A stretch of 64,000 bases of DNA, from NCBI RefSeq assembly GCF_000820505.1, contig NZ_JWJD01000001.1:583923-647922 (forward strand), given 5' to 3'. Below, in pieces: positions 1 through 64,000 of this stretch (positions are counted from its first letter, which is position 1; each line of letters begins with the position of its first letter). Below the pieces are notes generated by a model. It was given only the letters and a program-made list of their open reading frames with translations. It did no database searches and had not been told where the DNA came from. The DNA comes from Geoalkalibacter ferrihydriticus DSM 17813. Its GTDB lineage: Bacteria > Desulfobacterota > Desulfuromonadia > Desulfuromonadales > Geoalkalibacteraceae. Both the position numbers and the translations under genes were made by a program.

Positions 1-683
1 ATGTTGACGCCGTTGTGGCAACTGGCGCAGCCCTTGCCCATAAAGGCCCTGAGTCCGTCTTTCTCAACGGCGCTGAGGGCGTTGGCGTCACCCTTGAGAA
101 ACTGATCGAAGGGGGCGTTGGGGGTGATCAGGGTGGCCTCGAAGACCTCGATGGCCTTGGCCATGTTGTCGAAGCTCAGAGACTCCTTGTCGTCCGGAAA
201 GGCAGCCTTAAAGGCATCCACATAGCCGGGCATGCTGCCCAGAGTTTCCATGACCCGCTCCGGGGTGTTGTTCATCTCGACGGAGGCCTGCACGGGGCCC
301 TTGGCCTGTTCCGCAAGATCCTGCGCGCGCCCGTCCCAGAACTGCGCGACGTTAAACACCGCGTTGAAAGTCGTGGGGGAATTGCGCGGGCCTTTCTGCC
401 AGCCGTGGCCGGTTGACACTTCCTGCAGGTCGGCGCCGGCCAGTCCGACGTTGTGGCAGGTTTGGCAGCTGATCAATTGCGATTTGGACAGGCGCGGGTC
501 AAAGTAGAGCATGCGCCCCAGTTCGACCCTTTCCGGCGTCGCGGGATTGCCCTCAAGCACCGGCGGAGTGTCGGGAATCGGTTGGAACTGTGCCTTGGCG
601 CGCCGCATTAAATCGTCATCGGCCCAAGCAAAACCCAGGCTCAGCAAAACCAGCATCATTGCAGACAAAAGTAAACGAATCAT
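1..683 (-). CDS. Di-haem cytochrome c peroxidase (CCP/MauG family), C-terminus outside window
   Basis: The reading frame runs leftward from an ATG at 683 and is still open at base 1, so about 227 N-terminal residues are visible. The N-terminus is a signal peptide (MIRLLLSAMMLVLLSLGFAWA), so the protein is exported. Two c-type haem motifs are seen: CQTCH starting near residue 73 and CASCH near residue 219. Between them are the typical family stretches LGRMLYFDPRLS and RNSPTTFNAVFN. This order is that of bacterial di-haem peroxidases, which reduce hydrogen peroxide in the periplasm using electrons from small cytochromes. An RBS (AAGGGAGA) lies just upstream of the ATG. Whether it is a true CCP or a MauG-like relative cannot be settled without the C-terminal half. 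Confidence 0.9.
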   Translation of the reverse strand, partial: MIRLLLSAMMLVLLSLGFAWADDDLMRRAKAQFQPIPDTPPVLEGNPATPERVELGRMLYFDPRLSKSQLISCQTCHNVGLAGADLQEVSTGHGWQKGPRNSPTTFNAVFNVAQFWDGRAQDLAEQAKGPVQASVEMNNTPERVMETLGSMPGYVDAFKAAFPDDKESLSFDNMAKAIEVFEATLITPNAPFDQFLKGDANALSAVEKDGLRAFMGKGCASCHNGVN

Positions 684-931
684 TGATATCTCTCCCTTGA
701 TATAAAGTGACGATAAGCCCTCGGTTCGCTCAAATGCGAGCAGATCCGCAAAAAAAACCTTTTTAACCAAATAACCGATGCGGAGTGGAAGTCAAGGCAT
801 AAAACCTCGCCGGCACCGGCAGCGTATTCAATACAGATGCAACTATTGACTTTTCTGCCGAGTGTGTAATCTTGTTGCTGTAATACTCGGGCAATCCATA
901 GAGATGAGCAATCTACAAGGAGAAAAGAACA

Positions 932-1126
932 ATGAACGTTGCGGAAATTCGGGAAATCGCCAAGACCATGGGAATCAAGGCGACCAGCAAGATGAAGAAA
1001 GCTGAACTCATCCAAGCCATTCAGAGGCATGAAGGCAATGCCGATTGTTACGGCGCACCCTGGCGCCTGGAATGCGGCCAGGACGACTGTCTGTGGCGCC
1101 GTGACTGCCAACACCAAAGCCACTGA
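932..1126 (+). CDS. 64-aa SAP/Rho-N-like small protein with four cysteines
   Basis: ATG at 932 follows a good RBS (AAGGAG about 8 nt upstream). The first 34 residues (VAEIREIAKTMGIKATSKMK, then KAELIQAIQ) look like a SAP or Rho N-terminal helix-extended-loop-helix fold, which usually binds nucleic acid. The remaining 30 residues carry Cys39, Cys48, Cys53 and Cys59 and several histidines, suggesting a small metal site. A TTGACT at 846 with TAATCT at 867 could be the promoter, but the 15-bp spacing is short. It converges on the 57-aa membrane protein across a 12-bp stem hairpin. Function is unknown; nucleic-acid binding is inferred from the fold only. Confidence 0.75.
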   Translation: MNVAEIREIAKTMGIKATSKMKKAELIQAIQRHEGNADCYGAPWRLECGQDDCLWRRDCQHQSH

Positions 1127-1136
1127 CCCCCCCGGC

Positions 1137-1172
1137 CAGGTTTCGCGACCTCAGAGCAGATCGCGAAACCTG
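1137..1172. terminator. 12-bp perfect inverted repeat between convergent small genes
   Basis: CAGGTTTCGCGA (1137-1148) and its exact reverse complement (1161-1172) enclose a 12-nt loop, at the junction of two convergent genes and overlapping the stop of the leftward one. It would fold on both transcripts. There is no T-run on either side, so it is at best an atypical bidirectional terminator or an mRNA 3'-end stabiliser. Confidence 0.45.
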
Positions 1173-1324
1173 ACCAGGGCGTAGAAGCAAAGAATTCCTC
1201 CGATTGCGAGCAACAAATCACGTTGCCAGGCAATAGGGCGTCCCAAGCCACTGACCCACAGAGGGTCAAGGAGCGCGGCCATGGAAAAACCCACCGCACC
1301 AAGTTGCAGCAAGGTCCGCATCAT
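1151..1324 (-). CDS. 57-aa hypothetical membrane protein
   Basis: A complete short frame starts at an ATG at 1324 (a second ATG follows directly) and ends with TGA at 1151-1153. A GGAGAG sequence about 9 nt upstream serves as RBS. The protein has two hydrophobic stretches, LLQLGAVGFSMAALLDPLWV (residues 5-24) and DLLLAIGGILCFYALV (residues 36-51), followed by a basic end (RFRD). It looks like a small inner-membrane protein with two helices. It is 49 bp upstream of doxX-like gene's stop on the same strand, so it could precede that gene in one transcript. No family was recognised. Confidence 0.5.
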   Translation of the reverse strand: MMRTLLQLGAVGFSMAALLDPLWVSGLGRPIAWQRDLLLAIGGILCFYALVRFRDLL

Positions 1325-1373
1325 AATCTTCGCTCTCCAGTCCTCAAGCTGCTTTCACCTGGATTTCTGATCC

Positions 1374-1787
1374 TCAGCTCCGGTCGAGGCTGAAGCGGCC
1401 GGGACCCAGGATGAGCAGGCCGCAGAACACGATCCCCAGCTCAATGGCGTGGGAGGCAACTTGCAAGCCGTCGCCACGGCCAAGGTGCATGGTGGCGGCC
1501 ACCGCCATGGTGCAGGCCAGCACCAGGCAGGCCGGGCGCATGAAAAACCCGAAAATCAGACAGAGCGCACCCAAGGTCTCGGCCAGGGCCGCAGCGATGC
1601 CCCACATATGCGGCATGAAGTCGATTCCCAGATAGCTCATGGCTAGCCCCAGTTGATACCAGCGCTCGGGTCCACCGAGCAACTTAGGCACGCCATGCAC
1701 GAGAAACATGACTCCCAGGCCAAGGCGCATGAGCAGCAAACCAATGTCCCGATATTTGTTCAGAAATCTCCACATAAGTTGACCCAT
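1374..1787 (-). CDS. DoxX family inner-membrane protein
   Basis: About 137 residues with four predicted membrane helices; the typical DoxX stretches LLLMRLGLGVMFLVHGVPKLLG near the start and LAETLGALCLIFGFFMRPAC in the middle are visible. DoxX proteins form quinone- or thiol-linked membrane complexes in some bacteria, but the role of this member is unknown. The start is uncertain: ATG at 1787 (MGQLMWRF) sits right against AAAGGAAAGG, ATG at 1775 (MWRF) is 12 nt downstream of it, and a longer form from 1823 adds a hydrophilic stretch without support. The gene is divergent from the BioD-like gene at 1933. Confidence 0.85.
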   Translation of the reverse strand: MGQLMWRFLNKYRDIGLLLMRLGLGVMFLVHGVPKLLGGPERWYQLGLAMSYLGIDFMPHMWGIAAALAETLGALCLIFGFFMRPACLVLACTMAVAATMHLGRGDGLQVASHAIELGIVFCGLLILGPGRFSLDRS

Positions 1788-1858
1788 CCTTTCCTTTTGC
1801 CCAAGTCGCTCGTCCTTGCCCACCGCCAGGGTCTTTCACCAAAGACCGGTTGCGCCTC

Positions 1859-1887
1859 TTGCACCGGCGGCAGCTTGGGGCTATTGT
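1859..1887 (+). promoter_or_regulatory. Candidate sigma70 promoter of the BioD-like gene
   Basis: TTGCAC (1859-1864), 17-bp spacer, TATTGT (1882-1887); predicted start of transcription near 1894, about 40 nt ahead of the ATG at 1933. Confidence 0.45.
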
Positions 1888-1932
1888 GTAAACACATTCG
1901 CTGTGCCATTGCCGCCCCAAGGAGCAGATATC

Positions 1933-3033
1933 ATGGCTCGTAAGATTTTCGTCGCCGCCACCGGCCAGAATTGCGGCAAAACCACCACCAGCATCTCCCT
2001 GTTATACCTGGCGTTGGCAAAGTACGCCAGGGTCGGCTTCATCAAGCCTCTCGGCCCCAAGCCGACGCTTTTCCAAGGGCTGGCGATGGACAAGGATGCC
2101 GCGCTCATGGCCCAGGTGTTCAATCTGGGCGCGCATCTGCCGCACATGTCGCCGGTGGTGCTGCAACCCGACACCACACGGCGCATGATTAACGGTGAAA
2201 TCAATCCAGCGGTGCTGGAGCGCAGAATTGTCGAAGCCTATGCCGAACTCGACCGCACCTGTGATTTCGTCATCATCGAAGGCGCCGGGCACACCGGAGT
2301 CGGTTCGGTGCTGGAGTTATCCAATGCGCGCATCGCCCATCTTCTCCAAGCACCGGTCCTCATGGTCACCGGCGGCGGCGTGGGCAACGTCATCGACGCG
2401 GTATGCCTCAACCTGTCCCTGTTTCGCGAGCAGGGCGTCAGGGTGCGCGGCATCGTTGCCAACAAGCTGGTTGCGGAAAAGCGTGAAATCACCCTCGACT
2501 ACCTGCGCCGCGCTTTTGCACCTCGATCCTTAGAGGTTCTGGGCGGCTTCAACTACCAACCGGTGCTGGCCAACCCGACCCTGAGGCGCATCGCGCGTCT
2601 GCTCGACACACCCCTGCAGGGCGATCAGAGCGAGGCCGGGCGCATCATCCATCACGTGCAGATCGGCGCCGCTTCGACCCAACGCGTTACCGAGCTGTTG
2701 CAGGAGTCCTCTCTGCTGATCGTCACCAGCAGCCGTGACGAACTGCTGGTGACCCTGGCCAACCTCTACCAGATGGAGGAATACCGCTCAAGGCTCGTAG
2801 GCCTGGTCATTCCCGGCATTAGTCCGATCAGTAAAATCACTCAGAGAATTCTGGATCGCAGCCACATACCCTACCTGCGCACGACTCGCCACTCTACCTC
2901 CGAACTGCACAATCTCATCACGGATGATGTGTCCAAGATCACCGCCGAAGACCAGGAAAAACTCGACCTGCTGCGCGAACTCGCCGCACTGCGTTTCGAT
3001 TTCGACGCCGTCGACGCCCTCTGCGCTCCTTGA
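1933..3033 (+). CDS. BioD-like P-loop ATPase with DRTGG domain (366 aa)
   Basis: The ATG at 1933 is chosen because it has AAGGAGC 8 nt upstream and the protein then starts directly with the first beta-strand and P-loop (KIFVAATGQNCGKTTTSISL). An upstream in-frame start would add unrelated sequence. Residues 1-200 resemble dethiobiotin synthetase/cobyrinate-synthase P-loop proteins (DFVIIEGAGHTGVGSVLELS is the switch region). The C-terminal part from about residue 210 matches the DRTGG domain found in the N-terminal half of some phosphotransacetylases. The same two-part architecture occurs next to pta in other bacteria, but no pta is present here. It is not expected to make biotin; the substrate is unknown. 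Confidence 0.8.
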   Translation: MARKIFVAATGQNCGKTTTSISLLYLALAKYARVGFIKPLGPKPTLFQGLAMDKDAALMAQVFNLGAHLPHMSPVVLQPDTTRRMINGEINPAVLERRIVEAYAELDRTCDFVIIEGAGHTGVGSVLELSNARIAHLLQAPVLMVTGGGVGNVIDAVCLNLSLFREQGVRVRGIVANKLVAEKREITLDYLRRAFAPRSLEVLGGFNYQPVLANPTLRRIARLLDTPLQGDQSEAGRIIHHVQIGAASTQRVTELLQESSLLIVTSSRDELLVTLANLYQMEEYRSRLVGLVIPGISPISKITQRILDRSHIPYLRTTRHSTSELHNLITDDVSKITAEDQEKLDLLRELAALRFDFDAVDALCAP

Positions 3034-3067
3034 GCAACAAGCCTCCAGGACCGACGAAACGCCCCCC

Positions 3068-4459
3068 CTAACCCCGCTGCCGGATATTCTCGACGGCGGC
3101 CAGATGCAGGCCGTCGGCGATGGTGGGATAGACATGGACGGTTTCGGCCAGATCTTGAACGCTGAGGCCGAAGCGTACCGCCAGGGTCGCCTCATGGATA
3201 AGATCGGCGGCGCGCGGTGCCAGAACCTGCACTCCGAGCACCCGCCCTGAACCTTGATCGGCACAGAGTACAAAGCCGCCTCGCCGCCCGCCCATAACGT
3301 GGGCCTTGGCCACCCGGTCGAGGGGGAGAAAGGTTTCCACCACCGATTTTCCGGCCGCCCGTGCCTGCGCGCCACTCAGCCCCACCGCGGCCAGTTCAGG
3401 GTCGACAAACACTGCCATGGGCGTGGTACGGTGGTCGATGCGCCGATGCGCGTCGGGATTGAGCATGTTCTCCGCGGCCACCTCGCCCTCGCGGGCACCG
3501 GAAGGGGCGATCAAGGGAGGCCCGGTGACATCGCCGGCCGCCCAGATACCCGGGGCGCTGGTGCGCATTTCCTCATCGACGCAGATAAAGCCCGCCGCAT
3601 CGCGGGCCACCCCCGCTTCCTCCAGTCCGATGTCGTCGTCGGCCGGGGCAGTGCCCACCGCGAGCATGATGCGCTCGGCGCGCAGACAACAATCCCCCTC
3701 GCCTTCCCTGGTGCGTCCGTGAAGGCAGACCAACTCGCCCTCGCGACGAACTTCCTGGGCTTCAAAATTATAGATCAGCTCCACCCCCTCATCCTCCAGA
3801 ATCCCGGCAAAAATATCGACGAGACGCGCATCAAATTCCTTGAGCAGGCGCTCACCACGTTCAACAATCGTCACCCGTGTGCCGAAACGGGCGAACATCT
3901 GGCCCATTTCCACGGCCACCACCCCGCCACCGATAATCAGCAGTGACTCGGGAAAAGCGGGCAGATTCAAAGCGGAGTAGCTGTTGAGATAACCGACCTC
4001 GACCAGCCCCGGCAGACGCAGACTGCGCGGGACGCCGCCGGTGGCTATAAGGAATTTGTCGCTGACCAGAACTTCGGCCCCCACCTGAAGTTCACGCGGC
4101 GAAAGAAAGCGGCCGTGACCGCGCAAAACCTCGATACGCGGATCGGCATCGAGTTCTTTCTGGTAGTGCTCGCGGCGCAAATCTTCCACAGCCCGGGTCT
4201 TGGCCTGCATGAGCAGATTATAGTCGGGCTCTTCGGCGCGCAGATTGATGCCGAAGGGCGCGCTGCGTACCGCGGCATAAAATTCCTTGGCTTTGTGGAT
4301 GAGGGTTTTGCTCGGCACGCAGCCCCAATTGACGCAGGTGCCGCCCAGTTTGCTCTGCTCCACCATGAGTACCCGCGCACCTAGGACGGAGGCCTTGCGG
4401 GCGGCGGCGAAGGCGGTGGTACCGGAGCCAAGAATGATGAAATCATAGGCTGTGTTCAT
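3068..4459 (-). CDS. Mercuric-reductase-like FAD/NAD(P) disulphide oxidoreductase
   Basis: 463 residues of the pyridine nucleotide-disulphide oxidoreductase class I. FAD binding motif GSGTTA (residues 11-16), redox pair in GGTCVNWGCVPSK (Cys42, Cys47), NAD(P) motif LLIIGGGVVAVEMGQ, second FAD motif GIWAAGDVTG, and the C-terminal HVYPTIADGLH region are all present. It lacks the N-terminal metal-binding domain and C-terminal cysteine pair of true MerA, so mercury reduction is not supported; it resembles dihydrolipoyl dehydrogenase and MerA-like proteins of unknown substrate. Its ATG overlaps the stop of the acyl-CoA dehydrogenase gene (ATGA at 4456-4459), so the two are probably translationally coupled. 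This overlap fixes the start against an upstream GTG/ATG. Confidence 0.85.
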   Translation of the reverse strand: MNTAYDFIILGSGTTAFAAARKASVLGARVLMVEQSKLGGTCVNWGCVPSKTLIHKAKEFYAAVRSAPFGINLRAEEPDYNLLMQAKTRAVEDLRREHYQKELDADPRIEVLRGHGRFLSPRELQVGAEVLVSDKFLIATGGVPRSLRLPGLVEVGYLNSYSALNLPAFPESLLIIGGGVVAVEMGQMFARFGTRVTIVERGERLLKEFDARLVDIFAGILEDEGVELIYNFEAQEVRREGELVCLHGRTREGEGDCCLRAERIMLAVGTAPADDDIGLEEAGVARDAAGFICVDEEMRTSAPGIWAAGDVTGPPLIAPSGAREGEVAAENMLNPDAHRRIDHRTTPMAVFVDPELAAVGLSGAQARAAGKSVVETFLPLDRVAKAHVMGGRRGGFVLCADQGSGRVLGVQVLAPRAADLIHEATLAVRFGLSVQDLAETVHVYPTIADGLHLAAVENIRQRG

Positions 4460-6291
4460 GTCGGAGGTTCCGTTCCTTTCCAAGTACTGAGGATGTTGTC
4501 TTCCAGCCAGGGATAATGCCCGTCGAGCACCTCGCGAGCACGCCGATAGGCGCGGCGGTCATCGTTGAAATACACCTCGCGATGCAGGCGGCTGAGGCGG
4601 CGACGCGCCTGGTGGCAGAAAAGATCGGCCAATTTGTCGGCGCCGGGCGGCGCCTCGGGGCTGCCGGCGCGCGCAATGACAGCGGTCATGGCGAACAGCT
4701 CGGCGCCGGCGTCGACCAGACGGGCCAGCAGCATCTGCTTCTTCTGCAGCCCTTGACGATGGAGCATCATGCGGTGAAACAGATCGCGCGCCAGGCGCCG
4801 GGTGGCGCGCTCCACGAACCAGAGATGCCGCTTGAGACTCCAGGGCAGATCCACGCTCTTGAACACCGCGGGGCGCGGCAGCCACAGCAGCGGATACCAT
4901 TTGGCATAGAAGCGCGCGGCATTTTTCACATCCATGCGCGTCGAGGTGGCACTCATGCCGGCCACCTTGAGGTGTGCGTCCAGGGCCTCGCGGGCGATGA
5001 ACAGGTGCATGATTTCACTGGTGCCTTCGATAATGAGATTGATGCGCGCATCGCGCAACAGCCGCTCGGTGGGCACCGCCGCTTCGCCGCGACCCCGCAG
5101 GGAGTCCGCCGTTTCATAACCGCGCCCGCCGCGCACCTGCACCGCATCATCCACACTGCGCCACATGGCTTCGGTGCAGAAGAGTTTGGCCATGGCCGCT
5201 TCCAGGCGAATGTCCTGGGTGGCGGCATCACCCATGGCCGAGGTCAGCCAGGTCAAACTGTCGACGGCAAAAAGGTCGGCGCTCATACGCGCGATCTTGG
5301 CCGCGACCGCCTCGTGATGACCTATAGGCGCTCCCCACTGACGGCGAGACTTGCCGAAGTCGACGGCGATGGCCAGGGCCTGTTTCATGGTCGCCGCACT
5401 GGCCGCGGGCAGGGTCAGGCGTCCGACGTTAAGGGTCTGCAGGGCCAGGCGCAGACCTTCGCCGCGCCCGCCGAGGATATTCTCCGCCGGAACGCGCACA
5501 TCGCGAAAACGCAGCAGGCCGTTGCGCAACCCCTTGAGCCCCATGAAGTCACAGCGATGCACGGTTTCCAGGCCGGGGCTGTCGCCCTCGACGATAAACG
5601 CTGTGATTTCCGGTTTTTCAGATCCTGGGTCATTGGTGCGCACCATGATGACCAGCAGTTCGGCGATAGGTCCGTTACTGGTCCACAGCTTCTCGCCGTT
5701 GATGATCCAGCTTTGCCCATCCTCACTCTGCACCGCTTGAGCGCTCATGCGCGAAGGATCGGAACCGACCTCCGGCTCGGTCAGGGCAAATGCACTCACG
5801 GCCCCGGCCGCCAGGCGCGGCAGATATTTCTGCTTCTGCTCCGGGGTGCCGAACATCTTCAGGGGCTGGGGCACACCGATGCTCTGATGGGCAGAAAGAA
5901 GCACCGCCGTCGAGGCGCAGTGGCTCGCCACCAGATGAATGATGCGGTTGTAATTAATCTGCGAAAGCCCCAAGCCACCGTATTCCTTTGGAATTTTGAT
6001 CCCGAACAGCCCCAGCTTGGCCAAGCCGGCGATCACCGGCTTGGGTATGTTGCAGGTGCGGTCGATGCGGTCCGCGTCGAGATTTTTTTCCAGATAATCT
6101 CGCACCTGCGCGAGTATGTCATCACCGACGGACTTATCCGCCGGATCCTGTTCGGGAAAGGGAAAGATAAGGTCGGTCTGCAGCCGCCCCATGAACATTT
6201 CTTTAACGAAACTCGGCTGCTGCCATTCAGTCTCCCGCGAGGCTTCCGCCACCTCAAGAGAACGCTTTTCGTCTTTGTCCGCTGCGCGCAT
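4456..6291 (-). CDS. Acyl-CoA dehydrogenase, long form with C-terminal extension
   Basis: 611 residues, longer than ordinary acyl-CoA dehydrogenases (about 380-400) and close to the very-long-chain type. The core has FALTEPEVGSDPS (FAD-binding middle domain), EKLWTSNG, RQWGAPIGHHEAV, and IIEGTSEI with the catalytic-base position Glu422. A further ~180 residues after the catalytic core form a helical, Arg-rich extension that in VLCAD serves membrane association and dimerisation. It oxidises acyl-CoA thioesters to enoyl-CoA, passing electrons normally to ETF. AAAGG lies 9 nt upstream of the ATG. The next gene (MerA-like flavoprotein) overlaps its stop by 4 nt. Upstream 6292-6536 is non-coding and contains an imperfect palindrome around 6317-6342 (ATACTGT..ACAGGTAT) that might be an operator, but this is weak. 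Confidence 0.9.
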   Translation of the reverse strand: MRAADKDEKRSLEVAEASRETEWQQPSFVKEMFMGRLQTDLIFPFPEQDPADKSVGDDILAQVRDYLEKNLDADRIDRTCNIPKPVIAGLAKLGLFGIKIPKEYGGLGLSQINYNRIIHLVASHCASTAVLLSAHQSIGVPQPLKMFGTPEQKQKYLPRLAAGAVSAFALTEPEVGSDPSRMSAQAVQSEDGQSWIINGEKLWTSNGPIAELLVIMVRTNDPGSEKPEITAFIVEGDSPGLETVHRCDFMGLKGLRNGLLRFRDVRVPAENILGGRGEGLRLALQTLNVGRLTLPAASAATMKQALAIAVDFGKSRRQWGAPIGHHEAVAAKIARMSADLFAVDSLTWLTSAMGDAATQDIRLEAAMAKLFCTEAMWRSVDDAVQVRGGRGYETADSLRGRGEAAVPTERLLRDARINLIIEGTSEIMHLFIAREALDAHLKVAGMSATSTRMDVKNAARFYAKWYPLLWLPRPAVFKSVDLPWSLKRHLWFVERATRRLARDLFHRMMLHRQGLQKKQMLLARLVDAGAELFAMTAVIARAGSPEAPPGADKLADLFCHQARRRLSRLHREVYFNDDRRAYRRAREVLDGHYPWLEDNILSTWKGTEPPT

Positions 6292-6536
6292 AGGATCATC
6301 CTTTCGGAAGAAATTGGATACTGTAAAGATAACAGGTATTTGGGCGGGGAAAAGGGGGCGGATTGATTTTTATGTAATTGGTGGTTATGCAGGTGGTGAT
6401 TGGTTTTGATCCGGCCGGACGAAACGAGGCGCGCGACGCGCACCTGAGGCACGGGGTGCAACAGGTGCGCGAGCGATTCAGTGAAGGAGTACAAGAGGCG
6501 GGGTTGCGAAGGCAGAGTCGAGCATCGGTGTGCGTC

Positions 6537-7358
6537 TCAGCGCCACTGATCGAGATGCTCCCCGGCTTTTTTGGCCTCGTCCGAGAGGGGGTAGGCTTCT
6601 CGCACCTTTTCCATGATGACCCGGGCATTGCCGCGATCCCCCAGGGCGTCAAAAGCCAACCCCTGCTTGAGCATGGCGGCAGCAGCCTTAGGATGTTCAC
6701 CATGTTGTTGGATGACATCCTGAAACTGGAGGATGGCGTTTTCGAACTTCTTCTCGCCATAAAAGGCCTCGCCAATCCAGTATTGGGCATTGACGGAGAG
6801 TTCGTGGTCGGGATGGCGCCGCAGAAAATCCGTCAGGGTTTCACGACCAGCGGCAAATTCGTTCTGCCGCATAATCTGGTCGAGCCCTTTGCGGTAGCGT
6901 TCCTCGGCGGTCTCGGCTGCGGGTTCAAGAGGCCGTGCGGCGCCGGCCACCGCAGCGGCCGCGGCACTGCCGCCGCGCGCATCAACACCTGCAAGCCGGT
7001 CTTCCAGGGCACTGACCTTGAGCCCGAGATCATCGCGAACCAGACGCAGTTCGTCGCGCAATTGCGCATTGTTGCGCGAGGTATCTTCGAGACGGCCGTT
7101 AATACTTTGCAGCTCAACGCGCACAGCATCCAGAGCGACCTGGGTTTCGGCCTGCTGGAGTGCCAGGGCTTCAAGGCGAGCAGACATTTCCTGGCTCTGC
7201 TCCTGGGAGCGGCCGAGCGTATGGCGTTCGAGCTCGGCCAGACGCCGCTTGAGTTCCTGCTGGTCTTGCTCCAGGCGCAGTTGGCTCTGGCTCGGCAGGC
7301 AACCACCGGCGAGAGCCGCAAACAAGAACAGCACAAGAAAAATTCTGATTCTTTTCAT
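6537..7358 (-). CDS. cpoB: CpoB/YbgF, Tol-Pal coordinating TPR lipoprotein
   Basis: 273 residues. A lipoprotein signal (LFAALAGGC, lipidated Cys20) is followed by a long coiled coil rich in Gln, Glu and Arg (about residues 25-110), an Ala-rich linker, and TPR repeats from about residue 150 (AEERYRKGLDQIMRQ, HELSVNAQYWIGEAFY, HPKAAAAMLKQGLAFDALG). This is the classic CpoB architecture: periplasmic protein that links Tol to peptidoglycan synthesis by PBP1B. It is the last gene of the Tol-Pal block, but an intrinsic terminator after pal separates it, so it may need read-through or its own promoter. RBS GGAGG lies 10 nt before the ATG. Confidence 0.92.
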   Translation of the reverse strand: MKRIRIFLVLFLFAALAGGCLPSQSQLRLEQDQQELKRRLAELERHTLGRSQEQSQEMSARLEALALQQAETQVALDAVRVELQSINGRLEDTSRNNAQLRDELRLVRDDLGLKVSALEDRLAGVDARGGSAAAAAVAGAARPLEPAAETAEERYRKGLDQIMRQNEFAAGRETLTDFLRRHPDHELSVNAQYWIGEAFYGEKKFENAILQFQDVIQQHGEHPKAAAAMLKQGLAFDALGDRGNARVIMEKVREAYPLSDEAKKAGEHLDQWR

Positions 7359-7386
7359 GGATCAATGACCTCCGCTATCTAAGGCA

Positions 7387-7413
7387 AAAGGGCCGCGCTA
7401 AGCGCGGCCCTTT
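7387..7413 (-). terminator. Intrinsic terminator between pal and cpoB
   Basis: A 12-bp perfect stem (7387-7398 with 7402-7413, AAAGGGCCGCGC and complement) with a 3-nt loop, followed on the minus strand by TTTTGCCTT. It lies just after the pal stop and should end or attenuate the tol-pal transcript before cpoB. Confidence 0.75.
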
Positions 7414-7434
7414 GCGATACGGCCGACCCTAAAA

Positions 7435-8004
7435 TCAAAGGACCGGCTTGAACTCGGCACGGCGGTTCTTGGCCCAAGCATCTTCATGGTTCGCCGGGTC
7501 AAGTGGCAACTCTTCGCCGTACGAAATGATGGACAAACGCTCCGCTGCAATGCCCAGCGAAACCAGGAAATTCCTGACCGCCTGGGCGCGGCGCTCGCCC
7601 AGCGCCAAATTGTACTCATCAGAGCCGCGCTCGTCGGTATGTCCTTCAATGAGCACCTTGACCTCGGGATTGGCGCGCAGATAGGCGGCGTTGCGGGTAA
7701 GAATCTCCTGGGCGCGCGAACTCAGGGTGAAGGCGTCGAACTCGAAGTGAACACGCTCCAGGGCTGCGGCGATGTCGGCCGCGCCGGGGACGCTGCGATC
7801 ATAACGATCCGCCTCACGAATGCGGCCTTCCTGGAGGACGCTGTCATCATAGCCGCGCAAGTCGGTAGCCGGCAGGCGGGTCTCGGTCACCTCCGGTGCT
7901 CGCGCAATGTCGGCCTCGACGGGCTGCCTGGCACAGCCGGAAAACACCAGGGACACTGCGACAAGAATCAAAGCTGCGCGAAAAACCCGATGGAACCTGT
8001 TCAT
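7435..8004 (-). CDS. pal: Peptidoglycan-associated lipoprotein Pal
   Basis: 189 residues. Lipoprotein signal with lipobox LVFSGC (Cys24), a short variable linker, then an OmpA-like peptidoglycan-binding domain from about residue 85 (VHFEFDAFTLSSRAQEIL, IEGHTDERGSDEYNLALGERRA). The Asp and Arg of the HTDERGS..LALGERRA motif that grip meso-diaminopimelate are conserved. Pal is anchored in the outer membrane and binds TolB and TolA, holding the envelope together at division. It follows tolB on the same strand with about 106 bp between. Confidence 0.95.
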   Translation of the reverse strand: MNRFHRVFRAALILVAVSLVFSGCARQPVEADIARAPEVTETRLPATDLRGYDDSVLQEGRIREADRYDRSVPGAADIAAALERVHFEFDAFTLSSRAQEILTRNAAYLRANPEVKVLIEGHTDERGSDEYNLALGERRAQAVRNFLVSLGIAAERLSIISYGEELPLDPANHEDAWAKNRRAEFKPVL

Positions 8005-8110
8005 CTCTGAGCACTCCTGAAAAAAATCATCCTTTTTATGCCGATTCGCTCCGGAATGGAGCGGCGGCGAAAAACATCGCTATCTTAACGAGAAACGGCA
8101 AAAAACTCAA

Positions 8111-9409
8111 CTACTGTTGCCAGGGCCCCGACCAGGCGGGATGGGACGCCTGACCACCGGGGGGCGAAATGCGGCGCGCTCCGGTGCCGTCGGCACGCAT
8201 GACATAAATCCATTTCTGCCTGTCCTGGGTCAGGGAATAGACCAGGAAGCGCCCATCAGGACTCCAGCGAGGGTGCTCCTTGCTGCCGGCGCCGAAAGTC
8301 AGGCGCCGCTCGTCGCTGCCGTCAGGACGAATGGTGTAAATGTCAAATCGACCCTGCTCAAGACGGGTAAAAGCGATGCGCTCGCCGGTGGGGCTCCAGG
8401 CCGGAGTCCCATTGTGGGTACCCGCCGGAGTCAGGCGCCGCAGGTTGTCACCCTGCGCATCCATAATGAATACATGCGGGCCGCCCTGGCGGTCGGACAA
8501 AAAGGCAATCTGATCGCCCCCCGGACTCCAACTGGGCTCCACATCGATATTCCAGTTCTGCGTCAGGCGCCGGCGGAGTGAGCCGTCGGTACCGATGAGG
8601 TAGAGATCGGGGTTGCCCTGATAGCTCAGGGTGAGGGCGATCTCGCGTCCATCGGGCCGGTAGCGCGGACTGATGTTGAGCCCCTGACGCGAGGAAAGGC
8701 GCACTTCACTTCCTGAGTAGATTTCCTTGCGATAGACGTCGGGATTGTTTTCCTTGTACGAGGTAAAAACCAGCTCCTTGCCCACCGGCGAGAAGTCGGG
8801 ATTGAGCACAATGGAGCGATGGTTGGTAATACGGGTCGCGTTATGCCCGTCCACATCCATCAGGTAAAGCTCCTTGTGGCCGCTGGCATCGGAAATAAAG
8901 GCGATACGGGTGTTAAACGGCCCCTGGCTACCGGTCAGGCTCTTGAGAATCTGATCGCTGAAGGCGTGCGCCATGTAACGAGCATCGCTGAGGCGTCCGA
9001 CGTAGCGACGCCCTTCGAGCAGGCGCCGGCGCGTCACATCAAACAGCCGAGCCTCGATGACGAGGGTTTCACCCTGCACCGCATAACTTCCCTTGACCAG
9101 CACCTCGGCGCCAAGCAGGCGCCATTGGGCGAAATCGACCTCGCTGCTGAGCAGGCCGATACGCTGCGCGTCGGAGAGAAAAGCGGCCGGGTCGATAAAG
9201 GAAAACATTCCGGCAAGGTCGAGATTGGCTTGCAGCACCGCCTTCACCTCCGCTGCCACCTCGGGCGCGGCGCCGCCCTGGTCGCGCGGCAGAAAGCTGG
9301 TCAGCGCCAGGGGAATGGTCTGCTGCCCCGGGGCACGGATTTCGATCTGAGCGGCAGCAGGGGTTGCCAGGGTCAGGGCCAGAAGAAAAGGGATAAGAGC
9401 ACGCAGCAT
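8111..9409 (-). CDS. tolB: Tol-Pal system beta-propeller protein TolB
   Basis: 432 residues. Signal peptide MLRALIPFLLALTLATPAAA with cleavage before QIEIR; N-terminal alpha/beta domain to about residue 160; then a six-bladed propeller with TolB repeats recognisable by recurring (N/S)P.(F/W)SP.G blades such as LNPDFSPVGKELVFTSYK and VEPSWSPGGDQIAFLSD. The ATG at 9409 is used because the signal peptide starts there and GGAG is 8 nt upstream; a longer in-frame extension lies inside tolA. The tolA stop is 4 nt upstream of this start, so they are coupled. TolB is periplasmic and partners with Pal. Confidence 0.95.
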   Translation of the reverse strand: MLRALIPFLLALTLATPAAAQIEIRAPGQQTIPLALTSFLPRDQGGAAPEVAAEVKAVLQANLDLAGMFSFIDPAAFLSDAQRIGLLSSEVDFAQWRLLGAEVLVKGSYAVQGETLVIEARLFDVTRRRLLEGRRYVGRLSDARYMAHAFSDQILKSLTGSQGPFNTRIAFISDASGHKELYLMDVDGHNATRITNHRSIVLNPDFSPVGKELVFTSYKENNPDVYRKEIYSGSEVRLSSRQGLNISPRYRPDGREIALTLSYQGNPDLYLIGTDGSLRRRLTQNWNIDVEPSWSPGGDQIAFLSDRQGGPHVFIMDAQGDNLRRLTPAGTHNGTPAWSPTGERIAFTRLEQGRFDIYTIRPDGSDERRLTFGAGSKEHPRWSPDGRFLVYSLTQDRQKWIYVMRADGTGARRISPPGGQASHPAWSGPWQQ

Positions 9410-9413
9410 ATAT

Positions 9414-10343
9414 TTACTCCAGTAAATCCTTGAGGTTGAATACGACCTGGGGTTCCCAGCGCCGACCGGGTTCGAAGGGCAGTCGGCGGTCGCGCAGGAT
9501 GGCGGCACGCACCGAATCGTCGAAGACGCGATCCCCGGACTCCTTGGTGAAGCGGTAATCTAGCAGGTTGCCGCGGGGATCATAAATAAGGGTCGCCTGC
9601 ACCTCCAGATCCCGACGACTGACCTGATAGCGCGACAGGCTCCACTGTTCCTTGAGAAACGCCTGCAGCCAGACCTGCTGGGAAACACCGGCCTCGCTGC
9701 CGCGCCCGTCGGGCATGCCCAGGGGGGCATCGGCGCTGGACGGCGCTTGGCGGGTATCGCGTTGCGCCAATGCGGCGAGACGCTGCTTAAGCGCCTCAGC
9801 TTCTTCCTGGCGGCGGGTCCGCTCGCGCATCTCGGCCAAGCTGCGTTCAAGGTCGGCCTGCTGCGCCTGGCGCTGATCCGGTTTAGGCTCCGGTTTAGGC
9901 TCCGGTTTAGGCTCCGGTTTAGGCTCCGGTTTAGGCTCCGGTTTAGGCTCCGGTTTAGGCTCCGGTTTAGGCTCCGGCTTGGGCTCTGGCTTGGGCTCTG
10001 GCTTGGGCGCGGGTGGTGGTGCTGGACGCGCGACCTCAACGGGCTGAGGCGCGGGACGCGGAGGCGGCGCCGGGGCCGGTTCGGAGCGGACCGGCGTTGC
10101 GACCGAGGGTTCAGCGCGCGGCGGCGCGGCATCGGGACGTCCCGCCTGCGGATCAGCCACCGGCATTTGCGACAGATCAACATAATAGACCGGTCGCGTA
10201 TCGCGCACCGGCGGAGAATGAAAGCTGGTACCCAACAACAGCACCACGGCACCATGTAGCAGCAGTGACATGAGCAGCATGCGTCCCAAGCCGCGTTCGG
10301 TCTGCGTGCTCTTCGGCTCTCGTTTGTGACGATTGCGGTTCAT
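9414..10343 (-). CDS. tolA: TolA, TonB-like membrane-spanning energy transducer
   Basis: 309 residues in three parts. One N-terminal membrane anchor (LLMSLLLHGAVVLLLGTSF, about residues 23-41); a Pro/Glu/Lys-rich periplasmic spacer dominated by an EPKP repeat encoded by eleven 12-bp units; a charged helix (QQADLERSLAEMRERTRRQEE) and a C-terminal TolA/TonB-like domain from about residue 210 (ATLIYDPRGNLLDYRFTKESG, DDSVRAAILRDRRLPFEP). The Pro-rich spacer is more TonB-like than the Ala-rich helical spacer of enterobacterial TolA, but gene order between tolR and tolB settles the assignment. It couples proton-motive force from TolQR to the outer membrane. Confidence 0.9.
   Translation of the reverse strand: MNRNRHKREPKSTQTERGLGRMLLMSLLLHGAVVLLLGTSFHSPPVRDTRPVYYVDLSQMPVADPQAGRPDAAPPRAEPSVATPVRSEPAPAPPPRPAPQPVEVARPAPPPAPKPEPKPEPKPEPKPEPKPEPKPEPKPEPKPEPKPEPKPEPKPDQRQAQQADLERSLAEMRERTRRQEEAEALKQRLAALAQRDTRQAPSSADAPLGMPDGRGSEAGVSQQVWLQAFLKEQWSLSRYQVSRRDLEVQATLIYDPRGNLLDYRFTKESGDRVFDDSVRAAILRDRRLPFEPGRRWEPQVVFNLKDLLE
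9877..10008. repeat. Eleven tandem 12-bp repeats inside tolA
   Basis: Unit TCCGGTTTAGGC on the plus strand; eight identical copies from 9877 to 9972, then one TCCGGCTTGGGC and two TCTGGCTTGGGC. Each unit encodes four residues of the EPKP spacer of TolA, so copy-number change keeps the frame. Identity of eight copies at every base points to recent expansion. Confidence 0.97.
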
Positions 10344-10356
10344 GGGCGTAAGACGT

Positions 10357-10803
10357 TCAACGCCTGCGCGAAGCAGGCTCCTCGGGAGGCTGAGCGATCA
10401 TGCCGAGCTTTTCGATGCCCGCGCCGCGGATAGCGGCCATGACCTGCACCACCCGTCCGTAGGGAACATCGCGATCGGCCTCAAGAAAGACTTCCTGGGT
10501 CTCGCGCCCGACCATGACCTGGCGCAGCACCGGCAACAGCTGCTCGGGGCTCTCGACCAAAACCTGACCAATGGAGATTTCTCCGCCGCGTGTGACGCTC
10601 ACCACCAGGGGATCCTGGACCTGATCCAGGGTCGGAGCATCGGCCACTTCGGGCAGATTGACCTCGACGCCGCTTTGCATCATGGGCACTGTAACCATGA
10701 ACATGATCAGCAGAACCAGCATGACATCGACAAAGGGCGTGACATTGATCTGGGAGAGCATGCGGCGCCCCCCCGCATCGCGGCGGCCGACTTCCAAACC
10801 CAA
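10357..10803 (-). CDS. tolR: TolR/ExbD-type proton channel protein
   Basis: 148 residues. The first codon is TTG at 10803, chosen because GGAGG lies 9 nt upstream and the residues before the helix (GLEVGRRDAGGRRMLSQINVTPF) fit the family. One membrane helix VDVMLVLLIMFMVTVP carries the conserved Asp that conducts protons with TolQ. The periplasmic ExbD domain (GVEVNLPEVADAP..., VFLEADRDVPYGRVVQVMAAIRGAGIEKLG) follows. The tolQ stop is only 3 nt upstream, and tolA follows after 13 nt, so the operon is tight. An internal ATG at residue 15 would be too late, removing the cytoplasmic N-terminus. Confidence 0.93.
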   Translation of the reverse strand: MGLEVGRRDAGGRRMLSQINVTPFVDVMLVLLIMFMVTVPMMQSGVEVNLPEVADAPTLDQVQDPLVVSVTRGGEISIGQVLVESPEQLLPVLRQVMVGRETQEVFLEADRDVPYGRVVQVMAAIRGAGIEKLGMIAQPPEEPASRRR

Positions 10804-10806
10804 GGG

Positions 10807-11472
10807 TTAGCGCCTCCCCATCCGCTCGACGATATTGAGGAATTCCTGAGAAAAATTATCCATCTGGTTGCTCAGGTTGGTGATTTTGGCCAGGTAATGA
10901 TTATAACCCACCACCGCCGGGATGGCCGCGGCCAGACCGATGGCGGTGGCCAACAGGGCTTCGGAGATGCCGGGGGCGACCACCGCCAGAGAAGCACTGC
11001 CGGTTTCGCCGATTTCATGGAAGGAATCCATGATTCCCCACACGGTGCCGAACAGCCCGATGAAGGGCGCAATGGAGCCGGTGGTGGCGAGAAAGGGCAG
11101 GTACTTTTCCAGGCGCTGAATCTCCGAAGTCGTTGCACGCCGCAGGGCACGTGCGACATTGTCGCCGCCACTGAAATCAAAACTTTGCGGCGCATCTTCG
11201 CCCTCGCGGCGCCGCTGACCCTTTATCAATTCCTGATAGGCCTCACGGAACAGCACGCTCAGGGGGGCATGGGGAAAATCGCGCAATCCCTGGCTGATAA
11301 CATCAAAGCGCTTCTTGGCCCAGAAAAAGTCGAGAAAACGCTGAGAATCGCGCATGGCCCGGTAAACCACTCGTCCCTTGTAAAAAATGATGGCCCAGGA
11401 CACCACGGATGAATAGATGAGAATCAGCACGACCAGCTTGACCACCGGTCCTGCCTCGAGAAGCATGTCCAC
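10807..11472 (-). CDS. tolQ: TolQ/ExbB-type proton channel protein
   Basis: 221 residues from a GTG at 11472, which has GGGAG 8 nt upstream; the ATG two codons later (11466) is the alternative but is too far from that RBS. Three membrane helices: near the N-terminus (GPVVKLVVLILIYSSVVSWA), and two in the C-terminal half (LATTGSIAPFIGLFGTVWGI and LLATAIGLAAAIPAVVGY). These two are the MotA/TolQ/ExbB signature. With TolR it forms the proton channel that energises TolA. It is the first gene of the operon behind the promoter at 11521-11549. Confidence 0.93.
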   Translation of the reverse strand: MDMLLEAGPVVKLVVLILIYSSVVSWAIIFYKGRVVYRAMRDSQRFLDFFWAKKRFDVISQGLRDFPHAPLSVLFREAYQELIKGQRRREGEDAPQSFDFSGGDNVARALRRATTSEIQRLEKYLPFLATTGSIAPFIGLFGTVWGIMDSFHEIGETGSASLAVVAPGISEALLATAIGLAAAIPAVVGYNHYLAKITNLSNQMDNFSQEFLNIVERMGRR

Positions 11473-11520
11473 GTATCTGTCTCCCTGAAAAAGCGACGGT
11501 TTTTCAATAACGAAGCTGCG

Positions 11521-11549
11521 ATTATCGACGATCCCCCCGCGCAAGTCAA
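11521..11549 (-). promoter_or_regulatory. Sigma70 promoter of tolQRAB-pal
   Basis: On the minus strand TTGACT (11549-11544), a 17-bp spacer and GATAAT (11526-11521): 5 of 6 matches in each hexamer at ideal spacing. Transcription would start near 11514, about 40 nt ahead of the tolQ GTG. Confidence 0.7.
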
Positions 11550-11569
11550 CAACGACCAAACAAGGTGGC

Positions 11570-11597
11570 TTGCCGAGTTCGCTTAAGCGTTTATGCT
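11570..11597 (+). promoter_or_regulatory. Candidate promoter of the threonine ammonia-lyase gene
   Basis: TTGCCG (11570-11575), 16-bp spacer, TATGCT (11592-11597). Predicted start near 11604, about 20 nt ahead of the ATG at 11624. Back to back with the tolQ promoter. Confidence 0.35.
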
Positions 11598-11623
11598 TGA
11601 AGGAAATCAGGGAGTTTGGCGCC

Positions 11624-12832
11624 ATGATCGAACTTGCCGACATCCGCCGAGCCGCTGCCCATCTGCAGGGGCGCGTACGGCGCACCGAGCTGATCCACTC
11701 ACCCTATCTCTCCGAGCGCCTGGGCTCGCCCCTGTTTTTCAAGTGCGAAAATCTACAGCGGACCGGCTCCTTCAAAATTCGCGGCGCAACCTGGTTTCTT
11801 GCCTGCCAGGAGCGCGCGCGCCTAGCCGCCGGGGTCATCACCGCCTCGGCCGGCAACCATGCACAGGGCGTCGCCCTGGCCGCCACCCTAGCAGGCATTC
11901 AGGCCACGGTCGTCATGCCCGAAACCACGCCCTTGGCCAAAGTGCTTGCCGCGCGTGACTACGGCGCCCGGGTCATTCTGCGCGGCAGCACTTACGACGA
12001 GGCGGCCGCTGTAGCCCGCACTCTGGAGCAGGAGCAGGGTCTGCTCAATGTGCCGGCCTTCGATCACCCCCTGATTATGGCCGCCCAGGGCAGCATCGGC
12101 CTCGAAATCCTCGAAGATCTGCCCGAAGTGGATACTTTGCTGGTCCCCATCGGCGGCGGCGGATTGATTGCCGGAATCTCCACCGCCATCAAGAGTCTGC
12201 GTCCCGCTACCCGCATCATCGGGGTCGAAGCGGCGCAAGCCGCCGCGGCACTCAGGTCGCGCCACGCGGGACACAGGGTAGCGCTGCCCGAAGCCCATTC
12301 CCTGGCCGACGGCATTGCTCTCAAAGCAGTGGGTGAGCTGACGTACCCGGTAATCGAACAACGGGTCGACGATATTCTTACCGTTGAGGAAGAGGCCATC
12401 GCTCAGGCCATCGTCACTCTGCTGGAAAAGGCCAAGCTGGTAACCGAAGGGGCCGGCGCCGTAGGACCGGCAGCTCTGTTCAGCGCCGCGCCGCCGCTTC
12501 ATCGCGGCACCACGGTGTGTGTTCTCTCGGGGGGAAATATCGACGTTCAGACCCTGGCGCGGGTGGTGGAAAGGGGATTGCTGGAAGAAGGGCGCTATCT
12601 CAAGCTGCGACTGGAATTGCCCGATGTGCCTGGCGCCCTGGCGCGGCTCACCGCGATCCTGGGCGAGGCCGGGGCCAATATCTTTGCCGTGCGCCATGAT
12701 CGACGCCGTTCACATCTACCGCTGGGCCGCGCCGAGGTACTGCTTGAACTCGAAACACGCGGCCCCGAGCATATCGCTGCGGTGCGTCGGCGACTCGCCC
12801 GGGAAGGCTACGACAGCGATGCCCTGAGATAA
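11624..12832 (+). CDS. ilvA: Threonine ammonia-lyase
   Basis: 402 residues from an ATG with GGGAG 9 nt upstream. Fold type II PLP enzyme: the Schiff-base lysine is in RTGSFKIRGA, the cofactor phosphate loop is PIGGGGLIAG and substrate loop SAGNHAQGVAL. The length and a single C-terminal ACT-like domain (LELPDVPGALARLTAILGEAGANIF, from about residue 330) match the shorter, often catabolic-type enzymes rather than the 510-residue biosynthetic IlvA with two regulatory domains. It deaminates threonine to 2-oxobutanoate and ammonia, feeding isoleucine or propionate routes. No other ilv gene is nearby. Its last 25 nt overlap the end of the convergent PAS-sensor gene. Confidence 0.92.
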   Translation: MIELADIRRAAAHLQGRVRRTELIHSPYLSERLGSPLFFKCENLQRTGSFKIRGATWFLACQERARLAAGVITASAGNHAQGVALAATLAGIQATVVMPETTPLAKVLAARDYGARVILRGSTYDEAAAVARTLEQEQGLLNVPAFDHPLIMAAQGSIGLEILEDLPEVDTLLVPIGGGGLIAGISTAIKSLRPATRIIGVEAAQAAAALRSRHAGHRVALPEAHSLADGIALKAVGELTYPVIEQRVDDILTVEEEAIAQAIVTLLEKAKLVTEGAGAVGPAALFSAAPPLHRGTTVCVLSGGNIDVQTLARVVERGLLEEGRYLKLRLELPDVPGALARLTAILGEAGANIFAVRHDRRRSHLPLGRAEVLLELETRGPEHIAAVRRRLAREGYDSDALR

Positions 12833-13908
12833 GGTTCGGCGCAGACCGACTGTTGCACTTGGAGCACATAGCCGGTGGTTTCGCCGTCTACCCTCAGGGG
12901 CGAAAGTTTGACCTGCACCTCGAGCGGCCCGTCGCCAGACCGCGCCAGCACGCATGAGTGCGGCGGTGTGGCAACACCGTTGCGCAGATCTCCCAGGCTG
13001 TTGCGCAATTTCTGGCGCGCGTCGTCGGCAAAGATATCGAGATCCAGAAGATTGCGCCCAACCAGATCCGTTCGCTCACATCCGCAAAGCGCAAGCAAGG
13101 GTTTGCTGCAAAACAGGATCAACCCGTTGGAATTGAGTCGCGCCGTGCCGTATTCAGCACCCTCGACAAGCAACTGGTACTCGCGGCGCACCGCGCCGAG
13201 CAGGGCGTTTTCCTGCGCTAGGGCGCGGCACTGATTCTGCAACTCCGCCAAAGTGTCCTGGAGACCAGGCTGCACATCCTCCGAGCCGTCCGCGGGCGTC
13301 TCTGGGCGAAGCCGGAGCCGCCACCCCAGAGCCGCCGCAACCATCAGCAGGATCAATTGCCCCGCCAGTTGCACCCGCGCAAAAGAGTACCAAGGAGCGA
13401 CAATTTCGCTCTCCGGCGTCGCCAAAATCAGGGTCAGGGGCGCATCCCCGGCATTAAGGGGCAAATGGGTCACCAGCCAGCGCTCGTCCGCAAGGGCGAG
13501 GACCAAACCGCCGTGAGCACCGCGCGCCAATCTGCGCCGCAACTCCGGATCGCCGGCGACCTGCAGATCTAAGGCGGGGGGCGCCGCGAGCAGCGGCAAA
13601 AAAGTCTCCCGGCGCCGATCAAACAGGCTCATGTGACTTTCGGCCAGGCGTCCTTCGCTAATGGTTAAGCCTTCAACCGCCGCCGCCAGAGAGGCCAGAT
13701 CTTTGCTGCCCTGGCGCTCAAGAAAAAGCGCGCCCTGACGGGCCAACCACAGTTGACGCTCAAGGTAGGCGTCAGCGGCCTGGGCGCGGGTATGGCCCAC
13801 CTGCCAAAGGCTTACAACGACATAGGCCAGAAGCACAACGGCCGCCGCCCCAATCCAGATTCTGCGTTTCACAGCAACCGCCTTTTTGAGTTTTTCCTTA
13901 TGAACCAT
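12808..13908 (-). CDS. Membrane-bound PAS-domain sensor without output domain
   Basis: 366 residues from the ATG at 13908 (MVHKEKLKKAVAVKRR). There is a first membrane helix (IWIGAAAVVLLAYVVVSLW, about residues 17-35), a periplasmic domain of about 150 residues, a second helix (LAGQLILLMVAAALGWRL), a short coiled coil (LQDTLAELQNQCRALAQENALLG) and a PAS domain (YQLLVEGAEYGTARLNSNGLILFCSKPLLALCG onward) that runs to the C-terminus. No histidine kinase, GGDEF or methyl-accepting domain follows; the frame closes inside the 3' end of the convergent ilvA. It may be a stand-alone sensor or a truncated kinase. No strong RBS is seen, so the start is uncertain. Confidence 0.75.
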   Translation of the reverse strand: MVHKEKLKKAVAVKRRIWIGAAAVVLLAYVVVSLWQVGHTRAQAADAYLERQLWLARQGALFLERQGSKDLASLAAAVEGLTISEGRLAESHMSLFDRRRETFLPLLAAPPALDLQVAGDPELRRRLARGAHGGLVLALADERWLVTHLPLNAGDAPLTLILATPESEIVAPWYSFARVQLAGQLILLMVAAALGWRLRLRPETPADGSEDVQPGLQDTLAELQNQCRALAQENALLGAVRREYQLLVEGAEYGTARLNSNGLILFCSKPLLALCGCERTDLVGRNLLDLDIFADDARQKLRNSLGDLRNGVATPPHSCVLARSGDGPLEVQVKLSPLRVDGETTGYVLQVQQSVCAEPYLRASLS

Positions 13909-14198
13909 GAGCAATATTAGCTCATTTTTATTTTTTTCTCAAGAGCCTCCTGCTTGTTTTCAGGCTATTTCTGTTCGGCACCGTCCATTACGATGGCCAC
14001 AAGCGTTGCCGGCGCGCCATGCGATGCGTACTGAACAGATGTATCCGTTGATGGTTAGGCGAGTTGGGGAAGGCGCCCTGGTCCATATCGGCGCCTGGGA
14101 GCATCTGAAGGGCAAGGAAGGAAAAGGCTTTACAGCCAGCCGGCCGATCTCAGGCGGCAGCAAAATCGCCAGCCGCCAGACACACCCCTGCACTTAGT
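13909..14198. other. Non-coding interval between PAS sensor and SDR genes
   Basis: No convincing gene. A 7-bp inverted repeat TCTGTTC (13970-13976) / GAACAGA (14033-14039) closes a 56-nt segment with a smaller internal hairpin (CCAT TACG ATGG), so some RNA structure is possible. The interval would hold the promoter of the leftward PAS gene; none with good hexamers was found. Confidence 0.4.
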
Positions 14199-14963
14199 TC
14201 AGGAAGGTTTTTCCCGGTGTACCGCCAGAGGCCCCCACGCCTGATCCACGGACATTACTTCGAGGCTGTTGATATTGACGTGAGGCGGCACACTGGCCAC
14301 CCAGACGATGATTTCGGCCAGATTTTCGGCCGTGAGGGGGCGGGTATCGGCGTAGACCTGCTCGGCGCGCTCGGTGTCGCCCTTGAAGCGCACCTTGGAA
14401 AACTCGGTTTCGGCCATTCCGGGGGCCACACAGCTTGCTCGCACCCCGGTTCCGAGCAGGTCGGCACGTAGATTGCGGGTAAACTGGGCGACAAAAGCCT
14501 TGGTGCCGCCGTAGACGTTGCCGCCGGGATAAGGCCAGTCGCCGGCGGTGGAACTGATGTTGATCACATGGCCGCGCCGACGCGCGACCATGTCCGGAAG
14601 CAACAGGCGGGTGCAGTACATCAGGCCCTTGATGTTGGTGTCGACCATGGCATCCCAGTCGTCGAGATCGGTTTTGTGCGCCGGTTCAAGGCCCAGGGCC
14701 AGCCCGGCGTTATTGACCAGCACGTCGACTTCGGCGAAGTCCGCCGGTAATCCGGCGAGTGCGCCCTCAACGGCGGCGCGCTCGCGCAGGTCGAGAACCA
14801 AGGGGTGCACTTGGGTGATCTCAGCCAACTGCCGGGCCAAGCTTTCAAGCTGCGGGGCACGGCGGGCGACGAGAACCAGTCGATCGCCCCGGGCGGCAAA
14901 GGCGCGGGCGCAGGCAGCGCCGAAGCCTGAGGAAGCACCGGTGATAAAAACGGTTCGAGCCAT
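14199..14963 (-). CDS. SDR-family oxidoreductase, YdfG-like
   Basis: 254 residues, a classical short-chain dehydrogenase/reductase. Cofactor motif TGASSGFG (residues 8-15) with an Arg-rich strand end (LVLVARRAPQLE) favouring NADP; NNAG at about residue 87; catalytic Ser in INISSTAG and Tyr-Lys in YGGTKAF. Closest by pattern to YdfG, an NADP-dependent 3-hydroxy acid/serine dehydrogenase (LITGATAGFGE type), but the substrate cannot be told from sequence. It follows the glycosyltransferase gene by 30 bp and is probably the last gene of the pyk/queC/folE2 run. Confidence 0.88.
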   Translation of the reverse strand: MARTVFITGASSGFGAACARAFAARGDRLVLVARRAPQLESLARQLAEITQVHPLVLDLRERAAVEGALAGLPADFAEVDVLVNNAGLALGLEPAHKTDLDDWDAMVDTNIKGLMYCTRLLLPDMVARRRGHVINISSTAGDWPYPGGNVYGGTKAFVAQFTRNLRADLLGTGVRASCVAPGMAETEFSKVRFKGDTERAEQVYADTRPLTAENLAEIIVWVASVPPHVNINSLEVMSVDQAWGPLAVHREKPS

Positions 14964-14993
14964 GCAGAAACCTCCTGTGCAAGCAACTCCGGA

Positions 14994-15656
14994 TCAGAGA
15001 ATATGGGCGAAGTGGGTTTGCAGATAGTGCGCGGTAGCGCTTGCGGGTGAGCGCTTGAGCAGAGCGCGCAAGGCGGCAAGATCATCGAGATCCTCCCAGG
15101 GCGCGAGCTCTTGCAACCCAATCCCCGCCTCGCGTGCGCGCTTGCGGGTCAGGGCCAGAACCTGCGGCGTACTCCAGGGGATATCCATAAAGAGCTCCGG
15201 GTAATGGCGGCTTTCACCAATCAGCACATAGCCTCCGTCCTGTGCCGGAGCAACGACAACTTCCTGCTCGCCCAGAACGGTAAAGGCCGCCTGCACGTGG
15301 CTGAGGGGCAGATCGGGACTGTCAGTGCCGCTAAGCACGGCCGCTCGGGCGCCAGCCGCCAACAACCCGCTCAGGGCGTTGCCCATGCGCGTGCCGAGAT
15401 CCGCGCCCTGCTGCGCGAGCAAGTCCACGCCGGGGAAAGCGCGCACAAAATAATCGCGCGCACCGGCGTAAAAAATCACCGTCCGCCAAGCGCCGGCGCT
15501 CAGGCGCGCAACGCTTTCCCGCAGACTCACCGTGTACAAGTCGGCCGCCTCCGCGGGCGACAGGGGCGGGCAAAAACGCGTTTTGACTTGTCCGGACAGC
15601 GGCTCCTTGGCAAAGATCCCCAGAACGTTTTTCCCATGGAACCTGGCGTCCCGCAC
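14994..15656 (-). CDS. DUF2064/TIGR04282-type glycosyltransferase
   Basis: About 220 residues. The N-terminal GIFAKEPLSGQVKTRFCPPLSPAEAADLY stretch and SGTDSPDLPLSHV, VVAPAQDGGYVLIG and FMDIPWSTPQVL motifs are those of the GT-A-fold DUF2064 family, named after arsenosugar synthesis in some members. There is no ATG before the conserved region: candidate starts are GTG at 15656 (AAGG 10 nt upstream, used here) and GTG at 15686 or 15665. Immediately upstream lie two perfect DnaA-box sequences. It lies between folE2 and the SDR gene on the same strand. Actual acceptor and donor sugar are unknown. Confidence 0.82.
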   Translation of the reverse strand: MRDARFHGKNVLGIFAKEPLSGQVKTRFCPPLSPAEAADLYTVSLRESVARLSAGAWRTVIFYAGARDYFVRAFPGVDLLAQQGADLGTRMGNALSGLLAAGARAAVLSGTDSPDLPLSHVQAAFTVLGEQEVVVAPAQDGGYVLIGESRHYPELFMDIPWSTPQVLALTRKRAREAGIGLQELAPWEDLDDLAALRALLKRSPASATAHYLQTHFAHIL

Positions 15657-15657
15657 C

Positions 15658-15687
15658 TTATCCACACCTTCCACAGACTTATCCACA
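15658..15687. promoter_or_regulatory. Pair of perfect DnaA boxes at start of glycosyltransferase gene
   Basis: TTATCCACA occurs at 15658-15666 and again at 15679-15687, same orientation, 21 bp apart (two helical turns). Both match the high-affinity DnaA 9-mer exactly. They sit between folE2 and the glycosyltransferase, overlapping possible start codons of the latter. Confidence 0.6.
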
Positions 15688-15695
15688 GGCGGTTT

Positions 15696-16472
15696 CTACA
15701 GCGGCCGCGCGTGGCTCTCGACCAAAGCATAGGCCGAATGATTGTGGATCGATTCGAAATTCTCGCACTCGACCTGAAACCAGGTGATTTCTGGCACGGC
15801 GGAGAGCTTCTGGGTCACGGCACGCACGATGTCTTCGACGAACATGGGGTTGTCGTAGGCCTGCTCGGTCACCGCCTTTTCGTCCTCGCGCTTGAGCAGG
15901 GCATAAACCGGGGCGCTGGCGCACTGCTCGAGCCAGCTGACCAGATCTTCGATCCAGACATGGCCCTGGTAACGGATCTGCACGCTGAGAAGGCTGCGTT
16001 GGTTGTGGGCGCCGCGCGCGCTGATGTCGCGTGAACAGGGGCACAGGGAGGTCACTGGTACGCTGACGCCGAGGACGAAATCCTGCTCCTCGCCGAGAAT
16101 GCCGATCATGCGACACTGGTACTCCATGAGGCTGCGCGCCCCGGAAACCGGGGCGCTCTTTTCGATGAAGTAGGGAAAATCGAGCTCCAGGTGGGCGCGA
16201 CTCGCTTCGAGGCGCTGTTTCATCTCGCGCAGCATGGTGTCGAGGCTCTCTATGCTGATTTCGCCGTGATAGAGGTTGAGAACCTCGATGAAACGGCTCA
16301 TGTGAGTGCCCTTGAAATGATGGGGCAGATCCACGTACATGTTGACCCTTGCCACCGTATGCTGGCGGGCCTTGCTTTTGTCCATGACGACGATGGGATA
16401 GCGGATGTTTTTCACCCCCACCTTGTCGATGGCGATGTTGCGGGTATCGGGAGTTTTCTGCACGTCTCGCAT
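15696..16472 (-). CDS. folE2: GTP cyclohydrolase FolE2
   Basis: 258 residues of the COG1469 type. Recognisable stretches are IDKVGVKNIRYPI, TVARVNMYVDLPHHFKGTHMSRF, the metal-binding cysteine in SVPVTSLCPCSRDIS, HNQRSLLSVQIRY and FESIHNHSAYALVE. It converts GTP to 7,8-dihydroneopterin triphosphate, the entry to folate and to queuosine. It does not need zinc specifically, unlike FolE, and often stands in when zinc is short. It is 13 bp downstream of queC, so here it probably supplies the queuosine pathway as well. Confidence 0.95.
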   Translation of the reverse strand: MRDVQKTPDTRNIAIDKVGVKNIRYPIVVMDKSKARQHTVARVNMYVDLPHHFKGTHMSRFIEVLNLYHGEISIESLDTMLREMKQRLEASRAHLELDFPYFIEKSAPVSGARSLMEYQCRMIGILGEEQDFVLGVSVPVTSLCPCSRDISARGAHNQRSLLSVQIRYQGHVWIEDLVSWLEQCASAPVYALLKREDEKAVTEQAYDNPMFVEDIVRAVTQKLSAVPEITWFQVECENFESIHNHSAYALVESHARPL

Positions 16473-16485
16473 GAAGATTCTCTTT

Positions 16486-17160
16486 CTAGGCGTATTTGAG
16501 CGGATCCTCTACCCCCGCCTCGGCAAAACCCTTGAGGCGCAGGCGGCAGGAATCGCAGCGGCCGCAGGCCAGACCCTCGGGCAAAGGATCGTAGCAGGAA
16601 TGGGTGAGGGCGTAATCGACGCCCAGAGCGAGACCGCGCTGGATGATCTGCGCCTTGGTGAGATCGATGAGCGGCGTGTGAATGCGGTAGCGCCCCTGCC
16701 CTTCGACTGCGGCGCGGGTAGCGAGATTGGCCAGTTGCTCAAAGGCGGCGATATACTCCGGGCGACAATCGGGATAGCCCGAATAATCAAGGGCATTGAC
16801 GCCGATGAAAATGTCGAAGGCTCCCAGCACCTCGGCCCAGCTCAGAGCGAAAGAGAGAAACAATGTATTGCGGGCCGGTACGTAGGTCACCGGGATCGCC
16901 CCTTCCTCAATCCCGTCCTTAGGTACCTGGCCCTCGGCGGTCAACGCACTGCCGCCGATGCGACGCATGTCGACCTCGACCACCAGGTGCTCGGCCGCGC
17001 CGATGCGCGGCGCGTACTCGCGGGCCTTGTCCAGTTCAATGCTGTGGCGCTGGCCGTAGGCGAAGGACAGGGCATAGGACGCAAAACCCGCGCGGCCGGC
17101 CAGCGCCATGCAGGTGGTGGAATCAAGTCCGCCGCTGTAAAGGATGACGGCTTTTTTCAT
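16486..17160 (-). CDS. queC: 7-cyano-7-deazaguanine synthase QueC
   Basis: 224 residues. The N-terminal PP-loop [16 protein letters not shown] binds [23 protein letters not shown] is family specific; the C-terminal zinc site is formed by Cys in HSCYDP and CGRCDSC. It turns 7-carboxy-7-deazaguanine into preQ0, a step of queuosine tRNA modification. folE2 follows directly, linking the first and last steps of preQ0 formation; queD and queE are not in the window. The 93 bp upstream, after pyk, contain a GC-rich hairpin around 17230-17257 that overlaps the pyk stop but no riboswitch was recognised. Confidence 0.95.
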
Positions 17161-17253
17161 CGGTCGAATCTCGTCTTTTTTGGGATTGGGGGAGAGAATC
17201 GCTGTTTTGAGGTCTCTCCTGCCAGACGGCTAACGCCGAAGGCCCGGTTTTCG

Positions 17254-18702
17254 TTAGTGCACTTCGTAGAAATCTCCAACCCCGATGCGATGCACCTTCA
17301 TCAGATTGGTGGTACCCGGCGCCGAGACAGGACTGCCCATGGTGATAACCACCACGTCGCCGCGCTTGAGCACTCCGGCGGCGAGCACCGCCTTTTCCAC
17401 CGAGCGGATCTGCGCCTCGGTGTCCCCTTCGATGTCGACACGAATCGAGCGGATGCCGGCGTAGAGAGCCAGTCGGCGGCGCACACGGGGTGAAGGAGTA
17501 ACAGCGAAGATGGGCACGCTGGGCCGAAACTTGGCCACCAGGGCGGCGGTACTGCCGGTCTGGGTGAACGCCAGGATCCCCGTGGTACTGAGGGATTTGG
17601 CCACCTGGCAGGCGGCCTGGCCGATGGCTTCGGGCAGGCTGCGATAACCGCGCGTTTCGGAAATGGTGTGAAAAACCATTTCGCGCAGATTGGGATCGGA
17701 CTCCACGTCGTGGGCCACGCGCGCCATGAGCGTGACCGCTTCCACCGGATATTGACCCGCTGCGGTTTCGCCCGAGAGCATCACTGCGTCGGTGCCATCA
17801 AGTATGGCGTTGGCCACATCGGAGGTTTCGGCACGGGTCGGGCGTGGATTGCCGATCATACTCTCTAGCATCTGGGTCGCGGTGATCACCGGTTTGCCGA
17901 CCTCGTTGCATTCGCGAATAATGCGCTTCTGGATCAGCGGAACCTTCTCCGGCGGCATTTCCACGCCAAGATCGCCGCGCGCCACCATGATACCGTCGGC
18001 CGCTTCAAGAATCGCGGAAAAATTGTCGACTGCTTCGGGCTTTTCGATTTTCGCAATCACCTGAATGTCGGATTTTGCCTGGTAAAGACGGTTTTTCAGC
18101 TCCCAAACATCCTCGGGACGCCGCACAAAGGACAGAGCGATAAAATCGACCTCATGCTCCACGCAGAAGGCGAGATCCTCAACGTCCTTTTCCGTGAGAG
18201 CCGGGGCCGAAACCTTAACCCCGGGCAGATTCATGCCCTTGCGGTCCTTGAGAGCGCCGCCGACCTTGACCCGGCAGCGCACCTCACCATTGACGACACC
18301 CAGCACCTCAAGTTCCATCAGGCCATCATCAAGCAGGATACGATCACCAATTTCCACGTCGCCGGGCAGGGCTTCATAGATGGTGGGGATCACCCCGTCG
18401 GCGCCGAGGACCTCGCGCGTGGTGATGAGCACCTCCTGCCCGACTTCAAGCAACATCTGCCCGCCGCGCATGAGTCCGGTACGGATTTTGGGGCCCTGCA
18501 GGTCGCCGATGATGCCTACGGCACAGCGGCGGCGCACGGAAAGAGCGCGAATGGTGCGGATCCACTGCGCTTTGTCGGCATGACTGCCGTGGGAAAAATT
18601 CAGACGAAAGACATCGGCGCCGGCCTCCATGAGAGCCAGTAATTTCTCCTCGTTGGCGCAGGACGGGCCGACAGTGGCAACGATTTTGGTGCGACGGAAC
18701 AT
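17254..18702 (-). CDS. pyk: Pyruvate kinase
   Basis: 482 residues from ATG at 18702 (MFRRTKIVATVGPSC), with GGGAG 8 nt upstream; a longer frame upstream is not supported. Typical parts: FRLNFSHGS (substrate and K+ site), LQGPKIRTG, the B domain (about residues 70-165), IAKIEKPEAVDNF with catalytic Lys, MVARGDLGVEMP, ATQMLESMI, TSDVANAILDGTDAVMLSGETA, and a C-terminal allosteric domain. It makes pyruvate and ATP from phosphoenolpyruvate. It heads the leftward run pyk-queC-folE2; linkage to queC in one transcript is possible but not shown. Confidence 0.96.
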   Translation of the reverse strand: MFRRTKIVATVGPSCANEEKLLALMEAGADVFRLNFSHGSHADKAQWIRTIRALSVRRRCAVGIIGDLQGPKIRTGLMRGGQMLLEVGQEVLITTREVLGADGVIPTIYEALPGDVEIGDRILLDDGLMELEVLGVVNGEVRCRVKVGGALKDRKGMNLPGVKVSAPALTEKDVEDLAFCVEHEVDFIALSFVRRPEDVWELKNRLYQAKSDIQVIAKIEKPEAVDNFSAILEAADGIMVARGDLGVEMPPEKVPLIQKRIIRECNEVGKPVITATQMLESMIGNPRPTRAETSDVANAILDGTDAVMLSGETAAGQYPVEAVTLMARVAHDVESDPNLREMVFHTISETRGYRSLPEAIGQAACQVAKSLSTTGILAFTQTGSTAALVAKFRPSVPIFAVTPSPRVRRRLALYAGIRSIRVDIEGDTEAQIRSVEKAVLAAGVLKRGDVVVITMGSPVSAPGTTNLMKVHRIGVGDFYEVH

Positions 18703-18759
18703 AGCTGAACTCCCTGGACTCAAAAAAAGTAACTTTAGCCGCGGCACACGCTGAAATGT

Positions 18760-18807
18760 TACCAAAAAACAAACAAAAAGACCCTCGCCCGGCAGGGAAA
18801 AGGGTCT
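18760..18807 (-). terminator. Intrinsic terminator after the di-haem lipoprotein gene
   Basis: AGACCCT (18779-18785) pairs with AGGGTCT (18801-18807); on the minus strand the stem is followed by CTTTTTGTTTGTTTTTT. It lies 24 bp after the cytochrome gene and insulates it from pyk. Confidence 0.75.
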
Positions 18808-18830
18808 GAACTATCTGGCATCGGGCCCTG

Positions 18831-19151
18831 TCAATGATGGTAGCGGCCTTTATACTGGGTGTGCGCCCGATCAGGACCCTTATGGCAGCGAAAACAGCGC
18901 TGTTCAGTAAGTTTCTGCTGCTCCAGGGTCGAAGCTTCGGGCGGCATTACCGAGGTCGGCTGCTGCCAGGCAGGCGTCCCGCTTTCATCACTGAGATAGA
19001 CCGGCGCGATGGCAACACTCCAATCATTGCTGATAGCCGCCTGATGGCACTGATCACAGCCTCCCGGCGGCGGAATCGCTTTCCAGGATCCCAACATGGC
19101 ACAACCCACCAACCCGGCGGCGGCAACCAGAAAAATCAACAATCCCTTCAT
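18831..19151 (-). CDS. Small di-haem c-type cytochrome lipoprotein
   Basis: 106 residues. Signal with lipobox AAGLVGC (lipidated Cys17), then CDQCH at 32-36 and CFRCH at 86-90, so two covalent haems are expected. Between the motifs a Pro-rich segment (MPPEASTLEQQKLTEQRC) contains further possible ligands, and the C-terminus is His-rich (HTQYKGRYHH). GGAGAGG lies 9 nt before the ATG. It is followed by its own terminator and is probably monocistronic. Envelope-anchored small cytochromes are common in metal-reducing Desulfuromonadales, where they carry electrons across the periplasm; the partner here is unknown. Confidence 0.85.
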   Translation of the reverse strand: MKGLLIFLVAAAGLVGCAMLGSWKAIPPPGGCDQCHQAAISNDWSVAIAPVYLSDESGTPAWQQPTSVMPPEASTLEQQKLTEQRCFRCHKGPDRAHTQYKGRYHH

Positions 19152-19296
19152 ACTGCAAACCTCTCCCGATAAAATCTTAGTTCATGATAACACAGGCGGC
19201 GGCGATGGCAAACGGCAAAACGGTTGCCCCCCTCTAGGACCCCATGGTAACATGCGCCTTTTGAAAGTCACCGGAAAAAGGATTTTTTTTCGCCTT

Positions 19297-21705
19297 ATGT
19301 CAATCGGACGCCTCCTCAAATATCTGAGCCTGTTGTTGCTTTTCATGGTGGTCAGCGCGGCGGGCTTGCTGGCCGCGGCCTATGTCTATGTCGCCGGTGA
19401 TCTGCCGCGGGTCGACACTCTGTCCGACTATCGGCCGCCGATCATCACCCGGGTCTACAGTGACGATGGCGCGGTGATCGCCGAATACTCGCGGGAGCGC
19501 CGCATCCTGGTGCCCGTCGAGCGCTTGCCGCAGCAGTTGGTCAATGCCTTTGTCGCTGCGGAAGACTCCCAGTTTTTCCGCCACCAGGGCATAGACTTCA
19601 TCTCCATTGTGCGTGCCGCCATTCGCAACCTGCAAGCCGGCGGCATCGTCCAGGGCGGCAGCACCATCACCCAGCAGGTGGCAAAGAGCATGCTGCTGAC
19701 TCCGGAGCGCAAATTCTCGCGCAAGTTCAAAGAGGCCATCCTGGCCTGGCGCATGGAGCAGCGACTGTCCAAAGAGGGCATTCTCTACCTCTACCTGAAT
19801 CAAATTTACCTCGGCCACGCCGCTTATGGTGTGCAGGCCGCCGCCGAAAACTACTTCAATAAAGACGTGCAGGAACTCACCTTGGCCGAATGCGCCATGC
19901 TCGCCGGCCTGCCCCAGGCGCCGAGCCGCTTTTCGCCTTATCGAAATTTTTCCGGCGCCAAGGAGCGCCAGCGTTATGTTCTCAATCGCATGGCCGATGA
20001 AGGCTTCATCAGCGCCGATGAGGCGCGCGCGGCCTTCGCCGAAGAGTTGACCATTCATCCCCGGGTCAACCGCCACATCGCAGGCGCCGCCTATTTTACC
20101 GAGCAGGTACGGCGCTACCTGGAACAGAATTACGGCGAGGACCTGCTCTACAACGGCGGTCTCGAGGTTCATACATCCATGAACCTCGGCATGCAGCAGG
20201 CCGCTCAGGCGGCGGTGCGCGACAATCTGCGCGACCACGACAAGCGTCGCGGCTATCGCGGCCCCCTGCGGGTTTTGGCCCCGGCGGAAGTGGATGATTT
20301 TTTGCTGCGGCAGCAAGAGAGCCTCGACAGCGCTGCGCCCGAGGCAGATACCCTGCATGAAGCGGTTCTTACCGGCTCTGATGAGCGCAGGTTGCGTCTG
20401 CGCCTGGGCGCCCGGAGCGGCACCATCGAGCGTAGCGAGGCGCGGTGGGCCGGCACCATCGAAGTCGTGGCCGCCGATCGCCCGGCGGCGGGTAATGCCA
20501 ATGGCGGACGCACACGTCTGCCTTTGGGGTCGGTCGTGCAGGTCCGCATCACCAAGGTCAATGCGGACGGTTCGCTGAGTCTCGCCCTGGAGCAGGAACC
20601 CCTGGCTCAGGGAGCTCTGATCGCTCTGGATCCGCGCAACGGCCTGGTCCGGGCCATGGTGGGCGGCTATGATTTCGGCACCAGCCAGTTCAACCGCACC
20701 ATCCAGGCACGGCGCCTGCCCGGGTCGGCAATCAAACCCCTCATCTATGCCGCCGCCCTCGACCGCGGCTATACCCCGGCGACACTGATTCTCGACAATC
20801 CCGTGATCTATCGCGAGGTGAGCGCTTCTGGCGAAGAAACCGAATGGCGGCCGAAAAACTACGATGATAAATTTATAGGTCAGACCAGTTTCCGCGAGGC
20901 GCTCGCCCTATCACGCAACGTGGTGACCATAAAAATTCTCGAGGATATCGGCCTCGGCTATGCCCTTAACTATGCCCGCAAACTCGGTATCGAGGCGCCC
21001 CTGCCCCGCGACTTGACTCTGGCTCTGGGTTCGGCCGCCATGACCCCCATGGAGTTGACCAGCGCCTACAGTGTTTTCGCCAGTGGCGGGGTGCGCACCT
21101 CGCCTTCGTATATCGTGCGCATTAAGGATCGTGACGGACGCGTTCTCGAATCCATCGATCCCGGCGACTTTCCCATGGGCCTGGGCGCCGGACAGCGCCT
21201 ACTGGGGCAATCGCCCGAGCGGGTCATCTCGCCGACCACCGCCTACCTCGTCACCAATCTGCTGGAAAGCGCGGTGCAGGACGGCACCGGGCAGCGCGCC
21301 AAGGTTCTTAATCGGCCGGTGGCGGGGAAAACCGGCACCACCAATGAGCTCAAGGACGCCTGGTTCATCGGTTACGTGCCGCAACTGGTCGCCGCGTCCT
21401 GGGTCGGCTACGATCAGGAACGGTCCCTGGGTCGATATGAAACCGGTGCGCGAGCGGCCGCGCCGGCATGGATTTCCTTCATGCAGGAGGCGGTCAGGGA
21501 TCTGCCGCCCGCCCACTTTCCCGTACCCGATTCCATCGAATTTCGTCCCATTGATCCGCGCACCGGACTGCTCACCACCGAGGATGCCGAACACCTGCGC
21601 TTCGAGGCCTTCGCACCCGGTAGCGCCCCGACGCGCTACAGCATGGACGAGAAGGATCTCAAGGCTCAGGACTTTTTCCGCCTGGATCTGGAAGATCTCT
21701 ATTAA
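19297..21705 (+). CDS. mrcA: Penicillin-binding protein 1A (bifunctional)
   Basis: 802 residues from ATG 19297. A single membrane helix (about residues 8-32) is followed by the GT51 glycosyltransferase domain (catalytic Glu89 in VAAEDSQFFRHQGID, GGSTITQQVAKSML) and, after an OB-like insertion, the transpeptidase with SAIK (Ser477), SRN (Ser539) and KTGTT (Lys678). It polymerises and cross-links peptidoglycan at the inner membrane. A start at ATG 19252 (AGGA 12 nt upstream) would add 15 basic cytoplasmic residues and cannot be excluded. Its last 47 bp overlap the convergent TAXI-protein gene. Confidence 0.93.
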   Translation: MSIGRLLKYLSLLLLFMVVSAAGLLAAAYVYVAGDLPRVDTLSDYRPPIITRVYSDDGAVIAEYSRERRILVPVERLPQQLVNAFVAAEDSQFFRHQGIDFISIVRAAIRNLQAGGIVQGGSTITQQVAKSMLLTPERKFSRKFKEAILAWRMEQRLSKEGILYLYLNQIYLGHAAYGVQAAAENYFNKDVQELTLAECAMLAGLPQAPSRFSPYRNFSGAKERQRYVLNRMADEGFISADEARAAFAEELTIHPRVNRHIAGAAYFTEQVRRYLEQNYGEDLLYNGGLEVHTSMNLGMQQAAQAAVRDNLRDHDKRRGYRGPLRVLAPAEVDDFLLRQQESLDSAAPEADTLHEAVLTGSDERRLRLRLGARSGTIERSEARWAGTIEVVAADRPAAGNANGGRTRLPLGSVVQVRITKVNADGSLSLALEQEPLAQGALIALDPRNGLVRAMVGGYDFGTSQFNRTIQARRLPGSAIKPLIYAAALDRGYTPATLILDNPVIYREVSASGEETEWRPKNYDDKFIGQTSFREALALSRNVVTIKILEDIGLGYALNYARKLGIEAPLPRDLTLALGSAAMTPMELTSAYSVFASGGVRTSPSYIVRIKDRDGRVLESIDPGDFPMGLGAGQRLLGQSPERVISPTTAYLVTNLLESAVQDGTGQRAKVLNRPVAGKTGTTNELKDAWFIGYVPQLVAASWVGYDQERSLGRYETGARAAAPAWISFMQEAVRDLPPAHFPVPDSIEFRPIDPRTGLLTTEDAEHLRFEAFAPGSAPTRYSMDEKDLKAQDFFRLDLEDLY

Positions 21706-22717
21706 CAAGGGGAGAATCCTCCACGGCCTCCGGCAGCAAGGCCGCGGGAAGTTCGCGCCCCTGCTGCCGCCAGAAATAGGCCGCGCCGGGATGCAAGGGG
21801 ATGTTGATCCCTGTAAGGGCGGCGGCGGCGGAAAAATCAGCCAGCACGGGATGCACACGGCGCAGCGACTTTACCCCCTCTTCGCTGTAGACCCCCTCAA
21901 GAATACGCCACACCATATCCCGTGAGAGGTGCCGCCCGGCCACCAGCAGCGCGCTGTCCTCAAAACTGCTCACCGCCTGCTGCTGTCCCTCGTAGGTTCC
22001 GGAAGCGATATCCACCGGTCGGTAATAGGGGTTGAGTTCAAAAAAACGCACCATCCCCGCGACATCGCGCAAATTTATCAGGCGCAGAGGCCGTTGCGCC
22101 AACGCCGCCTCAAAGGAGGCGCTGGGCACTCCAACCATTTCCCATACCGCCACCACATTGCCGCGAAGCAACTCGCTCACCGCCATGTCATACCCCAGAT
22201 AGACGGGCACGATCTGCTCCCAGATACCCAGAGCGCGAAAATAACGCTCCGCCGCGCGGGCAGCGCCTGATCCGGGGTTGCCCACCGCGATCCGCGCTCC
22301 TCTGAGCTGCTCAGGCCGAGTGATGCGGCTGCGTTCGAGCACTGCCAACTGAGCTACCGCACCGAACAGGCGTGCCGCGGGAAGGGCATTTTTCAGCTGC
22401 ACCGGCACGGGCTTCTCGTCCGGGCCGCCGCTCACCCAGAAATCTGCGGCATACACCAGGCCAAGATCCATCTGCTCGCGCTCCAAGGCGCGCAGATTGG
22501 CGACAGAGCCGCCGCTGCGCTCGACCATGAAACGGTACCCCGGGTGGTGGGGCTGCAACACCTCGACCAACCCCTCGCCCACCAGTTGAAAGGTTCCGCC
22601 ATAGGGACCCCCGCCGAGACGCAGGGTGCGACTGCGCTGCTCGCAACCACCCAGGGTCGAGGCCATAAGCCCCACAGCCATCAGAACAAAAATCGAAAAA
22701 ACAAAAACGCGCTTCAA
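21659..22717 (-). CDS. TAXI-type TRAP transporter solute-binding lipoprotein
   Basis: 352 residues. Lipobox ASTLGGC (Cys25), then the TAXI/NMT1-type periplasmic binding fold: LRLGGGPYGGTFQLVGEGLVEVL, VERSGGSVANLRALEREQMDLGLVYA, ARIAVGNPGSGAARAAERYFRALG, FFELNPYYRPVDIASGTYEGQ. These proteins bind small organic acids, often glutamate or similar, for DctQM-type permeases. No TRAP permease gene is in the neighbourhood, so it is an orphan here. The 3' end overlaps mrcA by 47 bp on the opposite strand; nth lies immediately upstream of its own end, running the same way (start 22717, nth stop 22725). Confidence 0.87.
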   Translation of the reverse strand: MKRVFVFSIFVLMAVGLMASTLGGCEQRSRTLRLGGGPYGGTFQLVGEGLVEVLQPHHPGYRFMVERSGGSVANLRALEREQMDLGLVYAADFWVSGGPDEKPVPVQLKNALPAARLFGAVAQLAVLERSRITRPEQLRGARIAVGNPGSGAARAAERYFRALGIWEQIVPVYLGYDMAVSELLRGNVVAVWEMVGVPSASFEAALAQRPLRLINLRDVAGMVRFFELNPYYRPVDIASGTYEGQQQAVSSFEDSALLVAGRHLSRDMVWRILEGVYSEEGVKSLRRVHPVLADFSAAAALTGINIPLHPGAAYFWRQQGRELPAALLPEAVEDSPLVNRDLPDPGGKSPEP

Positions 22718-22724
22718 TGAACCC

Positions 22725-23384
22725 TCACCGTGAATTGACCACCCCCCGGCGGGGGCAGGGTTTGCTCACCGGACAGTGCGAACATTGGGGAGTCGGCGCC
22801 TTACAGATGCGCCGTCCATGGAAAATGAGGACATGCCCGGTTTGCGTCCATTTTTCAGCCGGCAATAACCATCGAAGATCTCTCTCTATTTTCTCAGGAT
22901 CCTGCTCCGCCGTCCACCCTAGCCGAAAAGCAATGCGCTTTACGTGGGTGTCGACCACCATGCCGGCCTGGCCGAAGGCCACACCCAGAACGACGTTGGC
23001 GGTTTTGCGCCCGACACCGGGCAGACTCACCAGTTGTTCCAGGCTTGTCGGTACCCGTCCGGCGAAATCGGTTAACAACACCCGCGCCGCAGCCTGAATG
23101 CTGCGTGCCTTGTTGCGAAAAAATCCCGTCGACCGAATGGCTTCTTCCAACTCGCCCAGATCCGCCTCGGCAAATGCCGCGACATCAGGATAGCGGGCAA
23201 AAAGTGCCGGTGTGACCTGATTGACCCGCTCGTCGGTACATTGCGCCGACAGCATGGTCGCCACCAACAACTGCCATGGATCGGCATGATGCAGCGCGCA
23301 ATGCGCATCCGCGTGGGTTGTCTCCAACACAGACAGAACCACGAGGGCTGCCGCGCGGCGGCTCGCTGCGGTGCTCAAGGACAA
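22725..23384 (-). CDS. nth: Endonuclease III (DNA glycosylase/AP lyase)
   Basis: About 219 residues. Helix-hairpin-helix LPGVGRKTANVVL with the catalytic Lys, the catalytic Asp in MVVDTHVKR, LLVATMLSAQCTDERVN near the start, and the four-cysteine iron-sulphur loop CKAPTPQCSHCPVSKPC (spacing 6-2-5). It removes oxidised pyrimidines in base-excision repair. There is no ATG ahead of the conserved region; TTG at 23384 or 23378 inside the end of polX is the likely start, giving about 10 nt of overlap with polX and suggesting coupling of two repair genes. Confidence 0.92.
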   Translation of the reverse strand: MSLSTAASRRAAALVVLSVLETTHADAHCALHHADPWQLLVATMLSAQCTDERVNQVTPALFARYPDVAAFAEADLGELEEAIRSTGFFRNKARSIQAAARVLLTDFAGRVPTSLEQLVSLPGVGRKTANVVLGVAFGQAGMVVDTHVKRIAFRLGWTAEQDPEKIERDLRWLLPAEKWTQTGHVLIFHGRRICKAPTPQCSHCPVSKPCPRRGVVNSR

Positions 23385-25117
23385 GCCACCCGTGCCGCAA
23401 AACCGGCGCGGCGCGCCCGCAGGTATTGCAGCATTTCGCCCTTTTCCCGACAATTGAGAATATCCCGCGCTTCCAGCCAACCCTTGCGTGCGCTGATAAC
23501 TCCGTAGCGCACATGATCGAGTCCTTGCACGCTGTGGGCATCAGGATTGATCGCGATGAGCACGCCGAGATCCCTGGCGGTGCGCAGCAGGCGCCAGTCA
23601 AGATCGAGACGCTGGGGGTTGGCGTTGAGTTCCACCACGACGCCATGCCTGGCTGCCGCCTGCAGCACTGCTTGCTGATCAAATTGATAGGCGTCGCGCG
23701 CCAGCAAAAGACGCCCGCTGGGATGACCGAGCATGGTGGTCCGAGGATTGGCGATGGCCGCCAGCAGACGACGTGTCTGCGCCGCCGGGCCCAGATTGAA
23801 ATGCGAGTGAATCGAGGCGATGACAAAATCAAATCCGGCCAGCAGCTCATCCGGGTAATCGAGCCGACCATCGACCAGGATGTCCGACTCGATGCCCTTG
23901 AGCAATTGAAAATCCTCAAATTGGGAATTAAGTTCATCAATGTCACGCCATTGTTCTCTGACCCGTTCAGCGTCCAGCCCCCGGGCGTAATGAGCGCTTT
24001 GGCTATGGTCGCAGATACCGAGATAGCTCCAGCCGCGTGCACGTGCCGCGGCCGCCAGTTCAGCAAGGGTTGCCCGGCCGTCGCTGGCCACCGTATGCAC
24101 ATGAAAGACACCGCGCAGATCAGCCTCCTGCACCAGCCTCGGCAGACGATTCTCCGCAGCCGCGGCGATCTCACCGCGATTCTCCCGCAATTCGGGCGCA
24201 ATGGGGGCCAGCTGCAGAATCCGGTAAAGATCCTCTTCGCTGGCGCAAGCAATCAAACCGCCTGCGTTTCTCAGACCTTGAGGGCTCAGGTCAAAGCCAA
24301 GGCCGCGGGCATGTTCGCGCAAGGCAATGTTGTGCTCACGGCTGCCGGTATAATGCAATAGCGCGGCTGGAAATTGCGCAGGCGAAACGCAGTGCAGATC
24401 GACCTGCAGGCCATTTTTCAACCGAATTTTTGCCTTGTTGCCGCGCGGCGTCTGCATGACCGCGCCCGGGGTGGCATAAAAGACGTCCAATAGGACGCGG
24501 CACGGCCGGCCGGCCGCCACCAGATCGACATCCTTAACTGTTTCGCAGCCACGTCGCACACTGCCGGCCTCCGAGAGCTGCGCACACTGGGGATGGTTGG
24601 CGAGCCCTGCTGTGAGCAGAGCGGCGGCCTCCAGCCCGTCAGAGAGGAGAAAGCGCCCCTTGAAACGTTTGAGACGCTCGATACCGGCGAGAATGACATC
24701 CTGAATCCTGGCACCGAAGCCGGGCAGATCCAACAAGCGGTTCTCGTTACAGGCGTATTCCAATTCGCCCAGGGAGCCGATCTGTAATTTCTCCAGAAGA
24801 ATACGCGCGCGTTTCGGGCCCAGATTCGGTATCCGCAGAAGCTCCTCGACACCTTTGGGCAAAGTTGCAAGCAATTCGCGGCGCAAGGCAAGATCGCCGG
24901 TTTTCAGCACCTCCGCGACATCTTGCGCGAGCTTCTCGCCGATTCCGGGAATCTCCCGCAGGCGCCCGGCGCCGGCCAATCCATCCAGAGATCCGGAAAA
25001 ATCGACCAGACTGCGTGCCGCGCGGCGATAGGCACCGACCCGGTACGGATTTCCGCCCTGCACTTCGAGTAGCTGCGCAACTTGCTGGAAAATATCAGAT
25101 ATCTGAATCCTGTCCAC
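23375..25117 (-). CDS. polX: PolX-type DNA polymerase / 3'-5' exonuclease with PHP domain
   Basis: 580 residues. N-terminal HhH lyase-like region (IPGIGEKLAQDVAEVL, IPNLGPKRARILLEKL), polymerase X palm with AGSVRRGCETVKDVDLVAAG and the third Asp in GLQVDLHCV, then a PHP phosphoesterase domain from about residue 330 with HVHTVASDG, ICDHSQSAHYA, ASIHSHF, GHPSGR and INPDAHS. Bacterial PolX fills short gaps in repair. No ATG is near the start; GTG at 25117 (VDRIQISDIFQQVAQ) has AAGG 11 nt upstream and matches the family N-terminus, while GTG at 25138 would start inside a DnaA-box sequence. nth overlaps its end. Confidence 0.93.
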   Translation of the reverse strand: MDRIQISDIFQQVAQLLEVQGGNPYRVGAYRRAARSLVDFSGSLDGLAGAGRLREIPGIGEKLAQDVAEVLKTGDLALRRELLATLPKGVEELLRIPNLGPKRARILLEKLQIGSLGELEYACNENRLLDLPGFGARIQDVILAGIERLKRFKGRFLLSDGLEAAALLTAGLANHPQCAQLSEAGSVRRGCETVKDVDLVAAGRPCRVLLDVFYATPGAVMQTPRGNKAKIRLKNGLQVDLHCVSPAQFPAALLHYTGSREHNIALREHARGLGFDLSPQGLRNAGGLIACASEEDLYRILQLAPIAPELRENRGEIAAAAENRLPRLVQEADLRGVFHVHTVASDGRATLAELAAAARARGWSYLGICDHSQSAHYARGLDAERVREQWRDIDELNSQFEDFQLLKGIESDILVDGRLDYPDELLAGFDFVIASIHSHFNLGPAAQTRRLLAAIANPRTTMLGHPSGRLLLARDAYQFDQQAVLQAAARHGVVVELNANPQRLDLDWRLLRTARDLGVLIAINPDAHSVQGLDHVRYGVISARKGWLEARDILNCREKGEMLQYLRARRAGFAARVACP

Positions 25118-25130
25118 TGCTTTCACAACC

Positions 25131-25139
25131 TTATCCACA
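25131..25139 (+). promoter_or_regulatory. Perfect DnaA box in front of polX
   Basis: TTATCCACA, exact match to the DnaA 9-mer, 14 nt upstream of the polX start chosen here and 18 nt after the end of the upstream gene. Confidence 0.45.
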
Positions 25140-25156
25140 GCCTCGACAGACCGTAT

Positions 25157-25894
25157 TCAGCCGGCGGCGACTTCCATACCGCGACTCTTTATTTCTTTGA
25201 CCCGCAGGGTGCAGGCGGGCTCATGGATTTCCACCGTGAGGATCAGAGGAAGGTGTGGTGCGGCACAACGCGCCAGTCGAGAACGACCGATGTGGGACTC
25301 AAGCACCTCGATTTTGCCCTTGAGGTAGGCGCGGTCACGGCCGATCAGAGGAAAGCGCGCCGGATAGGTGGCTGACCACAGAGGCCGCCGCGCCTGGCGC
25401 AGGTGAATATTGAGTTCAAGATTGGCCAGGGTCCAGACGATATCGCCGAAGTCGCCCACTATCAGGGCGGGACACACCAGAGCGTCATCCCCGAGAAGAT
25501 CGCGACTGAGAAGATTCTGCACTTGTCGACCACGCCGCAGTCCGCTTTTTAGAAGCAGGTTAAATAGATGCAGTCGCTTGCCGCGCACATCGGCATCGCC
25601 GCGCAAGCAGCTACCCCCATCGCCGAGATCGTATTCACGCAATCCGGCCAGGGGAAAATAGGAGAGAAAAGCATTGCAACCCCGCCGGCCCTTGGAGTAA
25701 GCCGTCATTCCCAGGCGTTTTTCAAGTTGCTGCAAGTGGTCGCATGCCGAGTCCGCGTCGATATTCTGCACGGCGACGATGTCGGGGCACCCTTCGGCAA
25801 TCACCTCGGCAACGCGCCCAGGATCGCTGCGGCCATCGCTGCCACGACAGGAACCGACCTGGTAAGTCATGATGCGAACACGGCTCACAGACAT
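25157..25894 (-). CDS. Endonuclease/exonuclease/phosphatase-fold protein, probably inactive
   Basis: 245 residues from ATG 25894 with GGGGGAG 10 nt upstream. The overall pattern is that of the EEP superfamily: RIMTYQVGSCRGSDGRSDPGRVAEVIA, PDIVAVQNIDA, GCNAFLSYFPL, LIVGDFGDIVWTL and a terminal RCAAPHLPLILTVEI. However, residues that usually bind metal or do catalysis are changed: Asn of TYN is Gln12, Glu of LQEVD is Asn44, the Asn of GDFN is Gly, and the final Asp-His (SDHLP) is Pro-His. A catalytic role is therefore doubtful; it may be a binding protein. It is 40 bp upstream of polX on the same strand, so it may share its transcript. Confidence 0.75.
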   Translation of the reverse strand: MSVSRVRIMTYQVGSCRGSDGRSDPGRVAEVIAEGCPDIVAVQNIDADSACDHLQQLEKRLGMTAYSKGRRGCNAFLSYFPLAGLREYDLGDGGSCLRGDADVRGKRLHLFNLLLKSGLRRGRQVQNLLSRDLLGDDALVCPALIVGDFGDIVWTLANLELNIHLRQARRPLWSATYPARFPLIGRDRAYLKGKIEVLESHIGRSRLARCAAPHLPLILTVEIHEPACTLRVKEIKSRGMEVAAG

Positions 25895-26035
25895 TCTTCG
25901 CTGACTCCCCCTGGTAAGCAGGCACGCCGAGGCATTTTTTCGGAAAATCAGGACACGGACAAGCACCTGAAATTATAGATTATAATTGATTGAGAGTAAA
26001 AGGCCAGAGGTTCAGGTGTCTTGTTGAGAAATTAT

Positions 26036-26073
26036 GACAAAAAAGGCGGATCGCCGCTGAAGGGATCCGCCTT
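26036..26073 (-). terminator. Intrinsic terminator after the cyclophilin gene
   Basis: AAGGCGGATC (26043-26052) and GATCCGCCTT (26064-26073) form a 10-bp stem, followed on the minus strand by TTTT. It closes the run TPR protein-gpsA-cyclophilin. Confidence 0.85.
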
Positions 26074-26092
26074 GGGTGACTGGAACATGAAA

Positions 26093-26602
26093 TCAGGGGG
26101 TGCTTTTGAGGGTAAGTTTATTCATGAGGTCGCCGGCTTGGATTTTCTCGACCACGTCCATTCCCTCCACGACTTGGCCAAAAATGGTGTAGTCTCCGTC
26201 CAGATGAGGCTGGGGACCCAGGCAGATATAGAATTGAGAACCCGAGGAACGCCGCTCTGGGTTGACGCGGTCGCCCTTGCGCGCGGTAGCGACGGCACCG
26301 GAGCGATGCTTGAGACTCGCATGAATTTCTGCCGGCAGGTCGTAGCCGGGGCCACCCGTGCCGTTGCCCAGAGGGTCGCCCCCTTGGACGACAAAGCCCG
26401 GCACCACGCGATGAAAACTCAGTCCGTCGTAAAATCCTTCCTCCACAAGCTTGCGAAAATTCGCCACGGTCTTCGGTGCCTTGTCCGCGTAAAGCTCAAT
26501 GTGGATGTCTCCCCGATCGGTATTGATCACGGCGATCTCGCCGGCCGACGCCGGCATGACAAAAATCATCAGTAGCAACAAAGCGGCAAACAGTTGGCGC
26601 AT
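26093..26602 (-). CDS. Periplasmic cyclophilin-type peptidyl-prolyl isomerase
   Basis: 169 residues. Signal peptide MRQLFAALLLLMIFVMPASA with cleavage before GEIAV. The cyclophilin core is complete for the short bacterial type: FYDGLSFHRVVPGFVVQGGDP (catalytic Arg), GTGGPGYDLPAEI, SSGSQFYICLGPQPHLDGDYTIFGQVVEGMDVV. It catalyses cis-trans isomerisation of Xaa-Pro bonds, here during folding of exported proteins. It lies 23 bp downstream of gpsA and is followed by a strong terminator. Confidence 0.93.
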   Translation of the reverse strand: MRQLFAALLLLMIFVMPASAGEIAVINTDRGDIHIELYADKAPKTVANFRKLVEEGFYDGLSFHRVVPGFVVQGGDPLGNGTGGPGYDLPAEIHASLKHRSGAVATARKGDRVNPERRSSGSQFYICLGPQPHLDGDYTIFGQVVEGMDVVEKIQAGDLMNKLTLKSTP

Positions 26603-26625
26603 GAAAGCTCCTTTTCTTGTCGAGT

Positions 26626-27627
26626 TTAAACGTTTTCAGCCTTGAGATCGCGCGCCATGAGGTCGATGACGGCCTGCCGCGGATCCTTGTCTTCATAAAG
26701 AATAAGATACATCTGTTCGGTAATGGGCACCTCAACACCAAGTTTTTGCGCCAGACGATAGGTCGCAAGGCTGGTTTTGACGCCTTCGGCCACCATCTTC
26801 ATGCCGGAGAGAATTTCCTTAAGCTTGCGTCCGCGCCCCAGTTCGATGCCGACGCTGCGGTTACGCGAAAGATCGCCGGTACAGGTCAAAACCAAATCCC
26901 CCATCCCGGCCAATCCGGCAAAAGTAGCCGCCTGCGCACCCTTGGCCAGACCCAGGCGCGTCATTTCGGCCAATCCTCGGGTAATCAGCGCCGCGCGACT
27001 GTTATAGCCGAAGCCCAACCCGTCGGAGACCCCGGCAGCCAGGGCGATGACGTTTTTCAGGGCACCGCCGAGTTCGACCCCCATGATATCGGTATTGGTG
27101 TAGGTGCGAAAAGTATCGGTGCTGACCACCTCCTGCACCAGACGGGCGGTTTCCAGATCGCGGCCGGCCACCACCACCGCAGTCGGCATGCCGGCCGCGA
27201 CTTCTTTGGCAAACGAAGGTCCGGAAAGAAAGGTTAGGCGCGAGTGCAAAGCCCTGGGAAGGGTTTCCTCCAGAACCTCGGACATGGTTCGCAGCGTTTC
27301 GGTTTCAATGCCTTTGGAGGCACTCACCACCAGGGTGCCTGGCGAAATGTGCGGCCCGGCCTGCAGCATGAGGGCGTGCATGACTTGGGAGGGCGGCACC
27401 AGCAGCAGCAGATCCTTACCCGTCACGGTCTGGGCGAGATCAGCGCTGAAAGAAAGATTTGCGGCCAGTTCGACTTTGGGCAGAAACAGGTCGTTCTCGC
27501 GGTTTTGTGTCATGCGCGCGACCAGGTCAGCCTCATAGGCCCAGAGAGTCACCGCATAGCCCTTGCGGGCCAGCAGATCGGCCAGAGTGGTGCCCCAGCT
27601 TCCGGCACCGATGACTCCAATTTTCAT
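26626..27627 (-). CDS. gpsA: Glycerol-3-phosphate dehydrogenase [NAD(P)+]
   Basis: 333 residues from ATG 27627 (MKIGVIGAGSWGTTLADLLA), with GAGG 9 nt upstream; an upstream extension is not needed. The Rossmann motif GAGSWG, LLLLVPPSQVMHAL, SASKGIE, FLSGPSFAKEVAAGMPTAVV, the catalytic Lys in GGALKNVIALAAGVSDGL and the AGMGDLVLTCTGDLSRNR loop are all in place. It makes sn-glycerol 3-phosphate from dihydroxyacetone phosphate for membrane lipid synthesis. It follows the TPR-protein gene by 13 bp. Confidence 0.96.
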   Translation of the reverse strand: MKIGVIGAGSWGTTLADLLARKGYAVTLWAYEADLVARMTQNRENDLFLPKVELAANLSFSADLAQTVTGKDLLLLVPPSQVMHALMLQAGPHISPGTLVVSASKGIETETLRTMSEVLEETLPRALHSRLTFLSGPSFAKEVAAGMPTAVVVAGRDLETARLVQEVVSTDTFRTYTNTDIMGVELGGALKNVIALAAGVSDGLGFGYNSRAALITRGLAEMTRLGLAKGAQAATFAGLAGMGDLVLTCTGDLSRNRSVGIELGRGRKLKEILSGMKMVAEGVKTSLATYRLAQKLGVEVPITEQMYLILYEDKDPRQAVIDLMARDLKAENV

Positions 27628-27640
27628 AAGGGCTATCCTC

Positions 27641-28516
27641 TCAGATGGCGTCCTGCTTTTTTTCGATGCGCTCCTCGACCTGGATGATGCGCTGCTCGAG
27701 AACCTCGGGACGGGGGTAATGGCCACGCAGTTCTTGTAATATCTCCAGCGCCGCTACCAACTGCTCCTGCTCCTCAAGTAAGGACGCCAAGCCAAATCGC
27801 GCCTCCAAGCCATAAGGATGCTCAGGCCAAGTGGCATATACCCGCTCGAATTCTTCGGCAGCCTGCTCATATTCGCCCTCCAGCGACCAGCTGACGGCAA
27901 TGCGGTACCCCGCCTCCGGCACCAGGGAACTGTCGGGAAACAGCTTGAGCAGGCTCTCCCATTCAATTCGCGCCTGCTCGAAATTGTTCAAGCGAAAGTA
28001 GGCCTCACCAATACGATACTGGAGCTGATCGCCCTCGGCAACCCCCTGGTCGAGAAGTTTCTGGTAGGCGATCACAGCACGCCCGTAGTCTTCCAGACGG
28101 TCCATGTAAATGTCGGCTGCCAGGCGCTGCGCCCTGAGATTGAAAGGGCTGTCAGGATAATTTTTTTCCACCAGCAGGAAGGTGAGGAGCGCATCCTGAT
28201 CCTTCTTGAGGTAGAGGTGCTGGACTTCACCGAGGCGAAACAAGGCTTCATCCGCACGATTAAAATCGGGATGTTGCCTTGTCAAAGTCTGTAACAGGTG
28301 CGCCGCCTCGGCGTAATTCTTTTCAATCAGTAACCCTTGTGCGCGTTCAAATTTTCGCTCGATGAAATTTTCCTGGTGAGAATAATACCAGCCGCCGCCG
28401 GCCAACGCTGCGATAAGCAACGCCGCCGGTAACAGCAACCAGCGCTTATTCGTCTTGCGGCGGCGCTTCAATTCCTCCTTCAATATCTGCTTCTTCAATT
28501 TCCGAATCGATTTCAT
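27641..28516 (-). CDS. Membrane-anchored TPR protein overlapping gyrA
   Basis: 291 residues from ATG 28516, with AAGG 9 nt upstream; ATG 28525 is an alternative. A very basic N-terminus ([20 protein letters not shown]) precedes one membrane helix ([20 protein letters not shown], about residues 26-45). The rest is outside the membrane and consists of tetratricopeptide repeats ([59 protein letters not shown]). It may organise an envelope complex, similar to YfgM/BamD-like TPR proteins, but no exact family is claimed. The first 71 nt lie inside the end of gyrA in another frame, so it is probably translated from the gyrA message. gpsA follows after 13 bp. Confidence 0.85.
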
Positions 28517-30959
28517 TTTCCTCATCCTTCTCCGCCAGCTTGGCCACCGCTACCACCCGTTCGCCGGGTTCGAGCACCATAAGGCGCACGCCCTGGGTGT
28601 TACGACCGATCACCGAGAGGTGACCGACCGAAGTGCGCAGCACTTTGCCGCGGTCGGTAATGAACATCAGATCCGAATCTTCCTCGCAGAGCTTGATGTC
28701 AACCACCTTACCGTTGCGCTCCGAGGTCTTGATGGTGATGATGCCCTTGCCGCCGCGGCTCTGCACCCGGTATTCATCCAGGTTGGTGCGCTTGCCGTAG
28801 CCATTCTCGGTGACGGTGACCAGGGTCGCGGCGGTGGCGTCGGTCACGGTCTCCATGCCGATCACCAGATCGTCGCCTTCGAGCATCATGCCGCGTACCC
28901 CGCGCGCGGTGCGGCCCATGGGGCGGGCGTCGGCCTCTGGAAAGCGGATGGATTTGCCGGTGCGGCTGGCCAGGATGATGTCCTGACTGCCGTCGGTGAG
29001 ACGCGCGGCGATCAGCCGATCACCTTCGTCGATGGTCAGGGCGATAATCCCACCGGCACGCGGATTGGAGTAGGCCATGAGGTCGGTCTTTTTTACCGTG
29101 CCCTTTTGTGTGGCGGTGATGATGTAGCGGCCCTCTTCGAACCCCTTTACCGGCAGCACCGTCATGACCTGTTCGCCGGCGGCGAGATTGAGCAGATTGA
29201 CGATGGCCTTACCGCGCGCGGCACGTCCCCCTTGGGGAATTTCGTGAACCTTGAGCCAGTAAACCTTGCCCTGGTCGGTAAAAATCAGGATGAAGCTGTG
29301 CGTCGAGGCAATGAAGAGTTTTTCAACAAAATCCTCTTCCTTGGGACGCATGCCGGTCTTACCCTTACCGCCGCGCCGCTGCGCGCGATACAGGGACACG
29401 GCATTGCGCTTGATGTAGCCCGAATGGGACACAGTCACCACCATGTCCTCTTCAACGATAAGATCCTCAAGGGAAAGTTCACCGGTGCGCGCAACGATTT
29501 CGGTGCGCCGGGGGTTGGCGAATTTCTCTTTGATTTCGAGCAGTTCACCGCGAATTATTTTAAGAATTTCAACTTCGCTGGCAAGAATTTCCTTGAGGCG
29601 CGCAATCAGCGCCAGCACCTCCTGGTACTCGGCGATAATCTTGTCGCGCTCCAGGCCGGTAAGGCGATGCAAACGCATCTCGAGAATTGCCTGAGCCTGC
29701 AGATCGCTGAATGAAAAACGTGCAATCAGACGCTCCTTGGCTTCCGCCGGACTTGCCGAAGCCTTGATGATGGCGATCACTTCATCGAGGTTTTCGAGAG
29801 CGATTTTGAGGCCTTCGAGAATATGGGCGCGCGCTTCGGCTTTTTTCAGCTCAAAGATACAACGTCGCGTCACCACCTCCTTGCGATGGTCAACGAACAG
29901 GTCGAGCATGCGGCGCAGATCGAGAACCTGCGGTTGTCCGTTGACAATGGCAAGCATGATGATGCCGAAAGACGATTGCATGGCCGTCATTTTGTAGAGC
30001 TGATTGAGAATGACGCCTGGGATCACGTCTTTTTTCAGCTCGATGACAACCCGCAGACCGTCGCGGTCGGATTCGTCGCGCAGATCGGAAATGCCTTCGA
30101 TTTTTTTATCCTTGACCAACTCGGCTATTTTTTCGATGAGCCGGGACTTATTCACCTGGTAAGGGATTTCGGTGATGATGATCGCCTCGCGGCCGGTACG
30201 CTTGTCCACCTCGACCAGGGCGCGGGCACGCATATGGATGATGCCACGTCCGCTGCGATAGGCCTCGCGGATTCCCTCGAGGCCGAAAATAAAGCCGGCG
30301 GTGGGAAAATCGGGACCGGGAATGATCTCCATCAGCTCGTCGATGCGCAACCGCGGATCGTCGATGACGGCCACCAGAGCATCAATGACCTCGCCCAGAT
30401 TGTGCGGCGGAATTTTTGTCGCCATGCCGACGGCGATCCCTTCAGAGCCGTTGACCAGCAAATTGGGAAACTTGGCCGGAAGGACCAGGGGTTCATGCAT
30501 TGATTCATCGTAGTTGGGCCCGAAATCGACAGTTTCCTTTTCGATGTCGGCAAGCAACTCCGACGCCAGACGCGCCATGCGCACCTCGGTGTAACGCATG
30601 GCCGCTGCCGAATCGCCATCAATGGAACCAAAGTTGCCCTGGCCGTCGACGAGAGGATGACGCATGGAGAAATCCTGCGCCATGCGCACGATGGTGTCAT
30701 AGACCGCCGAATCGCCGTGGGGGTGATACTTACCAATGACGTCACCGACGACGCGGGCGGACTTCTTGTAGGGCTTGTTCCACTCGTTGCCAAGGTCATG
30801 CATGGCAAACAGCACCCGCCGATGCACGGGCTTGAGCCCATCGCGTACGTCGGGTAGAGCGCGGCCGATGATGACACTCATGGCGTAGTCCATGTAGGAC
30901 TTGCGCATTTCGTCTTCGATATTGACCGTGAATTTATTAGGCGGTTGAGGCTCCAGCAT
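28446..30959 (-). CDS. gyrA: DNA gyrase subunit A
   Basis: 837 residues. N-terminal breakage-reunion domain with the quinolone-region [19 protein letters not shown] (Ser and Asp at the usual resistance positions are wild type) and the catalytic Tyr in [14 protein letters not shown]; the C-terminal pinwheel carries the GyrA box QRRGGKG, which marks it as gyrase and not topoisomerase IV. It ends in a strongly acidic tail ([17 protein letters not shown]). Introduces negative supercoils with GyrB. It follows gyrB by 21 bp, and its last 71 nt overlap the TPR gene. Confidence 0.97.
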
Positions 30960-30980
30960 GAGTCGTCATTCCTTGAAAAT

Positions 30981-34473
<3,493 letters not shown>

Positions 34474-34493
34474 AGCAGGGAACAAATTCAAAA

Positions 34494-34520
34494 AAAAAGC
34501 CTTTTAATAAAAGGCTTTTT
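34494..34520 (-). terminator. Intrinsic terminator/attenuator between dnaN and recF
   Basis: AAAAAGCCTTTTA (34494-34506) and its reverse complement (34508-34520) form a hairpin followed on the minus strand by a run of nine T in total; the other strand also has T5. It sits 21 bp after the dnaN stop and about 20 nt before the recF ATG. Confidence 0.85.
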
Positions 34521-34541
34521 CCCTTTCCAGGAAAATCGTCA

Positions 34542-35660
34542 TTATAGACGCATCGGCATGATGACTGCCAAATAATTTTTTGCATTTCCCGGGGTAATCA
34601 GGCCGGGGGAAATATTGTCCTTAATTTTAAAAAGAATTTTTTCCTCGTCGTTGGCCTGAAGAATGTCGGTCAAATAGCGGGCGTTAAATCCCAGGGCAAT
34701 TTCAGGTCCTTGATAAGAAATTTCCATTTCTTCGCGGGCATCGCCGAGTTCCGGGTTGGATGAAGATATTTCAAGAAAGTCTTGCTTGAAAGATACTTTT
34801 ATGCCTCGGGATTTTTCGCTGGCCAGGGTAGACATGCGACGTAAAGCATGACAAAAATTTTCGGCTGGAATTTCGGCGATCAAATCGTTGGTTTTGGGGA
34901 TGACGCGCTCGTAATCCGGAAATTGTCCATCAACCAAACGCATAAGGATAGTCGTTGTGCCTTTGGTGATGACCGCACTGTTTTCACGGAAGCTCAGCTG
35001 AATGTCAGCTTCTCCCTCTTCTGCGAGTTTTCGCAGTTCGTTAATACCTTTGCGCGGGAAAATGATGCCTTTGCGCAACTCCTGGCATTCGCTCACTGGA
35101 ATTTGGCAACCGATTTTGGTTAGACGGTGACCGTCAGTAGCTACCAGAAACAGGTTCGGACCTGAATCGGTCTCCTCATAACGAAAAAACAAGCCGTTTA
35201 AATTATATTTGGTTTCATCCGTGGACATGGCAAATGCTGTTTTTTCAATCATCCCTGCTAGTTCCGCGCTTTTGAGAATAACCGGCTCACTCTGGTCGGT
35301 TTTAGGAAAATGGGGGAATTCTTCCGGGGAGAGACCTACGAGATTAAATAGGGCTTTGCCGCAGCGGATTTCAATCCAGCAGTTATCCTTTGCCTTGAAG
35401 GATATTTCACCTTCGGGTAATTCACGGATAATTTCGAAAAGTTTTTTTGCCGAAACCGTGATGCGACCAGGCGCTTCAATTTGAGCGGGATAATAGGCCT
35501 TCATACCGACTTCCAGGTCGGTGGCTGTCAGACAGACAGTTTCTTCCCCTGCCTCAATAAGGACATTGGCCAGAACCGGGATGGTATTTTTACGCTCGAC
35601 GATTCCTTGAACTTTGGCCAGTCCCTTGAGAAAAACCTGTTTTTCAATTTTAAAATTCAT
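34542..35660 (-). CDS. dnaN: DNA polymerase III sliding clamp (beta subunit)
   Basis: 372 residues from ATG 35660 (MNFKIEKQVFLKGLAKVQGIVERKNTIPVL), with AAAGGAG 8 nt upstream. Three repeated clamp domains are visible, with typical LTATDLEVGMKAYYPA, FSMSTDETKYNLNGLFFR-like (here AFAMSTDETKYNLNGLFFR), VATDGHRL and the C-terminal VIMPMRL, which contributes to the partner-binding pocket. The dimeric ring holds polymerases and repair enzymes on DNA. It is 240 bp downstream of dnaA, with a DnaA-box cluster between them. Confidence 0.97.
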   Translation of the reverse strand: MNFKIEKQVFLKGLAKVQGIVERKNTIPVLANVLIEAGEETVCLTATDLEVGMKAYYPAQIEAPGRITVSAKKLFEIIRELPEGEISFKAKDNCWIEIRCGKALFNLVGLSPEEFPHFPKTDQSEPVILKSAELAGMIEKTAFAMSTDETKYNLNGLFFRYEETDSGPNLFLVATDGHRLTKIGCQIPVSECQELRKGIIFPRKGINELRKLAEEGEADIQLSFRENSAVITKGTTTILMRLVDGQFPDYERVIPKTNDLIAEIPAENFCHALRRMSTLASEKSRGIKVSFKQDFLEISSSNPELGDAREEMEISYQGPEIALGFNARYLTDILQANDEEKILFKIKDNISPGLITPGNAKNYLAVIMPMRL

Positions 35661-35899
35661 GGAAGAACTCCTTTTCACAGGACCTATCTGGTTCTATGGT
35701 TTTAAAAGTCTTTTCATAGTAGTAATAGTACATGGACGTTGATTCGTGGATAACCACCTTAACCTATTGAAACTAATATAAAAAAAATGTTGGGAAGAAT
35801 GTTTTTCGGCTGTGGAGCCAAAGCCTTTTTTTGGGGATAAGATGGCCACTGGTGTTATCCCCCGAGTTATTGAGAGGGTTACGCACAACTTATCCATCC
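35661..35899. other. dnaA-dnaN intergenic region with four DnaA-box-like sites
   Basis: No gene. Near-consensus DnaA boxes are TTATCCACG (35753-35745, minus), TTATCCCCA (35840-35832, minus), TTATCCCCC (35855-35863, plus) and TTATCCATC (35890-35898, plus). The rest is AT-rich (for example the A/T stretch at 35775-35790). This may be part of a bipartite origin around dnaA, or a DnaA-controlled dnaN promoter. Confidence 0.55.
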
Positions 35900-37258
35900 T
35901 TATCGCGTCAGATTATTTTTTAAGGTGGTGATGACGGCGCGCAACTGAAAATCGTCTTCTTGACACCTATCAATTTTTTTAATGGCATGAATGATAGTCG
36001 AGTGATCTTTACCGCCGAAGCGCTCGCCGATTTCGGGAAAAGAAAGTGACGTTAGGTTGCGCGCTAGATACATGGCTATTTGGCGTGGCAGGACCAGAGC
36101 CTTGAGCCTTTTTGGAGATTTAAGATCGGCCATTTTTATATTGAAATGCGCGGCCACGGTTTTTTGGATTTCTTCCACCGTCAATTCTTTGTTTTTCTCC
36201 ACCAGAATATCTTTGAGTACCTCACGTGCCATCTCCAGGGTGATGGACGTCGAAGTAAGGCTGGCGTAGGCGCCCAAGCGAATGAGAAAACCTTCGAGTT
36301 CCCGGACGTTGCTGGTAACTGAGTTGGATAGAAAATAAGCAACATCCTCTGGAAGAGGTATGGCGTTTTTTTCGGCTTTCATTTTTAAAATGGCTTGTTT
36401 TGTTTCGACGTCCGGTGCCTGGATATCGGCAATCAGTCCCCATTCGAAGCGGGAACGAAGGCGTTCCTCCAACCCCGGTATGTCCTTGGGAAATTTATCT
36501 GAGGTTACGACAATTTGTTTATGGGCCTCATATAAGGCATTGAACGTATGGAAAAATTCTTCTTGGGTGCGTTCCTTGCCGGCGATAAATTGCACATCAT
36601 CGATAAGAAGAACATCCATGGATCTGAATTTATTGCGAAATTCATCCATACGCGCATAGCGTAGAGAATTGATTAATTCGTTCATGAATTTTTCAGAGGC
36701 ATAGTAACAAACCCGCATATCCGGATTTTTTTTCAGGATAGCGTTGCCTATGGCATTGACCAGATGGGTCTTTCCCAGACCAACTCCTCCATAGATGAAT
36801 AGCGGATTATAGGTCGTTGCGGGGTTATTGGCCACGGCCATGGCGGCAGCATGGGCAAACTGATTCGATGATCCGGAAACAAAATCATTGAAAACATAAC
36901 GCGGATTAAGATTGGATGGAAAAAATTCAGGTTTCTTCTGGGGAAATATTTCCTTTTCAACCGGCGCGGAAAAATTCTGATTTGCATCACTCTCCGCAGG
37001 AGTACCTATCGCGTTTTCCGGCTTGCCTACTTCGAGGACAACGTGATAATCAACGGCTCCCATGGTGGAAAGGGCTTGTTCAATCCGTGAGGCATAGTTA
37101 TCTCTGATCCAATCAAGGAAAAATCGATTGGGTACCTGAAGAAACACCGTGGATTTTTCGACCCGGATAAAGTGTATGGGCTTGATCCACGTTGAAAACA
37201 GCTGCGGGCTGATAATTTCTTTAAGATGTTCGAGTGTTTCTTGCCAGAGTCTGTCCAT
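35900..37258 (-). CDS. dnaA: Chromosomal replication initiator DnaA
   Basis: 452 residues. Domain I (LWQETLEHLKEIISPQLFSTWIKPIHF), a short linker domain II (about residues 85-110), domain III AAA+ with FIYGGVGLGKTHLVNAIGN (Walker A), VLLIDDVQFIAGKERTQEEFFHTF (Walker B) and domain IV with the DNA-binding signature GGKDHSTIIHAIKKI. It binds DnaA boxes and melts the origin. It is transcribed leftward, away from the rpmH operon; its promoter should lie in the AT-rich 37259-37500 interval. Confidence 0.98.
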   Translation of the reverse strand: MDRLWQETLEHLKEIISPQLFSTWIKPIHFIRVEKSTVFLQVPNRFFLDWIRDNYASRIEQALSTMGAVDYHVVLEVGKPENAIGTPAESDANQNFSAPVEKEIFPQKKPEFFPSNLNPRYVFNDFVSGSSNQFAHAAAMAVANNPATTYNPLFIYGGVGLGKTHLVNAIGNAILKKNPDMRVCYYASEKFMNELINSLRYARMDEFRNKFRSMDVLLIDDVQFIAGKERTQEEFFHTFNALYEAHKQIVVTSDKFPKDIPGLEERLRSRFEWGLIADIQAPDVETKQAILKMKAEKNAIPLPEDVAYFLSNSVTSNVRELEGFLIRLGAYASLTSTSITLEMAREVLKDILVEKNKELTVEEIQKTVAAHFNIKMADLKSPKRLKALVLPRQIAMYLARNLTSLSFPEIGERFGGKDHSTIIHAIKKIDRCQEDDFQLRAVITTLKNNLTR

Positions 37259-37500
37259 AAATCACTATTTAAAGATGAAAAGTTATTATTAATCTTTGAA
37301 AAAAAGCAGCTCACCAGACCTGCGGTTGCTCACAGGATATCCACACTTGTGGAAAACCTTCAAATTTATCTAAAATCACTATTTTCCAAGGCAAAATCAA
37401 GTCTGCAAAATTAACAGAGATAGGTAATTATTTCAAGAAATTTTCTCGAACTCCTGCCCAGGCCTCCGGGAGCGGCCAAGGGAGAGAAAAACAAAGGTTG
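37259..37500. other. Candidate oriC between dnaA and rpmH
   Basis: Non-coding, very AT-rich at 37261-37310 and 37360-37435 (candidate unwinding elements). Two one-mismatch DnaA boxes face each other 2 bp apart: ATATCCACA (37337-37345, plus) and TTTTCCACA (37356-37348, minus). Divergent dnaA and rpmH, and the change of gene direction at this point, fit a replication origin. The exact origin limits cannot be set by eye. Confidence 0.55.
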
Positions 37501-37530
37501 TTGACTTTTTTTTCAGGATATGTTTGAAAT
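37501..37530 (+). promoter_or_regulatory. Candidate promoter of the rpmH-rnpA-yidD-yidC operon
   Basis: TTGACT at 37501-37506 is a good -35; the -10 is not clear (TTGAAA at 37524 with 17-bp spacing, or TGAAAT at 37525). Position 50-80 nt ahead of rpmH is suitable. Confidence 0.35.
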
Positions 37531-37580
37531 GCTTTTTTCTACGTCTATTTTCACAGATTGCTCGAAGGAGTGCATATCCA

Positions 37581-37733
37581 ATGTCTAAACGTACCTATCA
37601 GCCGAGCCGCATCCGTCGCAAAAGAACTCATGGGTTTCGCAAGCGGATGTTGACCAGCAATGGTCAGCAGGTTATCAAGCGTCGTCGTTCCAAAGGCCGT
37701 CACCGCCTGGTGGTGGAAATTCCCAAAAAATAG
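37581..37733 (+). CDS. rpmH: 50S ribosomal protein L34
   Basis: 50 residues from ATG 37581, with AAGGAG 10 nt upstream. The strongly basic sequence [20 protein letters not shown], ending in [12 protein letters not shown], is diagnostic for L34, slightly longer than the 46-residue E. coli protein. First gene of the conserved rpmH-rnpA-yidD-yidC-mnmE order that flanks the origin in many bacteria. rnpA starts 9 nt after its stop. Confidence 0.97.
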
Positions 37734-37742
37734 TTATTTTTG

Positions 37743-38096
37743 GTGAGTAAGGTTAAAAATTATCCGCTGCCCGGCGCGGCGCGCGTTAAAACAGGGAAAG
37801 AATTTGCCGAAATTCGCAGGCGGGGGCGTTTGTTTAGAACGCCCCACTTTCTTGTTTATGTGCATAAAAACGGCACGAGTCAGAGTCGTTTAGGGCTGAC
37901 TGTCAGTCGCAAAGTCGGCAATGCGGTCAAACGCAATCGGGTCAAACGTTTGCTGCGTGAATGCTATCGGATTCATTTGCAAAAGCAGATGGTTGGATAT
38001 GACCTGTCGATCATCGCGAGATCGGGAGCGCACCTTCTAAGCTTCGCACAGGTTGTACCCGAGTTGCAGGAGCGTTTGGGGGGCAAAAAAGTCTAA
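37743..38096 (+). CDS. rnpA: Ribonuclease P protein component
   Basis: 117 residues from GTG 37743 (a TTG one codon earlier is possible); no clear RBS, which suggests coupling to rpmH. Contains [29 protein letters not shown] and the RNA-binding signature [22 protein letters not shown]. It helps the RNase P RNA trim tRNA 5' ends. The rnpB RNA is not in the window. Confidence 0.95.
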
Positions 38097-38106
38097 GGTC
38101 TTCGTC

Positions 38107-38316
38107 ATGCGGCTTATCTGTTTGAATTTGATCCGCTTTTATCAATATTTTTTATCCCCGCTATTTGGGCCTTCCTGTCGATTTTATCCTACCTGTTCTC
38201 AATACAGCCTCGAAGCCATATCCAAATACGGCGTTTTTAAAGGGGTGTTGCTTGGAACCCGGCGATTACTGAAATGCCACCCATTTCATCCCGGGGGCGT
38301 TGATCCCCTGCCCTGA
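38107..38316 (+). CDS. yidD: YidD, membrane protein insertion efficiency factor
   Basis: 69 residues from ATG 38107 with AAGG 8 nt upstream. The family signature is clear: [31 protein letters not shown], then [20 protein letters not shown]. Small amphipathic inner-membrane-associated protein that assists YidC. It lies between rnpA and yidC, as is usual. Confidence 0.95.
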
Positions 38317-38338
38317 TTAGCTTTTCTGCGGAGCCATT

Positions 38339-39937
38339 ATGGAAAACAAAAATACCCTGATTGCTATTTTATTGATGCTTGTGGTTTGGATTGGTTTTAC
38401 GGTTCTTTACCCTCCCCCGTCCCCGCCGCTCGTCAGTGAAGAATCGGTTATTGATGCCAGAGACATAAGTCCTGATACGCATGTAACTCGTCCTCCTGTC
38501 GGAATCGAGACCGAATTTCAGGTTCGTGCTCCGCAGCCTGGACGGATTATTGAAATCCTCAGCGATAAATTCCGTATGGAGATCGATGAAAATTACGGAA
38601 CCATTCGGAGGATCGAACTTCTTCAGTATCGAGAAACCATGGATGAGGATTCACCCGCTTTTGTTCTGCTTGATACCCTGGGAAAAAGTTCCGGCACCTT
38701 GCAAATTTCTGGTACCGACGGATTTTCAGGTGCGCAACAACCGGTTTTTGCTCTGGCGGATTTTCCTGGAAATAGACTTCAGCTCGGTTCCACCGATGTG
38801 CGGGAACTTGTTTTTGAGGGTCAGATCGCCGATGGCGTTTTTGTGCGCAAAACCCTGACCATTTCTGGAAATTCCTATCAGGTGCCCGTATCTCTTGAAC
38901 TTGTTCACCGTGGTAACGCGCCTCTCTCCGGCAATCTTTCATTGACCCTTGTGCAGCCCTGGCATGAGGATATGGCCGGTACCATGTATGAGTTTGTCGG
39001 ACCCAGCACCTATGCCGACGGGAAAAAGAGAAAAGATAAGGTGGACGATCTGCGCAAAGGTGAATCCATCTATTCCCAAGGGGTTCTGTGGACGGGGTTT
39101 GAAAAAAAATATTTTTTGAACGCTTTGGTTCCCCTTGCTGACAGTGCCGAACGTGCGCGAGTCTTTCGCAGCAATGATCTTATCGGCAACGCGTTGATAA
39201 CTCCCTATCGAACCTTGCATCCTGGCGAGCAGGCCGAGTTCGAGTTTTTCGCTTACTTCGGTCCCAAAGACTTTGATACCTTGCAATCCCTCGGCTATCA
39301 GTTGAGTGACGCCGTTGATCTTGGGTATGTCGGGTTTATGGCTCGCCCTCTGCTACACGTCCTGATATTTTTCAACAGTTTTTTACACAACTATGGTTTA
39401 GCGATTATTCTGCTGACTGTAATCATTAAAATTCTTTTCTGGCCTCTAACCCAGAAAAGTTTTAATTCGATGAAGTCCATGCAGAGATTGCAGCCGGAAA
39501 TGCAGAAACTTCGGACTAAATACAAAGACGATAAACAACGGATGAATCTTGAGTTGATGAATCTGTACAAAGAACACCGGGTCAATCCCCTGGGGGGCTG
39601 TCTGCCTATGCTCGTCCAGATTCCGGTATTTTTTGCTCTCTACAAGGTTCTCATGGTGTCCATCGAGATGCGCCATGCCCACTTCTTTCTGTGGATTACC
39701 GATCTCTCGGCGAAAGATCCCTATTACGTCACCCCCTTGCTCATGGGGGCATCCATGTTTCTCCAGCAAAAACTCACGCCCACGACGCTTGATCCGGTCC
39801 AGGCAAAAATTTTCCTTGCCATGCCCGTAATTTTTACGGTTCTGTTTCTGAATTTTCCTGCCGGGTTGGTTCTCTACTGGTTGGTCAACAATATACTGAC
39901 CATTGGGCAGCAGGTTTTGATTCACCGGAAAAAATAA
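38339..39937 (+). CDS. yidC: Membrane protein insertase YidC
   Basis: 532 residues. An N-terminal helix (TLIAILLMLVVWIGFTVLYP), a large periplasmic domain (about residues 60-330) typical of Gram-negative YidC, then the conserved core with FFNSFLHNYGLAIILLTVIIKILFWPLTQKSFNSMKSMQRLQPEM, the cytoplasmic loop KYKDDKQRMNLELMNLYKEHRVNPLGGCLPMLVQIPVFFALY and further helices. It inserts and folds inner-membrane proteins alone or with Sec. mnmE starts 1 nt after its stop. Confidence 0.97.
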   Translation: MENKNTLIAILLMLVVWIGFTVLYPPPSPPLVSEESVIDARDISPDTHVTRPPVGIETEFQVRAPQPGRIIEILSDKFRMEIDENYGTIRRIELLQYRETMDEDSPAFVLLDTLGKSSGTLQISGTDGFSGAQQPVFALADFPGNRLQLGSTDVRELVFEGQIADGVFVRKTLTISGNSYQVPVSLELVHRGNAPLSGNLSLTLVQPWHEDMAGTMYEFVGPSTYADGKKRKDKVDDLRKGESIYSQGVLWTGFEKKYFLNALVPLADSAERARVFRSNDLIGNALITPYRTLHPGEQAEFEFFAYFGPKDFDTLQSLGYQLSDAVDLGYVGFMARPLLHVLIFFNSFLHNYGLAIILLTVIIKILFWPLTQKSFNSMKSMQRLQPEMQKLRTKYKDDKQRMNLELMNLYKEHRVNPLGGCLPMLVQIPVFFALYKVLMVSIEMRHAHFFLWITDLSAKDPYYVTPLLMGASMFLQQKLTPTTLDPVQAKIFLAMPVIFTVLFLNFPAGLVLYWLVNNILTIGQQVLIHRKK

Positions 39938-39938
39938 A

Positions 39939-41312
39939 TTGGATTACGGCGATCGCGCTACCATTGCCGCTCCCGCCACGGTTTTCGGTCAGGGCGGGAT
40001 CGGCATCATTCGTATCTCCGGGGCACTCGCCCTGCCCCTGTTGGAGCGTCTTTTTCACCCCCGGCGGAAGAATAAAAAATTTTCGAGCCATCGTCTTTAC
40101 CTTGGGAACTTCGGCCTTAGTGCCGAAGAGCCCATCGATGAGGTGATGGCTGTTTTTATGCGAGCTCCTCACACCTACACGCGGGAGGATGTAGTTGAAA
40201 TTCATTGCCACGGCGGCGCCGTGGTCGGCAGGCGCATCCTTGAAGCATTGGTTGAGCAAGGGGCACGTCTGGCGCATCCTGGTGAATTTACGTTGCGCGC
40301 CTTTCTGAATGGACGGATTGATTTAAGCCAGGCCGAAGGGGTGATGCAACTCATAAATGCTCAGAGTGTTTTGGGGCAGCGTCTCGCCATGCGCCACCTC
40401 CAAGGGGCGCTCAGCGAGCGCTGTTCCGCATTGCGTGAGACTTTGTGCGATGTTTTGTCTGTCGTTGAGGCTTGGATCGATTTTCCCGAAGAGGATCTCG
40501 ATCCCTCATCGGAAAACCGCATTCGTAGCCACCTGCAAGAAAGCCTTGGTCAAGTTAAACAACTTTTGGAAAGTTTCGAATCCGGACGGGTTCTGCGCGA
40601 AGGTGTTGCGGTTTTAATTCTTGGTCGACCCAACGTTGGAAAAAGTTCCTTGCTTAATGCCCTGCTTGGCAGTGAACGAGCCATCGTTACGGACCTCCCC
40701 GGCACAACTCGCGACACACTTGAAGAACAAATCGACCTCCAGGGCCTGCGTGCGCGCTTTATCGATAGTGCCGGCCTGCGCGACAGTTCTGACCCTGTTG
40801 AGCAGGAAGGGGTGCGCCGCAGTCGTGATAAAATCGCAGAAGCAGATCTGGTGCTGTTTATGGTTGATGGAAATCAGGGCCTGACGGACGAGGATTTCGG
40901 GGCTTTGGGTCTTTGCGATTTTCACAAGGTGCTTTTGGTTGTCAATAAAAGCGATCTTGGTCTCTGTGACCTGGATTCAGATTTACAGTCTTTGCCGAGG
41001 GTTCACTTGTCGGCAAAGACTGGACAGGGTCTTGATGATTTGCGCAGCAGAATTCGCGAGTTCTTTCTTGACGCTTCGGAAGACTCTTGCGGTGAGGGTC
41101 TTTTTGTTACCGAGGAACGGCATTATGATTGCCTTGTGCGATGTTCTGAAAGTCTCCATAGAGCCTTGGGCGCACACGATGATGGCCTCTCTCTTGAATT
41201 TGTTGCCTTGGATATCCGCCAGGGTCTCGATCATCTTGGTGAGATTACCGGGGAAACCGCCCCGGAAGAAATACTGCAGCGGATTTTTGAGCGTTTCTGT
41301 ATTGGCAAATAG
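39939..41312 (+). CDS. mnmE: tRNA modification GTPase MnmE
   Basis: 457 residues, starting with TTG at 39939 (LDYGDRATIAAPATVFGQGGIGIIRISG); GGAA lies 9 nt upstream inside yidC and no better start exists. N-terminal tetrahydrofolate-binding domain, helical domain, an inserted G domain with GRPNVGKSSLLNALLG, DLPGTTRDT, DSAGLRDSSDPVEQEG and NKSD, and the C-terminal catalytic CIGK (RFCIGK). With MnmG it makes the cmnm5/nm5 modification at wobble uridines. The parS palindrome begins directly after the stop codon. Confidence 0.97.
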   Translation: MDYGDRATIAAPATVFGQGGIGIIRISGALALPLLERLFHPRRKNKKFSSHRLYLGNFGLSAEEPIDEVMAVFMRAPHTYTREDVVEIHCHGGAVVGRRILEALVEQGARLAHPGEFTLRAFLNGRIDLSQAEGVMQLINAQSVLGQRLAMRHLQGALSERCSALRETLCDVLSVVEAWIDFPEEDLDPSSENRIRSHLQESLGQVKQLLESFESGRVLREGVAVLILGRPNVGKSSLLNALLGSERAIVTDLPGTTRDTLEEQIDLQGLRARFIDSAGLRDSSDPVEQEGVRRSRDKIAEADLVLFMVDGNQGLTDEDFGALGLCDFHKVLLVVNKSDLGLCDLDSDLQSLPRVHLSAKTGQGLDDLRSRIREFFLDASEDSCGEGLFVTEERHYDCLVRCSESLHRALGAHDDGLSLEFVALDIRQGLDHLGEITGETAPEEILQRIFERFCIGK

Positions 41313-41340
41313 ACAAAATGTTTCACGTGAAACATTTTGT
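41313..41340. promoter_or_regulatory. parS: parS centromere site
   Basis: A perfect 28-bp palindrome whose core TGTTTCACGTGAAACA (41319-41334) matches the bacterial parS consensus TGTTNCACGTGAAACA exactly. It starts at the first base after the mnmE stop, about 2.6 kb from parAB and 4 kb from the origin candidate, where ParB is expected to load. As an RNA the palindrome could also act as the mnmE terminator. Confidence 0.92.
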
Positions 41341-41372
41341 CTAACCGTTTGGTATTTCAGGGAAATATACCC

Positions 41373-43235
41373 ATGAGTTCCTCACAGGAAAAAATTTACG
41401 GGGTTATTGTCGTCGGTGCCGGCCATGCTGGGTGTGAAGCGGCCTTGGCGGCGGCGCGCATGGGTTGCGCTACGCTGTTGCTGACCATGAATCTGGATAC
41501 TGTCGGGCTGATGTCCTGCAATCCGGCCATCGGCGGACTGGCAAAGGGGCATCTCGTAAAAGAAATTGATGCCCTGGGCGGAGAGATGGGATGCAATATC
41601 GACGCAACAGGCATCCAGTTTCGCACTCTGAATACCAAAAAAGGCCCTGCGGTGCGCGCTTCGCGCGCGCAGGCCGATCGCAACCTCTACCGGCAGCGCC
41701 TGAAGCAGGTGATTGAGGATCAGTCCGGCTTGGATTTGAAGCAAGGGACGGTTGAGTCTCTGCTCTTTGAGGGAGCGCGCGTAACTGGGGTCAAGACACG
41801 CGAGGGTTTGGTTTTTTCGGGACGCACAGTGATTCTGACCACTGGGACCTTTATGAAGGGACTGATCCATGTAGGTCTGTCTCATTACCCTTCTGGGCGG
41901 GCGGGCGAACCGCCTTCGGAGGGGGTTTCGGATCAGTTGCGCGCCTTGGGCTTGCGGGTGGGTCGGCTTAAAACCGGCACTCCCGCTAGGCTTGACGCCA
42001 ATTCTATAGATTTTTCACGTCTTGAGCCTCAGCCCGGTGATGATCCCCCGAAGCCTTTTTCTTGCCTTAGCGCGGCAATTACAGTTCCACAGGTTCCCTG
42101 CTATATTACCTACACCAATGCTCATACACACCAAATCATCCGCACGGGTCTTGATCGCTCTCCCCTTTATACCGGAAAAATTTCCGGCGTGGGCGCACGC
42201 TATTGTCCGTCCATCGAAGACAAAGTCATGCGCTTTCCCGAGAAAGATCAGCACCAGATTTTTCTCGAGCCTGAAGGGTTGCAGACCCGCGAAATTTATC
42301 CCAACGGCGTCTCCACTTCCTTGCCCCCTGATGTGCAGTTGGCTTTCCTGCGTACCATCGTTGGTCTGGAGAAGGTCGAAATCATGCGCCCGGGATATGC
42401 CATTGAGTATGATTTTTTCCCTCCGACCCAGTTGCAACCGAGCCTGGAAACCAGGGCGATTGCAGGGCTTTACCATGCCGGCCAGGTGAATGGAACCTCC
42501 GGTTATGAAGAGGCTGCGGCGCAGGGGTTGCTCGCGGGAATCAATGCAGCCCGCGCGGTGCGCGGTGAGGAGCCGTTGATCCTGACCCGCGACAGCTCTT
42601 ATATCGGCGTGCTGATTGATGATCTTGTGACCCTGGGAACCGAGGAGCCTTATCGCATGTTTACCTCGCGCTCCGAATATCGTCTGCTTTTGCGCGAAGA
42701 TAATGCTGATCAGCGATTGACCCCGGTGGGGCGACGGATAGGGTTGGTGAGCGAAGAGCGCTGGCGTATTTTCAACGAAAAGCAGGATCATTTGGCGCAT
42801 GGCCGCGAATACCTGCGCAGTCGCAAAATACGTCCATCGGAAACGGCAATCCTGGCAGATCTTGGCTTGGGCGATATGAAAAATGCCCGCACTCTGGAGG
42901 AATTGCTGCGCCGTCCAGAGATCTCTATGGCTCAGCTTTGTGCCTTGGATCCCGAATTTTCTGTCCTTCCGGAAGCCGTCGCCGAGCAATTGGAGATCCA
43001 GACCAAATATGCCGGCTACATTGCCCGCCAGCAAGAAATGGTCGAGCGCTTCCGCCGTACCGAAGAGGTGAAAATCCCCGAGCATTTCGACTATGCGAAA
43101 ATTTCGGGATTGACCGTGGAAGTACGGGAAAAGCTGGAAAAGGTGCGTCCCCTGACCCTGGGACAGGCCTCACGTATTTCCGGAGTTACGCCGGCAGCTC
43201 TGGCGATCCTCTCCGTGGCTCTGCGGAGACGCTGA
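41373..43235 (+). CDS. mnmG: tRNA uridine 5-carboxymethylaminomethyl modification enzyme MnmG
   Basis: 620 residues from ATG 41373 (MSSSQEKIYGVIVVGAGHAGCEAALAAARMG). FAD motif GAGHAGCEAA, SCNPAIGGLAKGHLVKEIDALGGEMG, RASRAQADRNLYR, ILTTGTFMKGLIHVG, GRAGEPPSEG, LKTGTPARLD, CPSIEDKVMRFPEKDQHQIFLEPEG and GYEEAAAQGL are all diagnostic. Partner of MnmE. A longer frame upstream would run into parS; GGGA lies 9 nt before the chosen start. rsmG starts 1 nt after its stop. Confidence 0.97.
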   Translation: MSSSQEKIYGVIVVGAGHAGCEAALAAARMGCATLLLTMNLDTVGLMSCNPAIGGLAKGHLVKEIDALGGEMGCNIDATGIQFRTLNTKKGPAVRASRAQADRNLYRQRLKQVIEDQSGLDLKQGTVESLLFEGARVTGVKTREGLVFSGRTVILTTGTFMKGLIHVGLSHYPSGRAGEPPSEGVSDQLRALGLRVGRLKTGTPARLDANSIDFSRLEPQPGDDPPKPFSCLSAAITVPQVPCYITYTNAHTHQIIRTGLDRSPLYTGKISGVGARYCPSIEDKVMRFPEKDQHQIFLEPEGLQTREIYPNGVSTSLPPDVQLAFLRTIVGLEKVEIMRPGYAIEYDFFPPTQLQPSLETRAIAGLYHAGQVNGTSGYEEAAAQGLLAGINAARAVRGEEPLILTRDSSYIGVLIDDLVTLGTEEPYRMFTSRSEYRLLLREDNADQRLTPVGRRIGLVSEERWRIFNEKQDHLAHGREYLRSRKIRPSETAILADLGLGDMKNARTLEELLRRPEISMAQLCALDPEFSVLPEAVAEQLEIQTKYAGYIARQQEMVERFRRTEEVKIPEHFDYAKISGLTVEVREKLEKVRPLTLGQASRISGVTPAALAILSVALRRR

Positions 43236-43236
43236 A

Positions 43237-43884
43237 GTGAACGTGCAATCCCTACTTAGCACCCAACTCGAAGCCTTGGGCCTGTCCGTATCGCGTACCG
43301 TGCAGGAGCAGTTGCTGCTTTACCAGCGGGAAATGCTGGCGTGGAATCGAAAAATCAACCTGACCGCCATCCGCGACCAGGCGCAAAGCGTGGAAAAGCA
43401 CCTGGTTGACTCTCTCACTCCCCTGCCCTTGTTGAGCGGAGCCGTGAATCTGCTCGATCTGGGATCGGGCCCTGGGTTGCCCGCCATTCCGCTGAAGATT
43501 GCCTGTTCCGAGTTGCGAGTGGTTTCGCTGGAGGCCCAGGAAAAAAAGGTTCTTTTCCAGCGCCATGCAGCGCGCATCCTGGGTTTAACCGGTTTCACCC
43601 CGGTGCGTGCGCGCATCGAGGAGTTTGCCCTCGACCCTGCCCAGCGCAGGGCTTATGACCTGGTCATCGCGCGTGCCCTGGCGCACATTGAGCAGTTGCT
43701 CCAATGGGCGGCGCCCTTTTTGCCCGAGGGTGGCCGCTTTATTGCCATGAAAGCCCAGGAGGACGAGGGTGACCTGGAGTGTCTTGCCGTGGCGGCAGGC
43801 TTTCAATGGGTCGGGCAGCGCGAACTGGTTCTGCCGGCCAGCGGCGCACGCCGGCGGCTCGAGGTTTTTGTAAGGTGCGGTTGA
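43237..43884 (+). CDS. rsmG: 16S rRNA (guanine-527-N7)-methyltransferase RsmG
   Basis: 215 residues from GTG 43237, with GGAG 8 nt upstream within mnmG. The SAM-binding motif LLDLGSGPGLPAIPLKI and the preceding INLTAIRDQAQSVEKHLVDSL are typical, as is VIARALAHIEQLLQWAAPFL. It methylates G527 of 16S rRNA; loss gives low-level streptomycin resistance in other bacteria. Follows mnmG immediately. Confidence 0.95.
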   Translation: MNVQSLLSTQLEALGLSVSRTVQEQLLLYQREMLAWNRKINLTAIRDQAQSVEKHLVDSLTPLPLLSGAVNLLDLGSGPGLPAIPLKIACSELRVVSLEAQEKKVLFQRHAARILGLTGFTPVRARIEEFALDPAQRRAYDLVIARALAHIEQLLQWAAPFLPEGGRFIAMKAQEDEGDLECLAVAAGFQWVGQRELVLPASGARRRLEVFVRCG

Positions 43885-43975
43885 TGGCGCTGATCGAGGA
43901 AAAATCTGTTACCGAAACACCGCTGCCTTGTGTTAAAGTGACCTCTTTGATTTTTCCGCAAGGAGTTGCAGCCAT

Positions 43976-44740
43976 ATGGCCAAGATCATAGCGATTGCCA
44001 ACCAAAAAGGGGGCGTCGGCAAAACCACCACGGCGGTTAATCTGGCCGCATCTTTGGCGGCGGCGGAAAAGCGTACTCTGTTGGTGGATATGGATCCCCA
44101 GGCCAATGCCTGTACCGGATTGGGTATCGATAAATCTCAACTGCAAAGCACCGTGTACCACGCTCTGCTGGGGGAGGTCGATGCCCGTGAGATTATTGTA
44201 TCAACGGAGCTCGACCTGTTACGGGTGCTGCCCTCGAACACCGACCTGATCGGCGCTGAAATAGAGCTGGTGACCGCTCTGGCCCGTGAGGTCAAGCTGA
44301 AAAGCGCCTTAGATCCCTTGCTCAACGATTTTGATTTTATGGTCATCGATTGCCCACCTTCCCTGGGCCTGCTCACGGTCAACGCTCTGACCGCCGCGGA
44401 TTCGGTGCTGGTGCCCTTGCAGTGTGAATTCTACGCCATGGAAGGGCTGTCGCAGTTGATGAACACCATCCGTATCATCAAGACCCAGCTCAATCCCCGG
44501 TTGGCCATTCACGGTATTTTGCTGACCATGTTCGACGGACGCAACAATCTCTCACATCAAGTGTCCGAAGAAATCCGAACACATTTCAACGGCAAGGTCT
44601 TTCATACCGTTATCCCGCGCAATGTGCGTCTGTCAGAAGCGCCCAGCCATGGCCTTCCGGTGTTGCTTTATGATGTCAATTCCAAGGGTACGGCGGCGTA
44701 TCTCGATCTCGCGCGCGAAATTATCGGAATGGGAGTCTGA
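43976..44740 (+). CDS. parA: Chromosome-partitioning ATPase ParA (Soj)
   Basis: 254 residues. Deviant Walker A KGGVGKTTTAVNLAASL, VDMDPQANAC, FMVIDCPPSLGLLTVNAL, and VFHTVIPRNVRLSEAPSHGLPVLLYD are typical of chromosomal ParA without an N-terminal helix-turn-helix. It binds DNA in the ATP state and moves ParB-parS. AAGGAG lies 11 nt upstream. parB begins 1 nt after the stop. Confidence 0.97.
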   Translation: MAKIIAIANQKGGVGKTTTAVNLAASLAAAEKRTLLVDMDPQANACTGLGIDKSQLQSTVYHALLGEVDAREIIVSTELDLLRVLPSNTDLIGAEIELVTALAREVKLKSALDPLLNDFDFMVIDCPPSLGLLTVNALTAADSVLVPLQCEFYAMEGLSQLMNTIRIIKTQLNPRLAIHGILLTMFDGRNNLSHQVSEEIRTHFNGKVFHTVIPRNVRLSEAPSHGLPVLLYDVNSKGTAAYLDLAREIIGMGV

Positions 44741-44741
44741 C

Positions 44742-45599
44742 ATGGCAAAACGACCCGCCTTGGGCCGCGGCATGGGCGCCCTGCTGGGCCCCGCGGCGAG
44801 CACTGCGGAAAAAAAATATTTTCATTGTCCTCTTGAGGATCTGCGGCCCCACGTCGATCAGCCGCGCAAGAGTTTCAATGACGCCAAAATGGAGGAATTG
44901 GTCGCCTCGATTCGCGAAAAGGGCATCATTCAGCCACTGGTGGTGCGCCGCCAGGACGACCATTATCAGATCATCGCCGGTGAGCGGCGCTGGCGGGCCG
45001 CACAAAAAGCTGGACTGTCTGAAGTTCCGGTGGTTATACAGGATGTTTCCGAAGACTGGGCGTTGGAGATGGCGCTTATCGAAAACATTCAGCGCGAGGA
45101 TCTCAATCCCATCGAGGAGGCAGAGGCCTATCGCAACCTGGTGAGCAATTTTGATCTGACCCAGGAAGAGGTGGCGCGCCGCGTCGGCAAAGATCGCTCC
45201 TCGGTGGCCAACGCCTTGCGCCTGCTCAAATTGCCCGAGGTGGTACGCCGCGATCTGCTAGAAAGCCGCCTCAGCATGGGCCATGCGCGCGCGCTGCTGG
45301 CTTTGGAAAGCGATGAGGATATTGTGGAGGCCAGCAGCGAATTGCAACGCAAAGGCCTCTCGGTACGTGATGTCGAAGCTCTGGTTAAACGAATTAAAAA
45401 TTTTGGCGCCAATCGGCAGCGCCGGCCGGCCAAGGTCGAGCCCGATCCGCAACTGGATCTTTTGGCCAAGGAACTCACCCGTGTTCTCGACACTCCGGTG
45501 CGTATCGCGGCCCAAGGGAAAAAAGGCGGACGCATCGAAATCTCTTATGCTTCGGCCGAGGAGCTTGAGCGCCTGTCGGCACACCTTGGGATTACCTGA
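44742..45599 (+). CDS. parB: Chromosome-partitioning protein ParB (Spo0J)
   Basis: 285 residues from ATG 44742 with GGGAG 7 nt upstream. N-terminal RPALGRGMGALLG (ParA-activating basic peptide), CTP-binding ParB/Srx domain with GIIQPLVVRR, YQIIAGERRWRAAQKAGL and ALIENIQREDLNPIEEAEAY, helix-turn-helix LTQEEVARRVGKDRSSVANALRLL, and a C-terminal dimerisation domain. It loads at the parS site at 41.3 kb. Confidence 0.97.
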   Translation: MAKRPALGRGMGALLGPAASTAEKKYFHCPLEDLRPHVDQPRKSFNDAKMEELVASIREKGIIQPLVVRRQDDHYQIIAGERRWRAAQKAGLSEVPVVIQDVSEDWALEMALIENIQREDLNPIEEAEAYRNLVSNFDLTQEEVARRVGKDRSSVANALRLLKLPEVVRRDLLESRLSMGHARALLALESDEDIVEASSELQRKGLSVRDVEALVKRIKNFGANRQRRPAKVEPDPQLDLLAKELTRVLDTPVRIAAQGKKGGRIEISYASAEELERLSAHLGIT

Positions 45600-45676
45600 C
45601 ACCGCCATTGCCCGGAAATGAAATTTTCGCGCGGGCACCTGCATCGTCAATCTCGGCAAAGGGACGAACAGCGAAC

Positions 45677-46069
45677 ATGTTTGGAAAAAAGGGTACGAAT
45701 GTGGCTACTCCACTGGAAAAAAGTGATATCAAGGCTTTTTTGGGCCCCGGCAGCCAGTTTGAAGGAAAGTTGGTTTTTACCGAGATCGTACGCCTGGATG
45801 GTGTCTTTCGCGGAGAGATCAACAGTAAGGATACCCTGATCGTTGGTCAGACCGGAGAATTGCATGCTGAAATCACCGTCGGAACATTGATTCTCAGCGG
45901 CAAACTCAAGGGCAATGTCAGTGCCACGGCCAGGGTTGAATTACGTGCTCCAGCTCAGGTTGAAGGCAACATTGCCACGCCCCTGCTCACCGTAGAAGAA
46001 GGCGTGGTTTTCAACGGCAGTCTGGAGATGCAGAAACCCGCGGCACCGGAAACCGGCAAAAAAAGCTGA
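45677..46069 (+). CDS. Bactofilin family cytoskeletal protein
   Basis: 130 residues from ATG 45677. The bactofilin (DUF583) core has the regular beta-helix pattern: DIKAFLGPGSQFEGKLVFTEIVRLDGVFRGEI, DTLIVGQTGELHAEITVGTLILSGKLKGNVSATARVELRAPAQVEGNI. Bactofilins polymerise without nucleotide; in Myxococcus they scaffold ParABS near the poles, and placement directly after parB agrees with such a role. AAAGGGA is about 12 nt upstream. A charged C-terminal tail ends in TGKKS. Confidence 0.92.
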   Translation: MFGKKGTNVATPLEKSDIKAFLGPGSQFEGKLVFTEIVRLDGVFRGEINSKDTLIVGQTGELHAEITVGTLILSGKLKGNVSATARVELRAPAQVEGNIATPLLTVEEGVVFNGSLEMQKPAAPETGKKS

Positions 46070-46090
46070 GCCTGGGGCGCGGCGCCGTCG

Positions 46091-46119
46091 TTGACTTCCA
46101 CCTTCCATTGTGGTATTGA
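46091..46119 (+). promoter_or_regulatory. Promoter of the aminotransferase leader
   Basis: TTGACT (46091-46096), 17-bp spacer, TATTGA (46114-46119). Start of transcription expected near 46126, about 260 nt ahead of the aminotransferase ATG. Confidence 0.6.
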
Positions 46120-46169
46120 CTCACATTCGGCGCAAAATGCGCCGCAGGTCATCGGAAGGCGCTACGTTC

Positions 46170-46274
46170 ATGATCCCCATGCCCCTCATTAAGGCCATAT
46201 TGCGAGCTAGAAGCGCGGCCGCCGCGGCGACCGCAGCCTCTTTCTTTGCTCTTGAGCGGCGCATGGCCCGGTGA
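46170..46274 (+). CDS. Alanine-rich 34-aa leader peptide
   Basis: ATG 46170 follows GGAAGG by 10 nt; TGA at 46272-46274. The peptide begins MIPMPLIKAILRAR and then contains SAAAAATAA before SFFALERRMAR, about 11 alanines in 34 residues. Length, position between a promoter and an intrinsic terminator, and the run of one amino acid fit a regulatory leader peptide for the downstream aminotransferase. GC-rich DNA favours Ala codons by chance, so the evidence is architectural rather than compositional. No protein family applies. Confidence 0.45.
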   Translation: MIPMPLIKAILRARSAAAAATAASFFALERRMAR

Positions 46275-46299
46275 CGCGTTTTTTCTGTTGATAAACCTG

Positions 46300-46330
46300 A
46301 AGCCATGGGCCGCTCGCTCATGGCTTTTTT
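46300..46330 (+). terminator. Intrinsic terminator ahead of the aminotransferase gene
   Basis: AAGCCATG (46300-46307) pairs with CATGGCTT (46319-46326), 11-nt loop, T-run to 46330. It lies 230 bp after bactofilin and 57 bp before the aminotransferase start. Confidence 0.75.
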
Positions 46331-46387
46331 GCGTTAATTGCCCCTGCCGCCGCAGTAGCGACCGGCCAACCTTGGGAGATATCCTCT

Positions 46388-47692
46388 ATGCGTAACAACA
46401 TCGTGCACATCGGTGCAGGCGAATTGACCTACGAAATACGCGCCATTGTTGACATTGCCGAAAAGCTCAATAAGCTCGGCATTAAGACCAATATGGAAAA
46501 TATCGGCGACCCGGTGGCCAAGGGGGAAAAGATTCCGGCCTGGATGAAAAAAATTGTTGCCGACCTGGCCATGCAGGATTGTTCTTACGGCTACTGCGCC
46601 ACCAAGGGGCTACTCGAAACGCGCCAGTTTCTTGCCGAGATGACCAATGCTCGCGGCAAGACCCAGATTACCGCAGAAGACATCATTTTTTTCAACGGAT
46701 TGGGCGATGCCATCCAGAAAGTCTACGGGCTACTACGGCGTGAGGCGCGCGTTATCGGCCCCTCCCCTACGTATTCAACCCACTCCTCGGGCGAGGCGGC
46801 TCACGCCGGACAACGCCCCGTGACCTATCGCCTGGATCCCGACAACAACTGGTATCCCGACCTCGATGATCTGCGTCTTTCGGTCAAATATAACCCCGCC
46901 ATCAGCGGCATTCTCATCATTAATCCCGACAATCCCACCGGCGCGGTCTATCCCGAGCGCATCCTCAAGGAAATCGTGGGTATTGCCAGGGAATACGACC
47001 TGTTTATCATCTGCGACGAGATCTATCACAACCTGGTCTATAACGGTGAATCGACCAAGCCGCTTTCTGATCTAATCGGCGAGGTGCCTGCCATCGCCAT
47101 GAAGGGCATCAGCAAGGAGCTGCCCTGGCCGGGATCGCGCTGTGGCTGGATCGAGGTGTACAACGCTGAACGCGATCCCATGTTTAAGCGCTATATCCAG
47201 AGTATCCTTGATTCGAAGATGGTGGAGGTCTGCTCGACCACCCTGCCCCAAAAGGCGATACCGCCTATTCTGAGCCACCCGGAATATTCCAAGTACCTGG
47301 ATTTGCGCAGGGCCCGCTACGAGCGCCACTCCAACATCGCCTACGACATCCTCAAAGAGGTGCCGGGCATTCAGGTCAATCGCACCAACGGCGCCTTTTA
47401 CATGAGCGTGGCGTTCAAGCCCGATCAGTTGACCTCTAAGCAGAGTCTACCCATCGCCAACCCCGAGGTGAAGGAGCTGGTGGAGCATCTGGTGAATCAG
47501 CCGGGAATCTCCCTCGACAAGCGCTTTGTCTATTACCTGCTGGCCGCGACAGGCATTTGCGTAGTACCGCTGTCCTCCTTCTGTACCCCGGAGAGAGGTT
47601 TTCGCATCACCCTGCTCGAGCTTGACGAAAAGGAATTTACTGCTATTTTCAGAACCATTGCGGCAACGATTACTGAGTATCTTAATTCCTGA
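46388..47692 (+). CDS. Class I PLP-dependent aminotransferase, possibly alanine-forming
   Basis: 434 residues. Fold type I aminotransferase: FFNGLGDAIQKVYGLL, GPSPTYSTHSSGEAAHAG, ILIINPDNPTGAVYPERILKEIV, FIICDEIYHNLVYNGE, PLP-binding lysine in MKGISKELPWPGSRCGWIEVYN and the carboxylate-binding Arg in GFRITLLE. The pattern fits the alanine/aspartate/aromatic group; AlaA-like alanine formation is inferred mainly from the alanine-rich leader upstream and is not proven. GGGAG lies 10-11 nt before the ATG. The gene stands alone, with gshA 57 bp further on, running the same way. Confidence 0.88.
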   Translation: MRNNIVHIGAGELTYEIRAIVDIAEKLNKLGIKTNMENIGDPVAKGEKIPAWMKKIVADLAMQDCSYGYCATKGLLETRQFLAEMTNARGKTQITAEDIIFFNGLGDAIQKVYGLLRREARVIGPSPTYSTHSSGEAAHAGQRPVTYRLDPDNNWYPDLDDLRLSVKYNPAISGILIINPDNPTGAVYPERILKEIVGIAREYDLFIICDEIYHNLVYNGESTKPLSDLIGEVPAIAMKGISKELPWPGSRCGWIEVYNAERDPMFKRYIQSILDSKMVEVCSTTLPQKAIPPILSHPEYSKYLDLRRARYERHSNIAYDILKEVPGIQVNRTNGAFYMSVAFKPDQLTSKQSLPIANPEVKELVEHLVNQPGISLDKRFVYYLLAATGICVVPLSSFCTPERGFRITLLELDEKEFTAIFRTIAATITEYLNS

Positions 47693-47749
47693 GGCTGGCG
47701 GACCCTTGCATCCCATTGTTCTTTCGCCGGAAAGTGATATGTTTTCCCC

Positions 47750-49147
47750 ATGACAACCTTGGCGAAAGAAGGTCTGGATACACCGGTCAGCGGTACAGAT
47801 GCGCTGATCGCCTACTTGGCGGCAAGTGCGCGCCCCGCTGAGCGCTGGGGCATAGGCGTTGAGTCAGAAAAGCTGGTGATTGATGCGCAAAGCGGCGAAG
47901 CCGCTGAATTTGCGCGCATCGAGGCCCTGTTGGGTCGCCTGGAGGGTCGCGCGGGCTGGTTGGGGATTCGTGAAGAAGGACGTCTGATCGCCCTGCACAG
48001 CGCGACCTCGTCCGTGACCCTGGAGCCGGGCGGCCAGTTGGAGCTTTCCGGCGAACTCTGCCCCGATATTCATTGCTGTTATGGTGATTTTGCCCGTCAC
48101 CATGAGGCGGTGGCGGCCGAGGCGGCGGACTTGGGCCTGGCGTTTCTGGGGCTCGGCACTCAGCCGTTCACACCCTTGGAGAACATCGGATGGGTGCCCA
48201 AGGACCGCTATCGCATCATGGGGCCCTACATGCGTCGCACCGGCGACCTGGGCCAGGCGATGATGAAGCAGAGCGCCGGCTTGCAGGTCAATCTTGATTT
48301 TTCCGACGAGGTCGACTGGATTGCCAAGGTACGCGTCGGCCTGTTGCTGGCACCGGTATTTTACGCTCTCTTTGCCAATTCGCCCCTGCTCGCCGGACGA
48401 CCCAGCGGCTTTCTCTCTACCCGCGGTGAAATCTGGGCGCGCACCGACCCTGAACGGACCGGGTTGTTGCCGGAGATTTTTCAGGAAGATGCCGGCTACG
48501 CCAGCTTCGTCGACTATGCCCTCGACGTGCCCATGTATTTTATCCACCGCCAGGGCCGCTATATTGCCCTGACCGCTGAGCGCCTGCCATTTCGCCGATA
48601 CCTGGAGAAAGGCTGGGGTGAGTATCGGGCTACCCTGGGGGATTGGGATCTGCATCTCTCGACGATTTTTACTGAAGTGCGCCTGCGGCCACAGATCGAG
48701 CTGCGTTCCGCCGATAGTCTGCCGCCGGTGTACACCCTGGCGGTGGCGGCTCTGGTCAAGGGGCTGTTGTATGACGCTGAATCTCTGGACGCAAGCTGGA
48801 GATTGTTGCACGCTGAACTTTATCCCCATTTGTCCGAGGTTTTTCCCGCCTCCTGGCGGGTCGGCCTGAAGGCCCCGGTGGGTCGCCGCAGCCTGGGCGA
48901 ACTCTGTCTTGATCTTCTGCAGTTGGCGCGAGAAGGTCTGGTGCGCCGCAGGGTTGCCAATCAGCGGGGATGGGATGAAACCATTTACCTCGACCCTATA
49001 GCGGAGCTGGCCGCCGAGGGGCAGACCCTGGCCGAGCGGCTCTTGGCTCGTTGGCAGGGATCGCGAGAGCAAAAAGTCAGGATTCTGCTCGATCACTGCG
49101 GCTTCGGTATGAATCCCCAACCCCCCCAAGGACGACGATCTGTGTAG
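47750..49147 (+). CDS. gshA: Glutamate-cysteine ligase, plant/alphaproteobacterial type
   Basis: 465 residues of the GCS2/EgtA superfamily. Family stretches include WGIGVESEKLVID, VTLEPGGQLELSGEL, FLGLGTQPFTPLENIGWVPKDRYRIMGPYM, MMKQSAGLQVNLDFSDEVDW and LSTIFTEVRLRPQIELRSAD. It joins glutamate and cysteine to gamma-glutamylcysteine. No glutathione synthetase is in the window, so the end product (glutathione or gamma-glutamylcysteine) is open. It converges on a gamma-glutamylcyclotransferase gene, with a bidirectional terminator between. Confidence 0.92.
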   Translation: MTTLAKEGLDTPVSGTDALIAYLAASARPAERWGIGVESEKLVIDAQSGEAAEFARIEALLGRLEGRAGWLGIREEGRLIALHSATSSVTLEPGGQLELSGELCPDIHCCYGDFARHHEAVAAEAADLGLAFLGLGTQPFTPLENIGWVPKDRYRIMGPYMRRTGDLGQAMMKQSAGLQVNLDFSDEVDWIAKVRVGLLLAPVFYALFANSPLLAGRPSGFLSTRGEIWARTDPERTGLLPEIFQEDAGYASFVDYALDVPMYFIHRQGRYIALTAERLPFRRYLEKGWGEYRATLGDWDLHLSTIFTEVRLRPQIELRSADSLPPVYTLAVAALVKGLLYDAESLDASWRLLHAELYPHLSEVFPASWRVGLKAPVGRRSLGELCLDLLQLAREGLVRRRVANQRGWDETIYLDPIAELAAEGQTLAERLLARWQGSREQKVRILLDHCGFGMNPQPPQGRRSV

Positions 49148-49312
49148 TTGCACAGTCGCGGCTGCCTGTTTGCGGAGCGATTTTTACGTGAATGGCGGTG
49201 GCGGGGGCTTGGATCCCTGGATATAGTATGAATCATCGGGGGCCTGTTGTGGCAGGCGGGCTTTCGATATGAAGACTCCCTTCTTCATTGCAAACTCCCT
49301 CTGGCAAAACCC

Positions 49313-49362
49313 TCAGGGCCGGTAATCGGGACATGCCTCCTCCCGAACCGGCCCTGACCCTT
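49313..49362. terminator. Terminator between gshA and gamma-glutamylcyclotransferase
   Basis: TCAGGGCCGGT (49313-49323) pairs with ACCGGCCCTGA (49347-49357), with a nested TCGGGA/TCCCGA stem, followed by CCCTTTTT on the plus strand and GGGTTTT on the minus strand. It can serve both converging genes. The preceding 165 bp after gshA hold no other recognisable feature. Confidence 0.85.
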
Positions 49363-49393
49363 TTTCTCCTCGGTGGTCCTCTCGCCCTCCAGC

Positions 49394-49834
49394 TCAGTCA
49401 GCGGTAAGATGTGATTTGAGAAATACCTGATAGTCCGCCGATAAACCATGAACCGCGGCGCCGCGGATCAGCGCGCCCAGATACTGGCGGCTCGGCTTAA
49501 GCCCGTTTTTGAATTTGGCGGCGCGGTAGACGACGCACTCGAGTTCGCCCTTGAAGGTCTGCACCTTAATGAGCTGGCGGCGATAGTGCCCTTTGTCCAC
49601 CCCTTCGTAGACATCAAGATTGGCCAGGCTTTCCTCGGGAACATCATAGATCACGCCCTCGGCAACGCTGCCGCGATGGTCCTGAATATCTGCCTTGCCG
49701 CTCCCATCCTCTCCTGGCTTGTGAAACACCAAGCGCATGCCGCGAATTTTCCCGGTACACACACGGCTGAAGCTCACGCCTCGCTGCGCAAGAACCTCAG
49801 GATCCATGTTGTGGCCATAGGCGAAATAGAGCAT
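49394..49834 (-). CDS. Gamma-glutamylcyclotransferase family protein
   Basis: 146 residues from ATG 49834 (MLYFAYGHNMDPEVL), with AAAGGAG 9 nt upstream. The YFAYGHNM glycine loop that binds the gamma-glutamyl group and GVIYDVPEESLANLDVYEGV, which holds the acidic catalytic region, are typical of GGCT/AIG2-like proteins. Known members cleave gamma-glutamyl amino acids or glutathione to 5-oxoproline. Placement head-on with gshA suggests turnover of gamma-glutamyl compounds. The substrate cannot be told. Confidence 0.87.
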   Translation of the reverse strand: MLYFAYGHNMDPEVLAQRGVSFSRVCTGKIRGMRLVFHKPGEDGSGKADIQDHRGSVAEGVIYDVPEESLANLDVYEGVDKGHYRRQLIKVQTFKGELECVVYRAAKFKNGLKPSRQYLGALIRGAAVHGLSADYQVFLKSHLTAD

Positions 49835-50030
49835 CTGCGAACTCCTTTCCACATAAAGAAAAAAAGCTTTTACAATCCTTCCTATTCTACCAACCAAATC
49901 CGAGTTTTTTCAGAGAGTCCTTGAATTTGAAGGCCGGCCCTGTTTGAATCTTAGGGATGTATCTTTGTAGCCATTGAGCAGCAATGACGTTTCGGGCCTT
50001 AGGGCCTAAGGGTTGAGCGGCGCGGTGAAT

Positions 50031-50053
50031 GCCTGAGGCGCAGGCGCGTTTTT
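50031..50053 (+). terminator. Terminator-like hairpin in the transketolase leader
   Basis: GCCTG (50031-50035) and CAGGC (50041-50045) form a short stem followed by GCG and five T (50049-50053), 67 nt ahead of the transketolase ATG. Weak (5-bp stem), but the position would allow attenuation. The rest of 49835-50120 shows no gene. Confidence 0.3.
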
Positions 50054-50120
50054 GCCGCAAAGGCTGCCGCCGCGCTCCGCGGTGCCTACTAAGCGCTACG
50101 TACCCTCAAAGGAGAAATCA

Positions 50121-52151
50121 ATGACTCGGGAACCTCTGGATGCCGTCCTCGCCCGCTCAACCATCGATACCTTGCGATTTTTGGCTGCTGACGCCGTGGA
50201 AAGGGCCCGCTCGGGTCATCCCGGAACGCCCATGGAAGCGGCTCCCCTCGCCTATCTGTTGTATCGCCGTCATTTGCGTCACAATCCGGCCGATCCGGCG
50301 TGGCCGGGGCGCGATCGGCTGGTGCTGTCCTGCGGCCATGCCTCCATGCTGCTCTACGGTGTCCTGCACCTGGCGGGCTACGCCTTATCCCTGGATGATT
50401 TAAAGAATTTCCGCCAGTTGCACAGCCCAGCCGCGGGCCATCCCGAATTCGGTCATGCGCCGGGAGTGGAGACCACCACCGGCCCTCTGGGGCAGGGGCT
50501 GGGGGTGAGCGTCGGCATGGCCATGGGCGGCCGGTTTCTAGCCGAACAGGTCAGCGCAGAGCTGTTCAATTATCGGGTCTACGCCCTGTGTTCCGACGGC
50601 GATCTTATGGAGGGGCTCAGCAGCGAAGCGGCCTCCCTGGCCGGACATCTACACCTGGGCAATCTCATTGTTGTCTATCTCGACAACCGCATCACCATCG
50701 AAGGGGAAACCAGCCTGGCTTTCAGCGAGCAGGTGGCGACGCGCTTTCTTGCCTACGACTGGCAGGTTCTTCAGGTCGAGGGAGAGAATTTAACGGAAAT
50801 CGAGATGGCCCTGAACGCGGCCAAGGCCGATCCACGTCCCTCGCTGATCATCGCCCGCACCCATATCGCACCCGGCGCGCCGACCAAACAGGACAGCGCC
50901 GAAGCGCACGGAGCCCCCCTGGGCGCTGAGGAGTTGGCCGCAACCAAGAGCGCCTACGGCTGGGATCCGCATCAAAGCTTCCTGGTGTCCGAGGAGGTCC
51001 GTGCCCACATGGGCGCATGTCGGACGCGCGGTAGGCATCTCCAGCAGCAGTGGCAGGAGCTGTTGCGAGACCTGGAGAAAAATCCCTCGGCAGGCCTGCT
51101 AAACTGGTTGCGCAGCCGTGATGGCGCCTTGCCTGAGGGCTGGGATCTGCATCTGCCGGCGTTCGGTGCGGCAGACGGGCCTCTGGCCACGCGCCAGGCA
51201 AGCGGTATCGTGCTCAACGCCCTGGCCGCGCGCTTGCCGTTGCTGCTCGGCGGCTCGGCCGACCTGGCGCCATCCACCAACACCAGCCTCAAGGGCGAAC
51301 GATCATTCTCGCGCACCGGCAGCGGCCGCAACCTGCATTTCGGGGTGCGCGAACACGCCATGGGTGCGGTGCTCAACGGCCTCAGCCATACGCCCGGGCT
51401 GATCGCTTACGGTGCCACTTTCCTTATTTTTTCGGATTACATGCGTCCTCCCATGCGTCTGGCGGCGATGATGGGGCTGGCTCCCATCTATGTTTTTACC
51501 CACGATTCCATCGCCCTGGGCGAGGACGGCCCCACCCATCAACCCGTGGAACAGTTGCCGGGACTGCGCGCTCTGCCCAACTTGCATGTCATCCGCCCCG
51601 CCGACGCCAACGAGACGGCCGAAGCCTGGCGTTTGGCGGTGGAGCGGCGCAACGGGCCCACGGCTCTGGTCCTCAGCCGCCAGGGGCTGCCGGTGCTGGA
51701 TCCTGATCGCTACGCTCCGGCTGACGGCGTGCGGCGCGGCGGTTACGTTTTGGCTGAGGAAGAGGGCGATTTGCAGGCCCTGCTCCTGGCTACCGGCGCC
51801 GAAGTCCATGTGGCGCTGGCGGCGCGTGAGTTGTTGCAGGCCGAAGGTGTGGCAACGCGGGTGGTCAGCCTGCCCTGCTGGGAAAAATTTGCCGAGCAGG
51901 CCGAGAGCTATCGTCGGCAGGTGCTGCCCCCGAGTTGCCGCGCGCGCGTGGCCATAGAGGCGGCTTCGCCTCTGGGCTGGGAGCGCTGGGTGGGCACCGA
52001 GGGCGAAGTCATCGGCATGCGCGGTTTCGGCGCGAGTGCCCCAGGCGCCGTCCTGCTGGAGCATTTCGGCTTCACTCCCGAAGCCGTCGGCAAGAGGGTC
52101 AAGGAGTTGCTGGCCAGAAGCAAAGACGTCAACCCTGACGCGCAGAGCTGA
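50121..52151 (+). CDS. tkt: Transketolase
   Basis: 676 residues from ATG 50121 with AAAGGAG 7 nt upstream. Thiamine diphosphate motif CSDGDLMEGLSSEAASLAGHLHLGNLIVVYLDN; ARSGHPGTPMEAAPLAYLLY near the start; GPLGQGLGVSVGMAMG; second half with HFGVREHAMGAVLNGLSH, FTHDSIALGEDGPTHQPVEQL and LRALPNLHVIRPADANE. All usual catalytic histidines are visible. It exchanges two-carbon units between sugar phosphates in the pentose phosphate pathway. No other pathway gene is adjacent; the BCCT transporter follows after 42 bp. Confidence 0.96.
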   Translation: MTREPLDAVLARSTIDTLRFLAADAVERARSGHPGTPMEAAPLAYLLYRRHLRHNPADPAWPGRDRLVLSCGHASMLLYGVLHLAGYALSLDDLKNFRQLHSPAAGHPEFGHAPGVETTTGPLGQGLGVSVGMAMGGRFLAEQVSAELFNYRVYALCSDGDLMEGLSSEAASLAGHLHLGNLIVVYLDNRITIEGETSLAFSEQVATRFLAYDWQVLQVEGENLTEIEMALNAAKADPRPSLIIARTHIAPGAPTKQDSAEAHGAPLGAEELAATKSAYGWDPHQSFLVSEEVRAHMGACRTRGRHLQQQWQELLRDLEKNPSAGLLNWLRSRDGALPEGWDLHLPAFGAADGPLATRQASGIVLNALAARLPLLLGGSADLAPSTNTSLKGERSFSRTGSGRNLHFGVREHAMGAVLNGLSHTPGLIAYGATFLIFSDYMRPPMRLAAMMGLAPIYVFTHDSIALGEDGPTHQPVEQLPGLRALPNLHVIRPADANETAEAWRLAVERRNGPTALVLSRQGLPVLDPDRYAPADGVRRGGYVLAEEEGDLQALLLATGAEVHVALAARELLQAEGVATRVVSLPCWEKFAEQAESYRRQVLPPSCRARVAIEAASPLGWERWVGTEGEVIGMRGFGASAPGAVLLEHFGFTPEAVGKRVKELLARSKDVNPDAQS

Positions 52152-52193
52152 TGGGTTCCTGGTTTGAAAACCGATGAAATCAAGGAGAGATGC

Positions 52194-54182
52194 ATGGCGA
52201 AAAAAGAAGAAGTCCCTAAGCCTAAGCTCCGCATTCAAATCAATCCCCCGGTGTTTTTCATATCCAGCGCCCTGGCAGTCATTTTCGTGCTCTTCGCCGT
52301 AATCGCGCCGGAGACGGCCGGAGAGTTGTTCTCCAATATCCAGGCGTGGGTGTCGCATTCGGCGGGCTGGTTCTACGTGATTTCCGTGGCCGGTTTTCTG
52401 GTATTCGTAGTGCTTCTGGCGATCTCGGATTACGGACGCATCAAGCTTGGCCCCGATCACAGTCAGCCCGACTACAGCTACACCTCCTGGTTCGCCATGC
52501 TGTTTTCGGCGGGCATGGGCATCGGGCTGATGTTTTTTGGGGTGGCCGAGCCGGTCATGCATTATGTCAGCCCGCCCGTCGGCCTCGGCGAAACTCCGGC
52601 GGCGGCGCGCGAGGCCATGAAGATCACCTTTTTTCACTGGGGTGTGCATGCCTGGGCCATCTACGCCGTGGTCGCTCTGTCTCTGGCCTATTTCGCCTTT
52701 CGGCATGATCTGCCCCTGACCATCCGCTCCTCCCTCTATCCGTTGATCGGCGAGCGCATACACGGCCCCATCGGCCATGCGGTAGATATTTTCGCGGTGC
52801 TCGGCACCATCTTCGGCGTGGCAACCTCCCTGGGCTTCGGTGTCATTCAGGTCAATTCAGGGCTCAATTACCTGTTCGGCGTGCCCACCACCATCGGCGT
52901 ACAGATCATCCTCATCGCGGCGATTACCGCCGTCGCCACCCTCTCCGTGGGTTTGGGGCTCGATGCCGGCATTCGCCGCATCTCCGAGCTCAACATGATC
53001 CTGGCCGTGATTCTCATCAGTTTCGTACTGGTGGCGGGGCCGACGGTTTTTCTTTTGCAGACTCTGGTGCAGAACACCGGCGAGTATCTCTCAAGCCTGT
53101 TCCGCATGACTTTCAACCTCTATGCCTATGAGCCGACCACCTGGATCGGCGGTTGGACCCTGTTCTACTGGGGCTGGTGGATCGCCTGGTCGCCCTTCGT
53201 CGGCATGTTCATCGCGCGGGTGTCGCGCGGCCGTACCATCCGCGAATTCGTTATCGGCGTACTGATGGTGCCGGTGGGCTTTACCTTCATGTGGATGACC
53301 TTTTTCGGCGACACGGCCATTCACATGATCCTCATGCAGGGCGTCACCGAGCTGGCCGATGCCGTGGCGGCGGATACTTCGGTGGCACTCTTTCAGTTCT
53401 TCGAGCATCTGCCTTTCTCCGGGGTCATGTCCTTGCTGGCCACGTTGCTGGTTATCACCTTTTTCGTCACCTCGTCGGACTCGGGCTCCCTGGTGGTCGA
53501 TATGCTCACCTCCGGGGGCAAGGAAGAGTCGCCGACCTGGCAGCGGATTTTCTGGGCGGTGATCGAGGGAATCGTCGCCGCGGCGCTGCTCCTGGCCGGC
53601 GGACTGGGTGCCCTGCAGACGGCCACCATCGCCAGCGCCCTGCCCTTTACGATGATCATGATTCTGATGTGCTGGGGCCTGCTGCGCGCCCTGCGCATCG
53701 AGTCTTTCAAGCGCATGAGCCTGCGCGAGGCGCGGGTTGCGCCGCGCGGCCCGCACGCCGCCATGAACTGGCAGCGCCGGGTGCGTTCCATGGTTTATCA
53801 CCCCAAGCGTCGCGAAGTGGTGCGCTACCTCAAAGAGGTGGTCAGCCCGGCGTTGAACGAGGTCGCCGCCGAGTTGAAAAAGATGAATCTCGACGCGCGG
53901 GTCAGCGAAGACGACCAGGATCAGGTGTGGGTGGAAGTCCGGCACGGCGAGGAAATCGACTTTTACTACTCGGTGCACCCGCAGCCCTATGAGCCGCCGA
54001 CCTTCGTGCTGCGCGATACCCAGCCCGAGCGCCTCGAGGCGCTTAAATATTACCGCGCCGAGGTCCACCTGAGCGAAGGTGGGCAGGACTACGACATCAT
54101 GGGCTGGAGTAAAAGCGACGTGATCAACGACGTGCTCGATCAATACGAGCGGCACATGCATTTTCTCTCCAGCGTACGCTGA
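52194..54182 (+). CDS. BCCT-family betaine/choline/carnitine transporter with C-terminal extension
   Basis: 662 residues from ATG 52194 (AAGGAG 7 nt upstream). Twelve membrane helices, with the BCCT glycine motif AGMGIGLMFFGVAEPVMHY in TM3 and the signature FYWGWWIAWSPFVGMFIARVSRGRTIREF in TM8, which holds the tryptophan box. The last ~140 residues (from about 520) form a cytoplasmic extension (PALNEVAAELKKMNLDARVSEDDQD...) like that of BetT, where the C-terminus senses osmotic strength. Secondary sodium- or proton-coupled uptake of betaine or choline is likely. It opens the osmoprotectant block that continues with a porin and ProVWX. Confidence 0.93.
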   Translation: MAKKEEVPKPKLRIQINPPVFFISSALAVIFVLFAVIAPETAGELFSNIQAWVSHSAGWFYVISVAGFLVFVVLLAISDYGRIKLGPDHSQPDYSYTSWFAMLFSAGMGIGLMFFGVAEPVMHYVSPPVGLGETPAAAREAMKITFFHWGVHAWAIYAVVALSLAYFAFRHDLPLTIRSSLYPLIGERIHGPIGHAVDIFAVLGTIFGVATSLGFGVIQVNSGLNYLFGVPTTIGVQIILIAAITAVATLSVGLGLDAGIRRISELNMILAVILISFVLVAGPTVFLLQTLVQNTGEYLSSLFRMTFNLYAYEPTTWIGGWTLFYWGWWIAWSPFVGMFIARVSRGRTIREFVIGVLMVPVGFTFMWMTFFGDTAIHMILMQGVTELADAVAADTSVALFQFFEHLPFSGVMSLLATLLVITFFVTSSDSGSLVVDMLTSGGKEESPTWQRIFWAVIEGIVAAALLLAGGLGALQTATIASALPFTMIMILMCWGLLRALRIESFKRMSLREARVAPRGPHAAMNWQRRVRSMVYHPKRREVVRYLKEVVSPALNEVAAELKKMNLDARVSEDDQDQVWVEVRHGEEIDFYYSVHPQPYEPPTFVLRDTQPERLEALKYYRAEVHLSEGGQDYDIMGWSKSDVINDVLDQYERHMHFLSSVR

Positions 54183-54187
54183 GCCCT

Positions 54188-54223
54188 CACTCGCGCCCCT
54201 GGACCCCAGGGGCGCGAGTGGGT
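54188..54223 (+). terminator. Strong hairpin after the BCCT gene
   Basis: A 15-bp perfect stem, CACTCGCGCCCCTGG (54188-54202) with its complement (54206-54220), 3-nt loop, followed by GGTTT. The T-run is short. Confidence 0.7.
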
Positions 54224-54571
54224 TTGAATCTGTGCGAAAACGCTCCGGCGCAATGCTGATTCAGTGATCTCTGCGCATGAAAGAGAGAAAAAAGCTGAAA
54301 CTTGACAGCGGTTTTTCAATGTTATAGGGTGACCCCCTGCCGGATGTTCAATCAATACTAAGCAAAAAAATCAAGCGTACAATCTTGTCTGCTGCGCTAA
54401 AAAATGGAAACAGTCATGACCTGCCACGGTTTGATCCATTGATCTGTTTTTCCACTATTTCCCTAAGGACATTTTTTTGTTTTCTGAATGTCGCACCTCT
54501 GCGCCCGCGCCGAGGTGTGGCATGGTGTTTTTTTTAACGGGTTGAATTTCCATGAGAAGGAGGATTTTTCC
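54224..54571 (+). promoter_or_regulatory. Long leader region of the porin-proVWX genes
   Basis: No gene seen. A perfect -35 TTGACA at 54302-54307 with TATAGG at 54323-54328 (15-bp spacing, rather short) is the best promoter candidate, which would give a 5' leader of about 235 nt. The region 54355-54480 is AT-rich. No riboswitch was recognised. Confidence 0.35.
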
Positions 54572-55825
54572 ATGAAAAAAATGGCTAGGTATCTCGCTTT
54601 TTTTCTCGTCTGCGCCCTGACGGCACCTGCCGCCGCCCTGGCCCTGGATGAGGAGCATATCCGCAAGCTCGAAGAGCGTATCGCCGAGCTTGAACAGTCC
54701 TACGCAGAAGAGTTGAAAGAGGAATCGCAGAGCGGCATCCGTTTCGGCGGCGCCGTACGCGTGCAGTACAGCTACACCGACTGGGACGCCGGCAACAAGG
54801 AGCGTGGCGGCGACTTCAATTTCGATACCTTTCGCCTCAACCTCGACGGCGAGATCAAGGACATGATCCTTTCCGCCGAGTACCGGTTCTATCCCTCCGA
54901 CGACTGGCACGCGCCCCATCATGCCTGGATCGGCTACAACTTCACCGACCAGCTGCAGGGGCAGATCGGCATTCACCAGGTGCCCTTCGGCCTGCTGCCC
55001 TTTGCCAGCCACAATTTCTGGTTCAGCGGCGCCTATTACGTAGGTCTCGAAGATGACTACGACATGGGGCTGAAGTTTCTCTACAACCAGGGTCCCTGGG
55101 ATCTCGCCCTCGCCTTCTACAAGAACGAAGAATTGGGCAACGCCGGCAACGCCGGACGCTATTCGGTGGACGTGATCAGCAACGCCGACGGCGGCTTCGC
55201 CGGCGCGCAGCCCGCCGGTAACCGCGAAACCAACCAGTTCAACCTGCGCCTCGCCCACACCCTCGACCACGGCGATTTCGGCACCACCGAGCTGGGCGGC
55301 AGCGGCCAGTGGGGCCAGCTCTACAACAACAACACCGGTAAGACCGGCGACCATTGGGCGACCGCTCTGCACCTCAACGGCAACTACGGGCGCTGGAACG
55401 TGCAGCTGCAGTGGGCGCGCTACGAGCACAATCCGAAAAACCTCGACGCGATAGAATTGGCCGATGACTCCTTCTTGCCCCTCAGAAACGACATCATCAC
55501 CATGGGCGCCTACAGCTTTTCCTGGGGCGTGCCGGCCAAGGCCGACATCGGCATCCTCAATGTGGCCTACACTCAGCCGCTCAACTGGGGACCCATCGAC
55601 AGCCTGACCTTCTATTCCGACAACACCCTCATCGAGCCGGACAAGGATCGCTTCAACAGCATCTGGCAGAACGTGGTGGGCTGCATGATCGCTTCCGGCC
55701 CGGTGTTTACCTATGTCGACGTGATCTCCGGCAAGAACATGATTTTCAGCGGCGGCGACATGGTCGGCGCCGGCAACGAGGGGCGCACCACGCGTCTCAA
55801 TATCAACTTCGGTTATTATTTCTAG
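54572..55825 (+). CDS. Outer-membrane beta-barrel porin
   Basis: 417 residues from ATG 54572 with AAGGAGG 8 nt upstream. Signal peptide MKKMARYLAFFLVCALTAPAAALA, a short coiled coil (EEHIRKLEERIAELEQSYAEELKEE) that may trimerise or reach the cell wall, then a phosphate-selective-porin-like barrel with alternating strands (IRFGGAVRVQYSYTDWDAG, LSAEYRFYPSDDWHAPHHAWIGYNF) ending in the outer-membrane signal Phe (LNINFGYYF). It resembles porins of the OprP/O or DcaP type. Position between a BCCT carrier and ProVWX suggests it admits osmoprotectants. Codon use is strongly biased to C-ending codons (AAC, GGC, TAC), in line with high expression. Confidence 0.88.
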   Translation: MKKMARYLAFFLVCALTAPAAALALDEEHIRKLEERIAELEQSYAEELKEESQSGIRFGGAVRVQYSYTDWDAGNKERGGDFNFDTFRLNLDGEIKDMILSAEYRFYPSDDWHAPHHAWIGYNFTDQLQGQIGIHQVPFGLLPFASHNFWFSGAYYVGLEDDYDMGLKFLYNQGPWDLALAFYKNEELGNAGNAGRYSVDVISNADGGFAGAQPAGNRETNQFNLRLAHTLDHGDFGTTELGGSGQWGQLYNNNTGKTGDHWATALHLNGNYGRWNVQLQWARYEHNPKNLDAIELADDSFLPLRNDIITMGAYSFSWGVPAKADIGILNVAYTQPLNWGPIDSLTFYSDNTLIEPDKDRFNSIWQNVVGCMIASGPVFTYVDVISGKNMIFSGGDMVGAGNEGRTTRLNINFGYYF

Positions 55826-55831
55826 TCCCTG

Positions 55832-55855
55832 GGGGCGCCCCTCGGCGGGCGCCCC
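55832..55855 (+). terminator. GC-rich hairpin between porin and proV
   Basis: GGGGCGCCC (55832-55840) pairs with GGGCGCCCC (55847-55855); no T-run follows. It probably protects the porin mRNA 3' end or reduces read-through into proV rather than stopping transcription fully. Confidence 0.5.
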
Positions 55856-55914
55856 ACCCTCGCATCTTCAGGTTTTTCCCCGAGCAATCGCAGTTAAAGA
55901 AAGCAGGTCCTGCC

Positions 55915-57111
55915 ATGGAAGAGACCGGTCCTCCGGCAAAAATCCGCGTTGAGAATGTATTTAAAATATTCGGTCGCGACCCGGGCCGTGGCATCAAGAT
56001 GCTCGACGAAGGCCTCGGCAAGGACGCGATCATGGAAAAGACCCGCCTCGCAGTGGGTGTCGATGACGCCTCCTTCGAGGTCGCCGAGGGCGAGCTTCTG
56101 GTGGTTATGGGTCTTTCGGGCAGCGGCAAATCGACCCTGCTGCGCTGCATCAACCGCCTTATTGAGCCGACCGCCGGCAAGGTGGTGATCGACGGAGTCG
56201 ATGTCACCGCTCTGAATGCGGAAGAGCTGCGTCGCTTGCGCATGAAAAAGTTCGGCATGGTTTTTCAGCGATTTGCCCTGCTGCCCCATCGCACGGTGCT
56301 GCAAAATACGGAATTCGGCTTGGAAATTCAGGGCGTCGAGCCGGCCACGCGCACCCAGAAGGCGCGCGACGCTCTCAAACTGGTGGGTCTGTCGGGATGG
56401 GAGGATTCCGCGCCGGACGAACTCTCCGGCGGCATGCAGCAGCGTGTCGGCTTGGCACGGGCCCTGGCCGTCGATCCGGATATTTTGCTCATGGACGAGG
56501 CCTTCAGCGCCCTGGATCCCCTGATTCGGCGCGAGATGCAGGATGAACTGCTGTCCTTGCAGAGCCGCATGCGCAAAACCATTCTGTTCATCACCCATGA
56601 TCTCGACGAGGCGCTTAAACTCGGTGATCGCATCATCATCATGAAAGACGGGCGTATCGTGCAGATCGGCACCCCCGAGGATATCCTCACCAACCCGGCC
56701 ACCGAATACGTTGAAAGGTTCGTCGAGGACGTCAATCTGGCCAAGGTGCTCACGGCGCGCTCGGTCATGCACAAAGCTTCCTGCGTCACCCTGGGCAAGG
56801 ACGGTCCCAAAACCGCCCTGCGCAAGATGAAGGAAATCGGCATCTCCGGCCTGCTGGTGGTCGACCGGGAGCGTCGTCTGGTGGGCCGCGTGACGGCCGA
56901 CGATGCCTCGCGCCTGGCCGCCGAAGGGAGCAAGGATCTTGAAGCCATTTTGTTGCGTGATGTGCCGCAGGTCTTGCCCGAGGCAGCCTTGAGTGAAATC
57001 TTCGCTATAGAAAGTTTTCCCGTGGCGGTGACCGATGAAGACGGACGCCTGCAGGGACTCATCATCCGCGGCGCTTTATTGGCTGCCATGGCGGAAAGGA
57101 GCGACGACTGA
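55915..57111 (+). CDS. proV: Glycine betaine/proline ABC transporter, ATP-binding subunit ProV
   Basis: 398 residues. The N-terminus before the core strand (KIFGRDPGRGIKMLDEGLGKD) is typical of ProV/OpuAA. Walker A GLSGSGKST (residues 66-74), MVFQRFALLPHRTVLQN, signature LSGGMQQRVGLARAL, Walker B ILLMDEAFSALDPLIR, H-loop FITHDLDEAL. Two CBS domains follow from about residue 280 (ARSVMHKASCV..., ISGLLVVDRERRLVGRVTADDA) and may sense ionic strength. It powers uptake of compatible solutes. The proW start overlaps its stop (TGATG). Confidence 0.95.
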   Translation: MEETGPPAKIRVENVFKIFGRDPGRGIKMLDEGLGKDAIMEKTRLAVGVDDASFEVAEGELLVVMGLSGSGKSTLLRCINRLIEPTAGKVVIDGVDVTALNAEELRRLRMKKFGMVFQRFALLPHRTVLQNTEFGLEIQGVEPATRTQKARDALKLVGLSGWEDSAPDELSGGMQQRVGLARALAVDPDILLMDEAFSALDPLIRREMQDELLSLQSRMRKTILFITHDLDEALKLGDRIIIMKDGRIVQIGTPEDILTNPATEYVERFVEDVNLAKVLTARSVMHKASCVTLGKDGPKTALRKMKEIGISGLLVVDRERRLVGRVTADDASRLAAEGSKDLEAILLRDVPQVLPEAALSEIFAIESFPVAVTDEDGRLQGLIIRGALLAAMAERSDD

Positions 57112-57950
57112 TGACGATGCCTGGGCCGCGCATACCTATCGGTGACACTCTCGAAGCGATTATCGATTTTCTCACCCTCAATTTTGCCTTTATCACCCGG
57201 GCCATTTCCCGTTTTATGGAGACGGGTATTGATCTGCTGGTCGCAGGGCTGATGTTTTTTCCTCCCTGGGTCCTGATTCTGGTGTTCACCTTGTTGGCCT
57301 GGAAATTTGCCGGGCGGCGTGCCGGCATTCTGACTTTGGTCGGTTTTGCCTTGATCTGGAACATGGCCCTTTGGGCCTCTATGGTTTCGACTCTGGCTCT
57401 GGTTTTAATCGCCACGGCGATTGCCGTCAGTATCGGCCTGCCGCTGGGGATTCTAGCCGCCCTTTTCAATCCTATGCATCGGGTGACCATGCCGGTGCTT
57501 GACTTCATGCAGACCATGCCGGCGTTCGTCTATCTGATTCCGGCGATTCCCTTTTTCGGCCTGGGTCCGGTGTCGGCCATTTTCTCCACCGTCATCTTCG
57601 CCATGCCCCCGGCGATTCGCCTTACCTGCCTGGGCATTCAGCAGGTCCCCAAGGACCTGATCGAGGCGAGCGATGCCTTTGGCGCCAACCGTGCGCAGAA
57701 ACTTTTCAAACTGCAGATTCCCCTGGCCAAGCCGACCATTATGGCGGGAGTCAATCAGACCGTCATGCTGTCCTTGTCCATGGTGGTGATCGCGGCCATG
57801 ATCGGTGCGCGGGGGCTGGGCAGCGACGTGTGGCGGGCCATTCAACGCTTTGAACCGGGCAACGGTTTCGAGGCGGGTTTGGGCGTGGTGATCCTGGCCA
57901 TGGCCCTTGATCGAATTACGCAAAAAGTCGGGGGGCGCAAAAAAGTTTGA
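57111..57950 (+). CDS. proW: Glycine betaine/proline ABC transporter, permease ProW
   Basis: 279 residues; the ATG at 57111 shares its A with the proV stop. An N-terminal amphipathic segment, then six or seven helices with the binding-protein-dependent permease region LDFMQTMPAFVYLIPAIPFFGLGPVSAIFSTVIFAMPPAIRLTCLGIQQVPKDLIEASDAFGANRAQKLFKLQIPLAKPTIMAGVNQTVML (EAA-type loop inside). Forms the membrane channel with ProV. proX follows 37 bp later. Confidence 0.95.
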   Translation: MTMPGPRIPIGDTLEAIIDFLTLNFAFITRAISRFMETGIDLLVAGLMFFPPWVLILVFTLLAWKFAGRRAGILTLVGFALIWNMALWASMVSTLALVLIATAIAVSIGLPLGILAALFNPMHRVTMPVLDFMQTMPAFVYLIPAIPFFGLGPVSAIFSTVIFAMPPAIRLTCLGIQQVPKDLIEASDAFGANRAQKLFKLQIPLAKPTIMAGVNQTVMLSLSMVVIAAMIGARGLGSDVWRAIQRFEPGNGFEAGLGVVILAMALDRITQKVGGRKKV

Positions 57951-57987
57951 CCGGAACAACCAACCTCATGCTGAAAAGGAGATGCAG

Positions 57988-58857
57988 ATGCAAAGACACT
58001 TGATGAAGATGGCACTCGTGCTGATTGTAGCGATGGCTTTGCTTGTCGGCGGCTGCCAGAAGCAGGAAGATCGTGCGGCGCAGAAAAAAATCGACCTGAT
58101 TTACGTGGAATGGTCCTCCGAGGTCGCCAGCACCAATGTGGTCAAGGCCGTGTTGCAGGAAAAGCTCGGCTACGAGGTCCAATTGACGCCGGTGAGCGCC
58201 GCCGCCATGTGGCAGGGTATCGCCAGCGGCGACGCCGACGCCATGGTCGCAGCCTGGCTGCCGACCACCCACGGCCATTATCTGGAGCGGCTTAGTGGAC
58301 AGCTTGAAGATCTCGGCCCGAACCTCGACGGCACCCGCATCGGTCTGGTGGTGCCCGCCTATGTCGACATCAATTCCATTACCGAGATCAAGCAGCATGC
58401 CGAGCGCTTCGACGGCCGCATAATCGGCATCGATCCCGGCGCCGGGATTATGTCCAAAACCGAAGAAGCCATGGAGGTCTATGGTTTGGACAACCTGCGG
58501 TTGATGGAAGGCAGCGGTGCCACGATGACCGCTACCCTGGCCGATGCCATCAATCGTGACCAATGGATGGTGGTGACCGGCTGGACTCCTCACTGGAAAT
58601 TCGCCCAGTGGGACCTGAAATATCTCGAGGATCCGCAGAATGTCTACGGTGGCGCAGAGCAGATCCATACCATCGTGCGCCAGGGACTCGAAGAGGATAT
58701 GCCCGAAGTCTATCGCTTCCTCGACAATTTTTCCTGGACCACCGACGACCTGCAGCAGGTCATGGTGTGGAACCGCGAGGATGGCGCGACGCCCTACGCG
58801 TCGGCCAAGCGCTGGATCGAGGAAAACCCCGCAAAGGTCGAAGCCTGGCTGCGCTAG
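57988..58857 (+). CDS. proX: Glycine betaine-binding lipoprotein ProX
   Basis: 289 residues from ATG 57988, 6 nt after AAGGAG; an ATG two codons earlier abuts the RBS. Lipobox ALLVGGC (Cys23). The OpuAC-type binding domain is recognisable by IDLIYVEWSSEVASTNVVKAVLQEKLGYEVQL, ADAMVAAWLPTTHGHYLERL, IIGIDPGAGIMSKTEEAMEVYGL and MVVTGWTPHWKFAQWDLKYL, which bring in the Trp residues used to cage quaternary ammonium groups. Held at the outer face of the inner membrane, it passes ligand to ProVW. Confidence 0.95.
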   Translation: MQRHLMKMALVLIVAMALLVGGCQKQEDRAAQKKIDLIYVEWSSEVASTNVVKAVLQEKLGYEVQLTPVSAAAMWQGIASGDADAMVAAWLPTTHGHYLERLSGQLEDLGPNLDGTRIGLVVPAYVDINSITEIKQHAERFDGRIIGIDPGAGIMSKTEEAMEVYGLDNLRLMEGSGATMTATLADAINRDQWMVVTGWTPHWKFAQWDLKYLEDPQNVYGGAEQIHTIVRQGLEEDMPEVYRFLDNFSWTTDDLQQVMVWNREDGATPYASAKRWIEENPAKVEAWLR

Positions 58858-58884
58858 GCTGATTGGCGCTGGTGCTGTTGGAAC

Positions 58885-58920
58885 GCAAAAAGCCGCCCCA
58901 TTTCGGGGGCGGCTTTTTGC
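58885..58920. terminator. Bidirectional intrinsic terminator between proX and pepF
   Basis: A 15-bp stem, GCAAAAAGCCGCCCC (58885-58899) with its complement (58906-58920), giving a T5 run on each strand. It ends 3 bp before the pepF stop codon. Confidence 0.92.
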
Positions 58921-58923
58921 GTT

Positions 58924-60714
58924 CTAGCGCGCGGCGACGAGAGTTTTGAGCTCTTTCAGCAGCCCGCCGACAAAATCATAGCCTTTCTGCCAGAAATCGG
59001 GATCGGCCAGATCGATGCCCAGGGGTGCCAGCAGCTCCTGAGGTGAGCGGCTGCCGCCCTGACGCAGGAGTTCGAGATATTTGGGCACGAAGGCTTGCCC
59101 CTCCTCAAGATATTTCTGATACAGAGCCAGCACCAGCAGCTCGCCGAAGACATAGCTGAAGCAGTAAAAGCGTGCGTGGATGAAGTGGCTGATGTAGCTC
59201 CAACCCCAGCGGTAGGGTTCGATCATCGTCACCGCATCGCCGAACAGCTTGGCGTTTTCCTGCCACCACAGCGCGCAGTAATCCTCGGGCGAAAGCAGCC
59301 CTTCGGCGCGGCGGCGGTGGGCGGCGATTTCAAAGCGGGTGAGCACGGTTTGGCGGAAGGTAGTGGCGATGATGTCCTCGAGCTTCGCGCACAGCAGGCC
59401 GATTTTCACCTGCGGATCCGTTTCGCGGTTGAGCAGGTGGCGGGTGAGGAGCATTTCGCCGAATACGCTGGCGGTTTCGGCAAAGGGCAGCGAGGCCTGG
59501 TAGTGAAACAGGTTTTGCTCCTGGGACAGGGCGAAATGCACGCCGTGGCCGAGTTCGTGGGCGAGGGTCGCGACATCGCGTAGATTGCCGGTGTAGTTGA
59601 GCAGCACATAGGGCGCGAAGCCCGGCATCATGCCCATGCAGTAGGCGCCGCCGGTTTTGCCGGGGCGCGGGGCGACGTCGATGCGCTGCTCGTCGAAGAA
59701 AGCCGCGGCGGCCTGGGCCAGCTCGGGGGCGAAGCCGGCAAAGGCATCAAGCACCAGGGTACGCGCATCGCTGAATGCGAGGCTGCGGTTTTCGGTGTCC
59801 AGGGGCGCGTAGATGTCGGTGTTTTTCATCGTATCGAGGCCCAACAGCTGCTGTTTCAGGCGAAAGTACTCCTGGGCCAGGCCGTAATTGGCTTCCGTCA
59901 CCTCCATCATGCGCTCGACCATGGCCGGTTCGGCCTCGCTGCTCAGATGGGTCGGTGTCATGATGTCGGGATATTTGCGCAGTTCCACCTCGCGGGCGTG
60001 ATCCAGGAACAGATTGTTGAAGCAGCTGCTGAGCACCAGCTGGTTGTCGGCATGCTTGTCGAGAAACGCCGCAAAGGCTTCCTCGCGCACCTTGCCGTCG
60101 GGATGGTGCAACAGGGCCAGGAGTTCTTCGCCGGTGACCTCGCGGGCCTGCTCTTCGCCGGGCAGGGTGAAGGTGTAGGTCAGGGAGGAAGTCAGCTCCT
60201 CGAAGAGCTGGACGAAAGCTTCTTTGCCCGTGAGATCCTTGCGCTTGAGAGCCTTCTCGACCTCTTCGCTCAGGGTGTAGGGCGCATGGGCGCGCATCTG
60301 GTGCAGATAGTGGCTGTAGGCGGCGACGCCGGGATCCTTGAGCAGAGCCGCGAAGCGCTCCTCGTCAATGCGCAGCATCTCGAGTTCAAAGAACAGCACC
60401 TCCTCGCTGACGCTGCTCCACAGCTCACGAACCCGGGCGAACAACGCCTTGTGCGCATCCGGGCGACTGTCTGCGGAAAACAGCAGTTGCGCGTAAAGAT
60501 AAGGTTTGAGGCCGATGCGCTGCATCTGTTCGTAGTTGCGCAGGGCGGCGGCAAAGACATCGGCGCTGAGGTTGTCCGAGGCGATGCGGCCGCGAAAATC
60601 GCGCCGCAAAGTGCGCGCGGCCTTGCGCAATTGTTCCAGGTCGGCCTCAAGGGCCGGGTCATCAGCGCCCTGGTAGAGGGGCGCAAGATTCCAGGTCGGG
60701 CTATCGGCGGCCAT
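58924..60714 (-). CDS. pepF: Oligoendopeptidase F (M3 family metallopeptidase)
   Basis: 596 residues from ATG 60714 (MAADSPTWNLAPLYQG), with AAGGAG 6 nt upstream; an upstream frame extension is not needed. The zinc site HELGH is in TLAHELGHGVHFALSQEQ with the third ligand Glu in the helix FAETASVFGEMLL. GGAYCMGMMPGFAPYVLLNYTGNLRDV and ENAKLFGDAVTMIEPYRWGWSYISHFIHARFYCFSYVFGELL are typical of PepF. Cytoplasmic, cuts short peptides. Monocistronic between two terminator-bounded units. Confidence 0.95.
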   Translation of the reverse strand: MAADSPTWNLAPLYQGADDPALEADLEQLRKAARTLRRDFRGRIASDNLSADVFAAALRNYEQMQRIGLKPYLYAQLLFSADSRPDAHKALFARVRELWSSVSEEVLFFELEMLRIDEERFAALLKDPGVAAYSHYLHQMRAHAPYTLSEEVEKALKRKDLTGKEAFVQLFEELTSSLTYTFTLPGEEQAREVTGEELLALLHHPDGKVREEAFAAFLDKHADNQLVLSSCFNNLFLDHAREVELRKYPDIMTPTHLSSEAEPAMVERMMEVTEANYGLAQEYFRLKQQLLGLDTMKNTDIYAPLDTENRSLAFSDARTLVLDAFAGFAPELAQAAAAFFDEQRIDVAPRPGKTGGAYCMGMMPGFAPYVLLNYTGNLRDVATLAHELGHGVHFALSQEQNLFHYQASLPFAETASVFGEMLLTRHLLNRETDPQVKIGLLCAKLEDIIATTFRQTVLTRFEIAAHRRRAEGLLSPEDYCALWWQENAKLFGDAVTMIEPYRWGWSYISHFIHARFYCFSYVFGELLVLALYQKYLEEGQAFVPKYLELLRQGGSRSPQELLAPLGIDLADPDFWQKGYDFVGGLLKELKTLVAAR

Positions 60715-60953
60715 GGTGAACTCCTTGAAAGAAAGTAACCTTGCGACCGAGAAGCGGGGCGGCGCCCCTGCCCCTCGGTCGGTGTTGCTGAATGCCTGTT
60801 GGTCGGGTTTCAAAAGGTACCGACCTCCCCGGCGCCTGTCAATGAAGAATGGAGCCGGGCGCGCAGCTTTACCTCGATCTCGCAACGGAGCGGGATTGAC
60901 AAGATTTGGCGGGCGGGCGTACCCTCCCCTTTTCAACCTTCAGGGAGGCCGTG

Positions 60954-61985
60954 ATGAACCGCGAAGAACAGCCCAGCCAAACCCCGCGCGCTAGAAACGC
61001 CCAAACGCGTCACCGCCTGCCGCCCATGCTGCCGCGCTACCTGGTGCAGGCCGGCTTTATGCTGTTCTATGTCTGGCTGGCCGTACGTTTCGCCCAGTGG
61101 GTGAGTCTGCTCAAAGCGGGGGAGATTCCCGATTTCTCCCGGCCCGCGGCGGTCGACGGTTTTCTGCCTATCAGCGGCCTGATGGGATTGCGCCACTGGT
61201 TCGAAGCCGGCCAGTTGTTTCCCGTGCATCCCGCCGCAGCGTTGATCCTGCTCGGGGCCCTGCTCACCGCGCTGCTGCTCAAGCGTGGTTTCTGCTCCTG
61301 GGTCTGTCCGGTGTTCCCTCTTTCCGAGGGGCTGTGGCGGCTTGGCGCAAAACTCTGTGGCCGCACCTTTGCTCCGCCTTTCTGGCTCGACCTGCTGTTG
61401 CGCAGCCTCAAATACCTGCTGCTGGGGTTTTTCGCCTACCAGATTCTGTGGGTCATGCCCCTGCCCGGCTTGCGCGCATTTCTCGCCTCGCCCTACCACA
61501 AGATTTCCGATATCCGCATGCTTGAGTTTTTTCAGCATCCGTCCGCCACGACGCTGGTTGTCATCGGCCTGCTCGCTGTTGCCTGCTTTTTCGTGCAGAT
61601 GGCCTGGTGTCGCTATCTCTGCCCTTATGGGGCGCTGCTTGGTCTGGTGTCCCTGTTGTCCCTGGGTAAAATCAGCCGGGATGAGCATCTGTGCATCCGC
61701 TGCGGAGCATGCAGCGCGCGCTGTCCGGCTTGGCTGCCGGTCATGCACAAGCGCCGCGTACGCTCGGCGGAGTGCTACGCCTGCTACCGCTGTGTTCAGG
61801 GCTGTCCGGTGGCCGGAGCGGTAGAATTGACCTGGGCTGGCCGCTGGCGCCTGACCGCTACCGCCTTCGGGGTGCTGCTGGTGGGTATTTTTATCGGTGT
61901 ATCCCTGTGGGGGCGTCTGACGGGGAACTGGCAGGGTCAGGTCAGTCCCCAGGAGGTTCTTTTCCTGCTGCGCGCCGGAGGCTAA
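60954..61985 (+). CDS. NapH/YccM-like polyferredoxin membrane protein
   Basis: 343 residues from ATG 60954 with GGGAGG upstream. Several membrane helices carry the paired cysteine motifs RGFCSWVCPVFPLSEG and AWCRYLCPYGALLG, found in the NapH/NosR/CcoG group. Two cytoplasmic [4Fe-4S] sites follow: CIRCGACSARCP and CYACYRCVQGCP. A final helix (TATAFGVLLVGIFIGVSLWG) lies near the C-terminus. Such proteins pass electrons from quinol or ferredoxin to periplasmic reductases. The following peroxiredoxin gene might be its client, but it has its own putative promoter, so linkage is speculative. Confidence 0.87.
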   Translation: MNREEQPSQTPRARNAQTRHRLPPMLPRYLVQAGFMLFYVWLAVRFAQWVSLLKAGEIPDFSRPAAVDGFLPISGLMGLRHWFEAGQLFPVHPAAALILLGALLTALLLKRGFCSWVCPVFPLSEGLWRLGAKLCGRTFAPPFWLDLLLRSLKYLLLGFFAYQILWVMPLPGLRAFLASPYHKISDIRMLEFFQHPSATTLVVIGLLAVACFFVQMAWCRYLCPYGALLGLVSLLSLGKISRDEHLCIRCGACSARCPAWLPVMHKRRVRSAECYACYRCVQGCPVAGAVELTWAGRWRLTATAFGVLLVGIFIGVSLWGRLTGNWQGQVSPQEVLFLLRAGG

Positions 61986-62019
61986 AGCGCGGGGGATGGT
62001 TGCGCTCCGCGTTATCTGC

Positions 62020-62045
62020 GATAATATATTTGATAATGATTTTCC
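62020..62045 (+). promoter_or_regulatory. Fur/PerR-like operator ahead of the selenoprotein peroxiredoxin
   Basis: GATAAT (62020-62025), ATATTT and TGATAATGATTTTCC (62031-62045). The last 15 bases match the 7-1-7 Fur consensus TGATAATGATTATCA at 13 positions. It lies 38 bp before the gene start in an AT-rich patch suited to a promoter (TTGCGC at 62000, TAATAT at 62022). Confidence 0.4.
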
Positions 62046-62082
62046 GGAATGCGGATCGTTTTCTACACCTAGGGAGGTTTCT

Positions 62083-62664
62083 ATGGAAAACATTGTTCGA
62101 AAGCCGCGTTGGGCAGGATGGGCCCGCGCAATTCTGCCGGCCCTCATGGCCTGCCTGTTGTTTGCTCCGCCCACCGGTGCAGCGCAGGAGCGCGCCGATA
62201 TGTCTAAACGCCTCGGAGATCGGGCGCCGATCTTCCAGGTTGCCACGTCGCAGGGCACGCTGGTGGATTACGACAAGGATTATTACGGCCGTCATCATCT
62301 GGTGATGACTTTCGTTCCAGCCGCTTTTACCCCTGTCTGAACGGGGGAAATGGAGGGTCATCAGAGAAATCTTTATCTCTATGACCGCTTCAACGCCCGC
62401 GTGGCGGGCGTCAGTCGTGACCAGGTTGCAACCCTTGAATTCTGGGCCAAAGATTTGGGTCTGGAGTTCCCCATTTTTTCCAACCCCATCGGCCATATCG
62501 GCATCTGGTTTAATGCCTTGCAGGCCGGCTATCCCATGTTCAATCGTACCACGGTGATCATCGACAAATGGGGTGTGATCCGCTACATGCAACCCGGCAA
62601 TCCCGACTATCGCGGAATTCTCACCGTGCTCAAGCAGCTTCATGAAGAGGAGGGTCAGCGATGA
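62083..62664 (+). CDS. Secreted peroxiredoxin with catalytic selenocysteine (in-frame TGA at 62338-62340)
   Basis: 193 codons read through a TGA. ATG 62083 has AGGGAGG 8 nt upstream; the signal peptide is about 35 residues (ARAILPALMACLLFAPPTGAA). The thioredoxin-fold AhpC/TSA domain shows RAPIFQVATSQGTLVDYDKDY, HHLVMTFVPAAFTPV, then TGA, then TGEMEGHQRNLYLYDRF. In peroxiredoxins this position is the peroxidatic Cys of FTPVCT, so TGA at codon 86 is read as selenocysteine. The frame is open on both sides, and the rest (GLEFPIFSNPIGHIGIWF, NRTTVIIDKWGVIRY) is well conserved, arguing against a pseudogene. No resolving Cys occurs in the mature part. A SECIS-like hairpin lies 15 nt downstream. Normal gene calling would split it into two pieces. 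Confidence 0.87.
62356..62386 (+). promoter_or_regulatory. Candidate bacterial SECIS element
   Basis: GGTCAT (62356-62361) pairs with ATGACC (62381-62386) and AGAGA (62363-62367) with TCTCT (62376-62380), with one bulged C and an 8-nt loop AATCTTTA. The loop starts 28 nt after the TGA, within the range known for bacterial SECIS. It lacks the usual G at the start of the loop. Confidence 0.6.
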
Positions 62665-63275
62665 GAGGATTGCGGATGCGCATTCTGGGGCTGGCCGCGG
62701 CCTTGTTGTTGCCCCTGAGCGGCTGTGCCCTGCTCCAACCACCCCCGGCGGATGATTCGGCGAGTTCACTCAAGCGCGAGGGCGAGGCGCTGGTCTGGCA
62801 GGAAGAATACAGATTCGTACCGCCGCCGGCACCCTGGCAGATCATCGATCTGGACGAGGACGACTATTCGGTGGCCTATATGAAGTTGTGTGACGAGGCC
62901 TACCCCTGCCAGAGCACCCTGGCCTATGCCGAAGAGCCTTTTGGCTATTCCCTCGATTTCCAGAAGCGTCAAGAAGAGCTGTTTCAGCGGTTTTTGTGGG
63001 CCAGTCGCGTCAATTTTGCCGAGCCCGAGCTGCACAAGACCGAGGTGTTCGGTAAGGAGGGCCTGATCGCGCTAACCGAGGGCATTGAGCCGGTGCTGGG
63101 GCACAAGGTGCATGTCAAGGTGGTCTTTGCCCGGCGCGGCGAACGGGTCGTGGCTTTTTATTTTACCCAGTGGCGCGCGGCCGAAACTGCTTACGATCTG
63201 CGTGACCAGGAAGATTTTGACCGCTTTGTGGAAAACTTTGAGTTCCTGCGGCCTTCGTTTTACGAACGCTTATGA
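62661..63275 (+). CDS. Hypothetical lipoprotein coupled to the peroxiredoxin
   Basis: 204 residues. Lipobox LLPLSGC (lipidated Cys22), then a soluble domain with EEYRFVPPPAPWQIIDLDEDDYSVAYMKLC, Cys pairs (MKLCDEAYPCQS) and a closing DRFVENFEFLRPSFYERL that resembles small stress-related lipoproteins with a helical C-terminus. The ATG overlaps the peroxiredoxin stop (ATGA at 62661-62664), so translation is coupled and a shared envelope role is probable. No family was recognised. A small hairpin (63285-63302, CCCCTC/GAGGGG) separates it from the convergent pqiC. Confidence 0.8.
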   Translation: MRGLRMRILGLAAALLLPLSGCALLQPPPADDSASSLKREGEALVWQEEYRFVPPPAPWQIIDLDEDDYSVAYMKLCDEAYPCQSTLAYAEEPFGYSLDFQKRQEELFQRFLWASRVNFAEPELHKTEVFGKEGLIALTEGIEPVLGHKVHVKVVFARRGERVVAFYFTQWRAAETAYDLRDQEDFDRFVENFEFLRPSFYERL

Positions 63276-63308
63276 ACCCACCACCCCCTCCTTGTTGAGG
63301 GGATAAGC

Positions 63309-63947
63309 CTAGTCAGGGTCCTGAGCCGCCAGATCGGCCAGGGCCAGGGCGATTTCGCGGCTCAGGGCGCCGAGAGTTTCACTCAGGGCGGCGACGGAGC
63401 CCGCGGCGTCGGTTTCCCTCAGTTGCGCACTGAATTCTGATTGGCGGCTCATCTCGGATGGGCCGCCGTTTTGCGTTTGGATCGCCCAGTCGGCCTGCAA
63501 ATAGGCCCGGGCGTCCGGGCCGACATCGAAGCGCCGGACTTCGATGGTTATCTGGTGGGAGGGCCGCTGCATTGCACGCCAGGGAAAGAGCAGAACCTGG
63601 GGATTGCCGGTGTGTCCGGCGAGATTCGCGGCCAGGGCGCGGGCAAGGTTTTCCTGCAAGGGCTCGGCCCACAGGGCGGCATCGATGACTTCGAACTCAT
63701 GGGCGCTGCGTCGTTTCATCAGTTGTGGTCGATCGAGATAGGCGGCGATGCGCACCGGCCCGATGCCCGGCAGAAAGGAAGGCCGCTTTTCACTGAATTG
63801 CGCAAGCGGATCGGCCTGTATTGGGCTGAGGGTGTAGTAGCGGGTTGCTTCGCTCTGCCCCTCGCCGAGCATCAGACACCCGCCGAGCAGCAGGGCGGAC
63901 AGAAAAAAGAAAACCGTCGGGCAGAGTTTTCGTAGAGCAGGGTTCAT
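63309..63947 (-). CDS. pqiC: PqiC-like ABC-type transport auxiliary lipoprotein
   Basis: 212 residues. Lipobox ALLLGGC (Cys24), then the PqiC/DUF330 pattern RYYTLSP at the start of the mature part, GIGPVRIAAYLDRPQLMKRRSAHEFEVIDAALWAEPLQENLARALAANL and VRRFDVGPDARAYLQADWAI. It forms an outer-membrane-anchored ring that docks the MCE needle PqiB, for lipid transport between membranes. Its ATG overlaps the stop of the upstream MCE gene by 4 nt, so the two are coupled. Confidence 0.9.
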   Translation of the reverse strand: MNPALRKLCPTVFFFLSALLLGGCLMLGEGQSEATRYYTLSPIQADPLAQFSEKRPSFLPGIGPVRIAAYLDRPQLMKRRSAHEFEVIDAALWAEPLQENLARALAANLAGHTGNPQVLLFPWRAMQRPSHQITIEVRRFDVGPDARAYLQADWAIQTQNGGPSEMSRQSEFSAQLRETDAAGSVAALSETLGALSREIALALADLAAQDPD

Positions 63948-64000
63948 CGCGATGCTCCTCCTTTGCCGCGCAGCAGGGCGTCGGGGTGGCGCTCGAGAAA
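63944..64000 (-). CDS. C-terminal end of an MCE/PqiB-type gene (cut by window)
   Basis: Only the last 18 codons are visible: FLERHPDALLRGKGGASR then TGA. The stretch LERHPDALLRGK is the usual C-terminal end of PqiB/MlaD-like proteins. Overlap with the PqiC start (ATGA) and its place upstream of pqiC support this. Confidence 0.65.
   Translation of the reverse strand, partial: FLERHPDALLRGKGGASR

Follow-up and report, generated by a model that had tools for sequence, protein, structure and literature searches.

Leader Locus

The window, that is, the whole stretch of 64,000 nt of Geoalkalibacter ferrihydriticus DSM 17813 DNA that was analysed, contains a short alanine-rich open reading frame between a bactofilin gene and a gene for a class I aminotransferase (table 1). 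This leader encodes the peptide MIPMPLIKAILRARSAAAAATAASFFALERRMAR, a Shine-Dalgarno-like sequence precedes it and an intrinsic terminator, GAAGCCATGGGC-CGCTC-GCTCATGGCTTT, follows it with a U run at 46325-46330 and a computed energy of -18.2 kcal/mol. A preliminary description of this DNA had named a promoter, a ribosome-binding site, a 34-codon leader, a terminator, two hexamers able to pair with each other (CATGGC, 46262-46267, and GCCATG, 46302-46307) and a class I aminotransferase gene next to them. The observation as a whole is confirmed, and its coordinates can be read directly in the sequence, with two reservations. First, the eight Ala in nine codons of that description are a miscount, as there are seven Ala in the eight codons 16-23, or eight in the 11 codons 13-23. 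The other concerns the promoter: the motif is present, but a simple promoter scan of the window did not list it. Our promoter call rests on a reading of the sequence and on the recurrence of TTGAC in relatives' leaders. Within the 200-nt region searched, TTGAC was found in 53 of the 54 leaders introduced below, and in 39 of the 54 it is accompanied by a -10-like hexamer 15-19 nt further on; no chance expectation was computed for either count. A 7-bp hairpin, CGGCGCA-AAA-TGCGCCG (46128-46144), also lies where the leader transcript is presumed to have its 5' end.

Table 1. Features of the leader region and the genes downstream, in window coordinates.
Feature	Coordinates	Strand	Basis or remark
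Promoter TTGACT-N17-TATTGA (proposed)	46091..46119	+	Read in sequence; no mapped transcription start
TTGACT; TATTGA (spacer 17 nt)	46091-46096; 46114-46119	+	Read directly from sequence
Shine-Dalgarno-like GGAAGG of leader	46154..46159	+	Sequence
Leader ORF, Ala-rich, 34 codons + TGA	46170..46274	+	Sequence
Leader start ATG; stop TGA	46170; 46272-46274	+	
Segment 1, first leader codons	46177..46188	+	Pairs with segment 2 (46253-46266) in full-leader fold
Conserved Arg-Ala codon pair CGA-GCT	46203..46208	+	CGA in 40/45 leaders (first-match rule)
Control codons, Ala at codons 13, 16-20, 22, 23	46206..46238	+	Sequence; Ala kept via synonymous codons
Segment 2, antiterminator strand, in last leader codons	46253..46268	+	Pairing energy, swap test, folds
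Segment 3, terminator 5' arm + loop	46299..46315	+	46302-46315 pairs with 46254-46267
Segment 4, terminator 3' arm + U run	46316..46330	+	Terminator prediction, covariation
PRK06855/NF005334 class I aminotransferase (regulated gene)	46388..47692	+	NCBIfam 756 bits, cut-off 443
Glutamate-cysteine-ligase family (GCS2) gene, possible operon partner	47750..49147	+	

Conservation of the Leader

The aminotransferase was matched in all 58 genomes searched, but in one (G050) the match was to a distant paralogue alone, so that 57 loci remained, that of the window among them. Upstream of the gene, an alanine-rich leader frame together with a terminator was found in 54 of the 57, where acceptance required a frame within 560 nt with at least four Ala in 12 codons, its start being assigned by a Shine-Dalgarno rule. 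Thus, the conservation in relatives that the preliminary description had proposed as a check is borne out for both the leader frame and the pairing. Three loci (L031, L033 and L040) are without a leader, and that of a fourth (L025, counted among the 54) is degenerate. These four loci all come from one family, f18, in which the leader appears as lost or as a remnant and the aminotransferase is retained. Across the 54 leaders it is the core, ARAxxAAA, that recurs; both ends vary, as does the length (23 to 53 codons by the start-site rule). The window's upstream neighbour, the bactofilin gene, is found at only 6 of the 57 loci, whereas the leader remains linked to the aminotransferase.

A covariance model was built from an alignment (A1) of 36 of the 54 leaders; the 18 not used were near-duplicates or had a divergent core. 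At E <= 1e-6 it matched upstream of the gene at 53 of the 57 loci, the degenerate L025 leader being among those unmatched; 36 of these matches hold by construction, because those leaders built the model. At E <= 1e-5 it matched in 107 of 136 genomes of the order and in 180 of 244 sampled genomes of the class, representing 75 of 79 genera. The adjacency of match and gene was checked at the 53 loci, at five class loci and at 42 of the 80 named loci, some of them in the same genomes, and not at the rest. Among seven class loci inspected outside the order, five have a leader, which is absent from L067 and L075. Geoalkalibacter sp. (L087), Desulfuromusa kysingii (L119) and Geotalea sp. SG265 (L166) are among the named records that match. 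No match was obtained for 38 named loci, many of which are titled Desulfobulbaceae or Desulfocapsa; one of the 38, L108, bears the title Desulfuromonas. Two records with the same upstream sequence (L078 and L121; genome G416, family f107), listed as sharing no more than the phylum with the window, contain a leader with CGAGC and a GGCCATGG terminator. We rejected a multi-copy element as an explanation, as the 53 strong matches occur one per genome and the other matches listed reach at most 36.2 bits.

Competing Helices of the Leader RNA

All 54 loci with an alanine-rich leader have a strong intrinsic terminator, and its helix covaries. In the 36 aligned sequences 95.3% of the cells are paired and 7 of 12 pairs have changed on both sides, and none of 500 shuffles scored as high for either measure. 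Outlying species, for example L016 and L053, retain the helix with different bases.

The GCCATG arm of the terminator was said to compete between two copies of CATGGC. It does have an alternative partner, but the alternative helix extends far beyond the hexamer, which forms only its inner portion: 13 bp with one mismatch join 46254-46267 to 46302-46315. In the window this helix reaches -28.1 kcal/mol versus -18.2 for the terminator, whereas 200 dinucleotide shuffles of the leader give a mean of -16.5 (z -4.4), and only 1 of 3000 random 61-nt stretches drawn from the window paired equally well with the terminator arm and loop. Taken genome by genome, the alternative helix is stronger than in shuffles at p <= 0.05 in 19 of the 54 leaders and has a z above -1 in 16, the weakest including L008, L016, L017 and L027.

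The complementarity is nevertheless specific to each species. In a swap test, the binding energy between the segment from -72 to -12 relative to the arm and the arm plus loop of the same leader was compared with that of pairs swapped between species. For 43 non-redundant leaders the mean was -18.15 for own pairs versus -15.78 for swapped ones (z -6.6, reached in 0 of 20000 permutations), and for all 102 records z was -8.6. Control segments upstream gave z of +1.4 and -0.9 (43 leaders) and one downstream gave -0.5 (28 leaders); the largest control z in the redundant 102-record set was -1.6 (1047 of 20000). The result persisted at z -5.9 without the first 8 nt of the arm, which are conserved, so that the variable loop also matches its own leader. 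It should be said that the segment was chosen after the first results, the upstream controls being moved as well. An earlier segment, -45 to -2, partly missed strand 2, which in the window lies at -46 to -31, and gave z -3.8 (54 leaders), -3.5 (39) and -2.5 (43); for this reason the segment was moved. In a fixed alignment register 70.4% of antiterminator cells are paired versus 35-47% when the register is slid, but covariation in that register does not exceed shuffles, of which 66 of 500 are as high for cells paired and 111 of 500 for the covariation score. Covariation in both hairpins, a further check proposed in the preliminary description, is thus met by the terminator; the antiterminator passes the permutation test without a fixed-register excess.

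A third helix could hold segment 2 before the antiterminator forms. Pairing of 46177-46188 with 46253-46266 appears in the folds of both 46126-46330 and 46126-46290, the latter representing the transcript before arm 3 is made. Among 35 non-redundant leaders the region from -6 to +18 of the leader start matches its own strand 2 with z -5.0 (0 of 5000), a figure that is the best of 15 windows scanned; wider start-region windows in 43 leaders give z -4.2 and -4.1. The position of segment 1 varies between species. An earlier candidate for segment 1, 46127-46146 (a duplex of -24.6 kcal/mol), was rejected because it folds on itself at 46128-46144, and 46177-46188 took its place. The support for the 1:2, 2:3 and 3:4 helices together amounts to the classical attenuator layout. 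Of the geometry claimed at the outset, the leader, terminator and antiterminator are upheld, and the helix between the start region and strand 2 is an addition to it.

Alanine Codons and the CGA Codon

The alanine run belongs to the reading frame: the leader frame has an Ala fraction of 0.31 versus 0.08 and 0.05 in the other two frames, and it is the frame highest in Ala in each of the 54 leaders. At aligned core positions Ala is constant while its codons vary, position +5 for example being GCG in 18 leaders, GCC in 11, GCA in 6 and GCT in 5. GCA makes up 27% of the Ala codons in leaders versus 5% in the downstream genes.

The codon before the run behaves differently. Counting the first Arg-Ala or Arg-Glu with at least two Ala in the next eight codons, we find Arg before the Ala run in 45 of the 54 leaders and CGA as its codon in 40 of the 45, whereas CGA accounts for 65 of 1324 Arg codons (4.9%) in the downstream genes. 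The Ala codon after this site is GCT or GCG in 39 of 44 cases, while GCC makes up 64% of downstream Ala codons. The background comes from the 54 downstream genes, one of which (L057) is split by a frameshift and partly read out of frame. Nine leaders yield no Arg by the rule, two of which (L025 and L034) do contain CGA-GCG; the other seven (L007, L008, L015, L017, L021, L032 and L042) have no Arg at the site and keep their Ala-rich cores. As a probe the pattern CGAGCNNNNNCGCGGC is useless by itself, with 26 matches in the genome versus 21 for a reversed control.

The codon is fixed, not the residue alone, and a purely peptide explanation of CGA is therefore insufficient. Pairing of the RNA was rejected as the cause of CGAGC conservation, as none of six regions in 46 of the 54 leaders held a consistent complementary partner (mean z -0.21 to +0.52). 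The fixed CGA before the Ala run is thus unexplained either by the peptide or by any RNA partner found. CGA is read by an inosine tRNA through a slow I:A wobble. We suggest, with considerable hesitation, that the CGA-Ala pair might be a built-in sensitiser, in which CGA in the P site and an Ala codon in the A site would let a small drop in Ala-tRNA be sensed. If so, the leader would be a codon-pair-tuned attenuator in addition to its alanine specificity; we know of no such tuning in classical attenuators.

Modelled Switching

Ribosome positions were imposed on folds of the 54 leaders. When the ribosome is held in the Ala run and arm 4 is still to be transcribed, the terminator arm is predicted to pair upstream with a mean probability of 0.73, versus 0.16 with the ribosome at the stop codon; the stalled value is the higher in 53 of 54 leaders, and in 49 of 54 it lies above the leader's own shuffles, whose mean is 0.57. 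Once arm 4 is present, the mean terminator probability is 0.81 in the stalled state versus 0.95 at the stop. In most species the terminator is thus still favoured at equilibrium when the ribosome is stalled, so that the switch would have to be kinetic there. For the window itself the model is sharper: the terminator probability is 0.00-0.03 stalled and 0.98 at the stop, and the folds give the terminator without a ribosome, the antiterminator with a stalled one and the terminator with one at the stop. With no ribosome present and arm 4 still lacking, the 1:2 helix that forms before arm 3 is predicted to give way, as the equilibrium in the window is then the antiterminator (segment 2 with 46299-46315 at 0.80, with the upstream strand at 0.02). 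Since 1:2 loses to 2:3 at equilibrium at this stage, any holding of segment 2 by segment 1 would likewise have to be kinetic.

The Aminotransferase and Its Neighbours

The gene downstream is a class I aminotransferase, as first described, of the PRK06855 family, whose name states no substrate. The closest PDB sequences are 4cvq, Escherichia coli AlaA (E 1.1e-46), and then 1xi9, the alanine aminotransferase of Pyrococcus furiosus, and these are again the first two in a fold search with a predicted model (mean pLDDT 73, eight sequences); identity to them is 26-28%. Judged by these sequence and model comparisons, the enzyme is probably an AlaA-like alanine aminotransferase, a specificity that is inferred without an assay. 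An unrelated specificity had been named as grounds for refuting the alanine reading. The sequence gives no such grounds, as the nearest solved relatives are alanine aminotransferases, but specificity itself is unmeasured. The same genome has two other matches to the aminotransferase, both distant (E 2.1e-13 and 1.6e-11). Alanine dehydrogenase is present there too, and exceeds its curated cut-off in 34 of 40 genomes searched, so that the aminotransferase need not be the sole source of alanine. A PRK06855 aminotransferase above the curated cut-off also occurs in Methanocaldococcus jannaschii, the only one of 14 control genomes to have it.

A GCS2 homologue is found in the flanks of at least 34 of the 57 loci, a lower bound because 27 loci have only about 200 nt of downstream sequence. 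An operon joining transamination with gamma-glutamylcysteine synthesis is possible.

Proposed Mechanism and Alternatives

Several lines of evidence suggest that the leader is, in all likelihood, a transcription attenuator of the ribosome-mediated kind, with charged tRNA-Ala as its signal and the AlaA-like aminotransferase gene as its target, although there are no expression data. The in-frame Ala run, the covarying terminator and the species-specific 2:3 and 1:2 complementarity are established computationally. The alanine attenuation first proposed for the locus was largely right, with the sensing of alanine itself remaining an inference. We envisage that a transcript would start near 46126, an inferred position, and that a ribosome would begin to translate the 34-codon leader. 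With ample Ala-tRNA it would reach the stop codon and cover segment 2, the 3:4 terminator would form and a transcript of about 205 nt would be released. With scarce Ala-tRNA it is inferred to stall in the Ala run and leave segment 2 (46253-46268) free, which could then capture 46302-46315 before arm 4 is made, and the polymerase would read through into the gene. If the leader were not translated at all, segment 1 (46177-46188) could hold segment 2, and the terminator would form.

The attenuator could be real without being an alanine sensor. The CGA-Ala pair, as a slow site, might instead report on the Arg tRNA that reads CGA, on a general slowdown of translation or on ribosome inhibitors. The excess of CGA over the downstream genes, the GCT or GCG after it and the absence of a partner for CGAGC in the six regions would all be compatible with this, and in the accessible part of the report on an engineered trp attenuator, a construct with two Ala codons answers several ribosome inhibitors (PMC5039519). 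We nonetheless regard it as unlikely, given that the seven leaders without Arg at the site retain Ala-rich cores, that several Ala codons follow CGA and that the gene is nearest to alanine aminotransferases.

More distant from attenuation is the possibility that the leader is the gene of a small functional protein with its own terminator, which stands before the aminotransferase by chance. A Shine-Dalgarno-like site, a start, a stop and a recurring core are what such a gene would have, but only the core recurs while the ends and the length vary, the final codons match the terminator arm of their own species, and the leader accompanies a single gene, whereas the gene upstream of it in the window is not conserved there; we consider this very improbable. 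It is also barely credible that a terminator merely follows a chance GC-rich frame and that the alternative pairing arises from its palindromic arm. The near self-complementarity of the arm GGCCATGGCC makes partial pairing frequent, and shuffled leaders already reach the mean of 0.57 reported above. Against this reading stand the swap tests, which have null controls and hold without the first 8 nt of the arm, and an Ala content that is highest in the coding frame of every leader. We therefore return to the attenuator sensing charged tRNA-Ala as our preferred reading.

Comparison with Known Systems

Classical attenuators govern the trp, his, leu, ilv, thr and phe operons of enterobacteria; about six amino acids have such textbook examples. 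The preliminary description knew of no established alanine example, a statement that has to be narrowed: a proposed alanine leader, AlaL, has been published for Streptomyces lividans TK24, where an Ala-rich leader peptide, MNVIGRNIFATARATSSPVAAA, stands before alaS and is listed as an attenuator (PMC8079986), whereas the window leader precedes an aminotransferase gene. It was found in one genome by RNA-seq, the accessible part of the paper holds no mechanistic test of it, and its authors called the type previously undescribed (PMC8079986). Besides AlaL, no other natural alanine leader was found in the open-access literature, which was incompletely covered, so that the absence of others from print is not shown. 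The leader of L053 and the AlaL peptide (ATARATSSPVAAA) have ATARATS in common (PMC8079986), which may be a coincidence among Ala-rich peptides. The covariance model had no match in 22 alaS loci of the relatives (best E 0.39). A scan for Ala-rich frames upstream of 21 of these (L188 excluded) gave at best a frame with seven Ala in 12 codons, from the genome of the window itself (L186), and one with six, in L172; the L186 frame lies out of frame inside a longer open frame.

A reporter engineered from trpL has two Ala codons in place of the Trp codons and detects translation inhibitors (PMC5039519). Ala codons at the control positions are common to it and our leader, as is, by inference for ours, relief of termination by stalled ribosomes, but it is man-made and, so far as the part of the paper available to us goes, not reported as an alanine sensor (PMC5039519). 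The leader and T-box families of Rfam share cis-acting attenuation upstream of amino-acid genes, but no Rfam family reached its gathering score anywhere in the window, and at 46050-46400 the listed matches, of which there are two (E 2.4 and 2.5), fall far below theirs.

A conserved alanine attenuator would extend the attenuation rule to an abundant amino acid, and would indicate how the PRK06855 aminotransferase is regulated and what it probably does. Natural variants, at least 43 of them non-redundant, provide material on how codon choice tunes ribosome stalling, and the near-constant CGA codon poses a specific, testable question. With the classical attenuators our leader shares a run of codons for one amino acid, the 1:2, 2:3 and 3:4 helices, an intrinsic terminator and, probably, an amino-acid gene downstream; unlike them, it has alanine codons, an aminotransferase as its target and a fixed CGA-Ala pair, and unlike the enterobacterial examples it comes from records titled Desulfuromonadales and Geobacteraceae. 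The mechanism as inferred is that of a classical attenuator, and what is new is the inferred sensing of alanine on behalf of an aminotransferase gene, the conservation across many genera and the fixed CGA codon.
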